DNA from: Dokdonella sp.
GTDB taxonomy: Bacteria; Pseudomonadota; Gammaproteobacteria; Xanthomonadales; Rhodanobacteraceae
NCBI GenBank assembly: GCA_019634795.1
Contig: JAHCAR010000003.1
Coordinates: forward strand, 124,001-188,000
DNA length: 64,000 bases
Direction: 5' to 3'
In this document: in pieces, positions 1-64,000 of the stretch
Numbering within the stretch: position 1 is the stretch's first letter
Layout of the letters: every line of letters starts with the position of its first letter
Notes under the pieces: model-generated
Told to the model about the DNA's origin: nothing
Seen by the model: only the letters and a program-made list of their open reading frames with translations
Database searches by the model: none
Position numbers and translations under genes: made by a program

Positions 1-42
1 GCGCTGACCTTCTGGCTGCGGCGGCTGGATTCCGGGAATTAG
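1..42 (+). CDS. C-terminal end of an unidentified protein
   Basis: The first 42 bases read in frame as a 13-residue tail (ALTFWLRRLDSGN) ending in TAG. The gene lies almost wholly outside the window, so nothing can be said of its function. An open frame from the edge could also be chance. Confidence 0.3.
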   Translation, partial: ALTFWLRRLDSGN

Positions 43-194
43 CCGGCGCCGCCGCTACCGGCCGTGATCGACTGTTCGGCCGATGCGCGGGCGCACTGCG
101 GCATTCCGACGCATCCCGCGCCCGCATTGACGTCGATCAAGTGGGGCGGGAAGGGCGAGGCAAGAATGGCGCCAGTTCTCAACTGGAGTCGATC

Positions 195-824
195 ATGAAA
201 CGTCTTACTGCGCTCGTAATAGCCCTGGTGGCCGGTGGCCTGCCGCTCGCCCATGCCCAACAGGCCGCGGACTGGCAGGCCGGCGACTGGCAGGTCAAAT
301 TCGGATTGCACGTGGTGGATCCGAAATCGGGGAACGGCAGTCTCGCCGACGGTGCGCTGAAGTCCGATGTCGGCAACGGCCTGAGCCCGACGATCACGGC
401 CGAGTATCGGGTTACCCCGACCTTCGGCATCGAACTGCTCGCGGCATTGCCGTTCTCGCACGACGTCAAGCTCAACGGCACCAAGGCGCTGTCGACGAAA
501 CAGCTGCCGCCGACCCTGTCCGCGCAGTGGCATTTCCCGACCGATTCCGCCTTCGATCCGTTCGTTGGCATCGGCCTCAACTACACGCGTTTCTTCTCGG
601 TCGACGAGAAGGGGCCGCTCACGGGCACCCGCGTTACCTTGAGCGATTCGTGGGGGCCGGCCCTGCACGCCGGTTTCGACTACATGTTCAACGAACGCTG
701 GTCACTGACCGCAGATGTGCGCTGGGTCAGCATTTCGACCGACGTAAAGGTGGATGGTACGAAGGTCGGCACGGTCGATATCGATCCGCTGGTTTACGGT
801 TTGGCGGTCGGCTACCGGTTCTGA
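195..824 (+). CDS. OmpW-family outer membrane protein
   Basis: A 209-residue secreted beta-barrel protein. The start chosen (MKRLTALVIALVAGG) opens a clear signal peptide ending near AHA-QQ; an in-frame start 54 bases upstream would place 18 unsuitable residues before it. The mature part has the OmpW pattern: a W-Q-V-K-F-G-L-H first strand, alternating amphipathic strands, a DPFVGIGLNY segment and a C-terminal aromatic (GLAVGYRF) that fits the BAM signal. OmpW family members form narrow 8-stranded barrels implicated in passage of small hydrophobic molecules; the substrate here is unknown. It converges on the next gene across a long hairpin. Confidence 0.85.
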   Translation: MKRLTALVIALVAGGLPLAHAQQAADWQAGDWQVKFGLHVVDPKSGNGSLADGALKSDVGNGLSPTITAEYRVTPTFGIELLAALPFSHDVKLNGTKALSTKQLPPTLSAQWHFPTDSAFDPFVGIGLNYTRFFSVDEKGPLTGTRVTLSDSWGPALHAGFDYMFNERWSLTADVRWVSISTDVKVDGTKVGTVDIDPLVYGLAVGYRF

Positions 825-850
825 TCGGGACGATCCGGTAGTGACCGGAC

Positions 851-888
851 GCGGCCCGGTGGCGAGCGCTCTCCCGCCATCGGGCCGC
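851..888. terminator. Hairpin between convergent genes
   Basis: An almost perfect 14-bp stem (GCGGCCCGGTGGCG pairing with CGCCATCGGGCCGC, one G-U pair) with a 10-base loop lies between the ends of the OmpW-like gene and the convergent secreted-protein gene. There is no T-tract, so it could be a Rho-assisted terminator, an mRNA 3' stabiliser or a REP-like palindrome. Confidence 0.45.
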
Positions 889-915
889 TGCGAATGGGGC
901 CATGCAATCGGCAGC

Positions 916-1809
916 TCAGGGATGCATGGTCAGGATGTGGACCGGCAGGCTCGAGAATGATTGGGTCGTCGTGCCAATATTGCAGAAGCGCAGGACGACG
1001 GCACCGGCCGTATCGACGCGCATCGGCTGGGCGATGAACTTGGAGGGCAGGGTCGCGCCTTCCTGCAGGCTGAAGAAGACGACGTCGCCGACCTGGGCGC
1101 CACCGGCACCGACCGACACGTCGGCACAGCCTCCACCCGCAAGGGTTACCCCACCCATCGTTCCGGTAATGTCCGCGCCATTGATCTTCGCGCGCGTGAT
1201 GCTGTTGCTTGCGATTTTCGCTTCGGTGACGGCGCCAGTCGCGAGTTCGCTCGTGTCGACCGCACCGGATGCGATCGCCGCTGCGGTTACCGAGCTGGAT
1301 CCGAGTTTCGATGAGCTCACTGCCCCCGCCGATATTTTCGAGTTGGTCACCGAACCCGTCGCCAATGTGGGATTCGGGTAGGTGCCGCTCAGGTCGCCGC
1401 CGGCCGCGCCGCCGATCGACCCGCTCAGCGAGAACTGCGAGACCGGCACGGCCGTGACCGCTGTCCTCGGGAAGAGCGGCGTGCCGTTGACGGCGACGCT
1501 GAGCCACAGCTGCGTGCCATCAAAGGCGCCCGGGAACGACAACGACACCGTGAACAGGCCATCGACGACGGGATATGCCGGCTCGCTGATCGACGAGCCG
1601 ACCTGCGAGCCGCCTGTCTGCGCGTCGAAGAGTCCGAACAGAAGGTCGTAGTTGCCATTGGCCGGGACGCCGTTCTGGGTGAGTCGACCCTGGTAGGTGA
1701 ACTCGGGGAGTTGGGGCGCGGCGAGCGCGGAGGTCGACAACGCTGCGATCGCGATGGTGAACAGGAAGGCCGCGCAACGCAGGCGAACGGGGACGCTTCG
1801 GGTTTTCAT
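916..1809 (-). CDS. Secreted protein with tail-fibre-like helical repeats
   Basis: A 297-residue exported protein with a signal peptide (MKTRSVPVRL... ALAAPQ). The N-terminal half has the recurring bacterial pattern YQGRL-x-NG-P-x-G-YDLLFGLFDA, a beta domain found in many uncharacterised secreted proteins. Residues about 150-225 are an imperfect repeat of Thr/Ser/Ala/Gly with phrases like GSVTNSKI, GAVSSSKL and GAVTEAKI, which resemble the stalk repeats of phage tail fibres and trimeric adhesins. The C-terminal globular part has two cysteines. The start overlaps the upstream gene by ATGA, so the two are probably translationally coupled. Function unknown; a trimeric surface or secreted fibre is an inference. 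Confidence 0.7.
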   Translation of the reverse strand: MKTRSVPVRLRCAAFLFTIAIAALSTSALAAPQLPEFTYQGRLTQNGVPANGNYDLLFGLFDAQTGGSQVGSSISEPAYPVVDGLFTVSLSFPGAFDGTQLWLSVAVNGTPLFPRTAVTAVPVSQFSLSGSIGGAAGGDLSGTYPNPTLATGSVTNSKISAGAVSSSKLGSSSVTAAAIASGAVDTSELATGAVTEAKIASNSITRAKINGADITGTMGGVTLAGGGCADVSVGAGGAQVGDVVFFSLQEGATLPSKFIAQPMRVDTAGAVVLRFCNIGTTTQSFSSLPVHILTMHP

Positions 1810-2108
1810 TGGCAAGCCTCGAATCCGGTATCGAAAAGGGTGTCGCGCGTTCCCGGATCGAACCGCGCGACGTGGCCGGCCGTCAGCGCGAATGTGCCGC
1901 CTGACGAGGTTCCGACCGAGGGCTCGCCCAGTGTTGCTTCGAGCCTGAGACAGTGCCCGGGCGACTCGCTGTGGCCGCCTCCACCGACGATGACCGCGCC
2001 ATCGAGCTGGAATTGCGCAAGGGCGGGCAGGGCAATCAGGAGTGCTGTCGCGATTCCCGCATAAAGACCGCGCACAGTTCGAGCCCGTTTGGGGGCCGCT
2101 GGGTGCAT
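1806..2108 (-). CDS. Small secreted protein with Gly-rich repeat and GFE C-terminus
   Basis: A 100-residue protein starting MHPAAPKRARTVRG, with an Arg/Lys-rich n-region, a hydrophobic core (ATALLIALPALA) and a predicted cleavage near AQF. The mature part (DGAVIVGGGGHSES... LGEPSVGTSSGGTFALTAGH) resembles a recurring secreted-protein motif in which a Gly-rich turn is followed by a second copy. It ends DTLFDTGFEACQ, similar to the D-x-[IL]-F-x-x-GFE tails of many exported proteins of this bacterial group. Earlier in-frame ATGs exist at 2159 and 2138, but they would put charged residues before the signal. Coupled by ATGA to the next gene. Confidence 0.6.
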   Translation of the reverse strand: MHPAAPKRARTVRGLYAGIATALLIALPALAQFQLDGAVIVGGGGHSESPGHCLRLEATLGEPSVGTSSGGTFALTAGHVARFDPGTRDTLFDTGFEACQ

Positions 2109-2324
2109 TTCGCTTGAACGTGCATTTCGGTGTGGCATCTGCGCGGTTTCCGGATGCAAGTCGTATCGGGTACGACCACCCCAGGCAGCATCTCGCGTAG
2201 CGCGATCTCCGCCTTCCTCTCATGCACACGGAAATGCGCGGCGCCAGGGGCCACGTCGAACGGGAAGGGGTGCAGGGTGCTGTTGCGGTGGGGTCGGCAC
2301 GCCGACCGGGCTGACGCGAGAAGG

Positions 2325-2672
2325 CTATTGCTCGAGGAAGGACTTGAGCCGGCCGAGCGCCTGCTCCCACTGGCGATCGACGACCTCGAGATACTGGCGG
2401 GCGTCGTGCAGGGGCTGGGGGCTCAAGGCGTACTGCGATTCGCGTCCGGCCTTGCGCCGCGTCACGAGGCCGGCAGCTTCGAGGACCTGCAAATGCTTGG
2501 TGACGGCCTGTCGGGTCAGCGCGGAATCGGCGGCGAGCTCGGTGATCGAGCAGGCCGAACCGTCGCTGAGGCGGCCCACGAGGGCAACCCGGGTCGGGTC
2601 GCCGAGGGCCGCGAAGATCGCGGCCGCTTCTTCGTTGGCAATGTCGTTTCGGGCGGGCCCGCTATTCGACAT
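2325..2672 (-). CDS. ArsR-family winged-helix repressor
   Basis: A 115-residue ArsR/SmtB-type DNA-binding protein. Visible features are AIFAALGDPTRVALVGRL at the start of the wHTH, the recognition helix SALTRQAVTKHLQVLEAAGLV and the wing R-K-A-G-R-E-S-Q-Y. No paired Cys metal site (ELCVCDL type) is present, so it belongs to the metal-independent branch often paired with SRPBCC proteins. It is the second gene of a two-gene operon, overlapping the SRPBCC gene by 11 bases. Its likely operator lies upstream of that gene. Confidence 0.9.
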   Translation of the reverse strand: MSNSGPARNDIANEEAAAIFAALGDPTRVALVGRLSDGSACSITELAADSALTRQAVTKHLQVLEAAGLVTRRKAGRESQYALSPQPLHDARQYLEVVDRQWEQALGRLKSFLEQ

Positions 2673-3105
2673 GGCGCTTGATGTTTTTCACCTGGGCCTC
2701 CCAGCCGCCCGTGTTCATGCGCAGGGCTTCGGGCCGGCGGCCGGCCGGAATGCGGTCGAAGCCCGATTCGACTACGTGCAGTCGGGTGCCGGTCTCGATC
2801 GGTTCGAGGTGGAATTCGACGAGGGTGGGTTCCTCGGCGGAATAGTCGACCTCGGGGTCGAGGGCGTAAGGGTGCCAGGTGAAGGCGAAATGGTGCTCGG
2901 GGTCGATGGCCTGGGTCACCGCGTTCCAACGCACATGCTCGTAGCCGGGGAAGTTCATGCGTCCGGTCGAGGGCTCGCCGACCTTGAACGGGCCGTCGAG
3001 CTTGACCCGGAACCATTCGCCGAATTCGACGTGGTCGGTCAGGGCGCGCCAAACGCGCGAGATGGGGGCGGTGATGTCGATCTGCTTTTCGATGCGGTCA
3101 GTCAT
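2662..3105 (-). CDS. SRPBCC/AHSA1-domain protein
   Basis: A 147-residue START-like (AHSA1/CalC) protein. It opens with IEKQIDITAPISRVWRALTD and has the usual W-F/P-F-K-VGEP core, an E-F-x-L-x-P-x-x-x-G-T-x-L strand and a C-terminal helix ending GGWEAQVKNIKRHVE. The start is fixed by a strong AGGAGGT ribosome site six bases upstream. Family members bind hydrophobic ligands in a deep cavity, and those next to ArsR repressors are usually co-regulated with them; ligand unknown. Confidence 0.85.
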   Translation of the reverse strand: MTDRIEKQIDITAPISRVWRALTDHVEFGEWFRVKLDGPFKVGEPSTGRMNFPGYEHVRWNAVTQAIDPEHHFAFTWHPYALDPEVDYSAEEPTLVEFHLEPIETGTRLHVVESGFDRIPAGRRPEALRMNTGGWEAQVKNIKRHVE

Positions 3106-3150
3106 GGGCAACCTCCTGGTTGCGTATGAGTCTGCCGCAGTTGCTTGCAA

Positions 3151-3173
3151 TATGCAACCATTAAGTTGCGTTA
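3151..3173. promoter_or_regulatory. Candidate ArsR operator
   Basis: The palindrome TATGCAACCATTAAGTTGCGTTA (GCAAC and GTTGC arms) lies 46 bases upstream of the SRPBCC start, beside a second overlapping palindrome TTGCAATATGCAA (3145-3157 region). Position and symmetry suit autoregulation by the ArsR protein of the operon. No other gene in the short gap would need it, as the next gene converges. Confidence 0.5.
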
Positions 3174-3242
3174 TGGGTTTCCCCAGCCACCCGCGCGTCC
3201 TTGGCGCGATGTCAATTTTTCGAAACCCCCGGGGCGTTGGGT

Positions 3243-3629
3243 TCAGCGATAGTCGCGATGGCACGCATCGCACGCATTACCGACCTCGGTCACGGCTTGG
3301 GTACGACCCTCGCAGCCGGTATTTCGCGCTTTCTGTATGGCAGTCGTGAGCTCGCTGGCGTACTGGTGGAAAACCCGGTCGGGTGTGGGGCCATCATCGG
3401 GCATGGCCACCACGATATCCGTGGATAGCAGCGCCAGTTTGTCGAGGGCCGGGCCCGAGGCATCACAGTTCGGTGTGCCAGCGGAATCGCGGGCGACCTT
3501 GAGTTCGTGATTCATGACCGTCATCAGGGCCTTCGGATAGGCGTTCCTGCGGCCGAGGATATTGGCCGCGGTGACAGCGCAGAGCGCCCCGATGATCAGT
3601 CCGAGCAGCAGGCAAACCAGATAACGCAT
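3243..3629 (-). CDS. Membrane-anchored c'-type cytochrome
   Basis: A 128-residue protein with an N-terminal hydrophobic anchor or uncleaved signal (YLVCLLLGLIIGALCAV), a mostly helical body and a single haem-attachment motif CDACH close to the C-terminus (residues 117-121, then RDYR). A lone CxxCH at the end of a helical domain is the arrangement of cytochrome c' four-helix bundles. The periplasmic side is expected to carry the haem. It is monocistronic between convergent and divergent neighbours. Partner and physiological role cannot be deduced. Confidence 0.65.
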   Translation of the reverse strand: MRYLVCLLLGLIIGALCAVTAANILGRRNAYPKALMTVMNHELKVARDSAGTPNCDASGPALDKLALLSTDIVVAMPDDGPTPDRVFHQYASELTTAIQKARNTGCEGRTQAVTEVGNACDACHRDYR

Positions 3630-3749
3630 GGTGGGAGAATCCTGATGAAGAGACCCTCATGGTAGCGGGATGCAGAAATTCCGCTTGCGGCGCCGCGTCG
3701 CACCGGGTCCGCAGCGGATCGGCTGGCGCGTGATACCCTCCCGCGCCCA

Positions 3750-4592
3750 ATGAACGACCCAGTCCCCATCAGCCCGCTCACCGACGAACGCTTTCGCGGC
3801 CTCGACCGGCTCTACGGCAGCGGCAGCAGTGCCCGCCTGGCCGGCAAGCACGTCTGCGTCGTCGGCATCGGCGGGGTCGGTTCGTGGGCGGTCGAAGCAC
3901 TTGCCCGCAGTGGAATCGGACGACTGAGCCTGATCGACGCCGACGATGTCTGCCTGAGCAACACGAATCGCCAGTTGCATGCACTGGAAGGGCAGTACGG
4001 ACGCAGCAAGGTCGAGGTGATGGCCGAGCGTGCGCGGGCGATCAACCCGGCCCTGCAGGTTGAAACCTTCGCCGAATTCCTGACCCCGTCCAACCTGCAG
4101 CGCCTGCTCGATCGCGGCTACGACCTCGTCCTCGATTGCTGCGACGCGTTCCGGGTCAAGGTCGAGACCATCGCCTGGTGTCGCCGCCGCAAGCTGCCGT
4201 TGATCGTCAGCGGCTCGGCCGGCGGACGCATCGATCCGACCCTGGTGCGCGTTCGCGATCTCTCGCGCACCGAGCACGATGCGATGCTGGCCCTGATCCG
4301 CAAGAAGCTGCGCGAGGAGTTTCGTTTTCCGCGCGGACCGAAGCGCTACTTCGGCGTGCAGGCCGTCTATTCGCTCGAGAACGTCCGCTATCCGCAGGCT
4401 GACGGCAGCGTCTGTGGTCAGCGCCCCGCGGCAGGCGACGCCGGTCTCAAGCTCGATTGCGGCGGCGGTCTCGGCGCGGTGACGCATGTGACCGCGACCT
4501 TTGCGTTTGTGGCCGTCGCCGCAGCGATCGAAAAGCTGCTCGCGGCAAAGGACGAGGCTTCGGCCGAAAGCCAAATCCCAAGCCCGGTTTGA
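3750..4592 (+). CDS. tcdA: tRNA threonylcarbamoyladenosine dehydratase TcdA
   Basis: A 280-residue E1-like/ThiF-fold enzyme that makes cyclic t6A at position 37 of ANN-decoding tRNAs in an ATP-dependent dehydration. Visible are the nucleotide-binding loop VVGIGGVGSW (residues 37-46), the catalytic-core phrase LIDADDVCLSNTNRQ, the SGSAGGRIDPT segment and the C-terminal GGGLGAVTHVTATF region. Length matches E. coli TcdA (268). It is alone on its strand and followed by a REP array. Confidence 0.9.
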   Translation: MNDPVPISPLTDERFRGLDRLYGSGSSARLAGKHVCVVGIGGVGSWAVEALARSGIGRLSLIDADDVCLSNTNRQLHALEGQYGRSKVEVMAERARAINPALQVETFAEFLTPSNLQRLLDRGYDLVLDCCDAFRVKVETIAWCRRRKLPLIVSGSAGGRIDPTLVRVRDLSRTEHDAMLALIRKKLREEFRFPRGPKRYFGVQAVYSLENVRYPQADGSVCGQRPAAGDAGLKLDCGGGLGAVTHVTATFAFVAVAAAIEKLLAAKDEASAESQIPSPV

Positions 4593-4623
4593 GCCAGGTC
4601 ACGCGCGAGCTGTCATTCGCCCC

Positions 4624-5038
4624 CGTAGGAGCGCCTTCAGGCGCGATGCTATTTGCGCATCGTGACCAAGAGCATCTCTGCTTCGTTGTAGGAGGCGGCT
4701 TCAGCCGCGATGCCTCTTGCGCATCGTGACGAAAAGCATCGCGCGTGAACGCGCTCCTACGAAGAGCGGGCGACCTGCTGCGCAGGCCTCGCTGGCGCTC
4801 GACGCGTTTGTGCTTCGTTGTAGGAGCGCCTTCAGGCGCGATGCCTTCTGCTCATCGTGACGAAAAGCATCGCGCGTGAACGCGCTCCTACGAAGAGCGG
4901 GCGACCTGCTGCGCAGGCTTCGCTGGCGCTCGACGCGTTTGTGCTTCGTCGTAGGAGCGCCTTCAGGCGCGATGCCCTTCGTGACGATGCCGCACGTAAC
5001 AAGGCATTTGGAGCATCGCGCGTGAACGCGCTCCTACG
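4624..5038. repeat. GTAG-type REP array, about seven palindromes
   Basis: Units of the form GTAGGAGCGCCTTCAGGCGC followed by GATGC occur near 4625, 4687, 4820 and 4950, and reverse-oriented units (GCATCGCGCGTGAACGCGCTCCTAC) near 4737, 4867 and 5012. Direct and inverted units alternate. Around 4737-4853 and 4866-4977 a longer unit of about 115-130 bases, including a GAAGAGCGGGCGACCTGCTGC spacer, is duplicated. They match the GTAG-headed REPs (SMAG class) described in Stenotrophomonas. No RAYT transposase lies in the window. Confidence 0.85.
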
Positions 5039-5098
5039 ATGAAGCGGCAACACGGGAACGGTCACCAAAGCCTGCGCCGCCTTGCGAACATGCGCTCC

Positions 5099-5899
5099 CT
5101 ATTCCCGTGCGTCCGCACCACCCAGGCTTCCTGATCGCGCATCAAGCCCGAACAATCGGACGGCGTTGCGACTCGTCGTTGCCGCGACCTCGGCTTCGCT
5201 TTCGCCGCGCAGGTGGGCGACGGTCTGCAGCACCTCGACCAGCCGCGCCGGCTCGTTGCGTTCGCCCTGGTGTCCGTGCAGCGGCTGGTCCGGCGAGTCG
5301 GTTTCGAGCAAAAGATGCTCGGCCGGTAGCGTGGCGACGATATCGCGCAGGCGCTTTGCGCGGGGGTAGGTCACCGGTCCGCCGATGCCGAGCAGGAAGC
5401 CGAGGCTGCAGAGGTTTTCGGCTTGCTGGGCGCTGCCGGAGAAACTGTGGACGACACCGCGCAGTCCGTCGATGCGGCGGATGCAGGCGGTCACTTCGTC
5501 GAATGCGCGCCGGGCATGGATGATCACGGGCAGGTCGAACTCGCGGGCCAGTTCGAGCTGTCGACGGAAATAGCGGTACTGCTCCTCGCGATCGAGGCCG
5601 TCGACATAGAAATCGAGGCCGCATTCGCCGACCGCAACGGGTTTTTCCTTTTCGATGAGGGCGGCAAGATCATCGAGGTGCGCCGGTTCGTGGTCATCGA
5701 GGTACATCGGGTGCAGTCCGTAGGCGGCATGCAGGCCCGGATGCCGTGCGCAGACTTCGCGCAGGTTCGGCCAGCCCGGCTTCGAAATGGCCGGGACGAT
5801 CTGATGCTTGACGCCGGCAGCGCGAGCGCGGGCGACCGACGCTTCGCGGTCCTCGTCGAATGCGGCTGTGTCGATGTGCGAGTGGCTGTCGATCAGCAC
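5099..5899 (-). CDS. TatD-family metal-dependent hydrolase
   Basis: A 266-residue TIM-barrel nuclease/hydrolase. It opens with the metal-binding IDSHSHID, then has VGECGLDFY, LPVIIHARRAFDE, GVVHSFSGS and LLLETDSPDQP, all conserved TatD positions (His6, His8, Glu and Asp ligands present). Family members degrade 3'-overhanging or damaged DNA or hydrolyse D-aminoacyl-tRNA; the sub-specificity is not readable here. It lies 16 bases downstream of mgtE on the same strand and is probably co-transcribed with it. Confidence 0.9.
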   Translation of the reverse strand: MLIDSHSHIDTAAFDEDREASVARARAAGVKHQIVPAISKPGWPNLREVCARHPGLHAAYGLHPMYLDDHEPAHLDDLAALIEKEKPVAVGECGLDFYVDGLDREEQYRYFRRQLELAREFDLPVIIHARRAFDEVTACIRRIDGLRGVVHSFSGSAQQAENLCSLGFLLGIGGPVTYPRAKRLRDIVATLPAEHLLLETDSPDQPLHGHQGERNEPARLVEVLQTVAHLRGESEAEVAATTSRNAVRLFGLDARSGSLGGADARE

Positions 5900-5915
5900 G
5901 ATGGCTTGCCCGCAA

Positions 5916-7118
5916 TCAGCGCACCACGAGCCAGGCCGCCAGGCTCAGGAACATGGCGAGGCTGACGATATCGGTCGCCTTGGTCAGGAAGATGCTCGAT
6001 GCGGTGGCCGGGTCGGCGCCGAGCTGGCGCAGCACCTGCGGCACGCCGGCGCCGACGATGCCGGCGACGCCGCAACTGGCGGCCATGGCCAGCCAGGTGA
6101 TGAAGGCGAGGAGCAGGGCGTCCGGGCTGCCCTGGTGGGTGGCCAGCGCGTACATGGCAACCCCGCCGACGATGCCCGTCATCGAGCCGTTGAGCATGCC
6201 CAGCCAGGACTCCTTGGCGATCAGGCGCCAGCCCTGTCCCGGCTTGAGGTCGCCGAAGGTCATGCCACGCAGGGTCACGGCCAGGGCCTGGCAGCCGGTG
6301 TTGTTGCACTGGTCGGAAAGCACCGGCAGGAATACCGCAAGCAGCACGATCTGGTTGATCGTGCCCTGGAACGCGCTGACCACGGCGGCGGTGACGAAAG
6401 TGGCGAGCAGGTTGAGCTGCAGCCATGGGTGGCGAAAACGCAGGCTGCGTCCCCATGACGTGCTCAGGCGTTCCTCCTTCTCCACACCGACCATCGAGCC
6501 AGCCTGCGCGCTGATCTCGAAGGCCTGTTCCTCGAAAAGCACCGAACCGCGGACCACGCCGATCAGGCGGCCGTCGGCGTCGCATACCGGGTAGACCGGA
6601 TAGTGGCGGCGCACGACCTCGCGCATCGCGATGACGACATCGGTCTCCGGCTGCAGCGAGAACGGATGCGGCACCATGATTTCCTCGAGGCGCTGGTCGG
6701 GATCCGCGAACACCATTTCGCGAAACGTGACGACGCCGGTCAGATGGTGCGAGCCATCGACGACGAAAACGTAAGTGACCAGGCTCCGCGAGGCGACCGG
6801 GCGCAATTCCTCCAGCACCGCCGCGACCCGCGCGTCGCCGGGAAATGCGGCGGGCGCCTGTTCCATCAGGCGTCCGACCGAGCCCTCCGGCCAATTGCGG
6901 CTCGACAGCCACTGCTCGCCGGTGCCATGACCGGCAGCGAAGGCGATGCGGGTGCGTCGCTCGGGCCCGAAGCGATCGAGCACGGCCAGTCCACGTCCGG
7001 GCCCCATGGCATGCAGATGGGCAGCGATCGAGTTGTCAGGTTGCGAAGCCAGCCGCCGCGCCGCGGCTTCGGCGTCCATATTGCGCAATTCGTCGAGCAA
7101 CGGGGCTTGATCGTGCAT
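5916..7118 (-). CDS. mgtE: MgtE-family magnesium channel, short N domain
   Basis: A 400-residue Mg2+ transporter. The cytosolic N domain (residues about 1-100) is shorter than the family norm of about 130. Two CBS motifs follow (VTYVFVVDGSHHLTGVVTFREM and PVYPVCDADGRLIGVV), then five membrane segments, including the pore helix region with PVLSDQCNNTGCQALAV where PxLxxxGGNxGxQ is typical. The first glycines are replaced by Cys/Asn (CNNTGCQ instead of GGNAGSQ), seen in a sub-branch of MgtE. CBS domains close the pore at high cytosolic Mg2+. Confidence 0.85.
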   Translation of the reverse strand: MHDQAPLLDELRNMDAEAAARRLASQPDNSIAAHLHAMGPGRGLAVLDRFGPERRTRIAFAAGHGTGEQWLSSRNWPEGSVGRLMEQAPAAFPGDARVAAVLEELRPVASRSLVTYVFVVDGSHHLTGVVTFREMVFADPDQRLEEIMVPHPFSLQPETDVVIAMREVVRRHYPVYPVCDADGRLIGVVRGSVLFEEQAFEISAQAGSMVGVEKEERLSTSWGRSLRFRHPWLQLNLLATFVTAAVVSAFQGTINQIVLLAVFLPVLSDQCNNTGCQALAVTLRGMTFGDLKPGQGWRLIAKESWLGMLNGSMTGIVGGVAMYALATHQGSPDALLLAFITWLAMAASCGVAGIVGAGVPQVLRQLGADPATASSIFLTKATDIVSLAMFLSLAAWLVVR

Positions 7119-7339
7119 GGCGTGCCGTTCCAGGGAGCGAAGATGCTAACCGATGCGCACGGTGGACGGTAGGAACGCCGGGCCTTGCCGTCCTTTCCCG
7201 CCGGCATGTTTCAGCGGTGCGTAGGGCTGCGTTCAGTTTGGAACGAATCATTGGGCTCGGGTTCATGCGCCGATTGCCACCCTGCCAGACAGCTGTTCGA
7301 ACCTTTCGAACAGGAGAATGAAACAGAGGAGTGCAAGAC

Positions 7340-7780
7340 ATGCTCAATCGAATTCTGCTGGCAGGCGTCGCGTCGCTCCTGATTGCTGCCTGTGCACCGA
7401 TGCAGTCGGTCGAGGCCCGCGGCAACTACTACGAACGCGGATGCGACAACTGCGGACGTGTGGTCCGCATCGAATCCATCGGCCAGCGTGATCGTCACGT
7501 CGGCGGCGGTACCGTGCTCGGCGCCATCATTGGCGGCGCGCTCGGCAACCAGGTCGGCAAGGGCGATGGGCGCAAGGCAGCCACGATCGCCGGAGCGGTG
7601 GCGGGCGGTGCGATCGGCCACAACGTCGAAAAGAACAATCGACGCGGCCGCAGCTACTACCGCATCACGGTGCGCATGGACCATGGCCGCACCTATGCCT
7701 ACGAGCAGTCCGAAGACTACCACCTGCGTCGTGGCGACCGCGTGTACATCGACAACGGATACGTCGTGCCTGCACGTTAA
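7340..7780 (+). CDS. Glycine-zipper 2TM-type outer-membrane lipoprotein
   Basis: A 146-residue lipoprotein of the SlyB/Rick_17kDa type. The signal peptide ends in the lipobox LIAAC. A glycine zipper (GGGTVLGAIIGGALGNQVGKG then AATIAGAVAGGAIGHN) sits in the centre and a beta-rich C-terminal domain (YYRITVRMDHGRTYAYEQ... GDRVYIDNGYVVPAR) follows. The ATG is preferred to the in-frame GTG nine bases upstream because GAGGAG lies 8 bases before the ATG. A strong terminator follows. Confidence 0.8.
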   Translation: MLNRILLAGVASLLIAACAPMQSVEARGNYYERGCDNCGRVVRIESIGQRDRHVGGGTVLGAIIGGALGNQVGKGDGRKAATIAGAVAGGAIGHNVEKNNRRGRSYYRITVRMDHGRTYAYEQSEDYHLRRGDRVYIDNGYVVPAR

Positions 7781-7826
7781 AGCGTTGGCTGCCGATCGGC
7801 ATTGCCGAGCTGGCGCGTAAAACGAA

Positions 7827-7862
7827 AAAGGCCGGCGACAATGTCGCCGGCCTTTCTTTTTT
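7827..7862 (+). terminator. Rho-independent terminator
   Basis: Stem GCCGGCGAC / GTCGCCGGC (9 bp, AAT loop) preceded by AAAAAG and followed by CTTTCTTTTTT. It lies 46 bases after the glycine-zipper gene and before the convergent SleB-type gene; the flanking A-tract suggests it can work in both directions. Confidence 0.9.
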
Positions 7863-7897
7863 GTCTCGATCGCTGCGAGCGCCCGATGGGCGGTACG

Positions 7898-8335
7898 TCA
7901 ATTCACGCGGTAGAAGCTGTGGGCGCCAATGACGGCCAGCGGTTGGCCCTTCATCCAGGCCGGTGATGCGTGTTCCTCGGCGACGAAGTGATCGGCATCG
8001 GGGACGACGAACTTGCGCTTCTCGACCGGCAGGTCCCACATCTGCAGGGCATGGTCGGCGACTGTCCATGCAGTCTGCCAGGCGACCGGATTGCGCAGCA
8101 TGTAATTCTTGTTGGTGGTCGAGATCGCGAACTGCAGACGGGCGGTGACCACGTCGCAGATGTTGTCGCCCCAGCGGCCATCATCGCGTCGCCGCATGGC
8201 GACCTCAGCCACTGCAGCCTGGCCGAGCTGGGTCTCGCTGCGAGCTTCCAGATACACCATGGCCGCCAGACACGTTCGATCGGCTTCATGGGCCGGCAGT
8301 ATCGATGCCAGCCAAAGTAACCATGCCAATTTCAT
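7898..8335 (-). CDS. SleB-type cell-wall hydrolase
   Basis: A 145-residue exported Hydrolase_2/SleB-domain protein. A short hydrophobic N-terminus (LAWLLWLASILPAHEA) leads into CLAAMVYLEARSETQLGQAAVAEVAMRR, where the Glu of the YxEARxE motif is the presumed catalytic residue, then CDVVTARLQFA and a C-terminal HSFYRVN. SleB homologues cleave peptidoglycan as lytic transglycosylases; outside spore formers the role is assumed to be wall remodelling. Length suits a minimal catalytic domain. Confidence 0.75.
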   Translation of the reverse strand: MKLAWLLWLASILPAHEADRTCLAAMVYLEARSETQLGQAAVAEVAMRRRDDGRWGDNICDVVTARLQFAISTTNKNYMLRNPVAWQTAWTVADHALQMWDLPVEKRKFVVPDADHFVAEEHASPAWMKGQPLAVIGAHSFYRVN

Positions 8336-8886
8336 CGTTCAATTTCTCCTGAAACCTCAGCCGGTCGCATCGGTTCAATGCACGCAGTGGCCGGAGCTCG
8401 CTGCAAACCATGAACACATTCGACCCGGCCGTCAGGCACCAGCCAAACGGCCTGGCACCGCGGTGCGCAGGGAGATGGACTCGCGACCTCAATCGGTCCC
8501 GCGTCCCCTCACATGCACGATCTGATGATTGTCAGGCGCGAAAAGGTTTGCGCCTTGTTCAATGGGCCGTTTCGTCTGCCAGTCTCGGCGGTCGTTGTGG
8601 CCTGTTGTCTCGTAGTCCTCTCAACGATGAATTAACAAACGAACTCATCATGTCTTGAAAGTTGCTGGTGGCGTGGACACACCATTGTTACGACTCGGCG
8701 CGGAGAGTACTTGCTTGCAATGGAGTTGTCACTCAAAAACCGCCAAAACATGAACAAGCCGTTCAGCTTGCGAATTTCGGCATTTCCATCACGCAAGGGA
8801 GGTCAATAGGTGAAAAGGAACCTTTGATGCAAAAGGAATGTTTGGGGCGAAGACGCGGGTCGTGCATCGCGCCTTCGATCATCCAC
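8336..8886. other. 551-bp intergenic region without a supported gene
   Basis: Lies upstream of the minus-strand SleB-type gene and beyond the stop of the minus-strand PhnD-like gene. Short open frames on both strands have no ribosome sites and no recognisable motifs. Base composition around 8620-8870 is less GC-rich than the flanks (for example CAACGATGAATTAACAAAC), which may mark decayed or foreign DNA. No tRNA or hairpin terminator was seen. Confidence 0.5.
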
Positions 8887-9720
8887 TTACTTGTACCCGT
8901 AGAACCCGCTGAGCATCTGCTGGTCGCCGGCGAAATCCTTCGGGCTGGCCGGAACGAAGCGCGTGATTCCCAGCTCGAGCAGCACCTCGACCAGTTCCGG
9001 TGCGCCCTCGACATTGAGCAGGGCGTCCCTGACCTTGTTGCGGACTTCCTCGGGCACCGAAGGCGAGGCGAGGATGGCCGTGCCCGGGAATTCGCGCGAA
9101 GTCTTGATCGTGACGAGGTTGGGATAGCCGTCGGCGCTGGCGATCCAGCTCGGAATGATCGCGGCGTCGGCCTCGCCGCCGAACACGATCTGCACCGTGT
9201 CGCGCCAGGAGGTCGCGGTCGAGAGGATGCGCGGCTGCTGCACCGGATCGGGGAAGAATTGGGCGAGCAGGGCATAGCCGAGGCTCGGCGCCGGCATGGT
9301 CGCGATGCTCGAACCGAGCAGGGCATTCGGCTCCTTGCCTTCGAACTCGACGTTGGCGAGCAGCGTATAGGTCGTCGGTTCGGCCTTGCGCACCAGCGGA
9401 ACGAAGTTCGAATGCTGGATCCGATAGTCGGCGAAGTGGGCTTCGTCGTAGGAGAAATCGGTGATGTCGGGCTTGAGGATGTCGCGCCAGTAGCTCGAGT
9501 AGTTGGACGGTGCGACGAGGACGAAGGTATCGCCGGTGGCCTTGCTCAGGTAGTCGAGCAGCGGCTTGTAAACGTCCTTGGCGACGTCCGGTGCGTAGGT
9601 CGGTTCAGGCGTGAAGCGATATTCGGCCGCTTCGGCAAAGCATGCCGAAAGGGCCAGTCCAACGCCCATGGCACAGGCGCTAAGCCGGATGCGATTTCCA
9701 AATCTGCTCTGGCTGCTCAT
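8887..9720 (-). CDS. PhnD-like periplasmic substrate-binding protein
   Basis: A 277-residue exported protein of the phosphate/phosphonate (PhnD) binding superfamily. The signal peptide runs MSSQSRFGNR... ALSACFAEAAEY; the mature part starts YRFTPEPTYAPDVAKDVYKPLLDYLSK as PhnD proteins do, with a central GSSIATMPAPSLGYALL and the hinge WIASADGYPNLVTI. The start is supported by GGGGGAACAAAACGC upstream. No ABC permease or ATPase is adjacent, so it is an orphan and may serve as a sensor or scavenging protein; ligand unknown. Confidence 0.7.
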   Translation of the reverse strand: MSSQSRFGNRIRLSACAMGVGLALSACFAEAAEYRFTPEPTYAPDVAKDVYKPLLDYLSKATGDTFVLVAPSNYSSYWRDILKPDITDFSYDEAHFADYRIQHSNFVPLVRKAEPTTYTLLANVEFEGKEPNALLGSSIATMPAPSLGYALLAQFFPDPVQQPRILSTATSWRDTVQIVFGGEADAAIIPSWIASADGYPNLVTIKTSREFPGTAILASPSVPEEVRNKVRDALLNVEGAPELVEVLLELGITRFVPASPKDFAGDQQMLSGFYGYK

Positions 9721-9783
9721 GCGTTTTGTTCCCCCGTTACATCGATGGTACATCACGTAATCGGCTAGCAAGGACCATACCAC

Positions 9784-10770
9784 TCAATGGCTGCGTTCAG
9801 ATTCAGCCGCCGGCCCAAGGATTTCCAGGCGTTCGCCGCTCTCGAGCGCGAGTTCGACGTGATCAGACTCCTGTATCGGCAGCACCGCAAGGCCACGGCT
9901 GCGCAGGGCATCGGACCGAACTGCGTAAAGAAAGGTGCCGAGCGTGCTGCCGCCGCTCGCGGAAACGATCGATGCACCCGGCTCAGGCGGCTCGGGCCGA
10001 TCGATCAAGACGCGAAAGCATCCGCGCTTGTTGCCGCCGCGATAGTGCAGCCGGGCGACGATCTCCTGGCCCGGGTAGCAGCCCTTGGCATGGCTGATTG
10101 CGCCGAGCCGCTCGATGCCGAGGGCCTGCGGCGTGAACAGATCGGCGACTTCCGCTCCGATCCAGGGCAGGCCGGCATCGATATCGGCTCGCTGCCACTC
10201 GGTGAGGTGCCGTGAGTCGGGGGCCGGCATAGTCGGCGCCGCGGCCAGCAACACCGTGCGCGGCGTCGGCCCGGGCAGTTCGAGCAGCCAGCCGCTGCCC
10301 GCCGGGGTCAGTACGCCGCTCGTAGTCGATTCGGCCTCGCCATCATGGACGACCAGATCCGGCACGACCCGCATCGAGACCTTTGCCCGCATCACGAAGC
10401 GCGACAGTGCCGCCCGCATGTCGCTGGCGGAGCCGCGCGGCAGCCAGGCGAGGAGCCGGTCCGGATCGGGTCGCAGTAGAGCGAACAGATGGCGGACCCG
10501 GCCCTGGGCCGAGAGCCATGCGCTCCATTGGTAGTGGCCGGGCGTGAGCAGGGCGACGTCGCTGCTGAACTGGGATTGCGCGAAAACGATGGCATCGTTG
10601 CCGGAGAGTTCGACGATCTCGGCAGTGGCGAGCGGGATGGGCACGGGCGTTGCGTGGTTCCGGGAAGTTGCAGGAGGCACGATGCAGGGTTCGATCGGCC
10701 AGTGCAAGTGCAGGCAGAGGTTGTCAGAATCGGCCCCGGGCATTAAGATTTTGTAGCTGACAATCTCCAT
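9784..10770 (-). CDS. ygfZ: Folate-dependent Fe-S maintenance protein YgfZ
   Basis: A 328-residue GcvT-fold protein with the YgfZ signature KGCYPGQEIVARLHYRG, whose Cys is essential in E. coli YgfZ, and the N-terminal IVELSGNDAIVFAQSQFSSDV. YgfZ uses folate in assembly or repair of Fe-S proteins, including SdhB-type clusters, which fits its position back to back with the sdh operon. The chosen ATG shares the CATG tetranucleotide with the divergent gene's start; an internal ATG at 10743 is an alternative. TTGGGGTT upstream is a possible ribosome site. Confidence 0.85.
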   Translation of the reverse strand: MEIVSYKILMPGADSDNLCLHLHWPIEPCIVPPATSRNHATPVPIPLATAEIVELSGNDAIVFAQSQFSSDVALLTPGHYQWSAWLSAQGRVRHLFALLRPDPDRLLAWLPRGSASDMRAALSRFVMRAKVSMRVVPDLVVHDGEAESTTSGVLTPAGSGWLLELPGPTPRTVLLAAAPTMPAPDSRHLTEWQRADIDAGLPWIGAEVADLFTPQALGIERLGAISHAKGCYPGQEIVARLHYRGGNKRGCFRVLIDRPEPPEPGASIVSASGGSTLGTFLYAVRSDALRSRGLAVLPIQESDHVELALESGERLEILGPAAESERSH

Positions 10771-10939
10771 GTCGAACCCCAAATCAGACCCCGAATCCAT
10801 CGCGAATCCGCCTGCTCCCGACGAGCCGGGCGAGTGCTCGCGTGCCGAGGATCGACCCGTCGAAATCGGCGGCCGGGGTGGTCCCGATCCCACCCGCTAC
10901 GGCGATTGGGAAAAGAACGGTCGTTGCATCGATTTCTGA
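10769..10939 (+). CDS. SDHAF4-like (DUF1674) succinate dehydrogenase assembly factor
   Basis: A 56-residue protein, below usual gene-calling cut-offs. The N-terminal 28 residues are disordered and rich in Pro/Asp/Glu. The C-terminal half reads EIGGRGGPDPTRYGDWEKNG then RCIDF, the DUF1674/SDHAF4 signature (GG-x-x-PEPTRYGDWE-x-x-GR-x-x-DF). SDHAF4 binds free flavinylated SdhA and protects it before joining SdhB. Placement 58 bases ahead of sdhC supports the call. Its ATG overlaps the divergent ygfZ start within CATG. No good ribosome site is visible. Confidence 0.8.
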   Translation: MSNPKSDPESIANPPAPDEPGECSRAEDRPVEIGGRGGPDPTRYGDWEKNGRCIDF

Positions 10940-10997
10940 TTCGTCTGTTTCGGTCCCGACCCTCGAGGTCGCCAGATAGAAGCCAAAGGCCCGCCTC

Positions 10998-11393
10998 ATG
11001 TCCTCAACCGCTCGACCGCTTTCTCCGCACCTGCAGGTTTACCGCTGGCAGGTCCAGATGGTCACTTCGATCCTGCACCGCGCAACCGGCATCGTGCTCG
11101 CCCTCGGCAGCCTGCTTGTCGCTGCGGCCCTGCTCGCCCTGGCCAGTGGCCCCGAAGCCTGGGGCAAGGTGGTCGCGCTGGCGACCAGCTGGTACGGCCT
11201 GGTCGTGCTGGTCGGCTGGACCTGGTGCCTGGCCTATCACTGGCTGAACGGCATTCGCCACCTGCTGCAGGACGCCGGCCTCGGTTATTCGATCGAGCGT
11301 TTCGTCGCCAACTCTTGGATTTCGGTGATCGGCAGCTTCGTGCTCACGGCGGCTGTCTGGTTCGTGGTCTACGCGCGGGGAGGCATCGCATGA
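10998..11393 (+). CDS. sdhC: Succinate dehydrogenase cytochrome b556 subunit
   Basis: A 131-residue membrane anchor of complex II. It begins RPLSPHLQVYRWQVQMVTSILHRATGIVLALG, where the SILHRATG segment carries the conserved Ser and Arg of the quinone site. Three membrane helices follow, with the haem-ligand His in WCLAYHWLNGIRHLLQDAG. The stop overlaps the sdhD start (ATGA). First canonical gene of sdhCDAB. Confidence 0.95.
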   Translation: MSSTARPLSPHLQVYRWQVQMVTSILHRATGIVLALGSLLVAAALLALASGPEAWGKVVALATSWYGLVVLVGWTWCLAYHWLNGIRHLLQDAGLGYSIERFVANSWISVIGSFVLTAAVWFVVYARGGIA

Positions 11394-11782
11394 GCCAGTT
11401 CGACCGCTTCCGCCAGCCGATCAAGAACGCCCGCGGGCTCGGCTCCGCGAAGGATGGCGTCCATCACTTCATCGTCCAGCGCGTCACTGCCGTGGCCCTG
11501 CTATTCCTGTCCATCTACCTCATCGTGTTCGTGGTCGGACTGATCGGCGCGGATTACGCGTCGGCACGAGCCGCGGTCGCCCAGCCCTGCAATGCGGTCC
11601 TGCTGATCGCGTTCCTGATCGCCTCGATCTGGCACGGCGAACTCGGCCTGCAGGTGATCATCGAAGACTACGTACACACACCGTGGCTGGCGCTGACTTC
11701 GCGCCTGGTCATCAAGTTCGTCTGCGTCCTCGTTGCACTGGCCAGCATTCTGGCCGTCGTTCGAATCGCATTGGGGGCCTGA
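11390..11782 (+). CDS. sdhD: Succinate dehydrogenase membrane anchor subunit
   Basis: A 130-residue three-helix protein. It has GLGSAKDGVHHFIVQRVTAVAL at the N-terminus (quinone-site region), then LLIAFLIASIWHGELGLQVIIEDYVHTP, in which the H-x(n)-D-Y pattern is typical of SdhD (haem b His and quinone Tyr). Start fixed by the ATGA overlap with sdhC; sdhA follows after three bases. Confidence 0.93.
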   Translation: MSQFDRFRQPIKNARGLGSAKDGVHHFIVQRVTAVALLFLSIYLIVFVVGLIGADYASARAAVAQPCNAVLLIAFLIASIWHGELGLQVIIEDYVHTPWLALTSRLVIKFVCVLVALASILAVVRIALGA

Positions 11783-11785
11783 AGC

Positions 11786-13576
11786 ATGTCCGCATACAAG
11801 ATCCAGGAACACGAGTACGACATGGTCGTCGTCGGCGCCGGTGGCTCGGGGCTGCGCGCCACCTTCGGACTCGCCGCCAAGGGCCTGAAGACGGTCTGCA
11901 TCACCAAGGTGTTTCCGACCCGCTCGCACACGGTCGCCGCCCAGGGCGGCATTTCGGCCGCGCTCGGCAACATGGGCGAGGACGACTGGCGCTACCACTA
12001 CTACGACACGATCAAGGGCTCCGACTGGCTCGGCGACCAGGACGCGATCGAGTACATGTGCAAGGAAGCGCCGGCCGCGATCATCGAACTCGAACATTAC
12101 GGCGTGCCGTTCTCGCGCACCGAGGACGGCAAGATCTACCAGCGTCCGTTCGGTGGCATGACCACCAAGTACGGCGAAGGCCCGGCTGCCCAGCGCACCT
12201 GCGCGGCTGCCGATCGTACCGGCCACGCCATGCTGCACACGCTCTATCAGCAGTCGCTCGCGCACGATGCGCGCTTCATGATCGAGTACTTCGCCCTCGA
12301 CCTGATCTGGGACGAGGAAGGCGTCTGCCGCGGCGTACTCGCGCTCGACATGGCCGAAGGCACCCTGCATCTGTTCCGCGGCCACGGTGTCGTGCTCGCC
12401 ACCGGCGGTTACGGCCGCGCCTATTTCAGTGCGACCTCGGCGCATACCTGCACCGGCGACGGCGGCGGCCTCGTGCTGCGTTCGGGCCTGGCCCTGCAGG
12501 ACATGGAGTTCGTGCAGTTCCATCCGACCGGCATCTACGGCGCCGGCTGCCTGATCACCGAGGGCGTGCGCGGCGAAGGCGGCATCCTGCGCAATTCGAG
12601 CGGCGAGCGCTTCATGGAGCGCTACGCGCCGCACTACAAGGACCTGGCCTCGCGCGACGTGGTCAGCCGCTCGATGACGATCGAGATCCGCGAGGGCCGC
12701 GGCGTCGGCGAGGACAAGGACCACATCCTGCTCGACCTGACCCACCTCGGGCCCGAGGTCATCCACGAGAAGCTGCCCGGCATCGCCGAGAGCGCGCGCA
12801 TCTTCGCCAATGTCGACGTGACCAAGCAGCCGATCCCGGTGCTGCCGACCGTGCACTACAACATGGGCGGCATCCCGACCAACTACCACGGCGAAGTCGT
12901 GCAGAAGGTCGGCGAGAATCCCGACCAGGTGGTGCAGGGCCTGTATGCGATCGGCGAAGCGGCCTGCGTCTCGGTGCATGGCGCCAACCGGCTCGGTTCG
13001 AATTCGCTGCTCGATCTGGTCGTGTTCGGTCGTGCCGTGGCCAATCGCTGCGCCGAGACGATCAAGTCCGGGTCCGCGCACAAGGTGTTGCCGCCATCGG
13101 CCTGCGACAAGGCGCTGGCCAACCTCGACAAGCTGCGCAATGCCAAGGGCTCGTCGCCGACCGCCGAGATCCGCCTCAACATGCAGCGCACGATGCAGAG
13201 CGATGCCGCCGTGTTCCGTACCTCGAAGACGCTCAAGGAAGGTTGCGACAAGATGGCGACGATCTTCTCGAGCTTCGAGGACGTCAAGGTCAGCGACCGT
13301 TCGCTGGTATGGAATTCGGACCTGATCGAAACCTACGAATTGCAGAACCTGCTCTACAACGCGGTGGCCACGATCACCTCGGCGGAACAGCGCAAGGAAA
13401 GCCGCGGCGCCCACGCGCACGAGGATTTCCCGGATCGCGACGACGCCAACTGGCAGAAGCACACCCTGGTCAAGGTCGACGAGAAGGGCAAGGCCGGCTT
13501 CGATTTCAGGCCCGTGCACATGTACACGCTGAGCGACGATGTCGAAGTGATTCCGCCCAAGAAGCGGGTGTATTGA
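11786..13576 (+). CDS. sdhA: Succinate dehydrogenase flavoprotein subunit
   Basis: A 596-residue flavoprotein oxidising succinate to fumarate in the TCA cycle and respiratory chain. Visible are the Rossmann FAD loop [11 protein letters not shown] (residues 15-25), SHTVAAQGG with the covalent-FAD His48, the substrate loop [10 protein letters not shown], the catalytic Arg in [15 protein letters not shown], and [18 protein letters not shown] near residue 405. Length matches E. coli SdhA (588). A 733-codon open frame on the opposite strand is a codon-bias shadow. Confidence 0.97.
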
Positions 13577-13617
13577 GGACGGGAATAGGGAATAGGGAAT
13601 CGACGGTTGCCGGTTCC

Positions 13618-13645
13618 ATCGTAGGGGCGCCTTCAGGCGCGATGT
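13618..13645. repeat. Single GTAG REP unit in the sdhA-sdhB gap
   Basis: GTAGGGGCGCCTTCAGGCGC plus GATG, one palindrome of the same family as the arrays at 4.6 kb and 15.2 kb, inside the 154-base gap between sdhA and sdhB. In an operon such a hairpin can protect or uncouple the upstream mRNA. Confidence 0.8.
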
Positions 13646-13730
13646 TTTAATTGCAGGGCCCAGGGACCAGCGTTTCCCCTCGCCCAGGTAATTGCGGATC
13701 ACAACGGGGTTCGCCCGGAGAATTCAAGTC

Positions 13731-14513
13731 ATGGCTGAGTTTGCACTTCCCAAAAATTCGAAGATCCAGCAGGGCAAGCGATATCCGGCCAAGCCTGGCG
13801 CGAAGAACGTCCGCGAATTCCGTGTCTATCGCTGGAATCCAGAGGATGGCGCGAACCCGCGAATCGATACCTACGAAGTCGACCTGGCCACCTGCGGACC
13901 GATGGTTCTCGACGCCCTGATCAAGATCAAGAACGAGATCGATCCGACCCTGACCTTCCGTCGTTCCTGCCGCGAGGGCATCTGCGGCTCCTGTGCGATG
14001 AACATTGACGGTACCAACACCCTGGCCTGCACCAAGGCCATCGAGGATTGCTCGAAGGGCGAGGTGCCGATCTACCCGCTGCCGCACATGTCCGTGGTCA
14101 AGGATCTCGTTCCGGACATGACCCACTTCTACGCCCAGTACGCGTCGATCAAGCCGTGGCTGCGCACGCAGAGCGCGGCACCGCCGAAGGAACGCCTGCA
14201 GTCCAAGGAAGACCGGGCCAAGCTCGACGGCCTGTACGAGTGCATCCTTTGCGCCTGCTGCTCGACCAGCTGCCCGAGCTACTGGTGGAACGGCGATCGC
14301 TATCTCGGCCCGGCCATCCTGCTGCAGGCCTATCGCTGGATCGTCGACAGCCGCGACGAGGACACCGGCACGCGTCTCGACGAGCTCGAGGATCCGTTCC
14401 GTCTGTACCGCTGCCACACGATCATGAACTGCACGCGGACCTGTCCGAAGGGCCTCAATCCGGCCAAGGCCATCGCCGAAATCAAGAAGCTGATGATCGA
14501 ACGCCGCGCCTGA
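13731..14513 (+). CDS. sdhB: Succinate dehydrogenase iron-sulfur subunit
   Basis: A 260-residue protein with the 2Fe-2S motif CREGICGSC and the later Cys in NTLACT, the 4Fe-4S motif [13 protein letters not shown], and the 3Fe-4S/4Fe-4S set [17 protein letters not shown]. Ser-Cys-Pro and the Trp in PSYWWNGD contribute to the quinone site in homologues. The start [12 protein letters not shown] is chosen because homologues begin here; GGAG lies about 12 bases upstream. Confidence 0.96.
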
Positions 14514-14532
14514 GGCGTCGTCCGGCCCGCGT

Positions 14533-14778
14533 ATGGAAGACCCGATCAAGCGGCTGCGCTGGCGCTGCCGACGCGGCACGCGCGAGCTCGACCAGCTGGT
14601 CGGCTGGTGGCTCGATGAGCGCTACCCGGATGCATCGGCCGAACTGCGCAAGGGTTTCGCCGACTTGCTCGAGCAGCAGGACCCTGACCTGTGGGACTGG
14701 ATCATGGGCCGCAGCATGCCCTCCGATCCGCTCCAGGCCCGCGTGATCGATGAAATCCGCACCCGCCATCGCGTTTGA
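14533..14778 (+). CDS. sdhE: FAD assembly factor SdhE
   Basis: An 81-residue five-helix protein (YgfY/SDHAF2 family) that promotes covalent flavinylation of SdhA. The conserved RGTRELD motif (usual RGxxE) is at residues 14-20, followed by LVGWWLDERYPD and LEQQDPDLWDWIMGR. It begins 19 bases after sdhB and its end overlaps the next gene by 29 bases. Confidence 0.92.
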   Translation: MEDPIKRLRWRCRRGTRELDQLVGWWLDERYPDASAELRKGFADLLEQQDPDLWDWIMGRSMPSDPLQARVIDEIRTRHRV

Positions 14779-15157
14779 CTACGCGCCTTCGCGCCTGATT
14801 CTGGCCGGCGTGCTTCTGCTCAGCGCATTTGCGGCGCTGGCCGTAATCGCGTCCGGGTTGGCCATCGAGCTCAGGGCTTTTCTTGCCATCCTTGCGCTGG
14901 CCTATGCCGGCTACGCAGCGAAGACCTTCAGCACCAGTCCGATCATTCGCATCGCACATGGCGAGGCGGGATGGCTCCTGGTCGACCGCAGCGGCGATGA
15001 AAAGGCCGTTGAGCTTCATCATCATGTGCATCGCGGTTCTCTGCTCGTTCTCGAGTTCAGCGCGCCGGCGGAGCGGGTACGCCGCTTCGTCCTGACCCCG
15101 GACAACATCGACGCGGATACGCGAAGACGATTGCTGCTGGTGCTGGCGGCGAGCTGA
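14750..15157 (+). CDS. YgfX/CptA-family membrane protein
   Basis: A 135-residue protein with two adjacent hydrophobic helices (residues about 15-58) and a C-terminal soluble beta-rich domain ending AERVRRFVLTPDNIDADTRRRLLLVLAAS. The VLTPDNID... RRLRVLL pattern and position directly overlapping sdhE match YgfX/CptA, the partner of SdhE (also called CptB) in many gammaproteobacteria. In E. coli it was described as a toxin acting on FtsZ/MreB, though a role in membrane or SdhE function is also possible. Confidence 0.75.
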   Translation: MKSAPAIAFDYAPSRLILAGVLLLSAFAALAVIASGLAIELRAFLAILALAYAGYAAKTFSTSPIIRIAHGEAGWLLVDRSGDEKAVELHHHVHRGSLLVLEFSAPAERVRRFVLTPDNIDADTRRRLLLVLAAS

Positions 15158-15193
15158 AAGTTGCGCCCTTTGCAGCTCTTTTCCTCATTGCTG

Positions 15194-15901
15194 AAATGCA
15201 TCGCGCGTGAACGCGCTCCTACAACGAAGCAGCGACGCGAGATCCGCCATCGAAACCCGCGCCGCATCTCGCGCGCACTTCGTAGGAGCGCCTTCAGGCG
15301 CGATGCTTTTCGTCACGATGCGCAAAAGGCATCGCGGCTGAAGCCGCTCCTACAACGAAACCAAACGAAGCGGCAACGCGAGACCCGCCATCGAAGCCCG
15401 CGCCGCCTGTCGCGCTCTTCGTAGGAGCGCCTTCAGGCGCGATGCTTTTCGTCACGATGCGCAAAAGGCATCGCGGCTGAAGCCGCTCCTACAACGAAAC
15501 TCAACGAAGCGGCAACGCGGCACCGGTGATCGAAGCCCGCGTCGCCTGCTCGCCGCTCTTCGTAGGAGCGCCTTCAGGCGCGATGCTTTTCGTCACGATG
15601 CGCAAAAGGCATCGCGGCTGAAGCCGCTCCAACAACGAAGCGGCAACGCGAGACCCGCCATCGAAGCCCGCGCCGCCTGTCGCGCTCTTCGTAGGAGCGC
15701 GTTCACGCGCGATGCTTTTCGTCACGATGCGCAAAAGGCATCGCGGCTGAAGCCGCTTACAACGAAACCAAACGAAGCGGCAACGCGAGACCCGCCATCG
15801 AAGCCCGCGCTGCCAGCTCGCCGCTCTTCGTAGGAGCGCCTTCAGGCGAGATGCTTTTGGACACGGTGCGGGGAAGCATCGCGCCTGAAGGCGCTCCTAC
15901 A
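15194..15901. repeat. Tandem array of composite REP units
   Basis: A unit of about 130-141 bases recurs with starts near 15283, 15419, 15560, 15690 and 15828. Each has a forward GTAGGAGCGCCTTCAGGCGC palindrome, a short link TTTTCGTCACGATGCGCAAA, an inverted palindrome of different core (GCATCGCGGCTGAAGCCGCT), then a linker with CGAAGCCCGCGCC. An isolated inverted unit opens the array at 15196. One copy has GCGTTCACGCGC in place of GCGCCTTCAGGCGC. No gene fits in the region. Confidence 0.85.
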
Positions 15902-16102
15902 GGGAAGCGAGGGCGCTCCGCCCGTGAGCGAGGCCTTCGGCTCGTATCGACGCCTGTTTCGGGAACGCGTTTGGCGCCCATTCTCGCCCCAGACTTGCCG
16001 GAAACCGGTCGATTGCGGCACTCTGGCCGGATTCCGCTGTCTGGAGTGGACCGCGCGGCAAACTTGCGCCCTGACGGTTTGAACCAAGGACTGACCCACA
16101 GC

Positions 16103-17344
16103 ATGTTCCGACCGCTCGAGTTCTTCATCGGCCTGCGCTACACGCGGGCCAAGCGCCGCAACCACTTCATCTCGTTCATTTCTCTGGTGTCGATCCTCGG
16201 CATCGCAGTCGGCGTGACCGCGCTGATCACGGTCATCTCGGTCATGAACGGGTTCGACCAGGAGCTCAAGAGCCGCATCCTCGGCATGGTCGCGCATGCG
16301 ACCGTGGAGGGTGTCGACGAAAGCGTGCGCGACTGGCAGCAGGCGATCGAACGCGTCGAGACCAATCCGCACGTGCTCGGTGCCGCGCCGTATGTCGAGC
16401 GCGAGGCGATGCTTCAGGGCAGTCGCGTTTCGGGTGCGATCATCCGCGGCGTGCTGCCGGACTACGAGCCGAAGGTTTCCGAGATCGATCGCAAGATGAC
16501 CGAGGGCAAGCTCGGTGATCTCGATGCGGGCGGTTTCCGCATCGTGCTCGGCAGCGAACTGGCGATGAAGCTCGGCGTCGGCGTCGGCGACTTCGTCACC
16601 GTGATCACGCCCGAGGTCAGCACTTCGCCGGTCGGCGTGCAGCCGCGCTTCAAGCGCTTCAAGGTCAGCGGCATCTTCGAGGTCGGCATGCAGGAGTACG
16701 ACGGCGCGATGGCGGTCGTGCACATGCAGGATGCCGAAACCCTGTATCGCCTCGACGGACCGAGCGGCATCCGCCTGCGTCTCGACGACATGTTTCTCGC
16801 CTATTCGGTGGCGCGCGACCTCTCCGGCGAGCTCGGCCAGTCCTACATGGTCTCGGACTGGATGCAGGGGCACAGCAACTTCTTCAAGGCGATCGCGATG
16901 GAGAAGAAGGTGATGTTCCTGATCCTTTCGCTGATCGTCGCCGTGGCCGCGTTCAATCTCGTCTCGACCCTGGTCATGCTGGTCACCGACAAGCAGGCCG
17001 ACATCGCGATCCTGCGCACGCTCGGCCAGAGTCCGCGCAGCATCATGGGCGTATTCATGGTCCAGGGCGTGCTGGTCGGCACGCTCGGCATCTTTCTCGG
17101 TGTCGGCTTCGGCGTGTTGCTCTCGCTCAACCTGACTTCGATCGTGCGCTGGATCGAGCACACCTTCGGCGTCGCCTTCCTCTCGGCCGATGTCTACTAC
17201 ATCAGTGAGCTGCCGTCCGACCTGCAGTGGAGCGATGTCAGCTGGATCACGCTGACGGCTTTCTTCTTCTGCATCCTCGCCACCCTGTATCCGGCCTGGC
17301 GGGCGGCCCGTATCGATCCGGCGGCGGCGCTGCGCTATGAGTGA
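16103..17344 (+). CDS. lolC: Lipoprotein-releasing ABC permease LolC/E
   Basis: A 413-residue inner-membrane permease that extracts outer-membrane lipoproteins for transfer to LolA. An N-terminal helix follows [23 protein letters not shown], then [16 protein letters not shown], a large periplasmic domain (residues about 50-265) and three C-terminal FtsX-type helices ([63 protein letters not shown]). Start MFRPLEFF is where LolC/E homologues start. Only one permease gene is present, as in species with a single LolF-type homodimer. Overlaps lolD. Confidence 0.92.
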
Positions 17345-18071
17345 TTCTCGATTGAAAAATCCTTCAGCCAACAACGCCGATATCGTCCTGCGCGCGGTCG
17401 GCGTGGCCAAGATCTACGAGGAAGGCAACCTGCGCACCGACGTGCTGCACGATGTCAGCTTCCACGTGCGCCGCAACGAGACGGTCTCGATCGTCGGCGC
17501 CTCGGGCACCGGCAAGAGCACCCTGCTGCACATCCTTGGCGGCCTCGACAAGGCGACCGGCGGTGAAGTCGAGGTCGAGGGCCAGACCATGTCGCGGCTG
17601 TCCGATCGCGCTCGCGGAGAATTGCGCAACCGCTCGCTCGGCTTCATCTACCAGTTCCATCACCTGCTGCCGGAATTCACCGCGCTCGAAAACGTCTGCA
17701 TGCCGCTGCTGATCCGCGGCACGCCGATCGGCCAGGCGCGCGAGCGCGCCAGCGAACTGCTCGGACGGGTCGGGCTCGGCATGCGCCTCGGCCACAAGCC
17801 GGGCGAACTGAGCGGCGGCGAGCGCCAGCGGGCCGCCGTGGCGCGCGCCCTGGTGACGCGACCGGCCTGCGTGCTCGGTGACGAGCCGACCGGCAACCTC
17901 GATGAGGACAACGCCGCGCAGGTCTACGAACTGATGCTGGAACTGAACCGGGAGATCGGCACCGCGCTGGTCCTGGTCACCCACGATCGGGGTCTGGCGG
18001 CGCGCATGGACCGCACGCTCGAACTGCGGGGCGGCAAACTGCACGAACTGGAGTCCGCTGTGCGCGCTTGA
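17337..18071 (+). CDS. lolD: Lipoprotein-releasing ABC ATPase LolD
   Basis: A 244-residue ATPase with Walker [10 protein letters not shown] (residues about 55-63), Q-loop [18 protein letters not shown], signature [15 protein letters not shown], Walker [13 protein letters not shown] and switch LVLVTHD. The [14 protein letters not shown] segment is diagnostic for LolD within the MacB/LolD group. It overlaps the end of lolC by 8 bases, so the pair is translationally coupled. Confidence 0.95.
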
Positions 18072-18162
18072 GCGGGTCGATCGCCGGCCCGAGGAAAGGG
18101 GCGGCAGGGCATGAACGGGGCAGGGGCAGGCGCCTGTGCCCGAGCAGGGATGGGTAGGCGAC

Positions 18163-20511
18163 ATGGATACGCCGCTGCGCCAGACAAGTCAGCCACGATC
18201 CCCGGCACTCGCCTTGCCTGCGCTCAGCGTGACGCGCGGCATCGCCGTTGTGCTCGGCGCCGTCGCCGTGCAGGGGCTGACCGATCTGCCATCCTCCGCG
18301 CTCGCTGCCTCGGCCTCTGCGATCGCCCTGATCATGCTCTTCGTGCGGCGTCTCGATCGCCTGCCGGTCTGGTTTGCATTGGGCTTCTTCTGGACGGTGT
18401 TGCACGCTCAGGGCGTGCTCGATGCGCGCCTGCCCGACGCATTGCATGGTCGTGATTTCGACGTCATCGGCAGCGTCCGCGGCTTGCCCAACGTCGGCCC
18501 CGACAGCACGCGATTCGATTTCGATATCGCTTCCGCAATGCTGGATGGCCAGCCGCTGTCGCTGCGCGGACGCGTGCGCCTGAACTGGTACGACAAGGCG
18601 CCCGAACTCTCACCCTGCTCGACCTGGCGACTGCGCCTGCGCTTGCGCCCGCCACGCGGTCTGGTCAATCCGGGCGGCTACGACAGCGAGCGCGGCGCGG
18701 CGCAGCGCGGTGTCGTCGCGGTCGGCTACGTGCGCGCGGACCGCGACAACCGCATGACGGCCGCAGCGTCGGGCCCTTGCGTCGATGCCTGGCGCGCATC
18801 GATCGCGCGCGCGATCGGCGCCGAGTTGGGCCCCAACTCTTCGAGTGCGCTGCTGCGCGCCCTCGCCGTCGGCGACCAGAGCGCGATCGGCGAGCCCGAG
18901 TGGCAGGTGTTGCGCGCCACCGGCATCGGCCATCTGATCGCGATCTCGGGATTGCACGTCGGCATGTTCGCCGCCTTCGGCGTCCTGCTTGGTCGCCTGC
19001 TCTGGAAGCTCGTTCCACGGCTGACCCTGCGCATTCCCGGGCCGCTGATCGAAGCGCCGATCGCAATGGCCTGCGCGTTCGGCTATGGCCTGCTCGCCGG
19101 CATGGGCGTGCCGACCGTGCGCACCCTGCTGATGATCGCGATTGCGTTGCTCGCGCGCTTTGCGCGACGCGCGACCTCGGTTGCGCAGGCGCTGGCCCTC
19201 GCCGGGCTCGCGATCATCGCCTGGGATCCGCTGGCGGTGATGTCGGCCGGCTTCTGGCTGTCCTTCGTCGGTGTTGCGATCCTGCTCTCGATGACGCGCG
19301 CCGCTGGCGCCGAGGTACCGGCCTGGCGCGAACTGCCGCGCGTCCAGCTCGGCCTGAGCCTCGCCTTGCTGCCGCTCAGTGTCTGGTTCTTCGGCCAGGG
19401 CTCGCTGATCGGACCGCTCGCCAACCTGATCGCCGTGCCCTGGGTCAGTTTCCTCGTCGTCCCGCTGACCGTGGCCGGCAGCCTGCTGATCGTGGACTGG
19501 CCCGTGCTCGGGGGGCCGTTGCTGCACGCGGCCGACTTTTTGCTTGGCGCGCTGTGGCGGATCATGGAGTGGCTCGCCGCATTGCCATCGGCTCAGGTCT
19601 ATTTCGCCGCAGCGCCGCTGTGGGCCCTGCTGCTTGCCCTCATTGGCACCGCCTGGATGCTGTTGCCGCGCGGCGTGCCGGCGCGCGCGCTCGGCGTGAT
19701 GCTGTTGCTGCCCTTGCTGCTGCCGCCGCGACAGGATCTCGCCGAGGGCGAGTTCGAGGCCTGGATGTTCGACGTGGGGCAGGGGCTCGCGGTGCTCGTG
19801 CACAGTCGGGACGGGGCCTGGCTCTACGATGCCGGCCCGCGCTATCCGAGTGGCTTCGACGTCGGCGAGGCGGTCGTGATTCCGTCATTGCGCGCGCTCG
19901 GCATCGACAGGCTCGATCGCATCGTCATCAGTCACGGCGACAGCGATCATGCCGGCGGTGCCCGTGCGCTGCACCTGGCCTTTCCCGATGCGCCGATCGA
20001 AAGCGGCGAGCCGCAACGTCTCGAGCTGCCGGCCGGCGATTGCCCGGGCGCGTTCGGCGAGGCCACGGACGGCGTGCAGTTGCGAGCCGTCTACGCATCG
20101 AAGGACGAATCGGCGAAAGGCAATGATCGCTCCTGCGTGATCCTGGTTTCGGGTCGCCATGGCAGCCTGCTGCTGACCGGTGACGCGACCTCGCGGGTCG
20201 AGCCGGCCATCGCCGCGGCACTCGGCGAGGTGCCGCGACCGCTGGTCATGAGCGTGCCGCACCATGGCAGCAAGACGGCGTCCTCGGCAGCCTTTCTCGC
20301 GGCGCTGTCACCCCGGCTCGCCCTGGTCTCGGCCGGCTACAGGAACCAGTTCGGCCATCCGCATGCCGATGTCCTCGAGCGCTATGCGCGGCAGGCGGTG
20401 AGCCTGATGAACACGGCCGACGGTGGCTATCTGCATGTCCGTTTCGCCCGCGACGGCCTGCACACCGAACAGGGCCGCCTGTTGCGCAGGGCCTGGTGGC
20501 GCATGCGCTGA
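18163..20511 (+). CDS. comEC: DNA internalisation channel ComEC/Rec2
   Basis: A 782-residue polytopic protein for transport of single-stranded DNA across the inner membrane during natural transformation. It has an N-terminal OB-like periplasmic domain, the competence core with GIGHLIAISGLHVGMFAAFG, many helices, then a C-terminal metallo-beta-lactamase-like domain (VGQGLAVLVHSRDGAWLYD, VISHGDSDHAGG, VPHHGSKTASS). The ATG is preferred over a GTG 27 bases upstream. comEC sits in the lol-exb-msbA cluster as in Xanthomonas, but DNA-uptake pili are not in this window. Confidence 0.9.
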   Translation: MDTPLRQTSQPRSPALALPALSVTRGIAVVLGAVAVQGLTDLPSSALAASASAIALIMLFVRRLDRLPVWFALGFFWTVLHAQGVLDARLPDALHGRDFDVIGSVRGLPNVGPDSTRFDFDIASAMLDGQPLSLRGRVRLNWYDKAPELSPCSTWRLRLRLRPPRGLVNPGGYDSERGAAQRGVVAVGYVRADRDNRMTAAASGPCVDAWRASIARAIGAELGPNSSSALLRALAVGDQSAIGEPEWQVLRATGIGHLIAISGLHVGMFAAFGVLLGRLLWKLVPRLTLRIPGPLIEAPIAMACAFGYGLLAGMGVPTVRTLLMIAIALLARFARRATSVAQALALAGLAIIAWDPLAVMSAGFWLSFVGVAILLSMTRAAGAEVPAWRELPRVQLGLSLALLPLSVWFFGQGSLIGPLANLIAVPWVSFLVVPLTVAGSLLIVDWPVLGGPLLHAADFLLGALWRIMEWLAALPSAQVYFAAAPLWALLLALIGTAWMLLPRGVPARALGVMLLLPLLLPPRQDLAEGEFEAWMFDVGQGLAVLVHSRDGAWLYDAGPRYPSGFDVGEAVVIPSLRALGIDRLDRIVISHGDSDHAGGARALHLAFPDAPIESGEPQRLELPAGDCPGAFGEATDGVQLRAVYASKDESAKGNDRSCVILVSGRHGSLLLTGDATSRVEPAIAAALGEVPRPLVMSVPHHGSKTASSAAFLAALSPRLALVSAGYRNQFGHPHADVLERYARQAVSLMNTADGGYLHVRFARDGLHTEQGRLLRRAWWRMR

Positions 20512-20604
20512 GCTGTCCGCTCGGAGCGGGCTTGCGCACGCTGGTATCATCGCCGACTGGCGCGGCACAATCGCGTCATCCAAACTCTCAGGGAGTTGCT
20601 CCAA

Positions 20605-21243
20605 GTGCTTGAAATTCTTATTGCTGGCGGTTGGGCGATGGTGCCCATCCTGATTTGTTCGGCGGTTGCCCTGGCGATCATCCTGGAACGCTTCTGGACC
20701 TTGCGGCGCAAGGCGGTGATTCCGCCCGAGCTCGGCGAGCAGGTCATGACCTGGGCACGCACGCGCAAGCTCGACCCCAAGCACATTGAGGCCCTGCGCC
20801 AGACCTCGCCGCTCGGCGAACTGCTGGCCGCGGCCCTGCTGGTCCGCCACCGCTCGCGCGACATCATCAAGGAGCGCGTCGAGGATACCGGCCGCCATGT
20901 CGTCCATCAGCTAGAGCGGTTCCTCAACACGCTCGGCACGATCGCCCTGATCTCGCCGCTGCTCGGCCTGCTCGGCACGGTATTCGGCATGATCAGCATG
21001 TTCTTCGCGGTCATGGTCAGCGGCGTCGGTGATCCGCTGAAGATGGCGGGCGGAATCGGCGAGGCCCTGGTCTGCACGGCCAGCGGCCTGTGCGTCGCGA
21101 TTCCGGCCTATTTCTTCCATCGCTATTTCCGCGGCCGCGTCAACGACCTCGTCATCGACATGGAGAAGCAGGTCATCGCGCTGACCGACGAGCTCAGCAT
21201 GGCCTCCGAAGCCGCGCCCGCGCCAGCGCGCGTGGTGGGCTGA
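20605..21243 (+). CDS. exbB: ExbB/TolQ-type proton channel protein
   Basis: A 212-residue MotA/TolQ/ExbB protein with an N-terminal helix (IAGGWAMVPILICSAVALAIILERFW), a cytoplasmic domain and two further helices (IALISPLLGLLGTVFGMISMF; GIGEALVCTASGLCVAIPAYFFHRYF). GTG start chosen because AGGGAG lies 9 bases upstream; a TTG three codons earlier is possible. Paired with ExbD and upstream of msbA, as in Xanthomonas, so it may energise an outer-membrane process other than TonB. Confidence 0.88.
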   Translation: MLEILIAGGWAMVPILICSAVALAIILERFWTLRRKAVIPPELGEQVMTWARTRKLDPKHIEALRQTSPLGELLAAALLVRHRSRDIIKERVEDTGRHVVHQLERFLNTLGTIALISPLLGLLGTVFGMISMFFAVMVSGVGDPLKMAGGIGEALVCTASGLCVAIPAYFFHRYFRGRVNDLVIDMEKQVIALTDELSMASEAAPAPARVVG

Positions 21244-21249
21244 GCAGCC

Positions 21250-21681
21250 ATGCGCATATCTTCCAGCCGGCGTGAAGAGGATTTCGAGATCAACGTGATC
21301 TCGCTGATCGACGTCATGCTGACCCTGCTCATGTTCTTCGTCATGACGACGACCTTCGTCCAGCATTCGAGCATGAAGGTGACCCTGCCCGAAGCGTCGA
21401 CCAGCGAGCAGACGCGCGAGGACCAGGCGTTGACCGTGATGATCGACGCCGACGGCCGCTTCTACATCGACAACAACGAAGTGCTCAATCCCGGCATCGA
21501 TACGCTCAAGGAAGCGCTGTTGCGGGTTGCCGGTGACGACCGCACCCGCCCTGTGGTCCTGCGTGCCGATGCGCGGACCCAGCACCAGGCCGTGATCACG
21601 GCCATGGATGCGCTGGGCCAGCTCGGTTTCGAGCGGCTCAGCCTGGCCACGACACCGTCCAAGCCGGCCGACGCCAAATGA
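21250..21681 (+). CDS. exbD: ExbD/TolR-type protein
   Basis: A 143-residue biopolymer transport protein with one N-terminal membrane helix, INVISLIDVMLTLLMFFVMTT, carrying the conserved proton-accepting Asp (IDV), and a periplasmic domain containing VLRADARTQHQAVITAMDALGQLGF, the usual ExbD C-terminal motif. It follows exbB by six bases. Confidence 0.9.
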   Translation: MRISSSRREEDFEINVISLIDVMLTLLMFFVMTTTFVQHSSMKVTLPEASTSEQTREDQALTVMIDADGRFYIDNNEVLNPGIDTLKEALLRVAGDDRTRPVVLRADARTQHQAVITAMDALGQLGFERLSLATTPSKPADAK

Positions 21682-21718
21682 GCGCGCCCGGCCGGCGCGC
21701 AACGGGCAGGGAGCCGCT

Positions 21719-23482
21719 GTGGCGGTAAGCGCATTCGCGACCTACCGGCGCCTGCTCGGTTACGCTGCGCGCGACTGGCCGTTCGCGCTCGCCGGCGTCG
21801 CCGGCATGGTCTTCGATGCCGCGGTCGCGGCCGTGTTCACGGCCATGATCCGGCCGATGCTCGACGACCTGTTCATCAGCCGCAATGAAACCGCGATCCT
21901 GTGGATGCCGCTGGTCATCGTCGGCCTGTTCGTCGTGCGCGGCGTGGCCACCTATGTCGCCGACTACGGCCTGGCCCGGATCGGTCGCGACGTGGTCGAG
22001 ACCCTGCGTGGCGATGTCTTCGCACGCTATCTCGTGCTGCCGGCCGCGCATTTCGACCGCGAGCCTTCGGGGCAGATGATCTCGCGCCTGACCTACACGG
22101 TCGAACAAGTGGCCCAGGCCAGCACCAATGCGGTCAAGGTGGTCATCCTCGACAGCCTGACCGTGCTCGGGCTGCTCGGCGTGATGCTCTACCAGAGTGC
22201 ACGCCTGACCCTGATGTTGTTCGTGATGGCGCCCCTGATCGCCGCGGTGGCCTGGATCGTCGGGCGCCGCTATCGGCGCATCAGCGGCAAGATCCAGCAC
22301 TCGGTCGGTTCGGTCACCGGCATCGTCGACGAGGCGGTCAGCGGCCAGCGCGAGGTCAAGGTCTATCTCGGCCAGGCCGCCGAGCGCGCACGCTTTGCCG
22401 ACGTCAACGAGCAGAACCGGCGCCTGAACCTCAAGATCGCCTCGACCAATGCCTTGTCGACTTCGGTCGTGCAGATCGTCGCTGCCTGTGCGCTGGCCCT
22501 GGTCATCTACTTCGCGACGCGGCCGGCCATGCTGCAGACCATGAGCCCGGGCACCTTCATGTCGCTGATCACGGCGATGCTGATGATGCTGCCGTCGCTG
22601 AAACGCCTGACCACGGTGCAGGCCATGATGCAGCGTGGCGTGGCCGCGGCCGCCGACCTGTTCTCGGTGATCGACTCGCCCGGTGAGCGCGACACCGGCA
22701 GCGTGCACGTCGAGCGCTGTCGCGGCGAGGTCGAACTGCGAGACGTGGTCCTGCGCTACCCGGGACAGACGACGCCGGCGCTCGACGGGGTTTCCCTGCA
22801 TTGCGCGCCCGGCACGGTGACCGCCCTGGTCGGCCGCTCGGGCAGCGGCAAGTCGAGCCTGGCCAGCCTGATCCCGCGCTTCTACGAACCCGATTCGGGC
22901 AGCGTGCTGCTCGATGGCGAGCCGCTCGACGCCTGGCAGCTCGACAACCTGCGCAGCCAGATCGCCTGGGTCGGCCAGCAGATCGTCCTGTTCAACGACA
23001 GCATCGGCCGCAACATCGCCTATGGCGCCCTCGGCGGCGCTTCGCGCAGCGCGATCGAGGCCGCCGCCGATGCGGCCAATGCCAGCGAGTTCATCCAGCG
23101 CCTGCCGCAGGGCCTCGACAGCCAGGCCGGCGAGGGCGGGGCGCTGCTTTCGGGCGGCCAGCGGCAACGCATCGCGATCGCCCGCGCCCTGCTCAAGAAT
23201 GCACCGCTGCTGATTCTCGACGAGGCCACCAGCGCGCTCGACACCGAATCCGAACGCCTGATCCAGGATGCATTGAGGCGATTGATGAAGGATCGCACAG
23301 TGCTGGTCATCGCCCATAGGCTTTCGACGATCGAGCACGCCGACCAGATCGTCGTGCTCGACGAAGGTCGCATCGTCGAACAGGGCACGCACCGCGAACT
23401 GCTCGACCGCGACGGCCACTATGCGGCCCTGCACCGCGTCCAGTTCCGCGAACACGAGCCGCTTGCCGACGCAGCGACATGA
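21719..23482 (+). CDS. msbA: Lipid A export ABC transporter MsbA
   Basis: A 587-residue half-transporter flipping lipid A-core across the inner membrane. A six-helix membrane domain with the intracellular loop FDREPSGQMISRLTYTVEQV leads to an ATPase with Walker A GRSGSGKSS, signature LLSGGQRQRIAIARALL, Walker B LLILDEATSALD and the H-loop VIAHRLSTIEHAD. GTG start is chosen (GGCAGGGAG just upstream); longer in-frame starts lie inside exbD. The stop overlaps lpxK. Confidence 0.93.
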   Translation: MAVSAFATYRRLLGYAARDWPFALAGVAGMVFDAAVAAVFTAMIRPMLDDLFISRNETAILWMPLVIVGLFVVRGVATYVADYGLARIGRDVVETLRGDVFARYLVLPAAHFDREPSGQMISRLTYTVEQVAQASTNAVKVVILDSLTVLGLLGVMLYQSARLTLMLFVMAPLIAAVAWIVGRRYRRISGKIQHSVGSVTGIVDEAVSGQREVKVYLGQAAERARFADVNEQNRRLNLKIASTNALSTSVVQIVAACALALVIYFATRPAMLQTMSPGTFMSLITAMLMMLPSLKRLTTVQAMMQRGVAAAADLFSVIDSPGERDTGSVHVERCRGEVELRDVVLRYPGQTTPALDGVSLHCAPGTVTALVGRSGSGKSSLASLIPRFYEPDSGSVLLDGEPLDAWQLDNLRSQIAWVGQQIVLFNDSIGRNIAYGALGGASRSAIEAAADAANASEFIQRLPQGLDSQAGEGGALLSGGQRQRIAIARALLKNAPLLILDEATSALDTESERLIQDALRRLMKDRTVLVIAHRLSTIEHADQIVVLDEGRIVEQGTHRELLDRDGHYAALHRVQFREHEPLADAAT

Positions 23483-24465
23483 AGCAGGCCGACATCGAGC
23501 GCATCTGGTACGGCGCCGGCCCGGTGCCGTGGTGGATGCGCGCGCTCGTCCCGCTCTATCGCCTGCTGTATCTGCTCGTGCGGTTGCCCTATGCGCTCGG
23601 CCTGCGCCGGCCGGCGCAATTGCCGCTGCCACTGATCGTGGTCGGCAACCTGACCGCCGGCGGCACCGGCAAGACCCCGCTGGTGATGGCCCTGATCGGG
23701 GCGCTGCGCGCGCGCGGCTTCAATCCCGGCGTGGTCAGCCGCGGCTACGGTGGCTCGGCATCCGCGCCGACGCTGCTCGACGAGGCCCCCGACCCGCGCG
23801 TCGTCGGCGACGAACCGGCCCTGATCCGGCGCCGGACCGGGGCGCCGGTCGCGGTCGGCCGCGATCGCGTCGTTGCCGCCGGATTGCTGCAAGGCAGTGG
23901 AATCGACGTGATCATCGCCGACGACGGCCTGCAGAACCCGGCCCTGTGCCGCGATATCGGGATCTGCGTGGTCGATGGACAGCGCCGCTTCGGCAACGGG
24001 CGGCTGCTGCCGGCCGGTCCGTTGCGCGAACCGACCGCGCGCCTTGAACAAGTCGATTTCGTGGTCTGCAATGGCGACAGCGCGCAGCCCGGCGAAGTCC
24101 GGATGCTGCTGCAGCCGGGCCAGGCCATGCCGGTCGGCCATGCCGGGACGCCGCGAAACCTCGCCTCGTTTGCCGACGGCAAGGTCCACGCGGTCGCCGG
24201 CATCGGCAATCCCCAGCGCTTTTTCGCCAGCTTGCGCGAATGCGGGCTCGACCTCATCGAACATGCCTTCGCCGACCATCATGTCTTCACGGCCGGCGAC
24301 TTCGCGTTCGCCGATGAACTGCCGGTACTGATGACCGAAAAGGATGCGATCAAGTGTCGCGGACTGGCCGATTCGCGACTCTGGCAGGTGCCCGTCGATG
24401 CCGAAATTCCGGCCAGCTTCTTCGACGCCATCGCGCAGCGCCTCGGGCAGCGGCGGTCGGGCTAG
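23479..24465 (+). CDS. lpxK: Tetraacyldisaccharide 4'-kinase LpxK
   Basis: A 328-residue membrane-associated kinase that phosphorylates the lipid A precursor DSMP at the 4' position. The P-loop GNLTAGGTGKTPLVMAL is at about residues 56-72, followed by VVSRGYGG, VVGDEPALI, the catalytic-region IIADDGLQNPALCRD and RLLPAGPLREP. It overlaps msbA by ATGA, giving co-expression of lipid A synthesis and export. Confidence 0.93.
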   Translation: MKQADIERIWYGAGPVPWWMRALVPLYRLLYLLVRLPYALGLRRPAQLPLPLIVVGNLTAGGTGKTPLVMALIGALRARGFNPGVVSRGYGGSASAPTLLDEAPDPRVVGDEPALIRRRTGAPVAVGRDRVVAAGLLQGSGIDVIIADDGLQNPALCRDIGICVVDGQRRFGNGRLLPAGPLREPTARLEQVDFVVCNGDSAQPGEVRMLLQPGQAMPVGHAGTPRNLASFADGKVHAVAGIGNPQRFFASLRECGLDLIEHAFADHHVFTAGDFAFADELPVLMTEKDAIKCRGLADSRLWQVPVDAEIPASFFDAIAQRLGQRRSG

Positions 24466-24547
24466 GCGAACGCATCTCGCGGGCGATTCGCGTTTGGACG
24501 TCCATACCGCCAAGCAGGAAGTTGCATTCGCAACCATCGCGGAATGC

Positions 24548-24577
24548 TTGACACGCTGTTCGCGCATCGGTTACGGT
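24548..24577 (+). promoter_or_regulatory. Sigma70-type promoter of the leu-ilv leader
   Basis: A consensus -35 TTGACA (24548-24553) is followed after 18 bases by TACGGT (24572-24577), a -10 match of moderate quality. The expected start site is near 24584, which is the A of the leader-peptide ATG. No other promoter-like pair is seen between lpxK and the leader. Confidence 0.6.
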
Positions 24578-24583
24578 CGGTTC

Positions 24584-24718
24584 ATGTCGCAGCGCAACAC
24601 AAGTATCCACGCCTTCCGGACGAACCGGCTTCCCGCGGTCGCCGCGCGTTTGCGCGCGTCGCCTGGCCTGGTCGTCGTCCTTGGACTCGTACTTATTAGC
24701 TGCGGAGGTGCGGGCTAG
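24584..24718 (+). CDS. Branched-chain amino acid leader peptide
   Basis: A 44-residue peptide ending in a control run L-V-V-V-L-G-L-V-L-I (residues 29-38; four Leu, four Val, one Ile), then SCGGAG and TAG. The run uses several codons rare in this GC-rich genome (CTT, GTA, ATT). It has no Shine-Dalgarno sequence, consistent with a leaderless transcript from the promoter just upstream. The sequence immediately after the control codons can pair with the terminator arm. This is the architecture of ilv/leu operon leaders; it senses charging of tRNA-Leu, tRNA-Val and tRNA-Ile. Confidence 0.8.
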   Translation: MSQRNTSIHAFRTNRLPAVAARLRASPGLVVVLGLVLISCGGAG

Positions 24719-24781
24719 GGTACACGTCCACCATTTGGACCCCCAAAACCCCGCACTCGGCAACGAAGGCGGGGTTTTTTG
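24708..24781 (+). promoter_or_regulatory. Transcription attenuator of the leu-ilv operon
   Basis: Terminator: AAAACCCCGC (24745-24754) pairs with GCGGGGTTTT (24769-24778) and ends in a T6 run. Antiterminator: GTGCGGG (24708-24714, inside the last leader codons) is exactly complementary to CCCGCAC (24750-24756), so the two structures exclude each other. A small hairpin, GTCCA/TGGAC, lies between (24727-24740). A ribosome stalled on the Leu/Val/Ile run leaves GTGCGGG free (operon on); one reaching the stop codon covers it (operon off). Confidence 0.8.
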
Positions 24782-24823
24782 TTGCCACAACCTGTCGGAA
24801 ATTCATTGACACCGGAGCCACAG

Positions 24824-26425
<1,602 letters not shown>

Positions 26426-26435
26426 GGATTCCCGC

Positions 26436-27452
26436 ATGTCCCATTCCAGCCTGATATGGCACAACGGCCAGCTCAAACCCTGGGCCGAGGCGACCGTCCA
26501 CGTCAGCGCCCATGCGCTGCATTACGGTTCCTCGGTGTTCGAGGGCGAGCGGGTCTACGCGACGCCGGAGGGGCCTGCCTACTTCCGCCTTGCCGACCAC
26601 ACCCGTCGCCTGTTCGAGTCGGCGCGGCTCTACGAGATCGACATCGGCTACAGCGAAGCCGAGATCAACGCCGCCTGCATGGAGCTGATCGCGGCCAATC
26701 GCATGCAGTCGGCCTACGTGCGGCCGATCGTGTTTCGCGGCGCCGGCGGCCTCGGCGTGATTCCATCGAAAGGTTCCCCGGTCGATGTTTCGATCATGGC
26801 CCTGGAGTGGGGCGCCTATCTCGGTGACGCGATCAACGACGGCGCCGATGTCTGCGTGTCCTCGTGGAACCGCCCGGCGCCAAATACGATCCCGAGCTGG
26901 GCCAAGGCCGGCGGCAATTACCTTTCGAGCCAGCTGATCGGCTTCGAGGCGCAGCGCGGCGGCTACGCCGAGGGCATCGCGCTCGGCACCAATGGCCTGC
27001 TCAGCGAAGGCGCCGGCGAAAACCTGTTCCTCGTGCGCAAGGGGCGCCTGTACACGCCGACCACCAGCGCCGGCATCCTCGCCGGCATCACCCGCGACAG
27101 CGTGATCACGCTGGCCGGCGACCTCGGCCTCGAGGTCGAGGAGCGCGACATGCCGCGCGAAGCGCTGTACACCTCCGACGAAGTCTTCATGACCGGCACC
27201 GCGGCCGAGATTACGCCAGTGCGCTCGGTCGACCGCAAGCCAGTCGGCAGCGGCAAGCCCGGCCCGATCACGCGGGCCCTGCAGAAGGCCTTCTTTGGTC
27301 TGTTCGACGGCAGCACGACCGACACGCGCGGCTGGCTCGAACCGGTTTCCAGCGGAACCGGTGGCCACGGACGGCCGCCCCTCGCTATCGATCCGGGCCA
27401 GGGGCGAATGCAGCAGGCCGAAGCCCGCGCCGACGTCGAGGCCGTGGCATGA
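26436..27452 (+). CDS. ilvE: Branched-chain amino acid aminotransferase
   Basis: A 338-residue PLP class IV transaminase making Leu, Val and Ile from their keto acids. It has [11 protein letters not shown] near residues 29-39, the PLP Lys in [30 protein letters not shown] and [15 protein letters not shown]. It carries about 30 extra C-terminal residues (Gly/Pro/Ala-rich, ending ADVEAVA) beyond the usual LEPV end of roughly 305 residues. The stop overlaps leuC by ATGA. Confidence 0.94.
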
Positions 27453-28858
27453 CCGCACGCACGATCATCGACAAGATCTGGGATGCGCACCTGGTCCGCG
27501 CCGAAACCGCTGACACGCCGGGCATCCTCTATGTCGACCTGCACCTGATCCACGAAGTCACCACGCCGCAAGCGTTCAGCGAACTGCATGCGCGCGGACT
27601 CAAGGTGCGCTGTCCGCAGCGCGTGCTGGCGACTCTCGACCATTCGACGCCGACATCACCACCGGACGCGGACGGCAAGCGCCACTACGTCACTGCCGAA
27701 GCTGAAAGCCAGGTCGCCAGGCTCGAGCAGAACTGCCGCGAATTCGGCATCGAACTGAACGGCTGGGACAGCGACCATCGCGGCATCGTGCACGTGATCG
27801 GCCCCGAACTCGGCGCGACCCGGCCCGGCATGACGATCGTCTGCGGTGACAGCCATACCGCCACCCACGGCGCCTTCGGCGCGCTCGCCTTCGGCATCGG
27901 CACGACCGAGGTCGGCCATGTGCTGGCTACCCAGTGCCTGCTCCAGCGCAAGCCGAAGACCATGGCCATCCATGTCGCGGGCAAACTTCGCCCGGGGGTC
28001 GGCGCCAAGGACCTGATCCTGCACATCATCGGCCGCATCGGTGTCGGCGGCGGCACCGGCCATGTCATCGAATATCGTGGCAGTGCGATCGAGGCGCTGT
28101 CGATGGAACAGCGCATGACCGTCTGCAACATGTCGATCGAGGCCGGCGCGCGGGCCGGGCTGATCGCGCCCGACCAGACCACCTTCGACTGGCTCAAGGG
28201 ACGTCCGCGGGCCCCACGCGGCGCGGCCTGGGATCGCGCGGTCGAGGCCTGGGAGCAACTGCGCAGCGATCGCGATGCCGTCTACGACGCCGAATTCCAT
28301 TTCGATGCGGCCGCGATCGGTCCGACCATCAGCTACGGCACGCACCCGGGCATGGTCACCCCGATCACGGCGCAGATTCCGGCCCCGCGCAACGCGCAGG
28401 AGAGCAAGGCGCTGGCCTACATGCAGTTCGACGGGGGCCAGGCCCTGACCGGGCAGAAGGTCGATGTGGTCTTCGTCGGCAGCTGCACGAATTCGCGCCT
28501 GTCCGACCTGCGCGAAGCCGCCGCTGTGCTGCGCGGCCGCCAGGTCGCCGCCGGCGTGCGTGTGCTGGTCGTGCCCGGTTCGGTGCTGATCAAGCGCGAG
28601 GCCGAAGCCGAGGGCCTCGACCGCGTGTTCCGCGAAGCCGGCGCCGAATGGCGCGAGGCCGGCTGTTCGATGTGCATCGGCATGAACGGCGATATCGCCC
28701 GGCCCGGCCAGCTCGTGGTCTCGACCAGCAATCGCAATTTCGAGGGACGCCAGGGTCCCGGCGTGCGCACCGTGCTGGCCAGTCCGCGGATCGCCGCGGC
28801 GGCTGCGGTGGCCGGGGTCATCGTCGATCCGGATGCGATCGAGGAGCGCGCCGCATGA
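27449..28858 (+). CDS. leuC: 3-isopropylmalate dehydratase large subunit
   Basis: A 469-residue aconitase-family subunit holding the 4Fe-4S cluster: Cys in [13 protein letters not shown] and the pair [10 protein letters not shown]. Also [25 protein letters not shown] and the start [12 protein letters not shown]. With LeuD it isomerises 2- to 3-isopropylmalate. Overlaps ilvE and leuD by ATGA at both ends. Confidence 0.96.
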
Positions 28859-29460
28859 AGCCACTGAACGTGATCCGCTCGCGCACGGCCTGCCTGCCGT
28901 TCGAGAACATCGACACCGACCGCATCATCCCGGCGCGGTTCCTGACCACGACCAGCCGGGCCGGACTCGGCCGTCATGCCTTCAACGACTGGCGTTACCG
29001 CGACGATGGCAGCGACAACCCCGATTTCCCGCTCAACCGGCCGGAGGCCGCGGGCTGCCGGATCCTCGTCGCCGGTCGCAACTTCGGTTGCGGCTCGTCG
29101 CGCGAGCACGCGCCCTGGGCCCTGCTCGACTACGGCATCGAGGCGGTCATCTCGTCGGAGATCGCCGACATCTTCCGCAGCAATGCGCTGAAGAACGGCC
29201 TGCTCACGATCGTCGTCGCCGAGGCCGAACACCGCGAACTGCTGGCCGAGCCGGGCATCGAACTCGTCATCGACATCGGCGCCGGGACGATCAGCCGGCC
29301 CGACGGCGCGGTCATCCGCTTCGAACTCGACCGCTTTGCCCGGCATTGCCTGCTCAACGGGGTCGACCAGCTCGGCTTCCTGCTCGAGGCCGCGCCCGAA
29401 ATCAGCGCCTGGGAAGCGCAGAACGCCGAGAAATCCAAAAGCATGGAGAGTGCAGCATGA
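28855..29460 (+). CDS. leuD: 3-isopropylmalate dehydratase small subunit
   Basis: A 201-residue swivel-domain subunit partnering LeuC. It shows [37 protein letters not shown] and [17 protein letters not shown]. Coupled to leuC upstream and leuB downstream by 4-base overlaps. Confidence 0.96.
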
Positions 29461-30520
29461 GAGCAGACATCGCCGTCCTTCCCGGTGACGGCATCGGTCC
29501 CGAGGTCACTGCGGCCGCCGTCGCCGTGCTGCGCGAGGTCGCCGATCGCCATGGCCACGTCTTCGCCTATGCAGAGAATCGCATCGGCGGCATCGCCATC
29601 GACGAATGCGGTGAGCCGCTGCCCAAGGCCACGATCGATGCCTGCGTGGCATCGGATGCGGTCCTGCTCGGTGCGGTCGGTGGTCCGCGCTGGTCCGATC
29701 CGCAGGCCCGCGTGCGTCCCGAGCAGGGCCTGCTGGCCTTGCGCGCCCGCCTCGGCGTGTTCGCCAACCTGCGTCCCTTGCGCGTGCATCCGCGCCTGGC
29801 CGGACTGTCGCCGCTGAAGGCCGAAAACCTGGTCGGCGTCGATCTGCTGTTCGTGCGCGAACTGACCGGCGGCGCCTACTTCGGGCGCAAGACCCGCGAG
29901 GGCGACGTCGCCATCGACGAGTGCCGCTACAGCGTCGGCGAAGTCGAGCGCGTGGTCCGTCGTGCCTGCGAACTGGCGCGGTCGCGCAAGGGCCGCCTGA
30001 CCTCGGTCGACAAGGCCAACGTGCTCGAGACCTCGCGCCTGTGGCGGGCCACGACCGAACGCGTTGTCGCCGAATACGAGGGCATCACGCTCGAACACCA
30101 GCTGGTCGATTCGATGGCGATGCTGCTGCTGACCCGGCCCTCGGCCTACGACGTGATCGTCACCGAGAACCTGTTCGGCGACATCCTGACCGACGAGGCG
30201 GCCGCACTGGCCGGCTCGCTCGGCGTCTCGCCCTCGGCCTCGCTCGGGGCAGGGCGGCTCGGCCTGTACGAACCGATCCATGGCTCGGCACCCGACATCG
30301 CCGGGCAGGGCGTGGCCAACCCGATCGGCGCGATCCTCAGCGCGGCCCTGCTGCTGCGCCATTCGCTCGGACTCGAGGCCGAGGCGCGTGCCGTCGAAGC
30401 GGCGGTCGATGCAGTCCTCGAATCGGCCGAGCTGACGCGTGACCTCGGCGGCACGGCGAGCACGCAGCAGGTGACCCGCAGCGTGATCGAACAGTTGCGC
30501 AGCAAGCAGCAGGCCGCGGC

Positions 30521-30524
<4 letters not shown>
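29457..30524 (+). CDS. leuB: 3-isopropylmalate dehydrogenase
   Basis: A 355-residue NAD-dependent oxidative decarboxylase completing the leucine-specific branch. It opens [14 protein letters not shown], has [10 protein letters not shown] (substrate-site region), [32 protein letters not shown] with the Asp metal ligands, and [14 protein letters not shown] (NAD binding). Shares 4-base overlaps with leuD and ilvD. Confidence 0.96.
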
Positions 30525-32206
<1,682 letters not shown>

Positions 32207-32247
32207 ATTTCTTCATTCATCCGACTCACTTCTTCTGGAGCAAACGC

Positions 32248-33231
<984 letters not shown>

Positions 33232-33295
33232 TCCCGGGCGCTTGCCGAAACTGATGACCCGTCGCGAAAAGAACACGAACAGCGGAGTGGAAACG

Positions 33296-35173
33296 ATGAA
33301 TGCGGTGATGAAGCAAGACGACGAGGCCCGCGCCGATGGGGCCGCGCATGCGCTGGCCGGCAGCACGCTGTCCGGCGCGGATATCGTCGTGCAGGTGCTC
33401 GCCGACGAAGGCGTGGACGTGCTGTTCGGCTATTCGGGCGGCGCCATCCTGCCGGTCTACGACGCCGTGTTCCGCTACAACCACGAGCACCTGCGCAGCG
33501 ACGGCAGCGAGCCGCTGCCGCTGATCGTGCCGGCCAACGAGCAGGGCGCCGGCTTCATGGCCCAGGGCTATGCGCGGGCCTCGGGCAAGGTCGGCGTGGC
33601 CCTGGTGACCTCGGGGCCCGGTGCGACCAATACGGTCACGCCGGTGCGCGATGCGATGGCCGATTCGATCCCGATCGTCGTCATCTGCGGCCAGGTGCCG
33701 ACCGGAGCGATCGGCACCGATGCATTCCAGGAGGCGCCGGTCAGCAGCATCATGGGTTCCTGCGCCAAGCACGTGTTGCTGGTGACCGACCCAAGCCTGC
33801 TCGAGGCGACCATGCGCACGGCCTTCGAGATCGCCCGTACCGGACGCCCCGGTCCGGTCGTCGTCGACATCCCGAAGGACATTCAGAACGCGCTCGTGCC
33901 GTTTCGCGGCCAAGGTCGCCTGCCGATCCCGGGCTACCGCGCACGCCTGCGCGCGATCTCGGAATCGCGGCTCGACGACACCCACGGCGACCGCCTGCTG
34001 GCCGCGCTCGGCAAGGCCGAGCGGCCCTTGCTGTATGTCGGCGGCGGCGTGATCTCGGCCGACGCGACCGCGGCGCTGCGCGAGTTCGCCGCTGCGTTCG
34101 GCATTCCGGTGACGACCACGCTGATGGGGCTCGGCGCCAGCGACACGACCGAGCCGCTGTCGCTGCACATGCTCGGCATGCACGGCACCGCGTTCGCCAA
34201 TTACGCTGCGGTCGACTGCGATTTCCTGATCGCGGTCGGCGCACGCTTCGACGACCGCGTCGCTGGCGTGCCGGACCAGTTCGCGAGCAAGGCGCGCTTC
34301 ATCGCCCAGTTCGATGTCGATCCGGCCGAGATCGACAAGGTCAAGCGCGTCGACTGGCACCACCTCGGCGACATCTCGCAGGCCCTGCGCGCGCTCTGCG
34401 CCCGCGCGCGGCAGACCGGCTTCGATCCGAACGGGCAGGGCCGCTACGCCGCCTGGCATGCGCACGTGGCGCAACTGAAGAAGGCCCACGCCATGAACTT
34501 CGATCGCGCCAGCGCCCTGATCCAGCCGCATGCGGTCATCGAGGAGATCAACCGCATCACGCGCGGCAATGCGATCGTCTGCACCGGGGTCGGCCAGCAC
34601 CAGATGTGGGCCGCGCAGTACTTCGACTTCATCGAGCCGCGGCGCTGGCTGACCTCGGGCTCGATGGGCACGATGGGCTTCGGCCTGCCGGCTGCGATCG
34701 GCGCCCAGTTCGCCCGCCGCGACCTGACCGTGATCGACATCGATGGCGACGCCAGCATCCGCATGAATCTCGGCGAACTCGAAACGGTGACCACCTACAA
34801 CCTGCCGGTCAAGGTCGTCGTCCTCAACAACTGCGGCGACGGCATGGTCCGGCAGTGGCAGAAGCTGTTCTTCAAGGGGCGCTTCTCGGCCACCGACAAG
34901 AGCCTGCACAAGAAGGATTTCATCAAGGCCGCCGAGGCCGACGGCTTTCCGTATGCGGTGCGCCTCGAGCGCCCCGAAGACCTCGCGCGCGTGATCCGCG
35001 AGTTCATCGAATTCGACGGCCCTGCCTTCCTCGAGGTCATGATCGATCCCGATGCCTGTGTTTATCCGATGGTCGGGCCCGGCATGAGCTATTCGCAGAT
35101 GATCACAGGCGAACACATCGCCTCGCGCGACAGCGTGGTGGCCAGCGAATCCGGCCCCGTGGAGATGTTCTGA
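33296..35173 (+). CDS. ilvG: Acetolactate synthase large subunit
   Basis: A 625-residue ThDP enzyme making acetolactate or acetohydroxybutyrate. It shows FGYSGGAILPVYD, PANEQGAGFMAQGYARASG with the catalytic Glu, VTSGPGATNTVTPVRDA, VGARFDDRVAG, QHQMWAAQ and the ThDP loop IDIDGDASIRMN ending LNNCGDGMVRQWQ, where DGMV replaces the more common QGMV. Start chosen by GGAG eight bases upstream; a start 54 bases earlier is possible. Abuts ilvN. Confidence 0.93.
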   Translation: MNAVMKQDDEARADGAAHALAGSTLSGADIVVQVLADEGVDVLFGYSGGAILPVYDAVFRYNHEHLRSDGSEPLPLIVPANEQGAGFMAQGYARASGKVGVALVTSGPGATNTVTPVRDAMADSIPIVVICGQVPTGAIGTDAFQEAPVSSIMGSCAKHVLLVTDPSLLEATMRTAFEIARTGRPGPVVVDIPKDIQNALVPFRGQGRLPIPGYRARLRAISESRLDDTHGDRLLAALGKAERPLLYVGGGVISADATAALREFAAAFGIPVTTTLMGLGASDTTEPLSLHMLGMHGTAFANYAAVDCDFLIAVGARFDDRVAGVPDQFASKARFIAQFDVDPAEIDKVKRVDWHHLGDISQALRALCARARQTGFDPNGQGRYAAWHAHVAQLKKAHAMNFDRASALIQPHAVIEEINRITRGNAIVCTGVGQHQMWAAQYFDFIEPRRWLTSGSMGTMGFGLPAAIGAQFARRDLTVIDIDGDASIRMNLGELETVTTYNLPVKVVVLNNCGDGMVRQWQKLFFKGRFSATDKSLHKKDFIKAAEADGFPYAVRLERPEDLARVIREFIEFDGPAFLEVMIDPDACVYPMVGPGMSYSQMITGEHIASRDSVVASESGPVEMF

Positions 35174-35688
35174 TGCGCCATATCATCTCGATGCTGCTGC
35201 AGAACGAGGCCGGCGCGCTGGCCCGCGTCGCCGGCATGTTCGCCGCGCGTGGCTACAACATCGATTCGCTGACCGTGGCCGCGACCCACGATCCGAAGGT
35301 CTCGCGCCTGACCATGGTCACCTTCGGCGACGACGGCGTGATCGCGCAGATCATCAACCAGTCGCGCAAGCTGATCGACGTGCTCGAGATCGCCGACCTG
35401 ACCAGTCGCGATCACCTCGAATCGGAACTGCTCGTGGTCAAGGTCGCGTCGAGTGCGTCGAATGCCGCGGCGATCGCCCGCTTCACCGAGCTGAACTTCG
35501 GCATCGTGCTCGAGGAGACCGAATCGACGCGAACCCTGCAGTTCACCGGGCGCGGCTCGCACATCAGTGCGGTGCTGGCCGAACTGGGCGGCATGGCGCC
35601 GATCCTCGAACTGGCGCGCAGTGGCACCGCGGCCCTCGAGCGCGGCCAGTCGGTACTCGCGCCGGCCGAGTTGACCGCCCCGGCCTGA
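35173..35688 (+). CDS. ilvN: Acetolactate synthase regulatory subunit
   Basis: A 171-residue ACT-domain protein (RHIISMLLQNEAGALARVAGMFAARGYNIDSLTVAATHDP) giving activation and valine feedback to the large subunit. The second half (residues 80-165) is the AHAS small-subunit C-domain, ending in a low-complexity tail. The start overlaps the last base of the ilvG stop. Last gene of the operon; no terminator hairpin was found before the repeat array. Confidence 0.93.
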   Translation: MRHIISMLLQNEAGALARVAGMFAARGYNIDSLTVAATHDPKVSRLTMVTFGDDGVIAQIINQSRKLIDVLEIADLTSRDHLESELLVVKVASSASNAAAIARFTELNFGIVLEETESTRTLQFTGRGSHISAVLAELGGMAPILELARSGTAALERGQSVLAPAELTAPA

Positions 35689-35721
35689 GCGGACCCTTAT
35701 TGATTCGGCCCAAAAATTCTA

Positions 35722-36605
35722 CCTGATCAGCCTCAACGCTCAGCCATTCGATGACCGTTCGCCCTGAGCGTAGGCCCATAGGGCCGGAGTCAATCTCCGT
35801 TCGCCCTGAGCGTAGGCCCGCAGGGCCGAAGTCGAAGGGTCGCTCAGTCGGTGCTTCGACTTCGCTTGCTGGCGCAAGCTACGCTCAGCACGAACGGAAA
35901 TCAGGAGCTACTCTCAGCAAGAAGGGATATCCGGGGCTCAACGACAGGGCAATCGGGACCTTGGATTCCTGCGGATTCTCGATGAGCCTCAAAGCTCAGA
36001 CTATCGATGACCGTTCGCCCTGAGCGTAGACCCGCAGGGCCGGAGTCAATCTCCGTTCGCCCTGAGCGTAGGCCCGCAGGGCCGGAGTCGAAGGGTCGCC
36101 CGGGTCAGTGCTTCGACTTCGCTTGCTGGCGCAAGCTACGCTCAGCACGAACGGAAATCAGGAGCTACTCTCAGCACGAAGGGATATCCGGCGCTCAACG
36201 ACAGGGCAATCGGGACCTTGGATTCCTGCGGATTCTCGATGAGCCTCAAAGCTCAGGTTATCGATGACCGTTCGCCCTGAGCGTAGGCCCGCAGGGCCGA
36301 AGTCAATCTCCGTTCGCCCTGAGCGTAGGCCCGCAGGGCCGGAGTCGAAGGGTCACTCAGTCGGTGCTTCGACTTCGCTTGCTGGCGCAAGCTACGCTCA
36401 GCACGAACAGAAATCAGGAGCTACTCTCAGCACGAAGGGATATCCGGGGCTCAACGACAGGGCAATCGGGACCTTGGATGCCTGCGGATTCTCGATGAGC
36501 CTCAAAGCTCAGGTTATCGATGACCGTTCGCCCTGAGCGTAGACCCGCAGGGCCGGAGTCAATCTCCGTTCGCCCTGAGCGTAGGCCCGCAGGGCCGGAG
36601 TCGAA
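35722..36605. repeat. Amplified palindromic (MITE-like) element, array A left part
   Basis: A 256-257-base unit is tandemly repeated. Inside each unit is a hairpin of about 101 bases running from CCGTTCGCCCTGAGCGTAG to CTACGCTCAGCACGAACGG, with an inner AGTCGAAG/CTTCGACT pair. Complete hairpins lie at 35797-35897, 36053-36154 and 36310-36410, each preceded by a partial left arm at 35756, 36012, 36268 and 36524. The fourth (from 36566) is cut by the IS. The left edge CCTGATCAGCC matches in inverse the GGCCAATCAGG at 38105-38115. Small 80-90 codon open frames repeat with the unit but look non-coding. Confidence 0.85.
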
Positions 36606-36613
36606 GGGTGCAC

Positions 36614-38022
36614 GATGGCGTCCCAACCCGTGGTGTAACAGAGAGCAGTATCGAATGCTTCCGCTTGTATCGGGTTTGAAGAGTCAGTTGGCCACTGCTG
36701 GCAGACTGACGCTGGGATTGTCGCCAACCGTGGCGAGGGTTTCCAGTGTCATGTAGCGACGTTGAATCGCCCACTCGTCGTTCTGCTCGATGAGCAGTGC
36801 ACCGACCAGACGATAGATTGAATTCTCTGTTGGAAAGATGCCGACGACATCAGCTCTTCGCTTTACTTCGCCATTGAGCCGTTCCAGCGGGTTGGTCGAG
36901 TGCAGTTTCAGCCAATGCTCCCGTGGGAAGCTCATGTAGGCCAGGACCTCGTGCTCGGCCGCATCCATCAGGGTGGCGGCTTTCGGGAATCGATCACGCA
37001 GTTGGTCGGTAATGGTGCGCCACTGCTCGTGGGCAGCTTTTTTGCTCTCTTGCGCGAAGATCGTCCCGATCATGGCCGAGACCACGCGGCGCTGCCCCTT
37101 GGGCACGCAGGCCAGCACATTGCGCATGAAGTGCACGCGACAGCGTTGCCAGGTCGCGTTCAATACCTTGCCAATCGCGGATTTGAGGCCTTCGTGGGCA
37201 TCGGAGATGACCAGCTTCACCCCGCGCAGCCCACGCCGCATCAGGCTGCGCAGGAAGCTCGTCCAGAAGGGCTCGGCTTCCGAAGGGCCGACCTCCAGCC
37301 CCAGTACCTCGCGCCGACCATCGCTGCTCACCGCCACTGCGATTATTACGGCGACCGAGACGATGCGGCCGCCTTCGCGCACTTTCACATAGGTGGCATC
37401 AATCCACAGGTACGGCCAGTCGCCTTCGATTGGACGCTCACGAAACAGGCGGCCCCGATCGTCGATCTCCTCGCACAGGCGCGAGACCTGGCTCTTGGAG
37501 ATGCCGTCCATGCCCATGGCTTTGACCAGGGTATCGACACTACGCGTCGAGACGCCCTGGACATAGGCCTCCTGGATAACGGCCGCCAGCGCCTTCTCGG
37601 CGGTCCGACGGGGCTCCAGGAACCCTGGGAAATAGCTGCCTTCGCGCAGCTTGGGAATGCGCAAGGCAATCGTGCCTGCGCGCGTGTCCCACGTGCGAGC
37701 GCGGTAACCATTGCGTTGGGTCGCGCGGACTTCAGGGTTTCGTTCGCCGTGGGCTGCCTTACACAGGCCCTCGACATCGAACTCCATCATGCGTTGGCAG
37801 ACAAAACCAATCATGTCGCGAAGCAGATCGCTGTCTGCACCCTTTTCTACAAGCTCGGCAAGCGTCATGCTGGGGGTGGTCATCGTGGTGTTCCTCCGGG
37901 TGAGTTGAGTCCGCAAACCCAACACTAACGGAGTCGCCACGGTGACCACTTCTCTTTCAGCCAGCTACCCATCAATCAATGAGTTAGAGCTGGCTTGTTA
38001 CACCACGTCCGGGGACGCCATC
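36614..38022 (-). mobile_element. IS256-family insertion sequence with 8-bp target duplication
   Basis: A 1409-base element with terminal inverted repeats GATGGCGTCCCAACCCGTGG (left) and, read from the right end inward, GATGGCGTCCCCGGACGTGG, both continuing TGTAACA. It carries one transposase gene. GGGTGCAC stands on both sides (36606-36613 and 38023-38030), an 8-base duplication as expected for the family. Removing the IS and one duplicate restores a palindromic repeat copy, so the insertion postdates the array. It looks intact and could be active. Confidence 0.92.
36684..37883 (-). CDS. IS256-family (mutator-type) transposase
   Basis: A 399-residue DDE transposase. The first catalytic Asp is in [15 protein letters not shown], the second in [15 protein letters not shown], with the conserved CRVHFMRN, and the Glu lies in the C-terminal [22 protein letters not shown]-terminal DNA-binding helices precede [19 protein letters not shown]. 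The start [11 protein letters not shown] follows a GGAGGAA site; an upstream in-frame start at 37949 is less likely. No frameshift or stop interrupts the frame. Confidence 0.93.
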
Positions 38023-38115
38023 GGGTGCACTGGCCGGTGCTTCGACTTCGCTTGCTGGCGCAAGCTACGCTCAGCGCGAACGGTTGTCGGCGGCTGAATG
38101 TCAGGGCCAATCAGG
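38023..38115. repeat. Array A right part after the IS
   Basis: The interrupted fourth palindrome resumes with GGGTGCACTGGCCGGTGCTT and ends GCGAACGG at 38083; GGCTGAATGTCAGGGCCAATCAGG then forms the right outer arm, inverted relative to CCTGATCAGCCTCAACGCTC at 35722. This places the ends of the whole composite at about 35722 and 38115. Confidence 0.8.
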
Positions 38116-38194
38116 AAATTCCAGGAATTCGCGCTTCTCCCGCCAGCGGGAGAAGATTTTTCTCGCGCACGGCTCGTGCCGCCTGTGCGCCCAA

Positions 38195-38941
38195 TCAATA
38201 GGGGACCGGATTCGCCTCGGGCGCCGCGCCGAGGCGCACGATCCTGTCGACCGTCTGCTGGCCACGGCGAACCTTGAGGCTGACCGCCTTGCCGGCCGCC
38301 TGCAGCAGGAGCTTCTGGAAACCGCCGCGATCCGGCACCGGCTGGCCGTCGAGCGCGATGACATAGTCGCCGGCCATCAGGTTGGCCTGCGAAGCCGGGG
38401 TGCCACCGACCACCGAACCGATCTGCACGCCGTGATCGACGCCGAGCTGGCTGCGTTCGCCGGGGGTCAGGTTGCGGAAGGTCGCACCGAACAGCAGCTT
38501 GAAGCGCACGTAATAGGCGACCAGGAACTGGTCCGCGGCCGCATCATCGGTCGATCCGGGATGATGCGGATACAGCAGCATGCGGTCCGCACCGACCTCC
38601 TGGCCCAGCTCGATCGCGGCGCGCATCGTTCCGGCGTCGACCAGCGGGTAGCGGGCATTGCCGATGCGCACGAATCCCTTCGAGGCCAGCTCGCGCTGGT
38701 CGCCGAGTTCGCTCCGGCCTTCGACGACTTCGGGTTGCGCCGGTGCCGGTTCGGCGCGAAGCGCGTCGATGTATTCGGGCCCGCGCTGGATGACCGCTTC
38801 GTAGTGCGGGTCGATGGCCGGTTCGGCCGGCACCTCGAGCGGGGGTTCGGACGTCGTCGAGCGTGGCAGGTTCGAGGCACAGCCGGCGGCGAGCAGCATG
38901 GCAAGGCCGCAAAGGGCGAATTTCAGGGCAATGTTCTTCAT
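38195..38941 (-). CDS. PDZ-domain lipoprotein
   Basis: A 248-residue protein with a type II signal (MKNIALKFALCGLAMLLAAGC, lipobox LAAGC) and a mature N-terminal half containing ARYPLVDAGTMRAAIELGQEVGAD, a positioning like periplasmic binding modules. Residues about 165-245 form a PDZ domain (GVQIGSVVGGTPASQANLMAGDYVIALDGQPVPDRGGF... VSLKVRRGQQ). No protease triad is present, so it is a scaffold or adaptor rather than a DegP-type protease. Transcribed away from the divergent EamA gene. Confidence 0.8.
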   Translation of the reverse strand: MKNIALKFALCGLAMLLAAGCASNLPRSTTSEPPLEVPAEPAIDPHYEAVIQRGPEYIDALRAEPAPAQPEVVEGRSELGDQRELASKGFVRIGNARYPLVDAGTMRAAIELGQEVGADRMLLYPHHPGSTDDAAADQFLVAYYVRFKLLFGATFRNLTPGERSQLGVDHGVQIGSVVGGTPASQANLMAGDYVIALDGQPVPDRGGFQKLLLQAAGKAVSLKVRRGQQTVDRIVRLGAAPEANPVPY

Positions 38942-39034
38942 GCGACAACCAGTTTGCCATCAGCGCCGCAGTTTCGCCCGTTGCGCCTGAACGCAGGGCT
39001 TGCGCGAACCCCCGCGCTTGCCGACTATCCGGCC

Positions 39035-39925
39035 ATGAAGCCTCCCTTGTCGCCCAATCTGCGCGGAATCCTGTTCATGCTCGCCGCGGTGGCCGCGTTT
39101 TCGCTGATGGATACGAGCCTCAAGGTGCTCTCGCCGCATTACCCGCCGATGCAGGTCGCCGCCTTGCGCGGTCTCTCCTCGCTGCCCCTGGTGTTGATCT
39201 GGATTGCCCTGAGCGGCGGCTTCCACCACGTCCTCAGCGCGCGCTGGTTCCTGCACCTGCTGCGCGGCGTGCTGGCCGTGCTGATGCTCGCCGCATTCGC
39301 GTTCGCCCTGCGCGACCTGCCATTGGCCGAGGCCTATTCGCTGTTCTTCATCGCGCCCCTGCTGGTCACCGCACTGGCCGTGCCCCTGCTCGGCGAACGC
39401 GTCGGCTGGCAGCGCTGGTGCGCGATCGGGGTTGGACTGATCGGCGTGCTGGTCGTGCTCCGGCCCGACGCGACCCGCATGATCACCCTGGGCAGCGCGG
39501 CGGTGCTGTTCGCGGCCACGGCCTACTCGCTGTCGGCGATCACCGTGCGCGTCCTCGGCCGCACCGATTCGACCCAGGGCATGGTGTTCTGGATGATCGT
39601 GCTGCTGAGCCTGTTCGCCGGCCTCGCGGCCTGGAAGGACTGGATGCCGATCCACGCCGAGCACTGGTGGGTACTGGCCGGGCTCGCCTTCAGCGGCGCC
39701 TTCGGCCAGTACGCCGTGACCGAAGCCTTCAAGCACACCGAAGCCTCGATCATCGCCCCGTTCGAATACACCGCCCTGGCCTGGGGCGTCGGCCTCGACT
39801 GGCTGATCTGGAAGACGCTGCCCGACCGCCTGATGCTGGTCGGCGCCGCCATCATCATCGCCAGCGGCATCTACCTGATCCGCCGCGAGAAGGCCGTGGT
39901 CCCGGCCGACGCCAACGGCGCCTGA
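39035..39925 (+). CDS. EamA/DMT-family transporter
   Basis: A 296-residue inner-membrane protein with ten predicted helices in two EamA repeats: GILFMLAAVAAFSLMDTSLKVLS at the start, LPLAEAYSLFFIAPLLVTALAVPLLGERVG closing repeat one, and ASIIAPFEYTALAWGVGLDWLIW in repeat two. The DMT superfamily exports amino acids, nucleosides or other metabolites; the substrate cannot be read from sequence. A terminator follows. Confidence 0.85.
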   Translation: MKPPLSPNLRGILFMLAAVAAFSLMDTSLKVLSPHYPPMQVAALRGLSSLPLVLIWIALSGGFHHVLSARWFLHLLRGVLAVLMLAAFAFALRDLPLAEAYSLFFIAPLLVTALAVPLLGERVGWQRWCAIGVGLIGVLVVLRPDATRMITLGSAAVLFAATAYSLSAITVRVLGRTDSTQGMVFWMIVLLSLFAGLAAWKDWMPIHAEHWWVLAGLAFSGAFGQYAVTEAFKHTEASIIAPFEYTALAWGVGLDWLIWKTLPDRLMLVGAAIIIASGIYLIRREKAVVPADANGA

Positions 39926-39936
39926 CGAACCCGCCC

Positions 39937-39966
39937 AGAAAAAAGCCCGGACCAGGTCCGGGCTTT
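39937..39966. terminator. Terminator between EamA gene and tmRNA
   Basis: Stem GCCCGGAC / GTCCGGGC with CAG loop (39945-39963), A-run before and CTTTC after. It lies between the convergent EamA gene and ssrA and is probably bidirectional. Confidence 0.8.
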
Positions 39967-39971
39967 CGATT

Positions 39972-40325
39972 TGGTGGAGGTGGCGGGAGTTGAACCCGCG
40001 TCCGAAGGCGATTGACGCCCAGTCCTACATGCTTAGCTCATCGTTCGATCTCGTCTTCCGGCAGTACGATGTGCGAAACGCACCGGTTGACCAGTCTGGA
40101 AGATTTCGCCGTGCTCCGTCAGACCGCGGATTCGGGCTATCCCATGATAATGACGGTACATCCACGAGCATGAGCACAAGTGGGTTCCCGGCTTACGCCT
40201 TAAGCGGCGAGAGCGTAGTTGTCGTCGTTGGCAACTAAAAGTTTGCTACTGGATTAACGAGGAAAGTCGCCCCCTCGGCATGCACCAAGCTATCTCACTA
40301 CCCCCGTCGAAGCCATGACACCCCC
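39972..40325 (-). ncRNA. ssrA: Transfer-messenger RNA (tmRNA)
   Basis: A 354-base one-piece tmRNA. The 5' end GGGGGTGTCATGGCTTCGAC and 3' end with T-loop GGGTTCAACTCCCGCC, CACCTCC and CCA form the tRNA-like part with a 7-bp acceptor stem (one G-U). The tag frame at 40200-40232 reads ANDDNYALAA then TAA, one residue from the E. coli tag (ANDENYALAA). It releases stalled ribosomes and marks truncated proteins for ClpXP. Its partner smpB lies 300 bases upstream on the same strand. Confidence 0.97.
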
Positions 40326-40625
40326 GGGGAAGGGCATGCTAGCACGTGGCTGGCATGTGCTGATCAGATCGGGGCGGATGCTGGTGGTTCAAGTGGGTGG
40401 TGCGGCGGGTTGTTTGCGGCGGGGCGGCGATCGTGCATGCATGGTTCAGAGAAAGTCGCTGGGTCCCTGCCTGCGCAGGGACGACGGACTCGGTTGTGGG
40501 CCGGGCCTGTATCCGGATCACCGTCGGACGAATCGAAAGCATCGCGCCTGAAGGCGCTCCTACGGGGTGGGGGATTTGCGGTATGGCGGAGAGTTGGCGT
40601 CGGGGTGACTCCGGTTGCGGTCGCT
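40326..40625. other. 300-bp gap with one inverted REP unit
   Basis: No supported gene. A single inverted GTAG REP (GCATCGCGCCTGAAGGCGCT then CCTAC) lies at about 40538-40565. The tmRNA promoter should be near 40340-40370 on the minus strand; TAGCAT there is a weak -10 candidate without a clear -35. Confidence 0.5.
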
Positions 40626-41117
40626 TCAGGCGCTCTTGTTGTGGGCACGCATCGCGCGCTGCTTGTCGCGTTGCCAGTCCTTTTCCTTGATCGCGTTGCG
40701 CTTGTCGTGGTCCTGCTTGCCGCGGGCCAGGCCGATCTCGATCTTGACCTTGTTGCCTTTCCAGTACATGGCCATCGGCACCATCGTGTAGCCCTTGCGT
40801 TCGACCGCACCGACCAGCTTGTCGATTTCGGCGCGGTGCAGGAGCAGCTTGCGCGTGCGCCGGTCGTCGGCGACGACGTGCGAGGAGGCCGAGATCAGCG
40901 GCACGATCGAAGCGCCGAACAGGTAGATTTCGCCGTTGCGGACGATCGCGTAGGCGTCGGTCAGGTTGGTGCGGCCGGCCCTGAGGCTCTTGACCTCCCA
41001 ACCCTGCAGGGCTACGCCGGCCTCGTAGCGCTCGTCGATATGGTATTCATGCCGGGCGCGCTTGTTCAGGGCGATCGTGCCGCCGCTCTTCTTGTCCTTG
41101 TCTTTCTGCTTGGTCAT
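40626..41117 (-). CDS. smpB: tmRNA-binding protein SmpB
   Basis: A 163-residue basic beta-barrel protein that binds the tRNA-like domain of tmRNA and mimics the anticodon arm in the A site. It has [57 protein letters not shown] and a Lys/Arg-rich C-terminal tail ([18 protein letters not shown]) that enters the mRNA channel. MTKQKDK start is chosen because upstream in-frame codons do not resemble the family. Divergent from ratA. Confidence 0.96.
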
Positions 41118-41224
41118 GCTGGTACGGATGTTTCCTCGGGCATCGGCCCTGATTGACCGGAAATACCGGCCGGGTGAGTCGTCGGGCAGCCCGCAACGCC
41201 ATCCCATTCGTTCGAGAGGTTCGC

Positions 41225-41656
41225 TTGATCCAGATTCGCCGCAATGCCCTCGTGGCCCGTCCGCCGGAGGTGATGTTCGACCTGGTCAACCACGTGGAAG
41301 CATACCCGAGCCTGTTTCCCTGGTGCGCCGGCTCGCAGGTCCTCGAGCGCGCGGAGTCGGAACTGACGGCCCGGCTCGATCTTCGTCTGGCCGGCATGAA
41401 CCAGAGCTTCACCACGCGCAACACGGTGTCGCGTCCCGAGCGCATCCACATGCACCTGGTCGACGGCCCGTTCCGCACCCTCGAGGGCGAATGGACCTTC
41501 GTCGCCCTCGGCGAATCGGGCTGCAAGGTGCTGTTCGCGCTCGATTTCGACTATGCGGGCCGGTTCACCGCGCCGGCCCTGCGACTGGGTTTCCAGAACC
41601 TGGCCGATCGCATGGTCGACGATTTCTGCCGGGTCGCGCGGCGCAACGATGGCTGA
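41225..41656 (+). CDS. ratA: RatA/Coq10-family START-domain protein
   Basis: A 143-residue SRPBCC protein (polyketide cyclase/Coq10 family) with [37 protein letters not shown] and the C-terminal [18 protein letters not shown]. Homologues bind ubiquinone (Coq10); E. coli RatA was reported as a 50S-association inhibitor. TTG start chosen because homologues begin M-x-x-I-x-x-x-A-L-V and GAGAGG lies four to five bases ahead; longer in-frame GTG and TTG starts exist. The end overlaps the RnfH gene. Confidence 0.88.
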
Positions 41657-41936
41657 GCGGATCGACGTCGAGGTTGCCTATGTCGCGCCGGGCGTCCAGT
41701 TCCTGCGCAGCTTGAGCCTTGGCGTGCCGGCCAGCGTGGCCGATGCGATCCGCGAGTCGCGGGTCGAGGCCGAATGCGGCATCGATGCCGGGCGTCTCGG
41801 CGTGGGCATCTGGTCGAAGCCCGCCAGCCGCACGACCCAGCTCAAACAGGGCGACCGCGTCGAGATCTACCGGCCGCTCAGGATCGATCCGAAGGAAGCC
41901 AGGCGCCAGCGGGCCAAATCCTCGCCGATTCGATGA
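41649..41936 (+). CDS. RnfH-family ubiquitin-like protein
   Basis: A 95-residue beta-grasp protein of the RnfH/UPF0125 family: [35 protein letters not shown] and the C-terminal LKQGDRVEIYRPLRIDPKEARRQRA, which is diagnostic. It overlaps ratA by eight bases, the usual pairing in gammaproteobacteria. Function is poorly known. Confidence 0.92.
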   Translation: MAERIDVEVAYVAPGVQFLRSLSLGVPASVADAIRESRVEAECGIDAGRLGVGIWSKPASRTTQLKQGDRVEIYRPLRIDPKEARRQRAKSSPIR

Positions 41937-41942
41937 ATCCGA

Positions 41943-42359
41943 TCAGCCCTGGCCTTCACCGCCGCGGCGCTTCTTCTTGTCGTCTTCGCGCTTCTCGTCG
42001 GGGTACTGGCGCTTGTACTTGCGCGCATCGCGAATGAGCTGTTCAGGATCTTCCGGGAAGTAGTCGCCCTCGATGCGGGCCAGGGCCTCGTTCTCGAAGT
42101 AGAGGACGAGATCCTTGCTGTCCATCTTGCCGCGGCCGCGCTTGATGCTCGAGACGTAGTCCCAGCGGTCCTGGTTGAACGGGCTGACGATCGACGGCGA
42201 ACCCATGACCAGCAGCACCTGTCGCTTGCTCATGCCGGGCTTGAGGGTCTCGACCTGGGTCTTGTTGAACAGGTTGCCCTGCTGAACGTCCAGTTTGTAG
42301 AGCACTCCGCAACCGGAGAGGGCGACCAGTGCGATCAGGGCTATCAGGCGTAGCAGCAT
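41943..42359 (-). CDS. bamE: Outer-membrane assembly lipoprotein BamE
   Basis: A 138-residue lipoprotein: signal MLLRLIALIALVALSGC with lipobox LSGC, then the SmpA/OmlA fold VQQGNLFNKTQVETLKPGMSKRQVLLVMGSPSIVSPFNQDRWDYVSS. The C-terminal 35 residues are charged (KREDDKKKRRGGEGQG), longer than in E. coli. BamE stabilises BamA-BamD and binds phosphatidylglycerol. It is convergent with the RnfH gene and divergent from fur, the standard order. Confidence 0.95.
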   Translation of the reverse strand: MLLRLIALIALVALSGCGVLYKLDVQQGNLFNKTQVETLKPGMSKRQVLLVMGSPSIVSPFNQDRWDYVSSIKRGRGKMDSKDLVLYFENEALARIEGDYFPEDPEQLIRDARKYKRQYPDEKREDDKKKRRGGEGQG

Positions 42360-42454
42360 GCGTTCAGGCTCGGCGATGACCAAACCCCGGATGATACACT
42401 AGCGATCATTTCCTGATCGTTATGGAACGCCGAACCGGCATGCGGAGGACAGCC

Positions 42455-42862
42455 ATGGAATCAACCGATCTACGCAAGGCGGGGTTGAAGGTCACCCACC
42501 CGCGGATGCGGATCCTGGAGATCCTCGAAAGCCTCGATGGCAAGCACGTCACCGCCGAGGACATCTACCGCGAACTGCTCGAGCACCAGGACGACATCGG
42601 CCTGGCGACCGTGTATCGCGTGCTGACCCAATTCGAGGCGGCCGGTCTCGTGCTCAAGCACAACTTCGAGGGCGGGCAGGCGGTCTATGAGCTCGATCGC
42701 GGCAAGCACCACGACCACATGATCGATGTCGAGTCGGGCAAGGTGATCGAGTTCACCAGCGAGGAGATCGAGCGCCTGCAGCGCGAGGTCGCGGAAAAAC
42801 ACGGCTACCAGATCGAGGATCACAGCCTCGTCCTGTACGTGCGGCCGCGCAAGAAGAACTGA
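42455..42862 (+). CDS. fur: Ferric uptake regulator Fur
   Basis: A 135-residue repressor that binds Fe2+ and blocks iron-uptake promoters. The wHTH (LKVTHPRMRILEILES... LATVYRVLTQFEAAGLV) and metal sites (His in GGQAVYELDRGKHHDHMIDVESGKVIEF, C-terminal H in KHGYQIEDHSLVLYV) are present. No CxxC structural zinc motifs are visible, as in the Cys-poor Pseudomonas/Xanthomonas Fur group. Start set by GGAGGA five bases upstream. Confidence 0.95.
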   Translation: MESTDLRKAGLKVTHPRMRILEILESLDGKHVTAEDIYRELLEHQDDIGLATVYRVLTQFEAAGLVLKHNFEGGQAVYELDRGKHHDHMIDVESGKVIEFTSEEIERLQREVAEKHGYQIEDHSLVLYVRPRKKN

Positions 42863-42870
42863 GGCGCAGC

Positions 42871-42890
42871 GGCCGGCTGGACCGCCGGCC
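42871..42890 (+). terminator. Hairpin after fur
   Basis: GGCCGGC TGGACC GCCGGCC, a perfect 7-bp stem starting 8 bases after the fur stop. It lacks a T-run and is followed by TGCGG, so its activity as an intrinsic terminator is doubtful. Confidence 0.4.
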
Positions 42891-42920
42891 TGCGGATATC
42901 GGCCGGTCGGTGAAAATGGT

Positions 42921-43762
42921 TCCTGATTGGCCTCAACGCTCAGCCAATTGATGACCGTTCGCCCTGAGCGCAGGCCCGTAGGGCCGGAGTCGAAGGGTCG
43001 CGCTGGACGGTGGTTCGACTTCGCTTGCTGGCGCAAGCTACGCTCAGCACGAACGGATATCTGGAGCTACGCTCAGCACGAACGGATATACGTGGCTCTA
43101 CATCAGGGTAATTGGGGCCTTGGATTCCTGCGGATTCCCGATGACCTCAACGCTCAGCCAATTGATGACCGTTCGCCCTGAGCGTAGGCCCGTAGGGCCG
43201 GAGTCGAAAGGTCGCCCTGGTCGGTGCTTCGACTTCGCTTGCTGGCGCAAGCTACGCTCAGCACGAACGGTTCTCGGTGGCCGAATGTCAGGGCCAATCA
43301 GGTTTCGCAATGCCGGGATCCTGCGCGATTCAGCGCGATTCAGAGGCGCGATTCAGGACACCCACCCATTTCGGAATCTGATTAGCCTCACCAACGCTCA
43401 GCCAGTCGATGACCGTTCGCCCTGAGCGTAGGCCCGTAGGGCCGGAGTCGAAGGGGCGCGCTGATCAGTGCTTCGACTTCGCTTGCTGCCGCAAGCTACG
43501 CTCAGCACGAACGGATATCTGGAGCTACGCTCAGCACGAACGGATACACGTGGCTCTACATCAGGGTAATTGGGGCCTTGGATTCCTGCGGATTCCCGAT
43601 GACCTCAACGCTCAGCCAATTGATGACCGTTCGCCCTGAGCGTAGGCCCGTAGGGCCGGAGTCGAAGGGTCGCCCTGGTCGGTGCTCCGACTTCGCTTGC
43701 TGGCGCAAGCTGCGCTCAGCACGAACGGTTCTCGGTGGCTGAATGTCAGGGCTAATCAGGAA
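42921..43762. repeat. Amplified palindromic element, array B
   Basis: Four copies of the same about 102-base palindrome as array A lie at 42955-43056, 43169-43270, 43413-43514 and 43627-43728. The array opens with CCTGATTGGCCTCAACGCTC and closes with GAATGTCAGGGCTAATCAGG, inverted partners of each other. Two copies are followed by a CTCAGCACGAACGG duplication and CATCAGGGTAATTGGGGCCT; the others by the outer right arm (about 43271-43302 and 43729-43762), so complete elements alternate with fused ones. No gene is supported in the 1-kb stretch between fur and the tRNA. Confidence 0.85.
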
Positions 43763-43872
43763 ATAGTTTCACGGGGGAGTTGACGAAACCCGCCCGGCAC
43801 AGAATAATCCCGCCCCTCGTTGGACCGGGCCGGCTGCGCAAGGCAGCTTTTTCCGCCAAGACGACGATCAAA

Positions 43873-43949
43873 GCGCCCGTAGCTCAGCTGGATAGAGTAC
43901 CAGGCTACGAACTTGGTGGTCGGGAGTTCGAATCTCTCCGGGCGCGCCA
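43873..43949 (+). tRNA. tRNA-Arg (anticodon ACG)
   Basis: A 77-base tRNA with encoded CCA. Acceptor GCGCCCG/CGGGCGC, D-arm GCTCAGCTGGATAGAGT, anticodon stem CCAGG with loop CTACGAA and CTTGG giving ACG, variable loop GGTGGTC and T-arm GGGAGTTCGAATCTCTC. A in the first anticodon position is normally edited to inosine, reading CGU/CGC/CGA. A terminator follows directly. tRNA-Arg genes are frequent integration sites. Confidence 0.97.
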
Positions 43950-43961
43950 TAAAAAAGAACG

Positions 43962-43997
43962 AAGGATCAATGAGTTAAGGCTCATTGGTCCTTTTTT
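43962..43997 (+). terminator. Rho-independent terminator after tRNA-Arg
   Basis: AAGGATCAATGAG pairs with CTCATTGGTCCTT (one mismatch) around a TTAAGG loop and ends in T6, 12 bases after the tRNA CCA. Confidence 0.85.
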
Positions 43998-43999
43998 CT

Positions 44000-44369
44000 G
44001 TGGGCCAATTTTGAGCCCAAAAGGCCCGCTGTGACGATTCTGTGACGAATCTGTGCCAAAGCCTGCTAGCGTTGAGCGGCCAGAGCACTCGCATTTGACT
44101 ACCAAGTCCCGTGACGAACAACTTGCTGGGTTCGGTAGCCAGTAGGGAAAAGGTGTTCTCCAACAGCCCCTAGAGTTCTGGGAGAGCCAGAGCGACTTGC
44201 ATGTGAAATGTCAGGCCTGCCCTTGCAAATGTTTAACTGCCGGGAATTGTTCTGCAATCGGTAATCGGCAGTCCTTGCCAAGCCCCGGGGGAAGCTCACC
44301 AAGATGCGACTTCATTTCGACCAACGTGCAATTTCTTGATCTATTCGCGCAACTTATGGCCCGGGTGGC
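44000..44369. other. Gene-free junction between tRNA-Arg and the metal region
   Basis: About 370 bases with no convincing gene. Short frames on the minus strand lack ribosome sites and recognisable motifs, and no integrase or attachment-core repeat of the tRNA 3' end was found within it. TGTGACGATTCTGTGACGAATCTGTG (44030-44055 region) is a short direct repeat. Composition drops in GC compared with the core to the left. Confidence 0.5.
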
Positions 44370-44390
44370 CAGCGCTATTTTATAACGCTG
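44370..44390 (+). promoter_or_regulatory. Possible promoter/operator for the czc genes
   Basis: The inverted repeat CAGCG/CGCTG flanks an A+T-rich core CTATTTTATAA, which includes TATAAC as a -10 candidate, 24 bases before the first gene of the metal-efflux cluster. No regulator gene (CzcR, MerR or ArsR type) is adjacent; assignment rests on position and symmetry only. Confidence 0.3.
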
Positions 44391-44413
44391 CGGCTTGCCT
44401 GTATCCTTCCCGC

Positions 44414-44794
44414 ATGTCGCTCAATTCCAACGCCACGTTGCTAGCCCGAATTCGCAGATCTTCGCGATTGGCGATCTTCATGATCATGGTGTTCGCCTTG
44501 AAAATAGGTGCCGTGGTGGCGTGCACGACGCATGACATGCTTGACTACACTGGTAATGCGAGCAGCTCCTCGACGGGGATGAGCTGGGTTGACACCGTAT
44601 CGAGCGAAGATCCGACGGGCAATCCGTTCGACTTTGAGGGGACTTGCGAACACTGTGGCTGTCATCAGACTATCGCCATGGTTCCCACTGTTGAGTTTCT
44701 TGAGTCGCTGCGGGAGGGAGTCGCGATTGGATGGGTCGCCATTCCGACCCGCCATGTCCTCCTGCCCAAAGAGTTACGCCCACCCATCGTCTGA
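44414..44794 (+). CDS. Small CzcI/CopL-like metal-associated protein
   Basis: A 126-residue exported or membrane-anchored protein: hydrophobic LAIFMIMVFALKIGAVVACTTHD, then a cluster CEHCGCHQ (residues about 82-89) suited to metal binding, and a C-terminus ending ELRPPIV. Size, position just ahead of czcC and the signal-plus-Cys/His layout resemble CzcI, a small protein modulating czc expression. The RPPIV end is shared with the CopL-like protein at 55.2 kb. The start skips an upstream frame lacking a signal. Confidence 0.5.
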   Translation: MSLNSNATLLARIRRSSRLAIFMIMVFALKIGAVVACTTHDMLDYTGNASSSSTGMSWVDTVSSEDPTGNPFDFEGTCEHCGCHQTIAMVPTVEFLESLREGVAIGWVAIPTRHVLLPKELRPPIV

Positions 44795-44858
44795 ATGAAT
44801 CGATACAGCCCTTCGGCTCTGATAGTCGAAGGAAGATTTTCATTCAGAGGACTACCAG

Positions 44859-46142
44859 ATGTTCCCTTTCCGCCTGCCGCGACGATGCACGCTCGTGCGT
44901 CTGACCGTGGCTGTTTCCTGTGCCATCTACTGGCCAATTCCGGCGCATTCCGCCGAGATCCCCCCCACTCTTGCGCCGCCGGAAATTCGACAGGCAGTGA
45001 AGGGCGCGTGGCAACAGCACCCGAGTTATCGCATCAATGAAGCGCTGATTGCGGCAGCCAATGCCCGGTTTGATGCGGCCTCGAAACCCCTCTACAACCC
45101 CGAACTTGAAGTACTTCTTGACAGAGAGGGGCCGGATCGCTCGGCCGTTGCCGGGGTAAATCTGACTCTTGATCTGAGCGGAAAGCGTCGGCTCCGCCAT
45201 GACGCCGCCGAAGCTCGCGTTGATCTGGCCACAGCGGAAGCACGCGTAATTCGCCGGGAATTCACCAAACAGTGGTTCGAAGGTTGGGCAGATTACCTAG
45301 CCGCTACCCAGCGCGTGGAAATTGGCAATCGAAGATTGCAACTGGTCTCCCGATTTGCGGATCTAGCGGAGAGGCAGTACGCGGCGGACGACATCTCGGG
45401 ACTGGATAGGGATTTGGCATCCCTGGCGAGCGAAGAAGCGCGTCTACAGCAATCGCAATTGCTGGCAGACCAGACCGATGCCGAAGCTCGCTTTCGTGAG
45501 GTTGGGGGCACCATCAACCCTGCAACGGGTCAGTCGCTCCCGACCAGCGAACTGCCAGCCCCTGTTGCGTACCAGAACGCCAGTCTCGAGGAGCTACCTG
45601 ATTGGCAAGTTGCACAGGCGACTGCGAAAACCCTTGCGCGCGAAGTTCTGGTAGCGCGGCAGAACAGAGTCGCTGATCCAACGGTAGGAATCAATGGGGG
45701 ACGCATCGACTACGGAAGCTTTCGCGACAACGTTATCGGCGTGAGGCTAAGCGTACCCCTGTTTGTGCGCAATTCGTTCGGGGCGGAAGTCGTTGCGGCC
45801 CAAGCGGACGCAAACGCCGCAGATGCTGAGGTTGAACGAGTTGTCCTGCAACTCGACACTGAGCGTCGACGCGCTATCACAACATACGATTCGTCCCGCA
45901 CGGCCTGGTCCCGATGGCAGGCTAGTCGTGGCACCGACGTCGAGCTCCGGGCGGGTCTGCTTGAACGACTCTGGAAGCAAGGCGAGTTGTCGACATCGGA
46001 CTACCTGTTGCAGCTCAAGCAGACCTTGGACACCGCGCTTGCCGGCGCCGAACTTGAAGCGCGCGTTTGGCGCGGCTTTGTTGAATATCTTGCCGCCACT
46101 GGACAGCTGGAACGCTGGTCCGGACTGGAGGGAACCCCATGA
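44859..46142 (+). CDS. czcC: Outer-membrane factor CzcC (TolC family)
   Basis: A 427-residue outer-membrane channel of an RND efflux system. Signal peptide (LTVAVSCAIYWPIPAHSA), then two TolC-type repeats with long amphipathic coiled-coil helices (for example DAAEARVDLATAEARVIRREFTKQWFEGW and AEVERVVLQLDTERRRAITTYDSSRTAWSRW), beta strands DPTVGINGGRIDY and VIGVRLSVPLFVRNSFGAEV. The last strand pair is typical of CzcC/CusC metal-efflux factors. Overlaps czcB by ATGA. Confidence 0.88.
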   Translation: MFPFRLPRRCTLVRLTVAVSCAIYWPIPAHSAEIPPTLAPPEIRQAVKGAWQQHPSYRINEALIAAANARFDAASKPLYNPELEVLLDREGPDRSAVAGVNLTLDLSGKRRLRHDAAEARVDLATAEARVIRREFTKQWFEGWADYLAATQRVEIGNRRLQLVSRFADLAERQYAADDISGLDRDLASLASEEARLQQSQLLADQTDAEARFREVGGTINPATGQSLPTSELPAPVAYQNASLEELPDWQVAQATAKTLAREVLVARQNRVADPTVGINGGRIDYGSFRDNVIGVRLSVPLFVRNSFGAEVVAAQADANAADAEVERVVLQLDTERRRAITTYDSSRTAWSRWQASRGTDVELRAGLLERLWKQGELSTSDYLLQLKQTLDTALAGAELEARVWRGFVEYLAATGQLERWSGLEGTP

Positions 46143-47341
46143 GAACCGCTCACATGAAGATTCGCAGCATCGCTTTTCTTTTGATACTTGCAGTACTCGC
46201 AACAGGCCTGTCGGCATGTTCAGAGTCATCCGAGCCCGATGCTGCGATGGCAGACAACACGCACCCATCGTCCGGCGCCCCAAAACATGACGACGCCAAC
46301 GGGCACGGTGAGGACGATGAGTCCGAAAAGGGCGTAGCGATGGACGACGCGGCGCTTGTGGCAGCCGGCATCGAGTTGCAGACGCTGGCACCTTCCCGAC
46401 TCAGTGAAGAACTGCGTGCCCCCGGCGAGGTTACCGACAACGCATATGGCACAACGCTGATTACCCCTCGGGTGGATTCGCTCGTTGTTAGTCGGCATGC
46501 CCGAATCGGCGATGAAGTTGAGGCCGGTGCGCCGCTGGTTACCTTGTCCAGTGTCGAAGTTGCCAATGCGCAAGCCGAGTTGCGCATCGCCCAGGAAGAG
46601 TGGAGGCGAGTATCCGAGTTGGGTCGGGAAGCAGTTTCCGGTCGTCGCATAAACGAAGCCAGAGTCAATCTGGATCGCGCCAAAGCAACCGCTCGTGCCT
46701 ACGGGCTCTCAGGAACGGCAGACGGCCGCAGCAATGGCGAATTCACTTTGTCCGCGCCGCATGCAGGAAGACTGACCGAAGACGATTTCGTGGTGGGACA
46801 GCGCATCGAGCCGGGTACGACGCTGTTCCGCCTCGTCGATGAATCCACGGTATGGGTCGACGCAAAGCTGCCATCAGAATCCGCATCGCACGTGAAAGCG
46901 GGGACGCCAGCCACGATTGTAGCCGGCGGCCAACGTATTGCAGGTACGGTCATGCGCAGTGCACATCGTACGTCGGAAGCGACGCGAAATGCGACGGTCA
47001 GGGTCGAAGTGCCCAACCCTCATGACCTGTTGCACAGCGGCGACTACGTTGATGTGTATTTCGAGGCTACTTCCGAAAAAGAGGGTCGATCTCAATCGGC
47101 CACACGATTGGCCGTGCCGACCAGTGCGCTTGTCCAGATCGATGGTGAAACCGTCGTGTTCCGTCGAGATGCAAAGGATGGCGAATTGGAACCCGTAGCC
47201 GTGCGAGCAGGCGAAGTCATTGGAGATCACACCGTTATCAGGGAAGGTGTCGAGACCGGCGATGTCATTGTTGTGGCCGGGGCCTTTGCCGTGAAGTCGC
47301 AGATGTTGAAGGCCGAGTTGGGAGAAGGTCATGGGCATTGA
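46139..47341 (+). CDS. czcB: RND periplasmic adaptor CzcB
   Basis: A 400-residue membrane-fusion protein. Lipoprotein-like signal (LLILAVLATGLSACSESS, lipobox LSAC), a His/Asp-rich stretch (PKHDDANGHGEDDESEKG) before the hairpin, barrel-sandwich halves (TPRVDSLVVSRHARIGDEVEAGAPLVTLSS and APHAGRLTEDDFVVGQRIEPGTTLFRL) and a C-terminal GHGH. It links the inner pump CzcA to CzcC and may deliver metal. A second ATG five codons in is also plausible. Confidence 0.9.
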   Translation: MRTAHMKIRSIAFLLILAVLATGLSACSESSEPDAAMADNTHPSSGAPKHDDANGHGEDDESEKGVAMDDAALVAAGIELQTLAPSRLSEELRAPGEVTDNAYGTTLITPRVDSLVVSRHARIGDEVEAGAPLVTLSSVEVANAQAELRIAQEEWRRVSELGREAVSGRRINEARVNLDRAKATARAYGLSGTADGRSNGEFTLSAPHAGRLTEDDFVVGQRIEPGTTLFRLVDESTVWVDAKLPSESASHVKAGTPATIVAGGQRIAGTVMRSAHRTSEATRNATVRVEVPNPHDLLHSGDYVDVYFEATSEKEGRSQSATRLAVPTSALVQIDGETVVFRRDAKDGELEPVAVRAGEVIGDHTVIREGVETGDVIVVAGAFAVKSQMLKAELGEGHGH

Positions 47342-47371
47342 TCACATTCCACGTAAACCAGGGGGTGCACC

Positions 47372-50300
47372 ATGCTGAACCACCTGGTCGAACTCTCCCT
47401 GCGCTACAAGTTCCTTGTACTGATCAGCTTTGCCGTCATCGCCTTTCTCGGTCTGCGCGCCGTACGCGATGTGCCGATCGATGCGTTCCCGGATGTCACA
47501 CCGGCGCAGGTCAACGTGTACACCGAATCACCAGGATTGGCCGCTGAAGATGTCGAGCTGCTGCTGACTACGCCGATCGAATCGGCGCTCGCCGGCCTGC
47601 CGAAGGTGCAGGAAATCCGCTCGGTCAGCCTGTTCGGCTTGTCTTATGTCGCGGTCTACTTTGAAGACGACATGGACATCTACTTTGCCCGCCAGCTGGT
47701 CAACGAACGTCTACAAGAGATCGGTGATCGCCTGCCGGCGGGCTACGGAAAACCGGGCATGGGTCCAAACACCTCTGGTTTGGGCCAGGTGTTCTGGTAC
47801 ACCGTGGAGCGCGCAAAAGGGGTCAGCAAGGAAGAAGTTACCGACATGGACTTGCGCACCTGGCAGGAATGGATGGTGCGACTCGTATTGCGCACGGCGC
47901 CAGGCGTGGATGACGTCACCTCTTGGGGCGGTGGTGAGCGCGAGTTTCAAGTCCTCGTCGATCCACAGCGGCTATACGCGCGTGGCCTTGGCTTTGCCGA
48001 TGTGATCAACGCGATTCCGGCCAACAACGGCCAGGTCGGTGGCAATGTCATGGATGTCGGGCTCGAGCAGTTCCTCGTGCGCGGTCTGGGTCTCTTGAAG
48101 TCAACCTCTGATATCGGCGCCATCGTGCTGAAAGCCGAGGACGGCGCCCCGGTCTATCTTCGCGATGTCGCCACCGTGGTCGAAGCACCAGCACCGCGTT
48201 TTGGCGCGGTGACGCGTGACGGAGAAGAAGTCGTGCTCGGCATGGCGTTGGCACGCATTGGGGAGAACGCCAAGGCCGTTGTTGAAGCGGTCAAGGGCAA
48301 GCTAGATATCGTTCGCGATGCTTTGCCCAAGACCATGGTGCTCAAACCCATCTACGAACGTACTGATCTGGTCAACAAGGCCGTGGGAACGGCAGTCAGG
48401 GCACTGATAGAGGGCTCGATTCTTGTTGCAATCGTACTGTTCCTTTTTCTCGGCGAGCTGCGCTCGGCCCTGGTGGTCATTGTGACCTTGCCGCTGGCAA
48501 TGCTAATTGCGTTCATTGGCATGGGCGAAGCAGGATTGTCGGCCAATCTGATGTCTCTGGCCGGTCTGGCCATCGGCATAGGCATGATGGTCGATGGGGC
48601 CGTAGTCATGGTCGAGAATGCGTTTCGTATCATGGCTGAGCGTCTGGAACACGGAGAGAAGGTCAACCGAACCTCGGCCGTGCTGGCAGCGGCACGTGAG
48701 GTAGCCAACCCAATCAGCTTTGCCATCACGATCATCATCGTCGTATTCCTGCCGCTGTTCGCGCTTGAAGGCCTCGAAGGCAAGATGTTCAAGCCGATGG
48801 CTTTCAATATCGCCTTCGCCATGGCCGGTTCGATGATCCTGAGTCTGACCCTGATTCCGGTCCTGGCCTCGATGATCCTCAAGCCGAAGCCGGAGCGGGA
48901 CACCTGGCTGGTGGCGCGCATCAAGCGTGGCTATCAACCTGTGCTGTCCAAGGCGCTCGCGCACAAGCGTGTTGTGGTCATCAGCGCATTGCTGGCGTTG
49001 GTAGCGAGCCTCGCGCTGTTTCCGTTTCTCGGCAAGGAATTCATGCCGCAGTTGCAGGAAGGCTCGATCATGTGGCGGGTAACGGGCATTCCTTCCACCT
49101 CGCTCAATGAGTCCATCAAGACCAGCAACACGATCGCCGAGGCATTCAAGAAATTCCCGGAGGTCGAGACGACCCTGGCGATGATCGGTCGCGCGGAAAA
49201 GGGTGAGACCGCCGACGTCAATTACATGGAAATCTACACGGCGCTCAAGCCGCAGGATGAGTGGAAAAGCGGACGCAACATCAAGCAGCTTGAAGAGGCC
49301 ATGCAGGAGACGCTTGAAGAAGTAGTTCCGAATGTAGTACCCGGCTATACCCAACCGATCCAGATGCGGGTGGAAGAGCTCATATCCGGCGTGCGTGCGA
49401 CCCTGGCGCTCAAGCTCTACGGCGAGGATCTTCAGCAACTCGATCGGATCAGCGGGCAGTTGAAGGGCGTGCTCGCCGGCGTGAAGGGCGTAGCCGATCT
49501 GTCCCTGGAGGCGAATGTGGGCAAACCCCAGATCCGCATCCAGGTCGATCGAGACGAGCTGGCGCGCCATGGCATGAATGCCGAGGAAGTGCTGACCATC
49601 GTCCGCAACGGTTTGGGCGGCGAACCGGTGAGCGTCCTGCTCGACGGCGTTCGGCGTTTCGACATTGCAGTGCGTCTCAGCGATGTGACACGTGATTCGG
49701 TGGAAGCCCTTCGCAAGGTTCCCATGCGAACGGCAACCGGCGCCCTTGTAGCGCTGTCCGAGGTTGCCGATGTCAGCGTCGCGGAGGGCTATTCCTTCGT
49801 GCGCCGCGAGCAATTGCAGCGCTATGCCGTGATCCAGATGGATGTGCGCGGTCGCGATGTGGACGGCTTCGTCAAGGACGCCGAAGCGGCCATCCAGAAA
49901 CAGGTGGCTTTACCCTCTGGTTACTGGATCGAGTGGGGCGGTGCATTCGAAAACCAGCAGCGTGCGCTGGCCAAGCTCGCCTTGATCGTACCGGTCACGA
50001 TCTTCTTTATCTTCGTGCTGCTCTATACCGCCTTCAATTCGGTGAAGTACGCCGTTCTCATCCTGGCCAACGTTCCGTTCGCCACGATCGGCGGTCTGCT
50101 CGCATTGTTCGTTACCGGTCAATATCTCTCGGTGCCTTCGGCGATCGGCTTCATTGCGGTCTTTGGCGTGGCCATGCTCAACGGCATCGTGCTGGTGAGT
50201 TTTCTCAACGAGCTTCGAGACAAGGGACTCAGTCCGCGTGAAGCGGTATCGCAGGGAACGGCATTGCGCCTGCGGCCGGTATTGATGACGGCGAGCGTGG

Positions 50301-50500
50301 CGATACTCGGGCTGGTGCCGATGCTGCTTTCCAGTGGCGTCGGCGCGGAAACCCAACGACCCCTGGCCACCGTGGTGGTCGGAGGCTTGATCACGTCGAC
50401 CTTGCTCACGCTGATCTTGCTTCCGGTTCTCTACGAGTGGATGGAAAACCGCGCGGAGCGAAAAACGCTCGAGTCACGAACACAGGAGGCCGCGTCATGA
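47372..50500 (+). CDS. czcA: HME-type RND heavy-metal efflux pump
   Basis: A 1042-residue inner-membrane proton/metal antiporter. It opens LVELSLRYKFLVLISFAVIAFLGLRAVRDVPIDAFPDVTPAQVNV, as HME pumps do, and has twelve membrane segments with two large periplasmic loops. In TM4 the motif is AIGIGMMVDGAVVMVEN: Asp408 and Glu415 are present, but the residue aligned with CzcA Asp402 is Gly. Classical Zn/Cd/Co pumps have DFG there, so ion specificity may differ from CzcA. Overlaps the PII-like gene. Confidence 0.92.
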   Translation: MLNHLVELSLRYKFLVLISFAVIAFLGLRAVRDVPIDAFPDVTPAQVNVYTESPGLAAEDVELLLTTPIESALAGLPKVQEIRSVSLFGLSYVAVYFEDDMDIYFARQLVNERLQEIGDRLPAGYGKPGMGPNTSGLGQVFWYTVERAKGVSKEEVTDMDLRTWQEWMVRLVLRTAPGVDDVTSWGGGEREFQVLVDPQRLYARGLGFADVINAIPANNGQVGGNVMDVGLEQFLVRGLGLLKSTSDIGAIVLKAEDGAPVYLRDVATVVEAPAPRFGAVTRDGEEVVLGMALARIGENAKAVVEAVKGKLDIVRDALPKTMVLKPIYERTDLVNKAVGTAVRALIEGSILVAIVLFLFLGELRSALVVIVTLPLAMLIAFIGMGEAGLSANLMSLAGLAIGIGMMVDGAVVMVENAFRIMAERLEHGEKVNRTSAVLAAAREVANPISFAITIIIVVFLPLFALEGLEGKMFKPMAFNIAFAMAGSMILSLTLIPVLASMILKPKPERDTWLVARIKRGYQPVLSKALAHKRVVVISALLALVASLALFPFLGKEFMPQLQEGSIMWRVTGIPSTSLNESIKTSNTIAEAFKKFPEVETTLAMIGRAEKGETADVNYMEIYTALKPQDEWKSGRNIKQLEEAMQETLEEVVPNVVPGYTQPIQMRVEELISGVRATLALKLYGEDLQQLDRISGQLKGVLAGVKGVADLSLEANVGKPQIRIQVDRDELARHGMNAEEVLTIVRNGLGGEPVSVLLDGVRRFDIAVRLSDVTRDSVEALRKVPMRTATGALVALSEVADVSVAEGYSFVRREQLQRYAVIQMDVRGRDVDGFVKDAEAAIQKQVALPSGYWIEWGGAFENQQRALAKLALIVPVTIFFIFVLLYTAFNSVKYAVLILANVPFATIGGLLALFVTGQYLSVPSAIGFIAVFGVAMLNGIVLVSFLNELRDKGLSPREAVSQGTALRLRPVLMTASVAILGLVPMLLSSGVGAETQRPLATVVVGGLITSTLLTLILLPVLYEWMENRAERKTLESRTQEAAS

Positions 50501-50817
50501 AACAGATCAAGGCATTCGTGCACAAGAATCGCGTGCCCGACCTTATCCATTCTCTTGAGGAAGCGGGATTTCGGAAGCTGAGCCTGTTCGACGTCAAGGG
50601 TCTATTGCGTGCAATCAGCACACGCGAGCAGGAATATTCGATCGATCTTGGCGACCGTGTCATCAGCGAAATGCAGATGGAATTGTTTTGTGAGGACGAG
50701 GAGGTGAGTCGAGCGGTGGAGATATTCCGCCGGGTCGGTCGGACGGGCCGACGTGAGGCTGGCTGGGTCTATGTCGCTTCCGTCGAGCAGTCCTACGCCA
50801 TTGGCGATCCCGACTAG
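50497..50817 (+). CDS. PII-like signalling protein linked to metal efflux
   Basis: A 106-residue protein with the GlnB/CutA-like ferredoxin fold: MKQIKAFVHKNRVPDLIHSLEEAGFRKLSLFDVKG and a B-loop-like RTGRREAGWVYVASVEQSYAIG at the end. The T-loop segment (LRAISTREQEYSIDLG) lacks the uridylylated Tyr of GlnB. It is coupled to czcA (ATGA) after an AGGAGG site. PII-like proteins next to CzcA/CusA pumps have been noted as a separate group (PII-NG); ligand and target are unknown. Confidence 0.75.
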   Translation: MKQIKAFVHKNRVPDLIHSLEEAGFRKLSLFDVKGLLRAISTREQEYSIDLGDRVISEMQMELFCEDEEVSRAVEIFRRVGRTGRREAGWVYVASVEQSYAIGDPD

Positions 50818-50896
50818 CGCCAAACGGGTGCCGGTGCCTGCGGGTTTTCCACCCGCTGGTACCGGCAATTTCCGAGGGCAACATGGAGACGGAAAC

Positions 50897-51793
50897 GTGA
50901 GTGCAGGACATGATCACGGCGTAAGCGAAATGAAACATGAGAAGCCACTTTGGTGGGCTTTCGGTATAACAGCGGTTTATCTCGTCGCGGAAGTCGTTGG
51001 CGGCATCCTTACCAACAGCCTGGCGTTGTTGTCCGATGCCGCGCATATGGGTACGGACGTGCTTGCGCTCGGCATCTCCTTGTTCGCCGTGCGCATGACT
51101 CGGCGCCCGCCGGATGCCAAGCGAACCTATGGCTTTGCTCGCATGGAAGCGATCGGCGCGATGATCAACGGCGGCATGCTGTTCTTGGTCGCGGGTTACA
51201 TCCTGTGGGAGGCGGTGGGGCGTTTTCGCGAGCCAACGGAAGTTGCCTCCACAAGCATGCTGGTGATCGCTGCACTGGGTTTGCTGGTCAACCTGATCTC
51301 AATGCGCCTGCTTAAGGCAGGCAGCGGCCAAAGTTTGAACGTCAAGGGCGCGTATTTGGAAGTGTGGGCCGACATGCTCGGTTCGGTAGGCGTCATCATC
51401 GGCGCGGTAGTAATCATGGCCACCGGCTGGACGTTGGCAGATCCAATTATCGCCGTGCTAATCGGCCTGTGGGTTCTGCCGCGCACATGGACGCTGTTGC
51501 GGGAGGCTGGCCAGGTGTTGATGCAAGGCGTACCTGCAGGTCTTGATCTGGACAGAGTTCGCGACATGATGCTGGCGCATTCCGGGGTCGCAAAGGTTCA
51601 CGACCTGCACGTCTGGGCGCTCGGGTCAAAGGAACCCGTATTGACTGCGCACATCATCCTTACCGACGAAGCGCAACCGCCAGATGCGGTGCGGCAGTCG
51701 TTGGCGACGGCGTTGACAGCAGCATTTGATATCGAACACGCGACGTTGCAGATAGACGCCTCCACGGTGATCGAAGGTCCCACGCATGCGTAA
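50897..51793 (+). CDS. czcD: Cation diffusion facilitator (CzcD/ZitB type)
   Basis: A 298-residue inner-membrane Zn/Cd/Co exporter with six helices. The metal site is in TM2 (LLSDAAHMGTDVLALGIS, H-x3-D) and TM5 (LEVWADMLGSVGVIIGAVVI, with D; usual HxxxD reads WADML), followed by DPIIAVLIGLWVLPRTWTLLREAGQVLMQGVP and the cytoplasmic domain VHDLHVWALGSKEPVLTAHI. N-terminal GHDHG. GTG start is chosen by GGAG nine bases upstream; an ATG at 50930 is an alternative. Confidence 0.88.
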   Translation: MSAGHDHGVSEMKHEKPLWWAFGITAVYLVAEVVGGILTNSLALLSDAAHMGTDVLALGISLFAVRMTRRPPDAKRTYGFARMEAIGAMINGGMLFLVAGYILWEAVGRFREPTEVASTSMLVIAALGLLVNLISMRLLKAGSGQSLNVKGAYLEVWADMLGSVGVIIGAVVIMATGWTLADPIIAVLIGLWVLPRTWTLLREAGQVLMQGVPAGLDLDRVRDMMLAHSGVAKVHDLHVWALGSKEPVLTAHIILTDEAQPPDAVRQSLATALTAAFDIEHATLQIDASTVIEGPTHA

Positions 51794-51922
51794 AGGACTC
51801 GCTTCGGTGTTGCGGCAAGCAAACATCAAGATCGCTGATTTTCGATTGGGCCACGGCCTACATTGATTTCGCATGGTCCTTCAGTGCATCAACGTCTAGA
51901 GGAACAGTTACCGGAGAAGTTT

Positions 51923-54154
51923 GTGAATACAAAAGAAGTTGACGTGGCAGGCGCCGCTGGTTCGCACGCTGACAAAGATCATTGTTGTGACTCTGGTACT
52001 CCCCCCGCATCAGATCAGATCGAGGGAGCTGGCAATGGAACGGCTTTCCGCATAGACACCATGGATTGCGCCGCTGAGGAAAGCGAAATCCGCCGCGCTC
52101 TGGCACCGGTCACCGGGGTGCGCGGGCTCAGTTTCCAGTTGGGCGCACGGATCCTCACCATCGATGCTCTGGAGCCGGTGATACCAGAGGCGCTGGTGGC
52201 GATTCGGAAAGCAGGTTTTGACCCCCAACCGGTTGCGAACGATGGCCCAGCCCCGGGCGCATTTGCGCCTGTCTCACAAGGACTGTGGCGGCTGGGATTT
52301 GGCTTGACGCTTGCCGTAGTGGCGGAATTGCTGGCCTTCTTCGCGCCGGAAACATTGCCGTTCAAGTTCCTTGGCATTGTGCTGGCTGCCGCCGCCATCG
52401 GCCTGGCTGGCCTGTCGACGTACAAGAAAGGCTTGGCCGCGCTTCGTCGCGGACAGTTCAACATCAATGCATTGATGGCCGTGGCGGTGACCGGGGCATT
52501 TCTGATAGGGCAATGGCCCGAAGCCGCAATGGTCATGGCGCTTTATGCAATTGCCGAACTGATAGAGGGTCGGGCACTGGATCGTGCGCGCAACGCCATC
52601 AAGAGCCTGCTCGATCTCGCCCCGGACACCGCGGAAGTGCGGGAGGCCGGTGGCGACTGGAAGGAAATCGCCGCGACCAAGGTTGCTCTGGAAACGATCG
52701 TCCGGGTCAAACCCGGCGCGCGGGTACCGCTGGACGGCGTAATCACGGCCGGCACCACCGCGATCAATCAGGCACCTGTTACCGGAGAAAGCATTCCCGT
52801 CGACAAGGCACCGGGCGACCCCGTGTTCGCCGGGACCATCAACGACACCGGAATGATCGAGATGCGGGTCACCGCGGCCGCCAGCAATACAACCCTGGCG
52901 CGTATCATCGATGCGGTTGAAAAAGCGCAAGGCACCCGGGCCCCAACACAGCAATTCGTGGACCGATTCGCCGCAATCTATACACCAGTGATCTTTGCCT
53001 TGGCTGTCGCAGTAGCCCTGCTGACGCCGTGGCTGATGGACTGGACATGGTCGCAATCAGTGTACAAGGCGCTGGTGCTACTCGTGATCGCGTGTCCGTG
53101 CGCGTTGGTGATCGCAACACCTGTGACCCTGGTCAGCGGTCTGGCCGCTGCGGCGCGGCGCGGCATCCTCATCAAGGGCGGCATTTATCTGGAGGGTGCC
53201 CATAAGCTCAAGGCGATCGCACTCGACAAGACTGGAACGATCACCGAGGGCAAGCCGAAACTGGTCGCGACCGAAACGATGGCCAAGAACTTACCCGAAG
53301 AACAGGTCCTGCGCTGGGCGACCGTGCTTGCCGGCCAATCCGATCATCCCGTGTCGAGGGCGATTGCCCAGGGACTGCCTCAAGGCGAGGGTGACGTGCA
53401 GCAATTCACCGCGCTGCCGGGACGCGGCGTCCGCGCCATCGTCGACGGACAGACTCTCGTCCTGGGCAACCATCGCCTGATCGAGGAACGCAAGCAGTGC
53501 AACGTCGACATTGAAGCGCGACTGGCCGTGCACGAAGCCGAGGGACGGTCGGTCACGTTAATGGCATCGGAGTCGCAGGTACTGGTGATCTTCGCGGTGG
53601 CTGACACCATCAAGGACAGTTCGCGCGAGGCGCTGGTGCAGCTGCACGCGCTCGGGGTGTCGTCCGTCATGCTGACCGGCGACAACACGGCCACCGCGCA
53701 GAGCATCGCCCGCGAGGCCGGCATCGACGATGCACGCGGTGATCTGTTGCCCGAGGACAAGCTGGCCGCTATCGAGGAAATGCAGAAGCGCTATGGGCTC
53801 ACCGCGATGACCGGAGACGGAATCAACGATGCGCCAGCGTTGGCACGGTCCGACATGGGCTTCGCCATGGGAGGCGCAGGCACCGACACCGCGATGGAAG
53901 CGGCCGACGTGGTGATCATGAATGATGATCTACGGCGTATTCCCGAAACCATTCGCATGTCGCGCCGCACGCGGACCGTGCTGTTGCAGAACATCGTGCT
54001 CGCGCTGGGCGTCAAGGCTGTCTTTCTGGTGCTGGCGATCTTCGGAACCGCCACCATGTGGATGGCGATCTTTGCCGACATGGGGGCAAGCCTGCTTGTG
54101 ATCTTCAACGGGTTGCGTTTGTTGCGGATGGGTTCGGTGGAGAGCGGCAAATAG
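51923..54154 (+). CDS. P1B-2-type Zn/Cd/Pb-exporting ATPase
   Basis: A 743-residue P-type ATPase. The N-terminal metal domain is degenerate (AFRIDTMDCAAEESEIRRAL, a single Cys with Glu instead of CxxC) and follows a DHCCDSG segment. Core motifs: VTGESIPVDKAPGD (actuator), CPC in LLVIACPCALVIATPVTL, phosphorylation DKTGTITEG, HP in SDHPVSRA and [24 protein letters not shown]8 has ADMGASLLVIFNGLRLLR, the D-x-G of Zn/Cd pumps. GTG start chosen (GGAGAAG upstream); a TTG 20 codons earlier is possible. Confidence 0.88.
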   Translation: MNTKEVDVAGAAGSHADKDHCCDSGTPPASDQIEGAGNGTAFRIDTMDCAAEESEIRRALAPVTGVRGLSFQLGARILTIDALEPVIPEALVAIRKAGFDPQPVANDGPAPGAFAPVSQGLWRLGFGLTLAVVAELLAFFAPETLPFKFLGIVLAAAAIGLAGLSTYKKGLAALRRGQFNINALMAVAVTGAFLIGQWPEAAMVMALYAIAELIEGRALDRARNAIKSLLDLAPDTAEVREAGGDWKEIAATKVALETIVRVKPGARVPLDGVITAGTTAINQAPVTGESIPVDKAPGDPVFAGTINDTGMIEMRVTAAASNTTLARIIDAVEKAQGTRAPTQQFVDRFAAIYTPVIFALAVAVALLTPWLMDWTWSQSVYKALVLLVIACPCALVIATPVTLVSGLAAAARRGILIKGGIYLEGAHKLKAIALDKTGTITEGKPKLVATETMAKNLPEEQVLRWATVLAGQSDHPVSRAIAQGLPQGEGDVQQFTALPGRGVRAIVDGQTLVLGNHRLIEERKQCNVDIEARLAVHEAEGRSVTLMASESQVLVIFAVADTIKDSSREALVQLHALGVSSVMLTGDNTATAQSIAREAGIDDARGDLLPEDKLAAIEEMQKRYGLTAMTGDGINDAPALARSDMGFAMGGAGTDTAMEAADVVIMNDDLRRIPETIRMSRRTRTVLLQNIVLALGVKAVFLVLAIFGTATMWMAIFADMGASLLVIFNGLRLLRMGSVESGK

Positions 54155-54463
54155 CGGCGCGATGAGATTGCATCCGGAGTGATCAGGACGCTCATTCCAG
54201 GCACGCGCCGGCTGATGGAAGCTGGCGGCCCTCGATGTAGGCTCACCGCAGCATCAGGCAATCGATCGCATCAATCCGGATATGGATCAGCAGTCCCAGT
54301 CCCAACGGGCGGGTACGTCGCGGCACGACATGAGTTGCACGACAAGGAACTATCGCCGCGAATTGCGACCGGTCGAACTGGGCGAGCGTGATGCCACCCA
54401 TGTGGAAACGCAAGCAGGCGCAGCACGAAGACGCGCAGTGCAAACGGGAGGCGGTGGCGCGAA

Positions 54464-54616
54464 CGCAATGGCGATGGCTTGCTCGAAATGGATGACACTG
54501 GGACGGAATAGTCGTTCGATGGATTGGAAGGCCATCAGGCCCGCGACGCCGAGCAACAGCATCGCGCTCGTGTATCCACTCACTATTTCGATCATCAAGG
54601 TGCCGATGGAGCAACT
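54464..54616 (-). pseudogene. Fragment of a CDF-family metal transporter
   Basis: About 50 codons on the minus strand read GTLMIEIVSG joined to YTSAMLLLGVAGLMAFQSIE, then RLFRPSVIHFEQAIAIAFA. This resembles DmeF-type CDF proteins (the G-x-x-SA-x-x-L helix and the P-x-x-IHF-x-EAI loop). TM1-like and TM3-like parts are fused without the intervening metal-site helix, and nothing before or after matches, so it looks like an internally deleted remnant. The match is by eye. Confidence 0.45.
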
Positions 54617-54636
54617 GCAGTTGTTGCGATAAGGCC

Positions 54637-54763
54637 GGCCACCGTCAGGTGGCCAAAACCAGAGGGGCCGCGAAAGCGACCCCGAACAAGCCGCATTGAG
54701 CGGCTCACACAACTAGAGCCCCCGGCTTTGCCGGGCGATACTTACTCCGCCGAGCAAGGCGGA
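54637..54763. repeat. Cluster of five short perfect hairpins
   Basis: In 127 bases: GGCCACC/GGTGGCC (54637-54654), GGGGCCGC-GAAA-GCGACCCC (54664-54683), AGCCGC/GCGGCT (54689-54705), CCCGG/CCGGG (54721-54735) and TCCGCC/GGCGGA (54746-54763). Spacers are 6-15 bases. No gene covers it. It could be the structured end of a lost mobile element (IS200/IS605-like or other) or a structured RNA. It lies between the CDF remnant and the GDCCVxC gene, at the boundary of the Zn and Cu modules. Confidence 0.55.
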
Positions 54764-54814
54764 AGCGCCCACTACATTTCTTGGTAGCAACTAGCGGGCT
54801 GGCGTGTGCCCAAT

Positions 54815-55039
54815 TCATGAACAACACGAACTGTTTGCCTGGGCCGGCGGGCATTTCACATCGACGAACGAACAATAGACGCAGCAGGCGCCAGTGTTCG
54901 GCTTGAGAAGGGTACTGCAGTTCTGGCAGTCATAGAAGAACTGGCAGGCATCACTCGGCATGAGGTCTGTTGACTGGTGCCCGAATTCGGGACAGGTCAG
55001 TGTTGAATCAGGTTCTTGAACCGCAATCTGCACGGACAT
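54815..55039 (-). CDS. GDCCVxC-type Cys-rich small protein
   Basis: A 74-residue cytoplasmic protein: L-T-CPEFGHQ, D-L-MPSDACQFFYDCQNC, L-K-PNTGACCVYCSFVDVKCPP. The motif GACCVYCSF is the GDCCVxC signature, a family in which some members have selenocysteine; all positions are Cys here, plus a CC near the C-terminus. The set of CxxC and single Cys resembles a zinc-ribbon-like or metal-binding fold. It often accompanies Hg/Cu/Zn resistance genes. Opposite in strand to its neighbours. Confidence 0.7.
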   Translation of the reverse strand: MSVQIAVQEPDSTLTCPEFGHQSTDLMPSDACQFFYDCQNCSTLLKPNTGACCVYCSFVDVKCPPAQANSSCCS

Positions 55040-55128
55040 AGTTTCTGAACAGAGAGGTCTTGCACCTGATGCCCTCGCAAGGCGCGAATGCGGCTGAGAT
55101 GAACCTATTTGGCAAAATCGGGTCTATT

Positions 55129-55147
55129 AAGGACAATCAAGGACAAT
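55129..55147 (+). promoter_or_regulatory. Direct repeat upstream of copL
   Basis: AAGGACAAT occurs twice with 10-base spacing (55129-55137 and 55139-55147), about 75 bases before the copL ATG. Ten-base phased direct repeats are usual sites for OmpR-type response regulators such as CopR/CusR. No copRS genes lie in the window, so the link is speculative. Confidence 0.35.
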
Positions 55148-55220
55148 TCCCGGGATCGCTGCTCGTCAACCAGCTTCGGGTTGAGTTTCAAGCGTGAAAA
55201 ATCAGGTGTATCCTGTATTG

Positions 55221-55643
55221 ATGTCTATCAGATCCACATGGCTGCGGTCGCTGTTGAGCTTGGGATTGATCCTCAACGGGTCATCTTATTCAATGGCCTC
55301 TGCCCATGCTGGAATGGAGATGGAGGGTGCCGCCCAGTCTTCGTCTGGCGCCAGTAATGATTTGACTGCCATGCCGCCGTGCCATGAATCGGTGGCCAAC
55401 TCAGAGTCGATCGAAAAAGACATTTCCTCAACGGCGGCCGAGTCAGACACGCCTTCGAAGCTAGCGCTCTCGGGTTGCTGCAAGTCAGGAAAGTGCAATT
55501 GCGCTTGCGTGCATGCAGTGTTCGCCTTGCCAACCATCGCGCGGATTGATGTAGTCAGTCTTCGCGGGCCCATCTTGCGCCCCATCGTGATTCGCCACGC
55601 AACACCTGTTCTCTCCCGGCTGAGCCGACCTCCCATCGTCTGA
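55221..55643 (+). CDS. copL: CopL-family metal-binding regulatory protein
   Basis: A 140-residue secreted protein: signal STWLRSLLSLGLILNGSSYSMASAHA, then Met/Ser/Asp-rich MEMEGAAQSSS and MPPCHES, a Cys cluster CCKSGKCNCAC and a C-terminus RPPIV. In Xanthomonas, copL precedes copAB and is needed for copper-induced expression; order and Cys/His/Met content match. ATG is preferred to the GTG 27 bases upstream because it begins closer to the signal peptide. Confidence 0.7.
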   Translation: MSIRSTWLRSLLSLGLILNGSSYSMASAHAGMEMEGAAQSSSGASNDLTAMPPCHESVANSESIEKDISSTAAESDTPSKLALSGCCKSGKCNCACVHAVFALPTIARIDVVSLRGPILRPIVIRHATPVLSRLSRPPIV

Positions 55644-55766
55644 ACGTCATTGGTGCCTTTAGGGCACCTGTGGTCGCATGCTGCCTGTCCTTTCGGAAAT
55701 GGCGGGCAATCGGCCTGTCCTGCGCTGTTTTTGCAGCCGACTTTCTGACGTCCTGCGGAGTGATCC

Positions 55767-57527
55767 ATGGCTTCCCGTTTTCATTTTTCGAATTCTGATT
55801 TCCCGATAGCGGCGTCCCGACGCCGCTTCCTGCAAGCTGCGCTGGCCGGTGGTGTCGTGGCCGGGCTTGGTCTTGCACCGCGCTTTGCATGGTCATCGAC
55901 ATCCCCTGGCAAGCAACAAACTCTCAGCGGCACCCAATTCGACCTGGACATCGGCGAGACGCCGGTGAACTTCAGCGGTGCCGGTCGAATGGCTACGACG
56001 GTCAATGGAACCGTGCCCGCGCCGATCTTGCACTGGCGGGAAGGGGACACCGTCACCCTGCGCGTAAAAAATCATCTCAGCGTGCCGACTTCCATTCATT
56101 GGCACGGCATCCTGCTGCCAACCGGGATGGATGGCGTGCCGGGTTTCAGTTTCGACGGTATCGCCCCCGGGGAAACGTTCGAGTATCAGTTTGAGCTCAA
56201 GCAGTCCGGCACCTATTGGTACCACAGCCATTCCCGATTCCAGGAGCAAACCGGGCTCTATGGCGCGATCGTGGTTTCCCCGCGTGGGGGAGAGCGATTT
56301 CCGACCCAGCGCGACTACGTCGTGCTGCTCTCGGACTGGACCGATGAAGATCCGGAAGTCCTGTTCGCCAATCTCAAGAAGATGGGCGACTACTACAACT
56401 TCAATGAGCCAACGGCCGTCGATTTTTCCAACGACGCGCTGAAGATGGGATTCAAGCAGGCCCTGGCCAAGCGAAAGATGTGGAACAAGATGCGCATGAG
56501 CCCGGCCGATCTGGCCGATGTCACTGCGCATACCTATACCTATCTGATCAACGGTGCGACCGCGGGCGACAACTGGACGGGTCTGTTCGAGCGTGGTGAG
56601 AAGGTTCGATTGCGCTTCATCAATGGGTCGGCGATGAGCATCTTCGATGTGCGCATCCCTGGTTTGAAGATGACCGTGGTCGCCGCTGACGGCCAGGATG
56701 TCGAGCCGATCAGTGTCGACGAATTTCGAATCGCAGTTGCAGAAACGTATGACGTGATTGTCGAGCCATCCGATGAAGTCGCCTACACGGTATTTGCGCA
56801 GACCATCGATCGCACCGGCTATGTGCGCGGCACCCTGGCGCCGAGTGCAGGGATGTCAGCCGAGGTGCCTGCCGTCGATCCGCCGCAGTGGCTGACCATG
56901 AAGGACATGATGGGTGCAATGGCAATGGGCGCCGGCATGGAACACGGCCCTGGCGACATGAAGGGAATGCAGCATGGAGCGGCTACGGACTCAATGGCTC
57001 CAATGGTCATCGCCAATCACGCGCGAACCGAATATGGACCGGGAATCGACATGCGCGTCGACATGCCGCGTACCAATATTGATGATCCCGGAATTGGCCT
57101 TCGAAACAATGGTCGCAAGGTGTTGACCTATGCGGATCTACACACGATTGGCGGACCCATCGATCCTCGGGGACCCGGTCGCGAGATCGAGCTGCACCTG
57201 ACCGGCAACATGGAACGCTACATGTGGTCGTTTGATGGCGAGAAATTCAATAACGCCAAGCCGGTGCACTTTCGGTACGGAGAGCGTCTGCGCGTGATTC
57301 TCGTCAACGACACGATGATGCCGCATCCAGTCCACCTGCATGGCCTGTGGAGCGAACTCGAGAATCCGAATGGCGAGTTCCAGGTTCGCAAGCACACCAT
57401 CATGGTGCAGCCGGCTCAACGTATTACCTATCTGGTCAGCGCCGACGCACTCGGAAGGTGGGCTTACCACTGCCATCTGCTCTACCACATGGAAGCGGGC
57501 ATGTTCCGCGAAGTGGTGGTGTCATGA
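55767..57527 (+). CDS. copA: Copper-resistance multicopper oxidase CopA
   Basis: A 586-residue periplasmic copper oxidase. Tat signal SRRRFLQAALAGGVVAGLGL (residues 18-37). Three cupredoxin domains with all four copper motifs: HWHG (111-114), WYHSHSRFQ (152-159), HPVHLHG (520-526) and HCHLLYHMEAGM (568-579). A Met-rich stretch (MKDMMGAMAMGAGMEHGPGDMKGM) before domain 3 fits cuprous ion binding. It oxidises Cu+ and sequesters copper. Overlaps copB by ATGA. Confidence 0.95.
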   Translation: MASRFHFSNSDFPIAASRRRFLQAALAGGVVAGLGLAPRFAWSSTSPGKQQTLSGTQFDLDIGETPVNFSGAGRMATTVNGTVPAPILHWREGDTVTLRVKNHLSVPTSIHWHGILLPTGMDGVPGFSFDGIAPGETFEYQFELKQSGTYWYHSHSRFQEQTGLYGAIVVSPRGGERFPTQRDYVVLLSDWTDEDPEVLFANLKKMGDYYNFNEPTAVDFSNDALKMGFKQALAKRKMWNKMRMSPADLADVTAHTYTYLINGATAGDNWTGLFERGEKVRLRFINGSAMSIFDVRIPGLKMTVVAADGQDVEPISVDEFRIAVAETYDVIVEPSDEVAYTVFAQTIDRTGYVRGTLAPSAGMSAEVPAVDPPQWLTMKDMMGAMAMGAGMEHGPGDMKGMQHGAATDSMAPMVIANHARTEYGPGIDMRVDMPRTNIDDPGIGLRNNGRKVLTYADLHTIGGPIDPRGPGREIELHLTGNMERYMWSFDGEKFNNAKPVHFRYGERLRVILVNDTMMPHPVHLHGLWSELENPNGEFQVRKHTIMVQPAQRITYLVSADALGRWAYHCHLLYHMEAGMFREVVVS

Positions 57528-58783
57528 GGACGATGAAAATCGACAACGGAAAAATACCTGGCTACCCGTTGGTCAATGGCGCGTGCTCCGTAGCGCTTCT
57601 TGCCTTGCTGATTGCGCCAGGCGTCGGATTGGCACAAACGGATACGGGCACGACTGGCGATCCGCACGCGCAGCATGCGGAACACCAAGTGAATAGCGCA
57701 GGCGTAGCGGAGGAGGGCGACGAAAAGACTGCGGAGCAAAAGAATGCCACTCCGAAAGCGGCTGGCGCGAAACACGACATGGATCACAGCAAGATGGAAG
57801 GCACGGACCACAGCCAGATGGAAGGTATGGACCACAGCCAGATGGAAGGTATGGATCACAGCCAGATGGAAGGTATGGATCACAGCCAGATGGAAGGTAT
57901 GGATCACAGCCAGATGGAGGGTATGGATCAAAGCCAGATAGAAGGTATGGATCACAGCAAGATGGAAGGTATGGATCACAGCAAGATGGAAGGTATGGAC
58001 CACAGTCAGATGGAGGGTATGGATCACAGCAAGATGGAGGGCATGGATCACGGTCGGATGCAGGGTGGATCGCCACCGCCCGATGCGCGTGACCCTGATT
58101 ACTCTGATGGTGTAAGTGCTGGCCCGATGCATGGCATGCATGGCATGCACGGAGAATCGAGACTGGCCAGTGTCCTGATTGATCAATTCGAACAGTTCGA
58201 TAGCGACAACGAGAGCGGGCAGGCGATCAATATGCAGGCCTGGTATGGATCGGATCTGAACAAGCTCTGGTTCAAACTTGAAGGCGAACGCAGCGACGGA
58301 CGCATGGGATCTACTCGAAGCGAGCTGTTGTGGAACAAGGCGGTATCGGCCTACTGGGGCCTCCAGACCGGCATTCGTCACGATTTCGAGGACGGGCCCG
58401 ATCTCAATTGGGCTGCGATTGGATTCCAGGGATTAGCGCCTTACTGGTTTGAAGTTCAGGCGACCGCCTACGTTGGCGAGTCCGGGCGCACGGCACTGCG
58501 GTTCGAAGCAGAGTACGAAATCTTGCTGACTCAACGTCTGATTCTGCAGCCCGACCTGGAGACCAATCTCTATGGGAAGGACGATCCCGCACGCGGAATC
58601 GGCAGCGGACTTTCCGACGTCCAATTTGGATTGCGGCTTCGCTATGAGATCACGCGCAAATTTGCCCCGTACGTCGGCGTTGTGTGGTCAAGGAAATACG
58701 GACAGACGGCCGATTACGCACAAGCCGCGGACGAAAATGTTGAAGACACCCAGCTCGTAGCTGGCCTGCGACTATGGTTCTGA
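57524..58783 (+). CDS. copB: Copper-resistance outer-membrane protein CopB with M-D-H-S repeats
   Basis: A 419-residue protein with a signal peptide (SVALLALLIAPGVGLAQ), a Thr/His/Glu-rich linker, twelve 8-residue repeats M-D-H-S-[QK]-M-E-G (residues 86-181) and a beta-barrel domain from about 205 to the end: SRLASVLIDQFEQFD, SDLNKLWFKLEGERS, LQTGIRHDFEDGP, PYVGVVWSRKYGQT. The barrel matches the CopB/PcoB family. The Met/His repeats should bind copper outside or in the periplasm. One repeat has DQSQIEG, losing His and Met. Confidence 0.92.
   Translation: MRTMKIDNGKIPGYPLVNGACSVALLALLIAPGVGLAQTDTGTTGDPHAQHAEHQVNSAGVAEEGDEKTAEQKNATPKAAGAKHDMDHSKMEGTDHSQMEGMDHSQMEGMDHSQMEGMDHSQMEGMDHSQMEGMDQSQIEGMDHSKMEGMDHSKMEGMDHSQMEGMDHSKMEGMDHGRMQGGSPPPDARDPDYSDGVSAGPMHGMHGMHGESRLASVLIDQFEQFDSDNESGQAINMQAWYGSDLNKLWFKLEGERSDGRMGSTRSELLWNKAVSAYWGLQTGIRHDFEDGPDLNWAAIGFQGLAPYWFEVQATAYVGESGRTALRFEAEYEILLTQRLILQPDLETNLYGKDDPARGIGSGLSDVQFGLRLRYEITRKFAPYVGVVWSRKYGQTADYAQAADENVEDTQLVAGLRLWF
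57779..58066 (+). repeat. 24-bp tandem repeat inside copB
   Basis: Twelve units of 24 bases (ATGGATCACAGCCAGATGGA plus AGGT) encode the M-D-H-S-Q-M-E-G octapeptides. Units differ by few bases (CAG/AAG, GGA/GGT, GAC/GAT), consistent with recent slippage or recombination; copy number could vary between strains. Confidence 0.95.
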
Positions 58784-58799
58784 AAAACAGGAGCACCCC

Positions 58800-59645
58800 A
58801 TGAAATCCATTTCGGGAATACTCAAATCGGCCTGTGTGCTGCTGATCCTGGTTGCGCTCGGTGCAGGCGTGTTCATCTGGTCCGGGGTCTACAACATCGG
58901 GGCAGACGATCCGCACATGCGAACAACGTACGCTTTGCTTGAAACTTTGCGCGATCGTTCCATTGGGATTCGTGCGTCGAAATTGACCGTACCTGACCTC
59001 TCCGATCCGGCAAAGGCTTTGCAAGGCGCTGGCAACTACAACGCGATGTGCGTCGGCTGCCATCTCGCGCCGGGCATGGTTGAGTCAGAACTGAGCAAGG
59101 GTCTCTATCCGGCGCCTCCCAATCTCTCGAAATATCCTGTTGAACTGGCCCAAGCGTTCTGGGTGATCAAGCATGGAATCAAGGCCTCGGGAATGCCGGC
59201 CTGGGGCAAGAGCATGGAAGATGCCTATATCTGGAACATGGCAGCATTCCTGCAAAAGCTGCCAACGCTCGATGCCAAACAATACCAGGCAATGGTTGCG
59301 AACAGCGGTGGTCATTCGCACGGGGGAGGTGAAAGTGGGCACGAGCATGAGCATGAAGCCTCGACCGATTCGGAGGATACTCATGATGCTCACGAAGGTG
59401 CTCACTCACATGAGACAGGTGAAGCCGTCGAACACAACGGCAGTGATTCGGACCATCACCATGACGACGCGGCGATGCAGGCAAAGGAGTCCATTGCAAA
59501 CGCGCAAACCGCAGAGGCCCATGGACATGGCGATAGCTCAAAAGATCAGGCAATGACGACGCACACGCATGCCGATGGCACAGTGGAGAGTCATCCAGTA
59601 AAACCCGAAGTCGAAACTGACGACGGCCACGACCACAAACATTGA
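58800..59645 (+). CDS. Membrane-anchored cytochrome c with His-rich tail
   Basis: A 281-residue protein. N-terminal membrane segment (ACVLLILVALGAGVFIWSGVYNIG), a single class I cytochrome c domain with haem motif CVGCH (84-88) and axial Met in SGMPAWG (about 132), then about 110 residues with many His, Glu and Asp (GHSHGGG, GHEHEHE, HSHE, DHHHDD, HTHADG, GHDHKH). The haem domain resembles those in cop clusters; the tail looks like a metal buffer. It starts 16 bases after copB. Possible role: electron exit from CopA-oxidised copper. Confidence 0.8.
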   Translation: MKSISGILKSACVLLILVALGAGVFIWSGVYNIGADDPHMRTTYALLETLRDRSIGIRASKLTVPDLSDPAKALQGAGNYNAMCVGCHLAPGMVESELSKGLYPAPPNLSKYPVELAQAFWVIKHGIKASGMPAWGKSMEDAYIWNMAAFLQKLPTLDAKQYQAMVANSGGHSHGGGESGHEHEHEASTDSEDTHDAHEGAHSHETGEAVEHNGSDSDHHHDDAAMQAKESIANAQTAEAHGHGDSSKDQAMTTHTHADGTVESHPVKPEVETDDGHDHKH

Positions 59646-59656
59646 GGAAAGAGATC

Positions 59657-60154
59657 ATGACAATGAAGAAACCAGTAGCAGCTGTATTGGCCGTGCTCGT
59701 ATTTGCCCTTTCGGCCTCATCCAGTGCCCACGAAGAAGCAACCAAGGATCCGACATCATCGATGGATGTTCCGGTCGCCGCGCAAGGCGCCACTGCAGTT
59801 GTCGATCGTTTCGGGGCCGCACTCCAGAAGGCTGATTTGGCGACAGTCGAAGCCATACTTGATCCCGACGTCCTCATACTCGAGAGCGGCGGGGCGGAAC
59901 GCAACCGGAAGGAATACCTCGGCCACCACGCACCCGCAGATGCCAAATTTCTAAAGGACGCACATATCCAGATGACGCACCGGACCGCCCGACGCGACGG
60001 CGACCTGGTCTGGGTCGGAACCGAAAGTGAAGTTCATACCCAGAAGGATGGCAAGCCCCTGACGCTACTCAGCAGTGAAACCATGGTCTTGAAACTGGAG
60101 GCTGATGACTGGCGCATCGTCCACATCCACTGGTCGTCGCGACCGAAGAAATAG
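59657..60154 (+). CDS. NTF2-like (DUF4440/SnoaL) secreted protein
   Basis: A 165-residue protein with a signal peptide (PVAAVLAVLVFALSASSSAHE) and an NTF2-like cone: VVDRFGAALQKADLATVEAILDPDVLILESGG, then HIQMTHRTARRDGDLVWVGTESEV, LSSETMVLKLEADDWRIVHIHWSSRPKK. The fold is common in Cu/Ag clusters; catalytic residues are not identifiable. GAGGAAAG precedes the start. Confidence 0.75.
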   Translation: MTMKKPVAAVLAVLVFALSASSSAHEEATKDPTSSMDVPVAAQGATAVVDRFGAALQKADLATVEAILDPDVLILESGGAERNRKEYLGHHAPADAKFLKDAHIQMTHRTARRDGDLVWVGTESEVHTQKDGKPLTLLSSETMVLKLEADDWRIVHIHWSSRPKK

Positions 60155-60163
60155 GAGATCGAG

Positions 60164-60742
60164 ATGAACACACCCCGCTTGGTGTCGACCGCGGGCGCAA
60201 TGATCCTTGCGCTGGCGATGACGGCCTGTGCACCCTCCACGGAGGCAGAATCCACCGCCGCGGATTCCGCCGTGGTCCCTCGCATGGATGTGCGCGAAAC
60301 CGCCTTGGGATCGCCGCAGGGCGTGCTGATCCCGGCATCTCGCGATATCGCGCTGCCCAACGTCGTGGTGCACAAGAGCCCGAGCTGCGGCTGTTGCGGC
60401 GCTTGGGTGGAGCACATGCGCGCGGCAGGCTTCCCGGTCGAGGTGCGTGACGCGGACAATCTCGAACCGGTCAAGTCCCGGCTCGGCGTGCCCTACGGCA
60501 AGGGTTCCTGCCACACCGCCGAGGTCGACGGCTACTTCGTGGAAGGGCACGTCCCGGCCGGCGACATCAAACGCCTGCTGGCCGAACGCCCGGACGCCCG
60601 CGGACTGACTTTGCCAGGGATGCCGCTCGGTTCTCCGGGCATGGAGTTGCCGGATGGGACCGTGCAGCCGTATACCGTCGAGCTGGTGACCCGGGATGGC
60701 GGCACCCGTACTTTCGCGCATCACCCGGGATCAGGAGAGTAG
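60164..60742 (+). CDS. DUF411 metal-binding lipoprotein
   Basis: A 192-residue protein: signal with lipobox-like LAMTAC (Cys22), an acidic/Ala linker, then the DUF411 domain beginning VVVHKSPSCGCCGAWVEHMRAAGFPVEVRD (C75, C77, C78) and GVPYGKGSCHTAEVDGYFVEGHVPAGDIKRLL with a further Cys-His. CopG-like DUF411 proteins bind Cu+ by these cysteines. A C-terminal GLTLPGMPLGSPGME Met-rich loop may add ligands. The gene appears more GC-rich than its upstream neighbours. Confidence 0.85.
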   Translation: MNTPRLVSTAGAMILALAMTACAPSTEAESTAADSAVVPRMDVRETALGSPQGVLIPASRDIALPNVVVHKSPSCGCCGAWVEHMRAAGFPVEVRDADNLEPVKSRLGVPYGKGSCHTAEVDGYFVEGHVPAGDIKRLLAERPDARGLTLPGMPLGSPGMELPDGTVQPYTVELVTRDGGTRTFAHHPGSGE

Positions 60743-60798
60743 CGGCATGGGACGCGCGTACCGCAGGCGAGCACGCCGCCGGCCGCGGACGGCAGCGC

Positions 60799-60830
60799 TT
60801 GCCTCTGCACAATGATCAAGGGTGCAGGCT
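60799..60830 (+). promoter_or_regulatory. Possible MerR-type promoter/operator
   Basis: TTGCCT (60799-60804) stands 20 bases before CAGGCT, and an inverted repeat CTGCAC/GTGCAG (60805-60810 and 60822-60827) lies between, the layout of MerR-controlled promoters with a long spacer. It precedes the MerR gene and the Cu+-ATPase. Hexamers are weak matches, so this is tentative. Confidence 0.35.
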
Positions 60831-60868
60831 GGGATCGACGCCTGCCAGGACACTATTGGGAGATACGC

Positions 60869-61227
60869 ATGAAGATCGGAGAATTTGCGCTGCGCGCCAG
60901 TGTCGGCATCGACACCGTGCGGTACTGCGAGCGCCAGGGCCAGCCGTCGCCTTCGCAACGCCAAACCTCGGGATACCGCAACTATCGGGGCGAGGAGGTG
61001 GCGCGCCTGCGATTCGTGCGTCGTGCAAAGGCGCTGGACTTCAAAATAGTGGAGATCCGCGAGCTGCTCTTGTCCGATCACCGCGGCTCCGACATGGCCG
61101 ATGTCGAGGGCAGATTCACGGAACTGCAGCGCATGCGCAATGGACTCAAAACCTTGGCGGCGTCCTGTCAGGGGCAGGGTGCCCTTGAACAGTGCCCGAT
61201 CCTCGACGCACTCTCCAAGGATGCAGC

Positions 61228-61231
<4 letters not shown>
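60869..61231 (+). CDS. MerR-family metal-responsive regulator
   Basis: A 120-residue activator with the w[27 protein letters not shown] and wing [25 protein letters not shown], a dimerisation helix and a C-terminal C-x8-C (Cys100, Cys109) in [16 protein letters not shown]. The CPIL end and Cys spacing resemble ZntR/CadR/PbrR more than CueR (C-x7-C); a third Cys of that group (near 79) is missing. RYCERQGQ replaces the usual RYYE-x-x-GL. Start by GGGAG seven bases upstream. Overlaps the ATPase gene. Confidence 0.85.
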
Positions 61232-63564
<2,333 letters not shown>

Positions 63565-63717
63565 GAGTCGCCAATCCCTTGCTTGAAGCTGAATCGTTTT
63601 GTTGCTGGAGATGCAGCTCATCTCACATACATCCGAACTCCGCATGATGGGGATTGAGCACAGGCGTCGAACGACGTCGCTTGTCCAGATTCGAACTTCA
63701 CTGGGAGGAGATCGCAC

Positions 63718-64000
63718 ATGTCGAAATATCTGAAATTTGGTTCGATGATCGCCACATCGACCCTTGTCATGTTTGGCCTGATGTACCTCAACACCTATGC
63801 GCTGGATCATGTCTTCTTCAGCGAGACTCGCGCCTACATGGCTTTGATCATGGGAGCGACGATGGCAATTGTCATGTTGCTTTTCATGCTTGGCATGTAT
63901 GAGAACAAAAAGGTCAATGCGGGCATTCTTCTCGGCAGCGTACTCTTGTTCGGAGCCTCACTTTGGCTGGTCCGAAGCCAGGAAACAGTCGATGACGTCT
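63718..64000 (+). CDS. DUF305-type membrane protein, N-terminal part
   Basis: The first 94 codons of a protein cut by the window edge, preceded by GGGAGGAG. Three hydrophobic helices (MIATSTLVMFGLMYLNTYALDHVFFSETRA; YMALIMGATMAIVMLLFMLGMY; GILLGSVLLFGASLWLVRSQ) then TVDDV. This start is that of DUF305-containing proteins found in copper clusters, in which a His-rich helical DUF305 domain follows; that part lies outside the window. Confidence 0.7.
   Translation, partial: MSKYLKFGSMIATSTLVMFGLMYLNTYALDHVFFSETRAYMALIMGATMAIVMLLFMLGMYENKKVNAGILLGSVLLFGASLWLVRSQETVDDV

Follow-up and report, generated by a model that had tools for sequence, protein, structure and literature searches.

How is the transcription of a long set of biosynthetic genes adjusted to the supply of three amino acids from the short region in front of the first gene? 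This question is raised by the window, a stretch of 64,000 nucleotides from a genome of Dokdonella sp., in which nine branched-chain genes follow each other in one direction with overlaps of at most 4 nt and gaps of at most 64 nt. All of them lie on the forward strand and were identified using NCBIfam: leuA (2-isopropylmalate synthase, 24824–26425), ilvE (branched-chain aminotransferase, 26436–27452), leuC (27449–28858), leuD (28855–29460), leuB (29457–30524), ilvD (30521–32206), ilvC (32248–33231), ilvB (acetolactate synthase large subunit, 33296–35173) and ilvN (acetolactate synthase small subunit, 35173–35688). The nine-gene operon that an earlier note on this DNA had placed downstream of a stall-dependent switch is thus present with all its genes. 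Upstream is lpxK (23479–24465), followed by a leader ORF, a terminator and leuA. The closest named relatives of the LeuA protein encoded in the window come from Lysobacteraceae and Lysobacterales MAGs, Dyella, Tahibacter and Rhodanobacter, which places the window in the order Lysobacterales.

The answer that we propose, with a probability of about 0.9 based on sequence comparison, is a ribosome-controlled transcription attenuator that serves the leu-ilv operon and whose leader-peptide transcript is leaderless. Such a switch would probably turn the nine Leu/Val/Ile genes on when these amino acids are scarce.

Leader frame and competing helices upstream of leuA

The leader peptide ORF occupies positions 24584–24718 of the forward strand and contains 44 codons and the stop codon TAG (24716–24718). 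It has no good Shine-Dalgarno sequence, and its frame stays open in relatives. The encoded peptide is MSQRNTSIHAFRTNRLPAVAARLRASPGLVVVLGLVLISCGGAG. Codons 29–38 (24668–24697), further referred to as the control run, are CTG GTC GTC GTC CTT GGA CTC GTA CTT ATT and encode L V V V L G L V L I, so that nine of ten are Leu, Val or Ile codons. When the complete window was scanned in six frames, no stretch other than that in the leader had at least nine such codons in ten. Both the frame and the codon run described in the earlier note were therefore verified. The same holds for the rarity of three control codons in this genome: as counted in 13 genes of the window, CTT constitutes 2.6% of Leu codons, GTA 1.6% of Val codons, and ATT 7.3% of Ile codons. 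Rare control codons might sharpen the response.

An intrinsic terminator hairpin is predicted at 24745–24778 of the same strand, with the arms AAAACCCCGC (24745–24754) and GCGGGGTTTT (24769–24778) and a T6 U-tract at 24775–24780. Its folding energy is −21.0 kcal/mol, compared to the mean of −8.8 kcal/mol for shuffled sequences, and none of 200 shuffles equaled it. The 5’-strand of the putative antiterminator, GGTGCGGG (24707–24714), lies inside the last leader codons, while the 3’-strand, CCCGCACT (24750–24757), overlaps the 5’-arm of the terminator. The exact complementarity claimed for this region is indeed there: GTGCGGG at 24708–24714 matches all seven bases of CCCGCAC at 24750–24756, in the 5’-arm of the terminator with T6 after it, and the G-U pair 24707–24757 extends the helix to 8 bp. 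GTGCGGG occurs five times on the forward strand of the window, and about 0.013 occurrences are expected in 166 bases. The predicted fold places a small hairpin (24718–24744) inside the antiterminator helix; in 62 loci the spacer within the antiterminator is barely more structured than its shuffles (mean z −0.44).

The RNA segment 24698–24757 folds as the predicted 8-bp antiterminator with −21.8 kcal/mol, nearly equal to the energy of the terminator, and 30 of 200 shuffles reach this stability; for the segment 24707–24757 alone, the energy is −21.5 kcal/mol and seven of 200 shuffles are as good. As 30 of 200 shuffles equal the fold of the 60-mer, the weight of the antiterminator case falls on relatives. 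In the minimum-energy fold of the full-length leader the terminator is formed, and positions 24706–24712, which make up most of the antiterminator strand, pair with 24688–24694 in the control run. RNA folding, suggested in the earlier note as a check, yields the terminator in the full-length fold and the antiterminator in the fold of 24698–24757.

Occurrence in related genomes and covariation

A raw-DNA search of 60 genomes produced matches in 31, the window's own included. Thirty loci were fetched, one of them being the window, and 26 of the 29 others have a leader with a GAG-type end. A sequence-only model was built from the window and these 26 relatives. Within the order, the model matches 286 of the 398 genomes searched, 264 of 342 good-quality ones and 74 of 98 genera, where the counts include the window's genome and some genomes of the model, and the count of 286 takes the weakest matches at face value, by score alone. 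Twenty distant matches from 19 genomes were examined. The next gene was leuA in four cases, ilvD in 13 and ilvC in three, hence the element stays ahead of the leading branched-chain gene, be it leuA, ilvD or ilvC. In one genome (G255) it precedes both ilvD and leuA. Another (G072, C9) has three leader-like matches (L091, L092, L106), one before ilvE and two divergent ones between ilvD and leuA, placed ahead of these two genes. Sixteen extra matches in 14 genomes were considered as second copies, and 11 of them were rejected, being reverse-strand matches on the same terminator palindrome.

A class-wide search covered 369 genomes at E values up to 1e-4; ten had matches, and in five of these, outside the order, the matches were weak. 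Of 80 LeuA loci, 17 (among L126–L154) have weak matches that precede ilvC and lie approximately 1.1 kb from leuA on its upstream side. Their records are labeled Woeseiaceae (3 loci), Chromatiales (2 loci), or just Gammaproteobacteria or Proteobacteria (12 loci). Seven of these loci have a leader-like ATG with TTGAC 35–39 nt before it, five have such an ATG without TTGAC, and five have no convincing leader frame; some of the 17 have shorter leaders. A contig labeled as a Polyangiaceae MAG (L183) contains a leuA gene 66% identical to that of the window and a similar leader; perhaps it is a misbinned Lysobacterales contig.

For the comparison of leaders, 196 loci were reduced to 154 with an nhmmer match to A1 and then to 144 with a usable ORF, ten having none under the limits applied. 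Eleven loci with fewer than seven Leu/Val/Ile codons in ten were dropped, and the remaining 133 were reduced by shared 8-mers to 68 non-redundant loci. Seven dropped loci (L126, L131, L133, L134, L143, L144, L154) have a leader-like frame visible on closer look. By selection, the leader frame is open in all 68 loci; the same bases contain stops in the +1 frame in 50 loci and in the +2 frame in 27. A terminator-like hairpin followed by a T-run is present in all 68.

In the alignment of 27 sequences, the antiterminator columns are paired in 98.1% of cells, versus 32–64% when slid by 1–3 columns. In the same alignment, a two-sided change is seen in a single pair and a single sequence, and 15 of 500 shuffles do equally well on every measure. 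Over the 68 loci, the mean energy of the leader/arm duplex is −22.8 kcal/mol for matched and −20.9 kcal/mol for swapped strands (standard deviation of the mean 0.24) and none of 200 swaps is as good, the test being inflated by kinship, since related loci have both strands in common. The core helix is at least 7 bp long in 64 of the 68 loci; it shrinks to 5 bp in two (L003, L076), and one (L027) has no convincing helix. Compensated cores were found in three pairs of loci, GGAGCGGG/CCCGCTCC in L017 and L140, GGTAGCGGG/CCCGCTACC in L070 and L075, and GGCGCGGGGTTC/GAACCCCGCGCC in L063 and L067, the changes including T to A, an inserted A, and T to C. The antiterminator helix is thus kept through compensating changes. 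Conservation of the leader frame and of the GTGCGGG/CCCGCAC pairing in relatives had been set beforehand as a test of the switch; both are conserved, and the pairing covaries.

The position of the helix is also kept. The last control codon and the helix are separated by 9 nt in 39 of the 68 loci, the window among them, and the helix ends 1 nt before the leader stop codon in 39 of 68. A helix that begins 9 nt past the control codons and ends before the stop fits its release by stalling and its masking at the stop. Nine nucleotides past the last control codon is approximately where the leading edge of the ribosome lies. A footprint of 26 nt is used for the ribosome in PMC13236596.

Promoter position and choice of control codons

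The −35 element TTGACA (24548–24553, forward strand) exactly matches the consensus, and the spacing of TTGAC is kept across loci. The −10 element TACGGT (24572–24577), separated from it by an 18-nt spacer, corresponds to the position of TAnnnT in relatives. Six nucleotides lie between TACGGT and the ATG at 24584; with this spacing, the predicted transcription start is position 24584, that is, the A of the leader ATG. A simple consensus scan of the window for promoters and terminators picked up neither this promoter nor the terminator.

In 62 of 68 non-redundant loci, TTGAC is located 35–38 nt before the leader ATG, and in shuffled sequences it falls within 33–40 nt in 0.8% of cases. TAnnnT ends 6–8 nt before the ATG in 45 loci, and in 22 there is no TAnnnT within the last 20 bases. 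Conversely, 58 of 60 loci with TTGACA upstream have an ATG 34–39 nt further on whose frame is that of the leader and runs uninterrupted to its stop codon. Six of the 68 loci lack TTGAC at the required distance as scored here; in one of these (L023) a second in-frame ATG is properly spaced. At the start of the leader, the anti-Shine-Dalgarno energy amounts to −2.7, compared to values from −3.4 to −8.1 at the nine genes of the operon and from −3.5 to −5.8 at the leuA starts of eight relatives. Energies of −4.5 or lower were obtained for seven of 68 leaders. Given the TTGAC–ATG spacing and the absence, in most cases, of a good Shine-Dalgarno sequence, it is very probable that the leader is transcribed as a leaderless RNA, with the promoter fused to the leader. 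This fusion is the most unusual feature of the switch and was absent from the earlier note.

Absent from it too was the group-wide, strong skew of control codons towards synonyms that are rare in genes (GTA, ATT and CTT). In the control runs of the 68 loci, CTT, CTC and CTG constitute 45%, 46% and 8% of Leu codons, respectively, GTA constitutes 70% of Val codons, and ATT, 92% of Ile codons. For comparison, the respective values in leuA of 19 relatives are 2.5%, 22% and 67% for CTT, CTC and CTG, 7% for GTA, and 8% for ATT. The share of GTA among Val codons is 32/47 in loci with cores other than GGTGCGG and 81/116 in loci with GGTGCGG. Since these frequencies are similar, pairing with the core provides no general explanation of the GTA choice. 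The comparison favors tRNA sensing over base pairing, as GTA mostly stays when the facing RNA base differs, although two loci with changed cores do alter the codon.

The genome, which is 85% complete, contains one tRNA gene each for Leu anticodons GAG, CAG, TAG, CAA and TAA and for Val anticodons TAC and GAC. No gene for a Val CAC tRNA was found in this incomplete genome, hence the Val-TAC tRNA would serve both GTA and GTG. The codon skew may be linked to selective charging of isoacceptors, the theory of which is treated in PMC1183508. Just one Ile tRNA for ATT and ATC (GAT) was found in the 85% of the genome at hand, and so the skew of Ile codons must have another reason.

In leaders of 45 codons, the numbers of substitutions at the three positions of codons 2–27 are 2336, 2783 and 2708 (483 non-independent pairs of 52 distinct leaders), and in codons 2–8 there is no third-position excess either (404, 588 and 541). 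Because codons 2–27 vary about equally at the three positions, the peptide sequence does not seem to be visibly selected, and the leader looks like a ribosome timer more than a product. Of the 68 leaders, 38 begin with the motif M[STP][QH]R; they belong both to the family of the window and to another family (f2). The conserved first codons may serve leaderless initiation.

Predicted mechanism, rival readings and known attenuators

The scheme that follows is built from features seen in the DNA itself, namely the frame, the codon run, the competing helices, their covariation, the genes and the promoter spacing. Its start site, leaderless initiation, stalling and read-through are predicted steps. 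RNA polymerase would start at or beside the A of the leader ATG, as suggested by the promoter spacing, and a ribosome would initiate at this ATG without a Shine-Dalgarno sequence. When Leu, Val and Ile are ample, it would reach the stop codon and cover positions 24707–24714; with the antiterminator strand covered, the terminator would form and transcription would end near 24780. When Leu, Val or Ile is short, the ribosome would stall on codons 29–38. The strand 24707–24714, which begins 9 nt past the last control codon, would then be free and would pair with 24750–24757, preventing the terminator, and the nine genes would be transcribed. The codon run, the competing helices, the covariation and the cognate genes all support the stall-dependent attenuator suggested by the earlier note.

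The order of events would differ if the control codons paired with the antiterminator strand in a protector helix, as in a classical three-state attenuator. In that case, stalling would act by masking the control codons, and an untranslated leader would leave the operon off (super-attenuation). The full-length fold, where 24688–24694 (CGTACTT) is paired with 24706–24712, agrees with this. An 8-bp match to the control run, with G-U pairs tolerated, occurs in 39 of 48 loci with the core GGTGCGGG, versus 13.8 expected at the ordinary codon usage of leuA, and in L017 and L140, with the core GGAGCGGG, the changed base is faced by GTT or ATT and not by GTA, as pairing would want, L017 retaining a 9-bp match. 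However, 38.3 matches in 48 loci are expected from the codon usage of the control run itself, and the observed matches therefore follow from the codon choice. Moreover, the duplex energy is no better than after synonymous recoding (mean z 0.0, 68 loci), and GTA is still the main Val codon with other cores, including that of L091, which is also GGAGCGGG. A protector helix is thus a candidate, though less likely than not, and the attenuator where stalling leaves the antiterminator strand free is preferred.

A role in trans for the peptide or for the leader RNA ending at the terminator, in addition to attenuation and similar to that of peTrpL and rnTrpL of Sinorhizobium, would agree with the length of the leader (44–45 codons in the window and many relatives) and with the shared M[STP][QH]R start in 38 of 68 leaders. 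It is nevertheless improbable, given that the codon-position counts show no visible selection on the peptide and that the conserved start may instead aid leaderless initiation. According to a further reading, the frame encodes a small protein, either a lipoprotein or a membrane protein, and the terminator behind it is an ordinary one, since in the window a hydrophobic stretch precedes Cys at residue 40, and LVLISC presumably resembles a lipobox. Yet Cys is absent from the last 12 residues of 54 of the 68 non-redundant leaders, a lipobox-like motif occurs in just six, no Pfam or NCBIfam match was obtained for the peptide of the window or that of one relative, the upstream codons lack protein-level constraint, and the terminator sits between the promoter and the biosynthetic operon; such a protein is hardly credible. 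Equally little can be said for a riboswitch or a T-box in place of a translated attenuator. A terminator in the 5’-leader of an amino acid operon would suit either, but neither the amino acid leader families of Rfam nor the T-box matched the leader at the gathering threshold, Rfam matches in the window being limited to tmRNA and a tRNA elsewhere. A laxer Rfam search of 24450–24850 returned two sub-threshold, unrelated matches, and the open leader frame contrasts with the frequent stops in the +1 and +2 frames. A translated attenuator thus remains the preferred reading.

The proposed mechanism and its parts are those of ribosome-mediated attenuators, and leaderless attenuators are already known; the Lysobacterales switch would be a new, widespread example. 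A literature search, which did not cover the 2004 survey of proteobacterial attenuators, found no description of this leader. Branched-chain leaders from Xanthomonas or related bacteria may already figure in that survey of attenuation in proteobacteria, by Vitreschak et al. Attenuators of the enterobacterial leu, ilvGMEDA and ilvBN operons combine a leader led by a Shine-Dalgarno sequence with a protector helix. They have the logic and the amino acids in common with the window leader, with CUA control codons in leu (PMC1183508). The window leader is matched by no Rfam leader model.

The leader of Corynebacterium glutamicum ilvBNC (ilvL) has no ribosome binding site, and transcription starts one nucleotide from its start codon; this 15-codon leader is described by a three-hairpin model with an anti-antiterminator, and replacement of the start codon decreased expression by 80% (PMC11857589, PMC10272879). 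It resembles the window leader in being a branched-chain leader without a ribosome binding site and with terminator/antiterminator competition before an ilv operon. In contrast, the window leader has 44 codons and the antiterminator strand inside the last of them, belongs to another phylum, and has a protector helix only as a candidate. For Mycobacterium tuberculosis ilvB1NC, the same occlusion at the stop has been proposed: the antiterminator is masked as long as a ribosome sits at the stop codon, and stalling on an LVVI run, with GUA among the regulatory codons, frees it (PMC13236596). It differs from the window in phylum, in the operon and in its 166-nt leader. The trpL leader transcript of the proteobacterium Sinorhizobium meliloti starts with the ATG of the leader ORF (PMC7298713), as is predicted for the window, while its Trp codons, its length of 14 residues and its reported activity in trans set it apart. 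Finally, a study of ilvCGM-leuA in Xanthomonas campestris worked with a promoter fragment, roughly 500 bp long, taken from the region upstream of ilvC (PMC12575087), and this fragment may contain such a leader.

Taken together, these features allow a broader reading, which is put forward tentatively and with somewhat more doubt than belief. Leaderless initiation would be a fixed part of the switch, with the promoter, the start codon and the sensor forming one rigid, long-kept unit at the head of the leading branched-chain gene in Lysobacterales; weaker ilvC-leuA copies would exist in Woeseiaceae, Chromatiales and Gammaproteobacteria-labeled MAGs. The unit would sense the charging of isoacceptors (GUA, CUU/CUC) and, having no protector helix, would allow read-through when untranslated, opposite to C. 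glutamicum ilvBNC. In any case, this is a defined regulatory element for branched-chain genes that is widespread in one order, and its copy in the window has no Rfam, Pfam or NCBIfam match. Dozens of natural variants are at hand for studying the coupling between transcription and leaderless translation; they also bear on the choice of leader codons.

Several other elements were noticed on the 3’-side of the operon. A 3.5-copy array of a 256-bp unit (95% matches) occupies positions 35725–36609, between ilvN and a transposase gene of the Mutator family (PF00872; 36684–37949, reverse strand). Further on, at 39972–40325 of the reverse strand, lies a tmRNA gene with the tag ANDDNYALAA.
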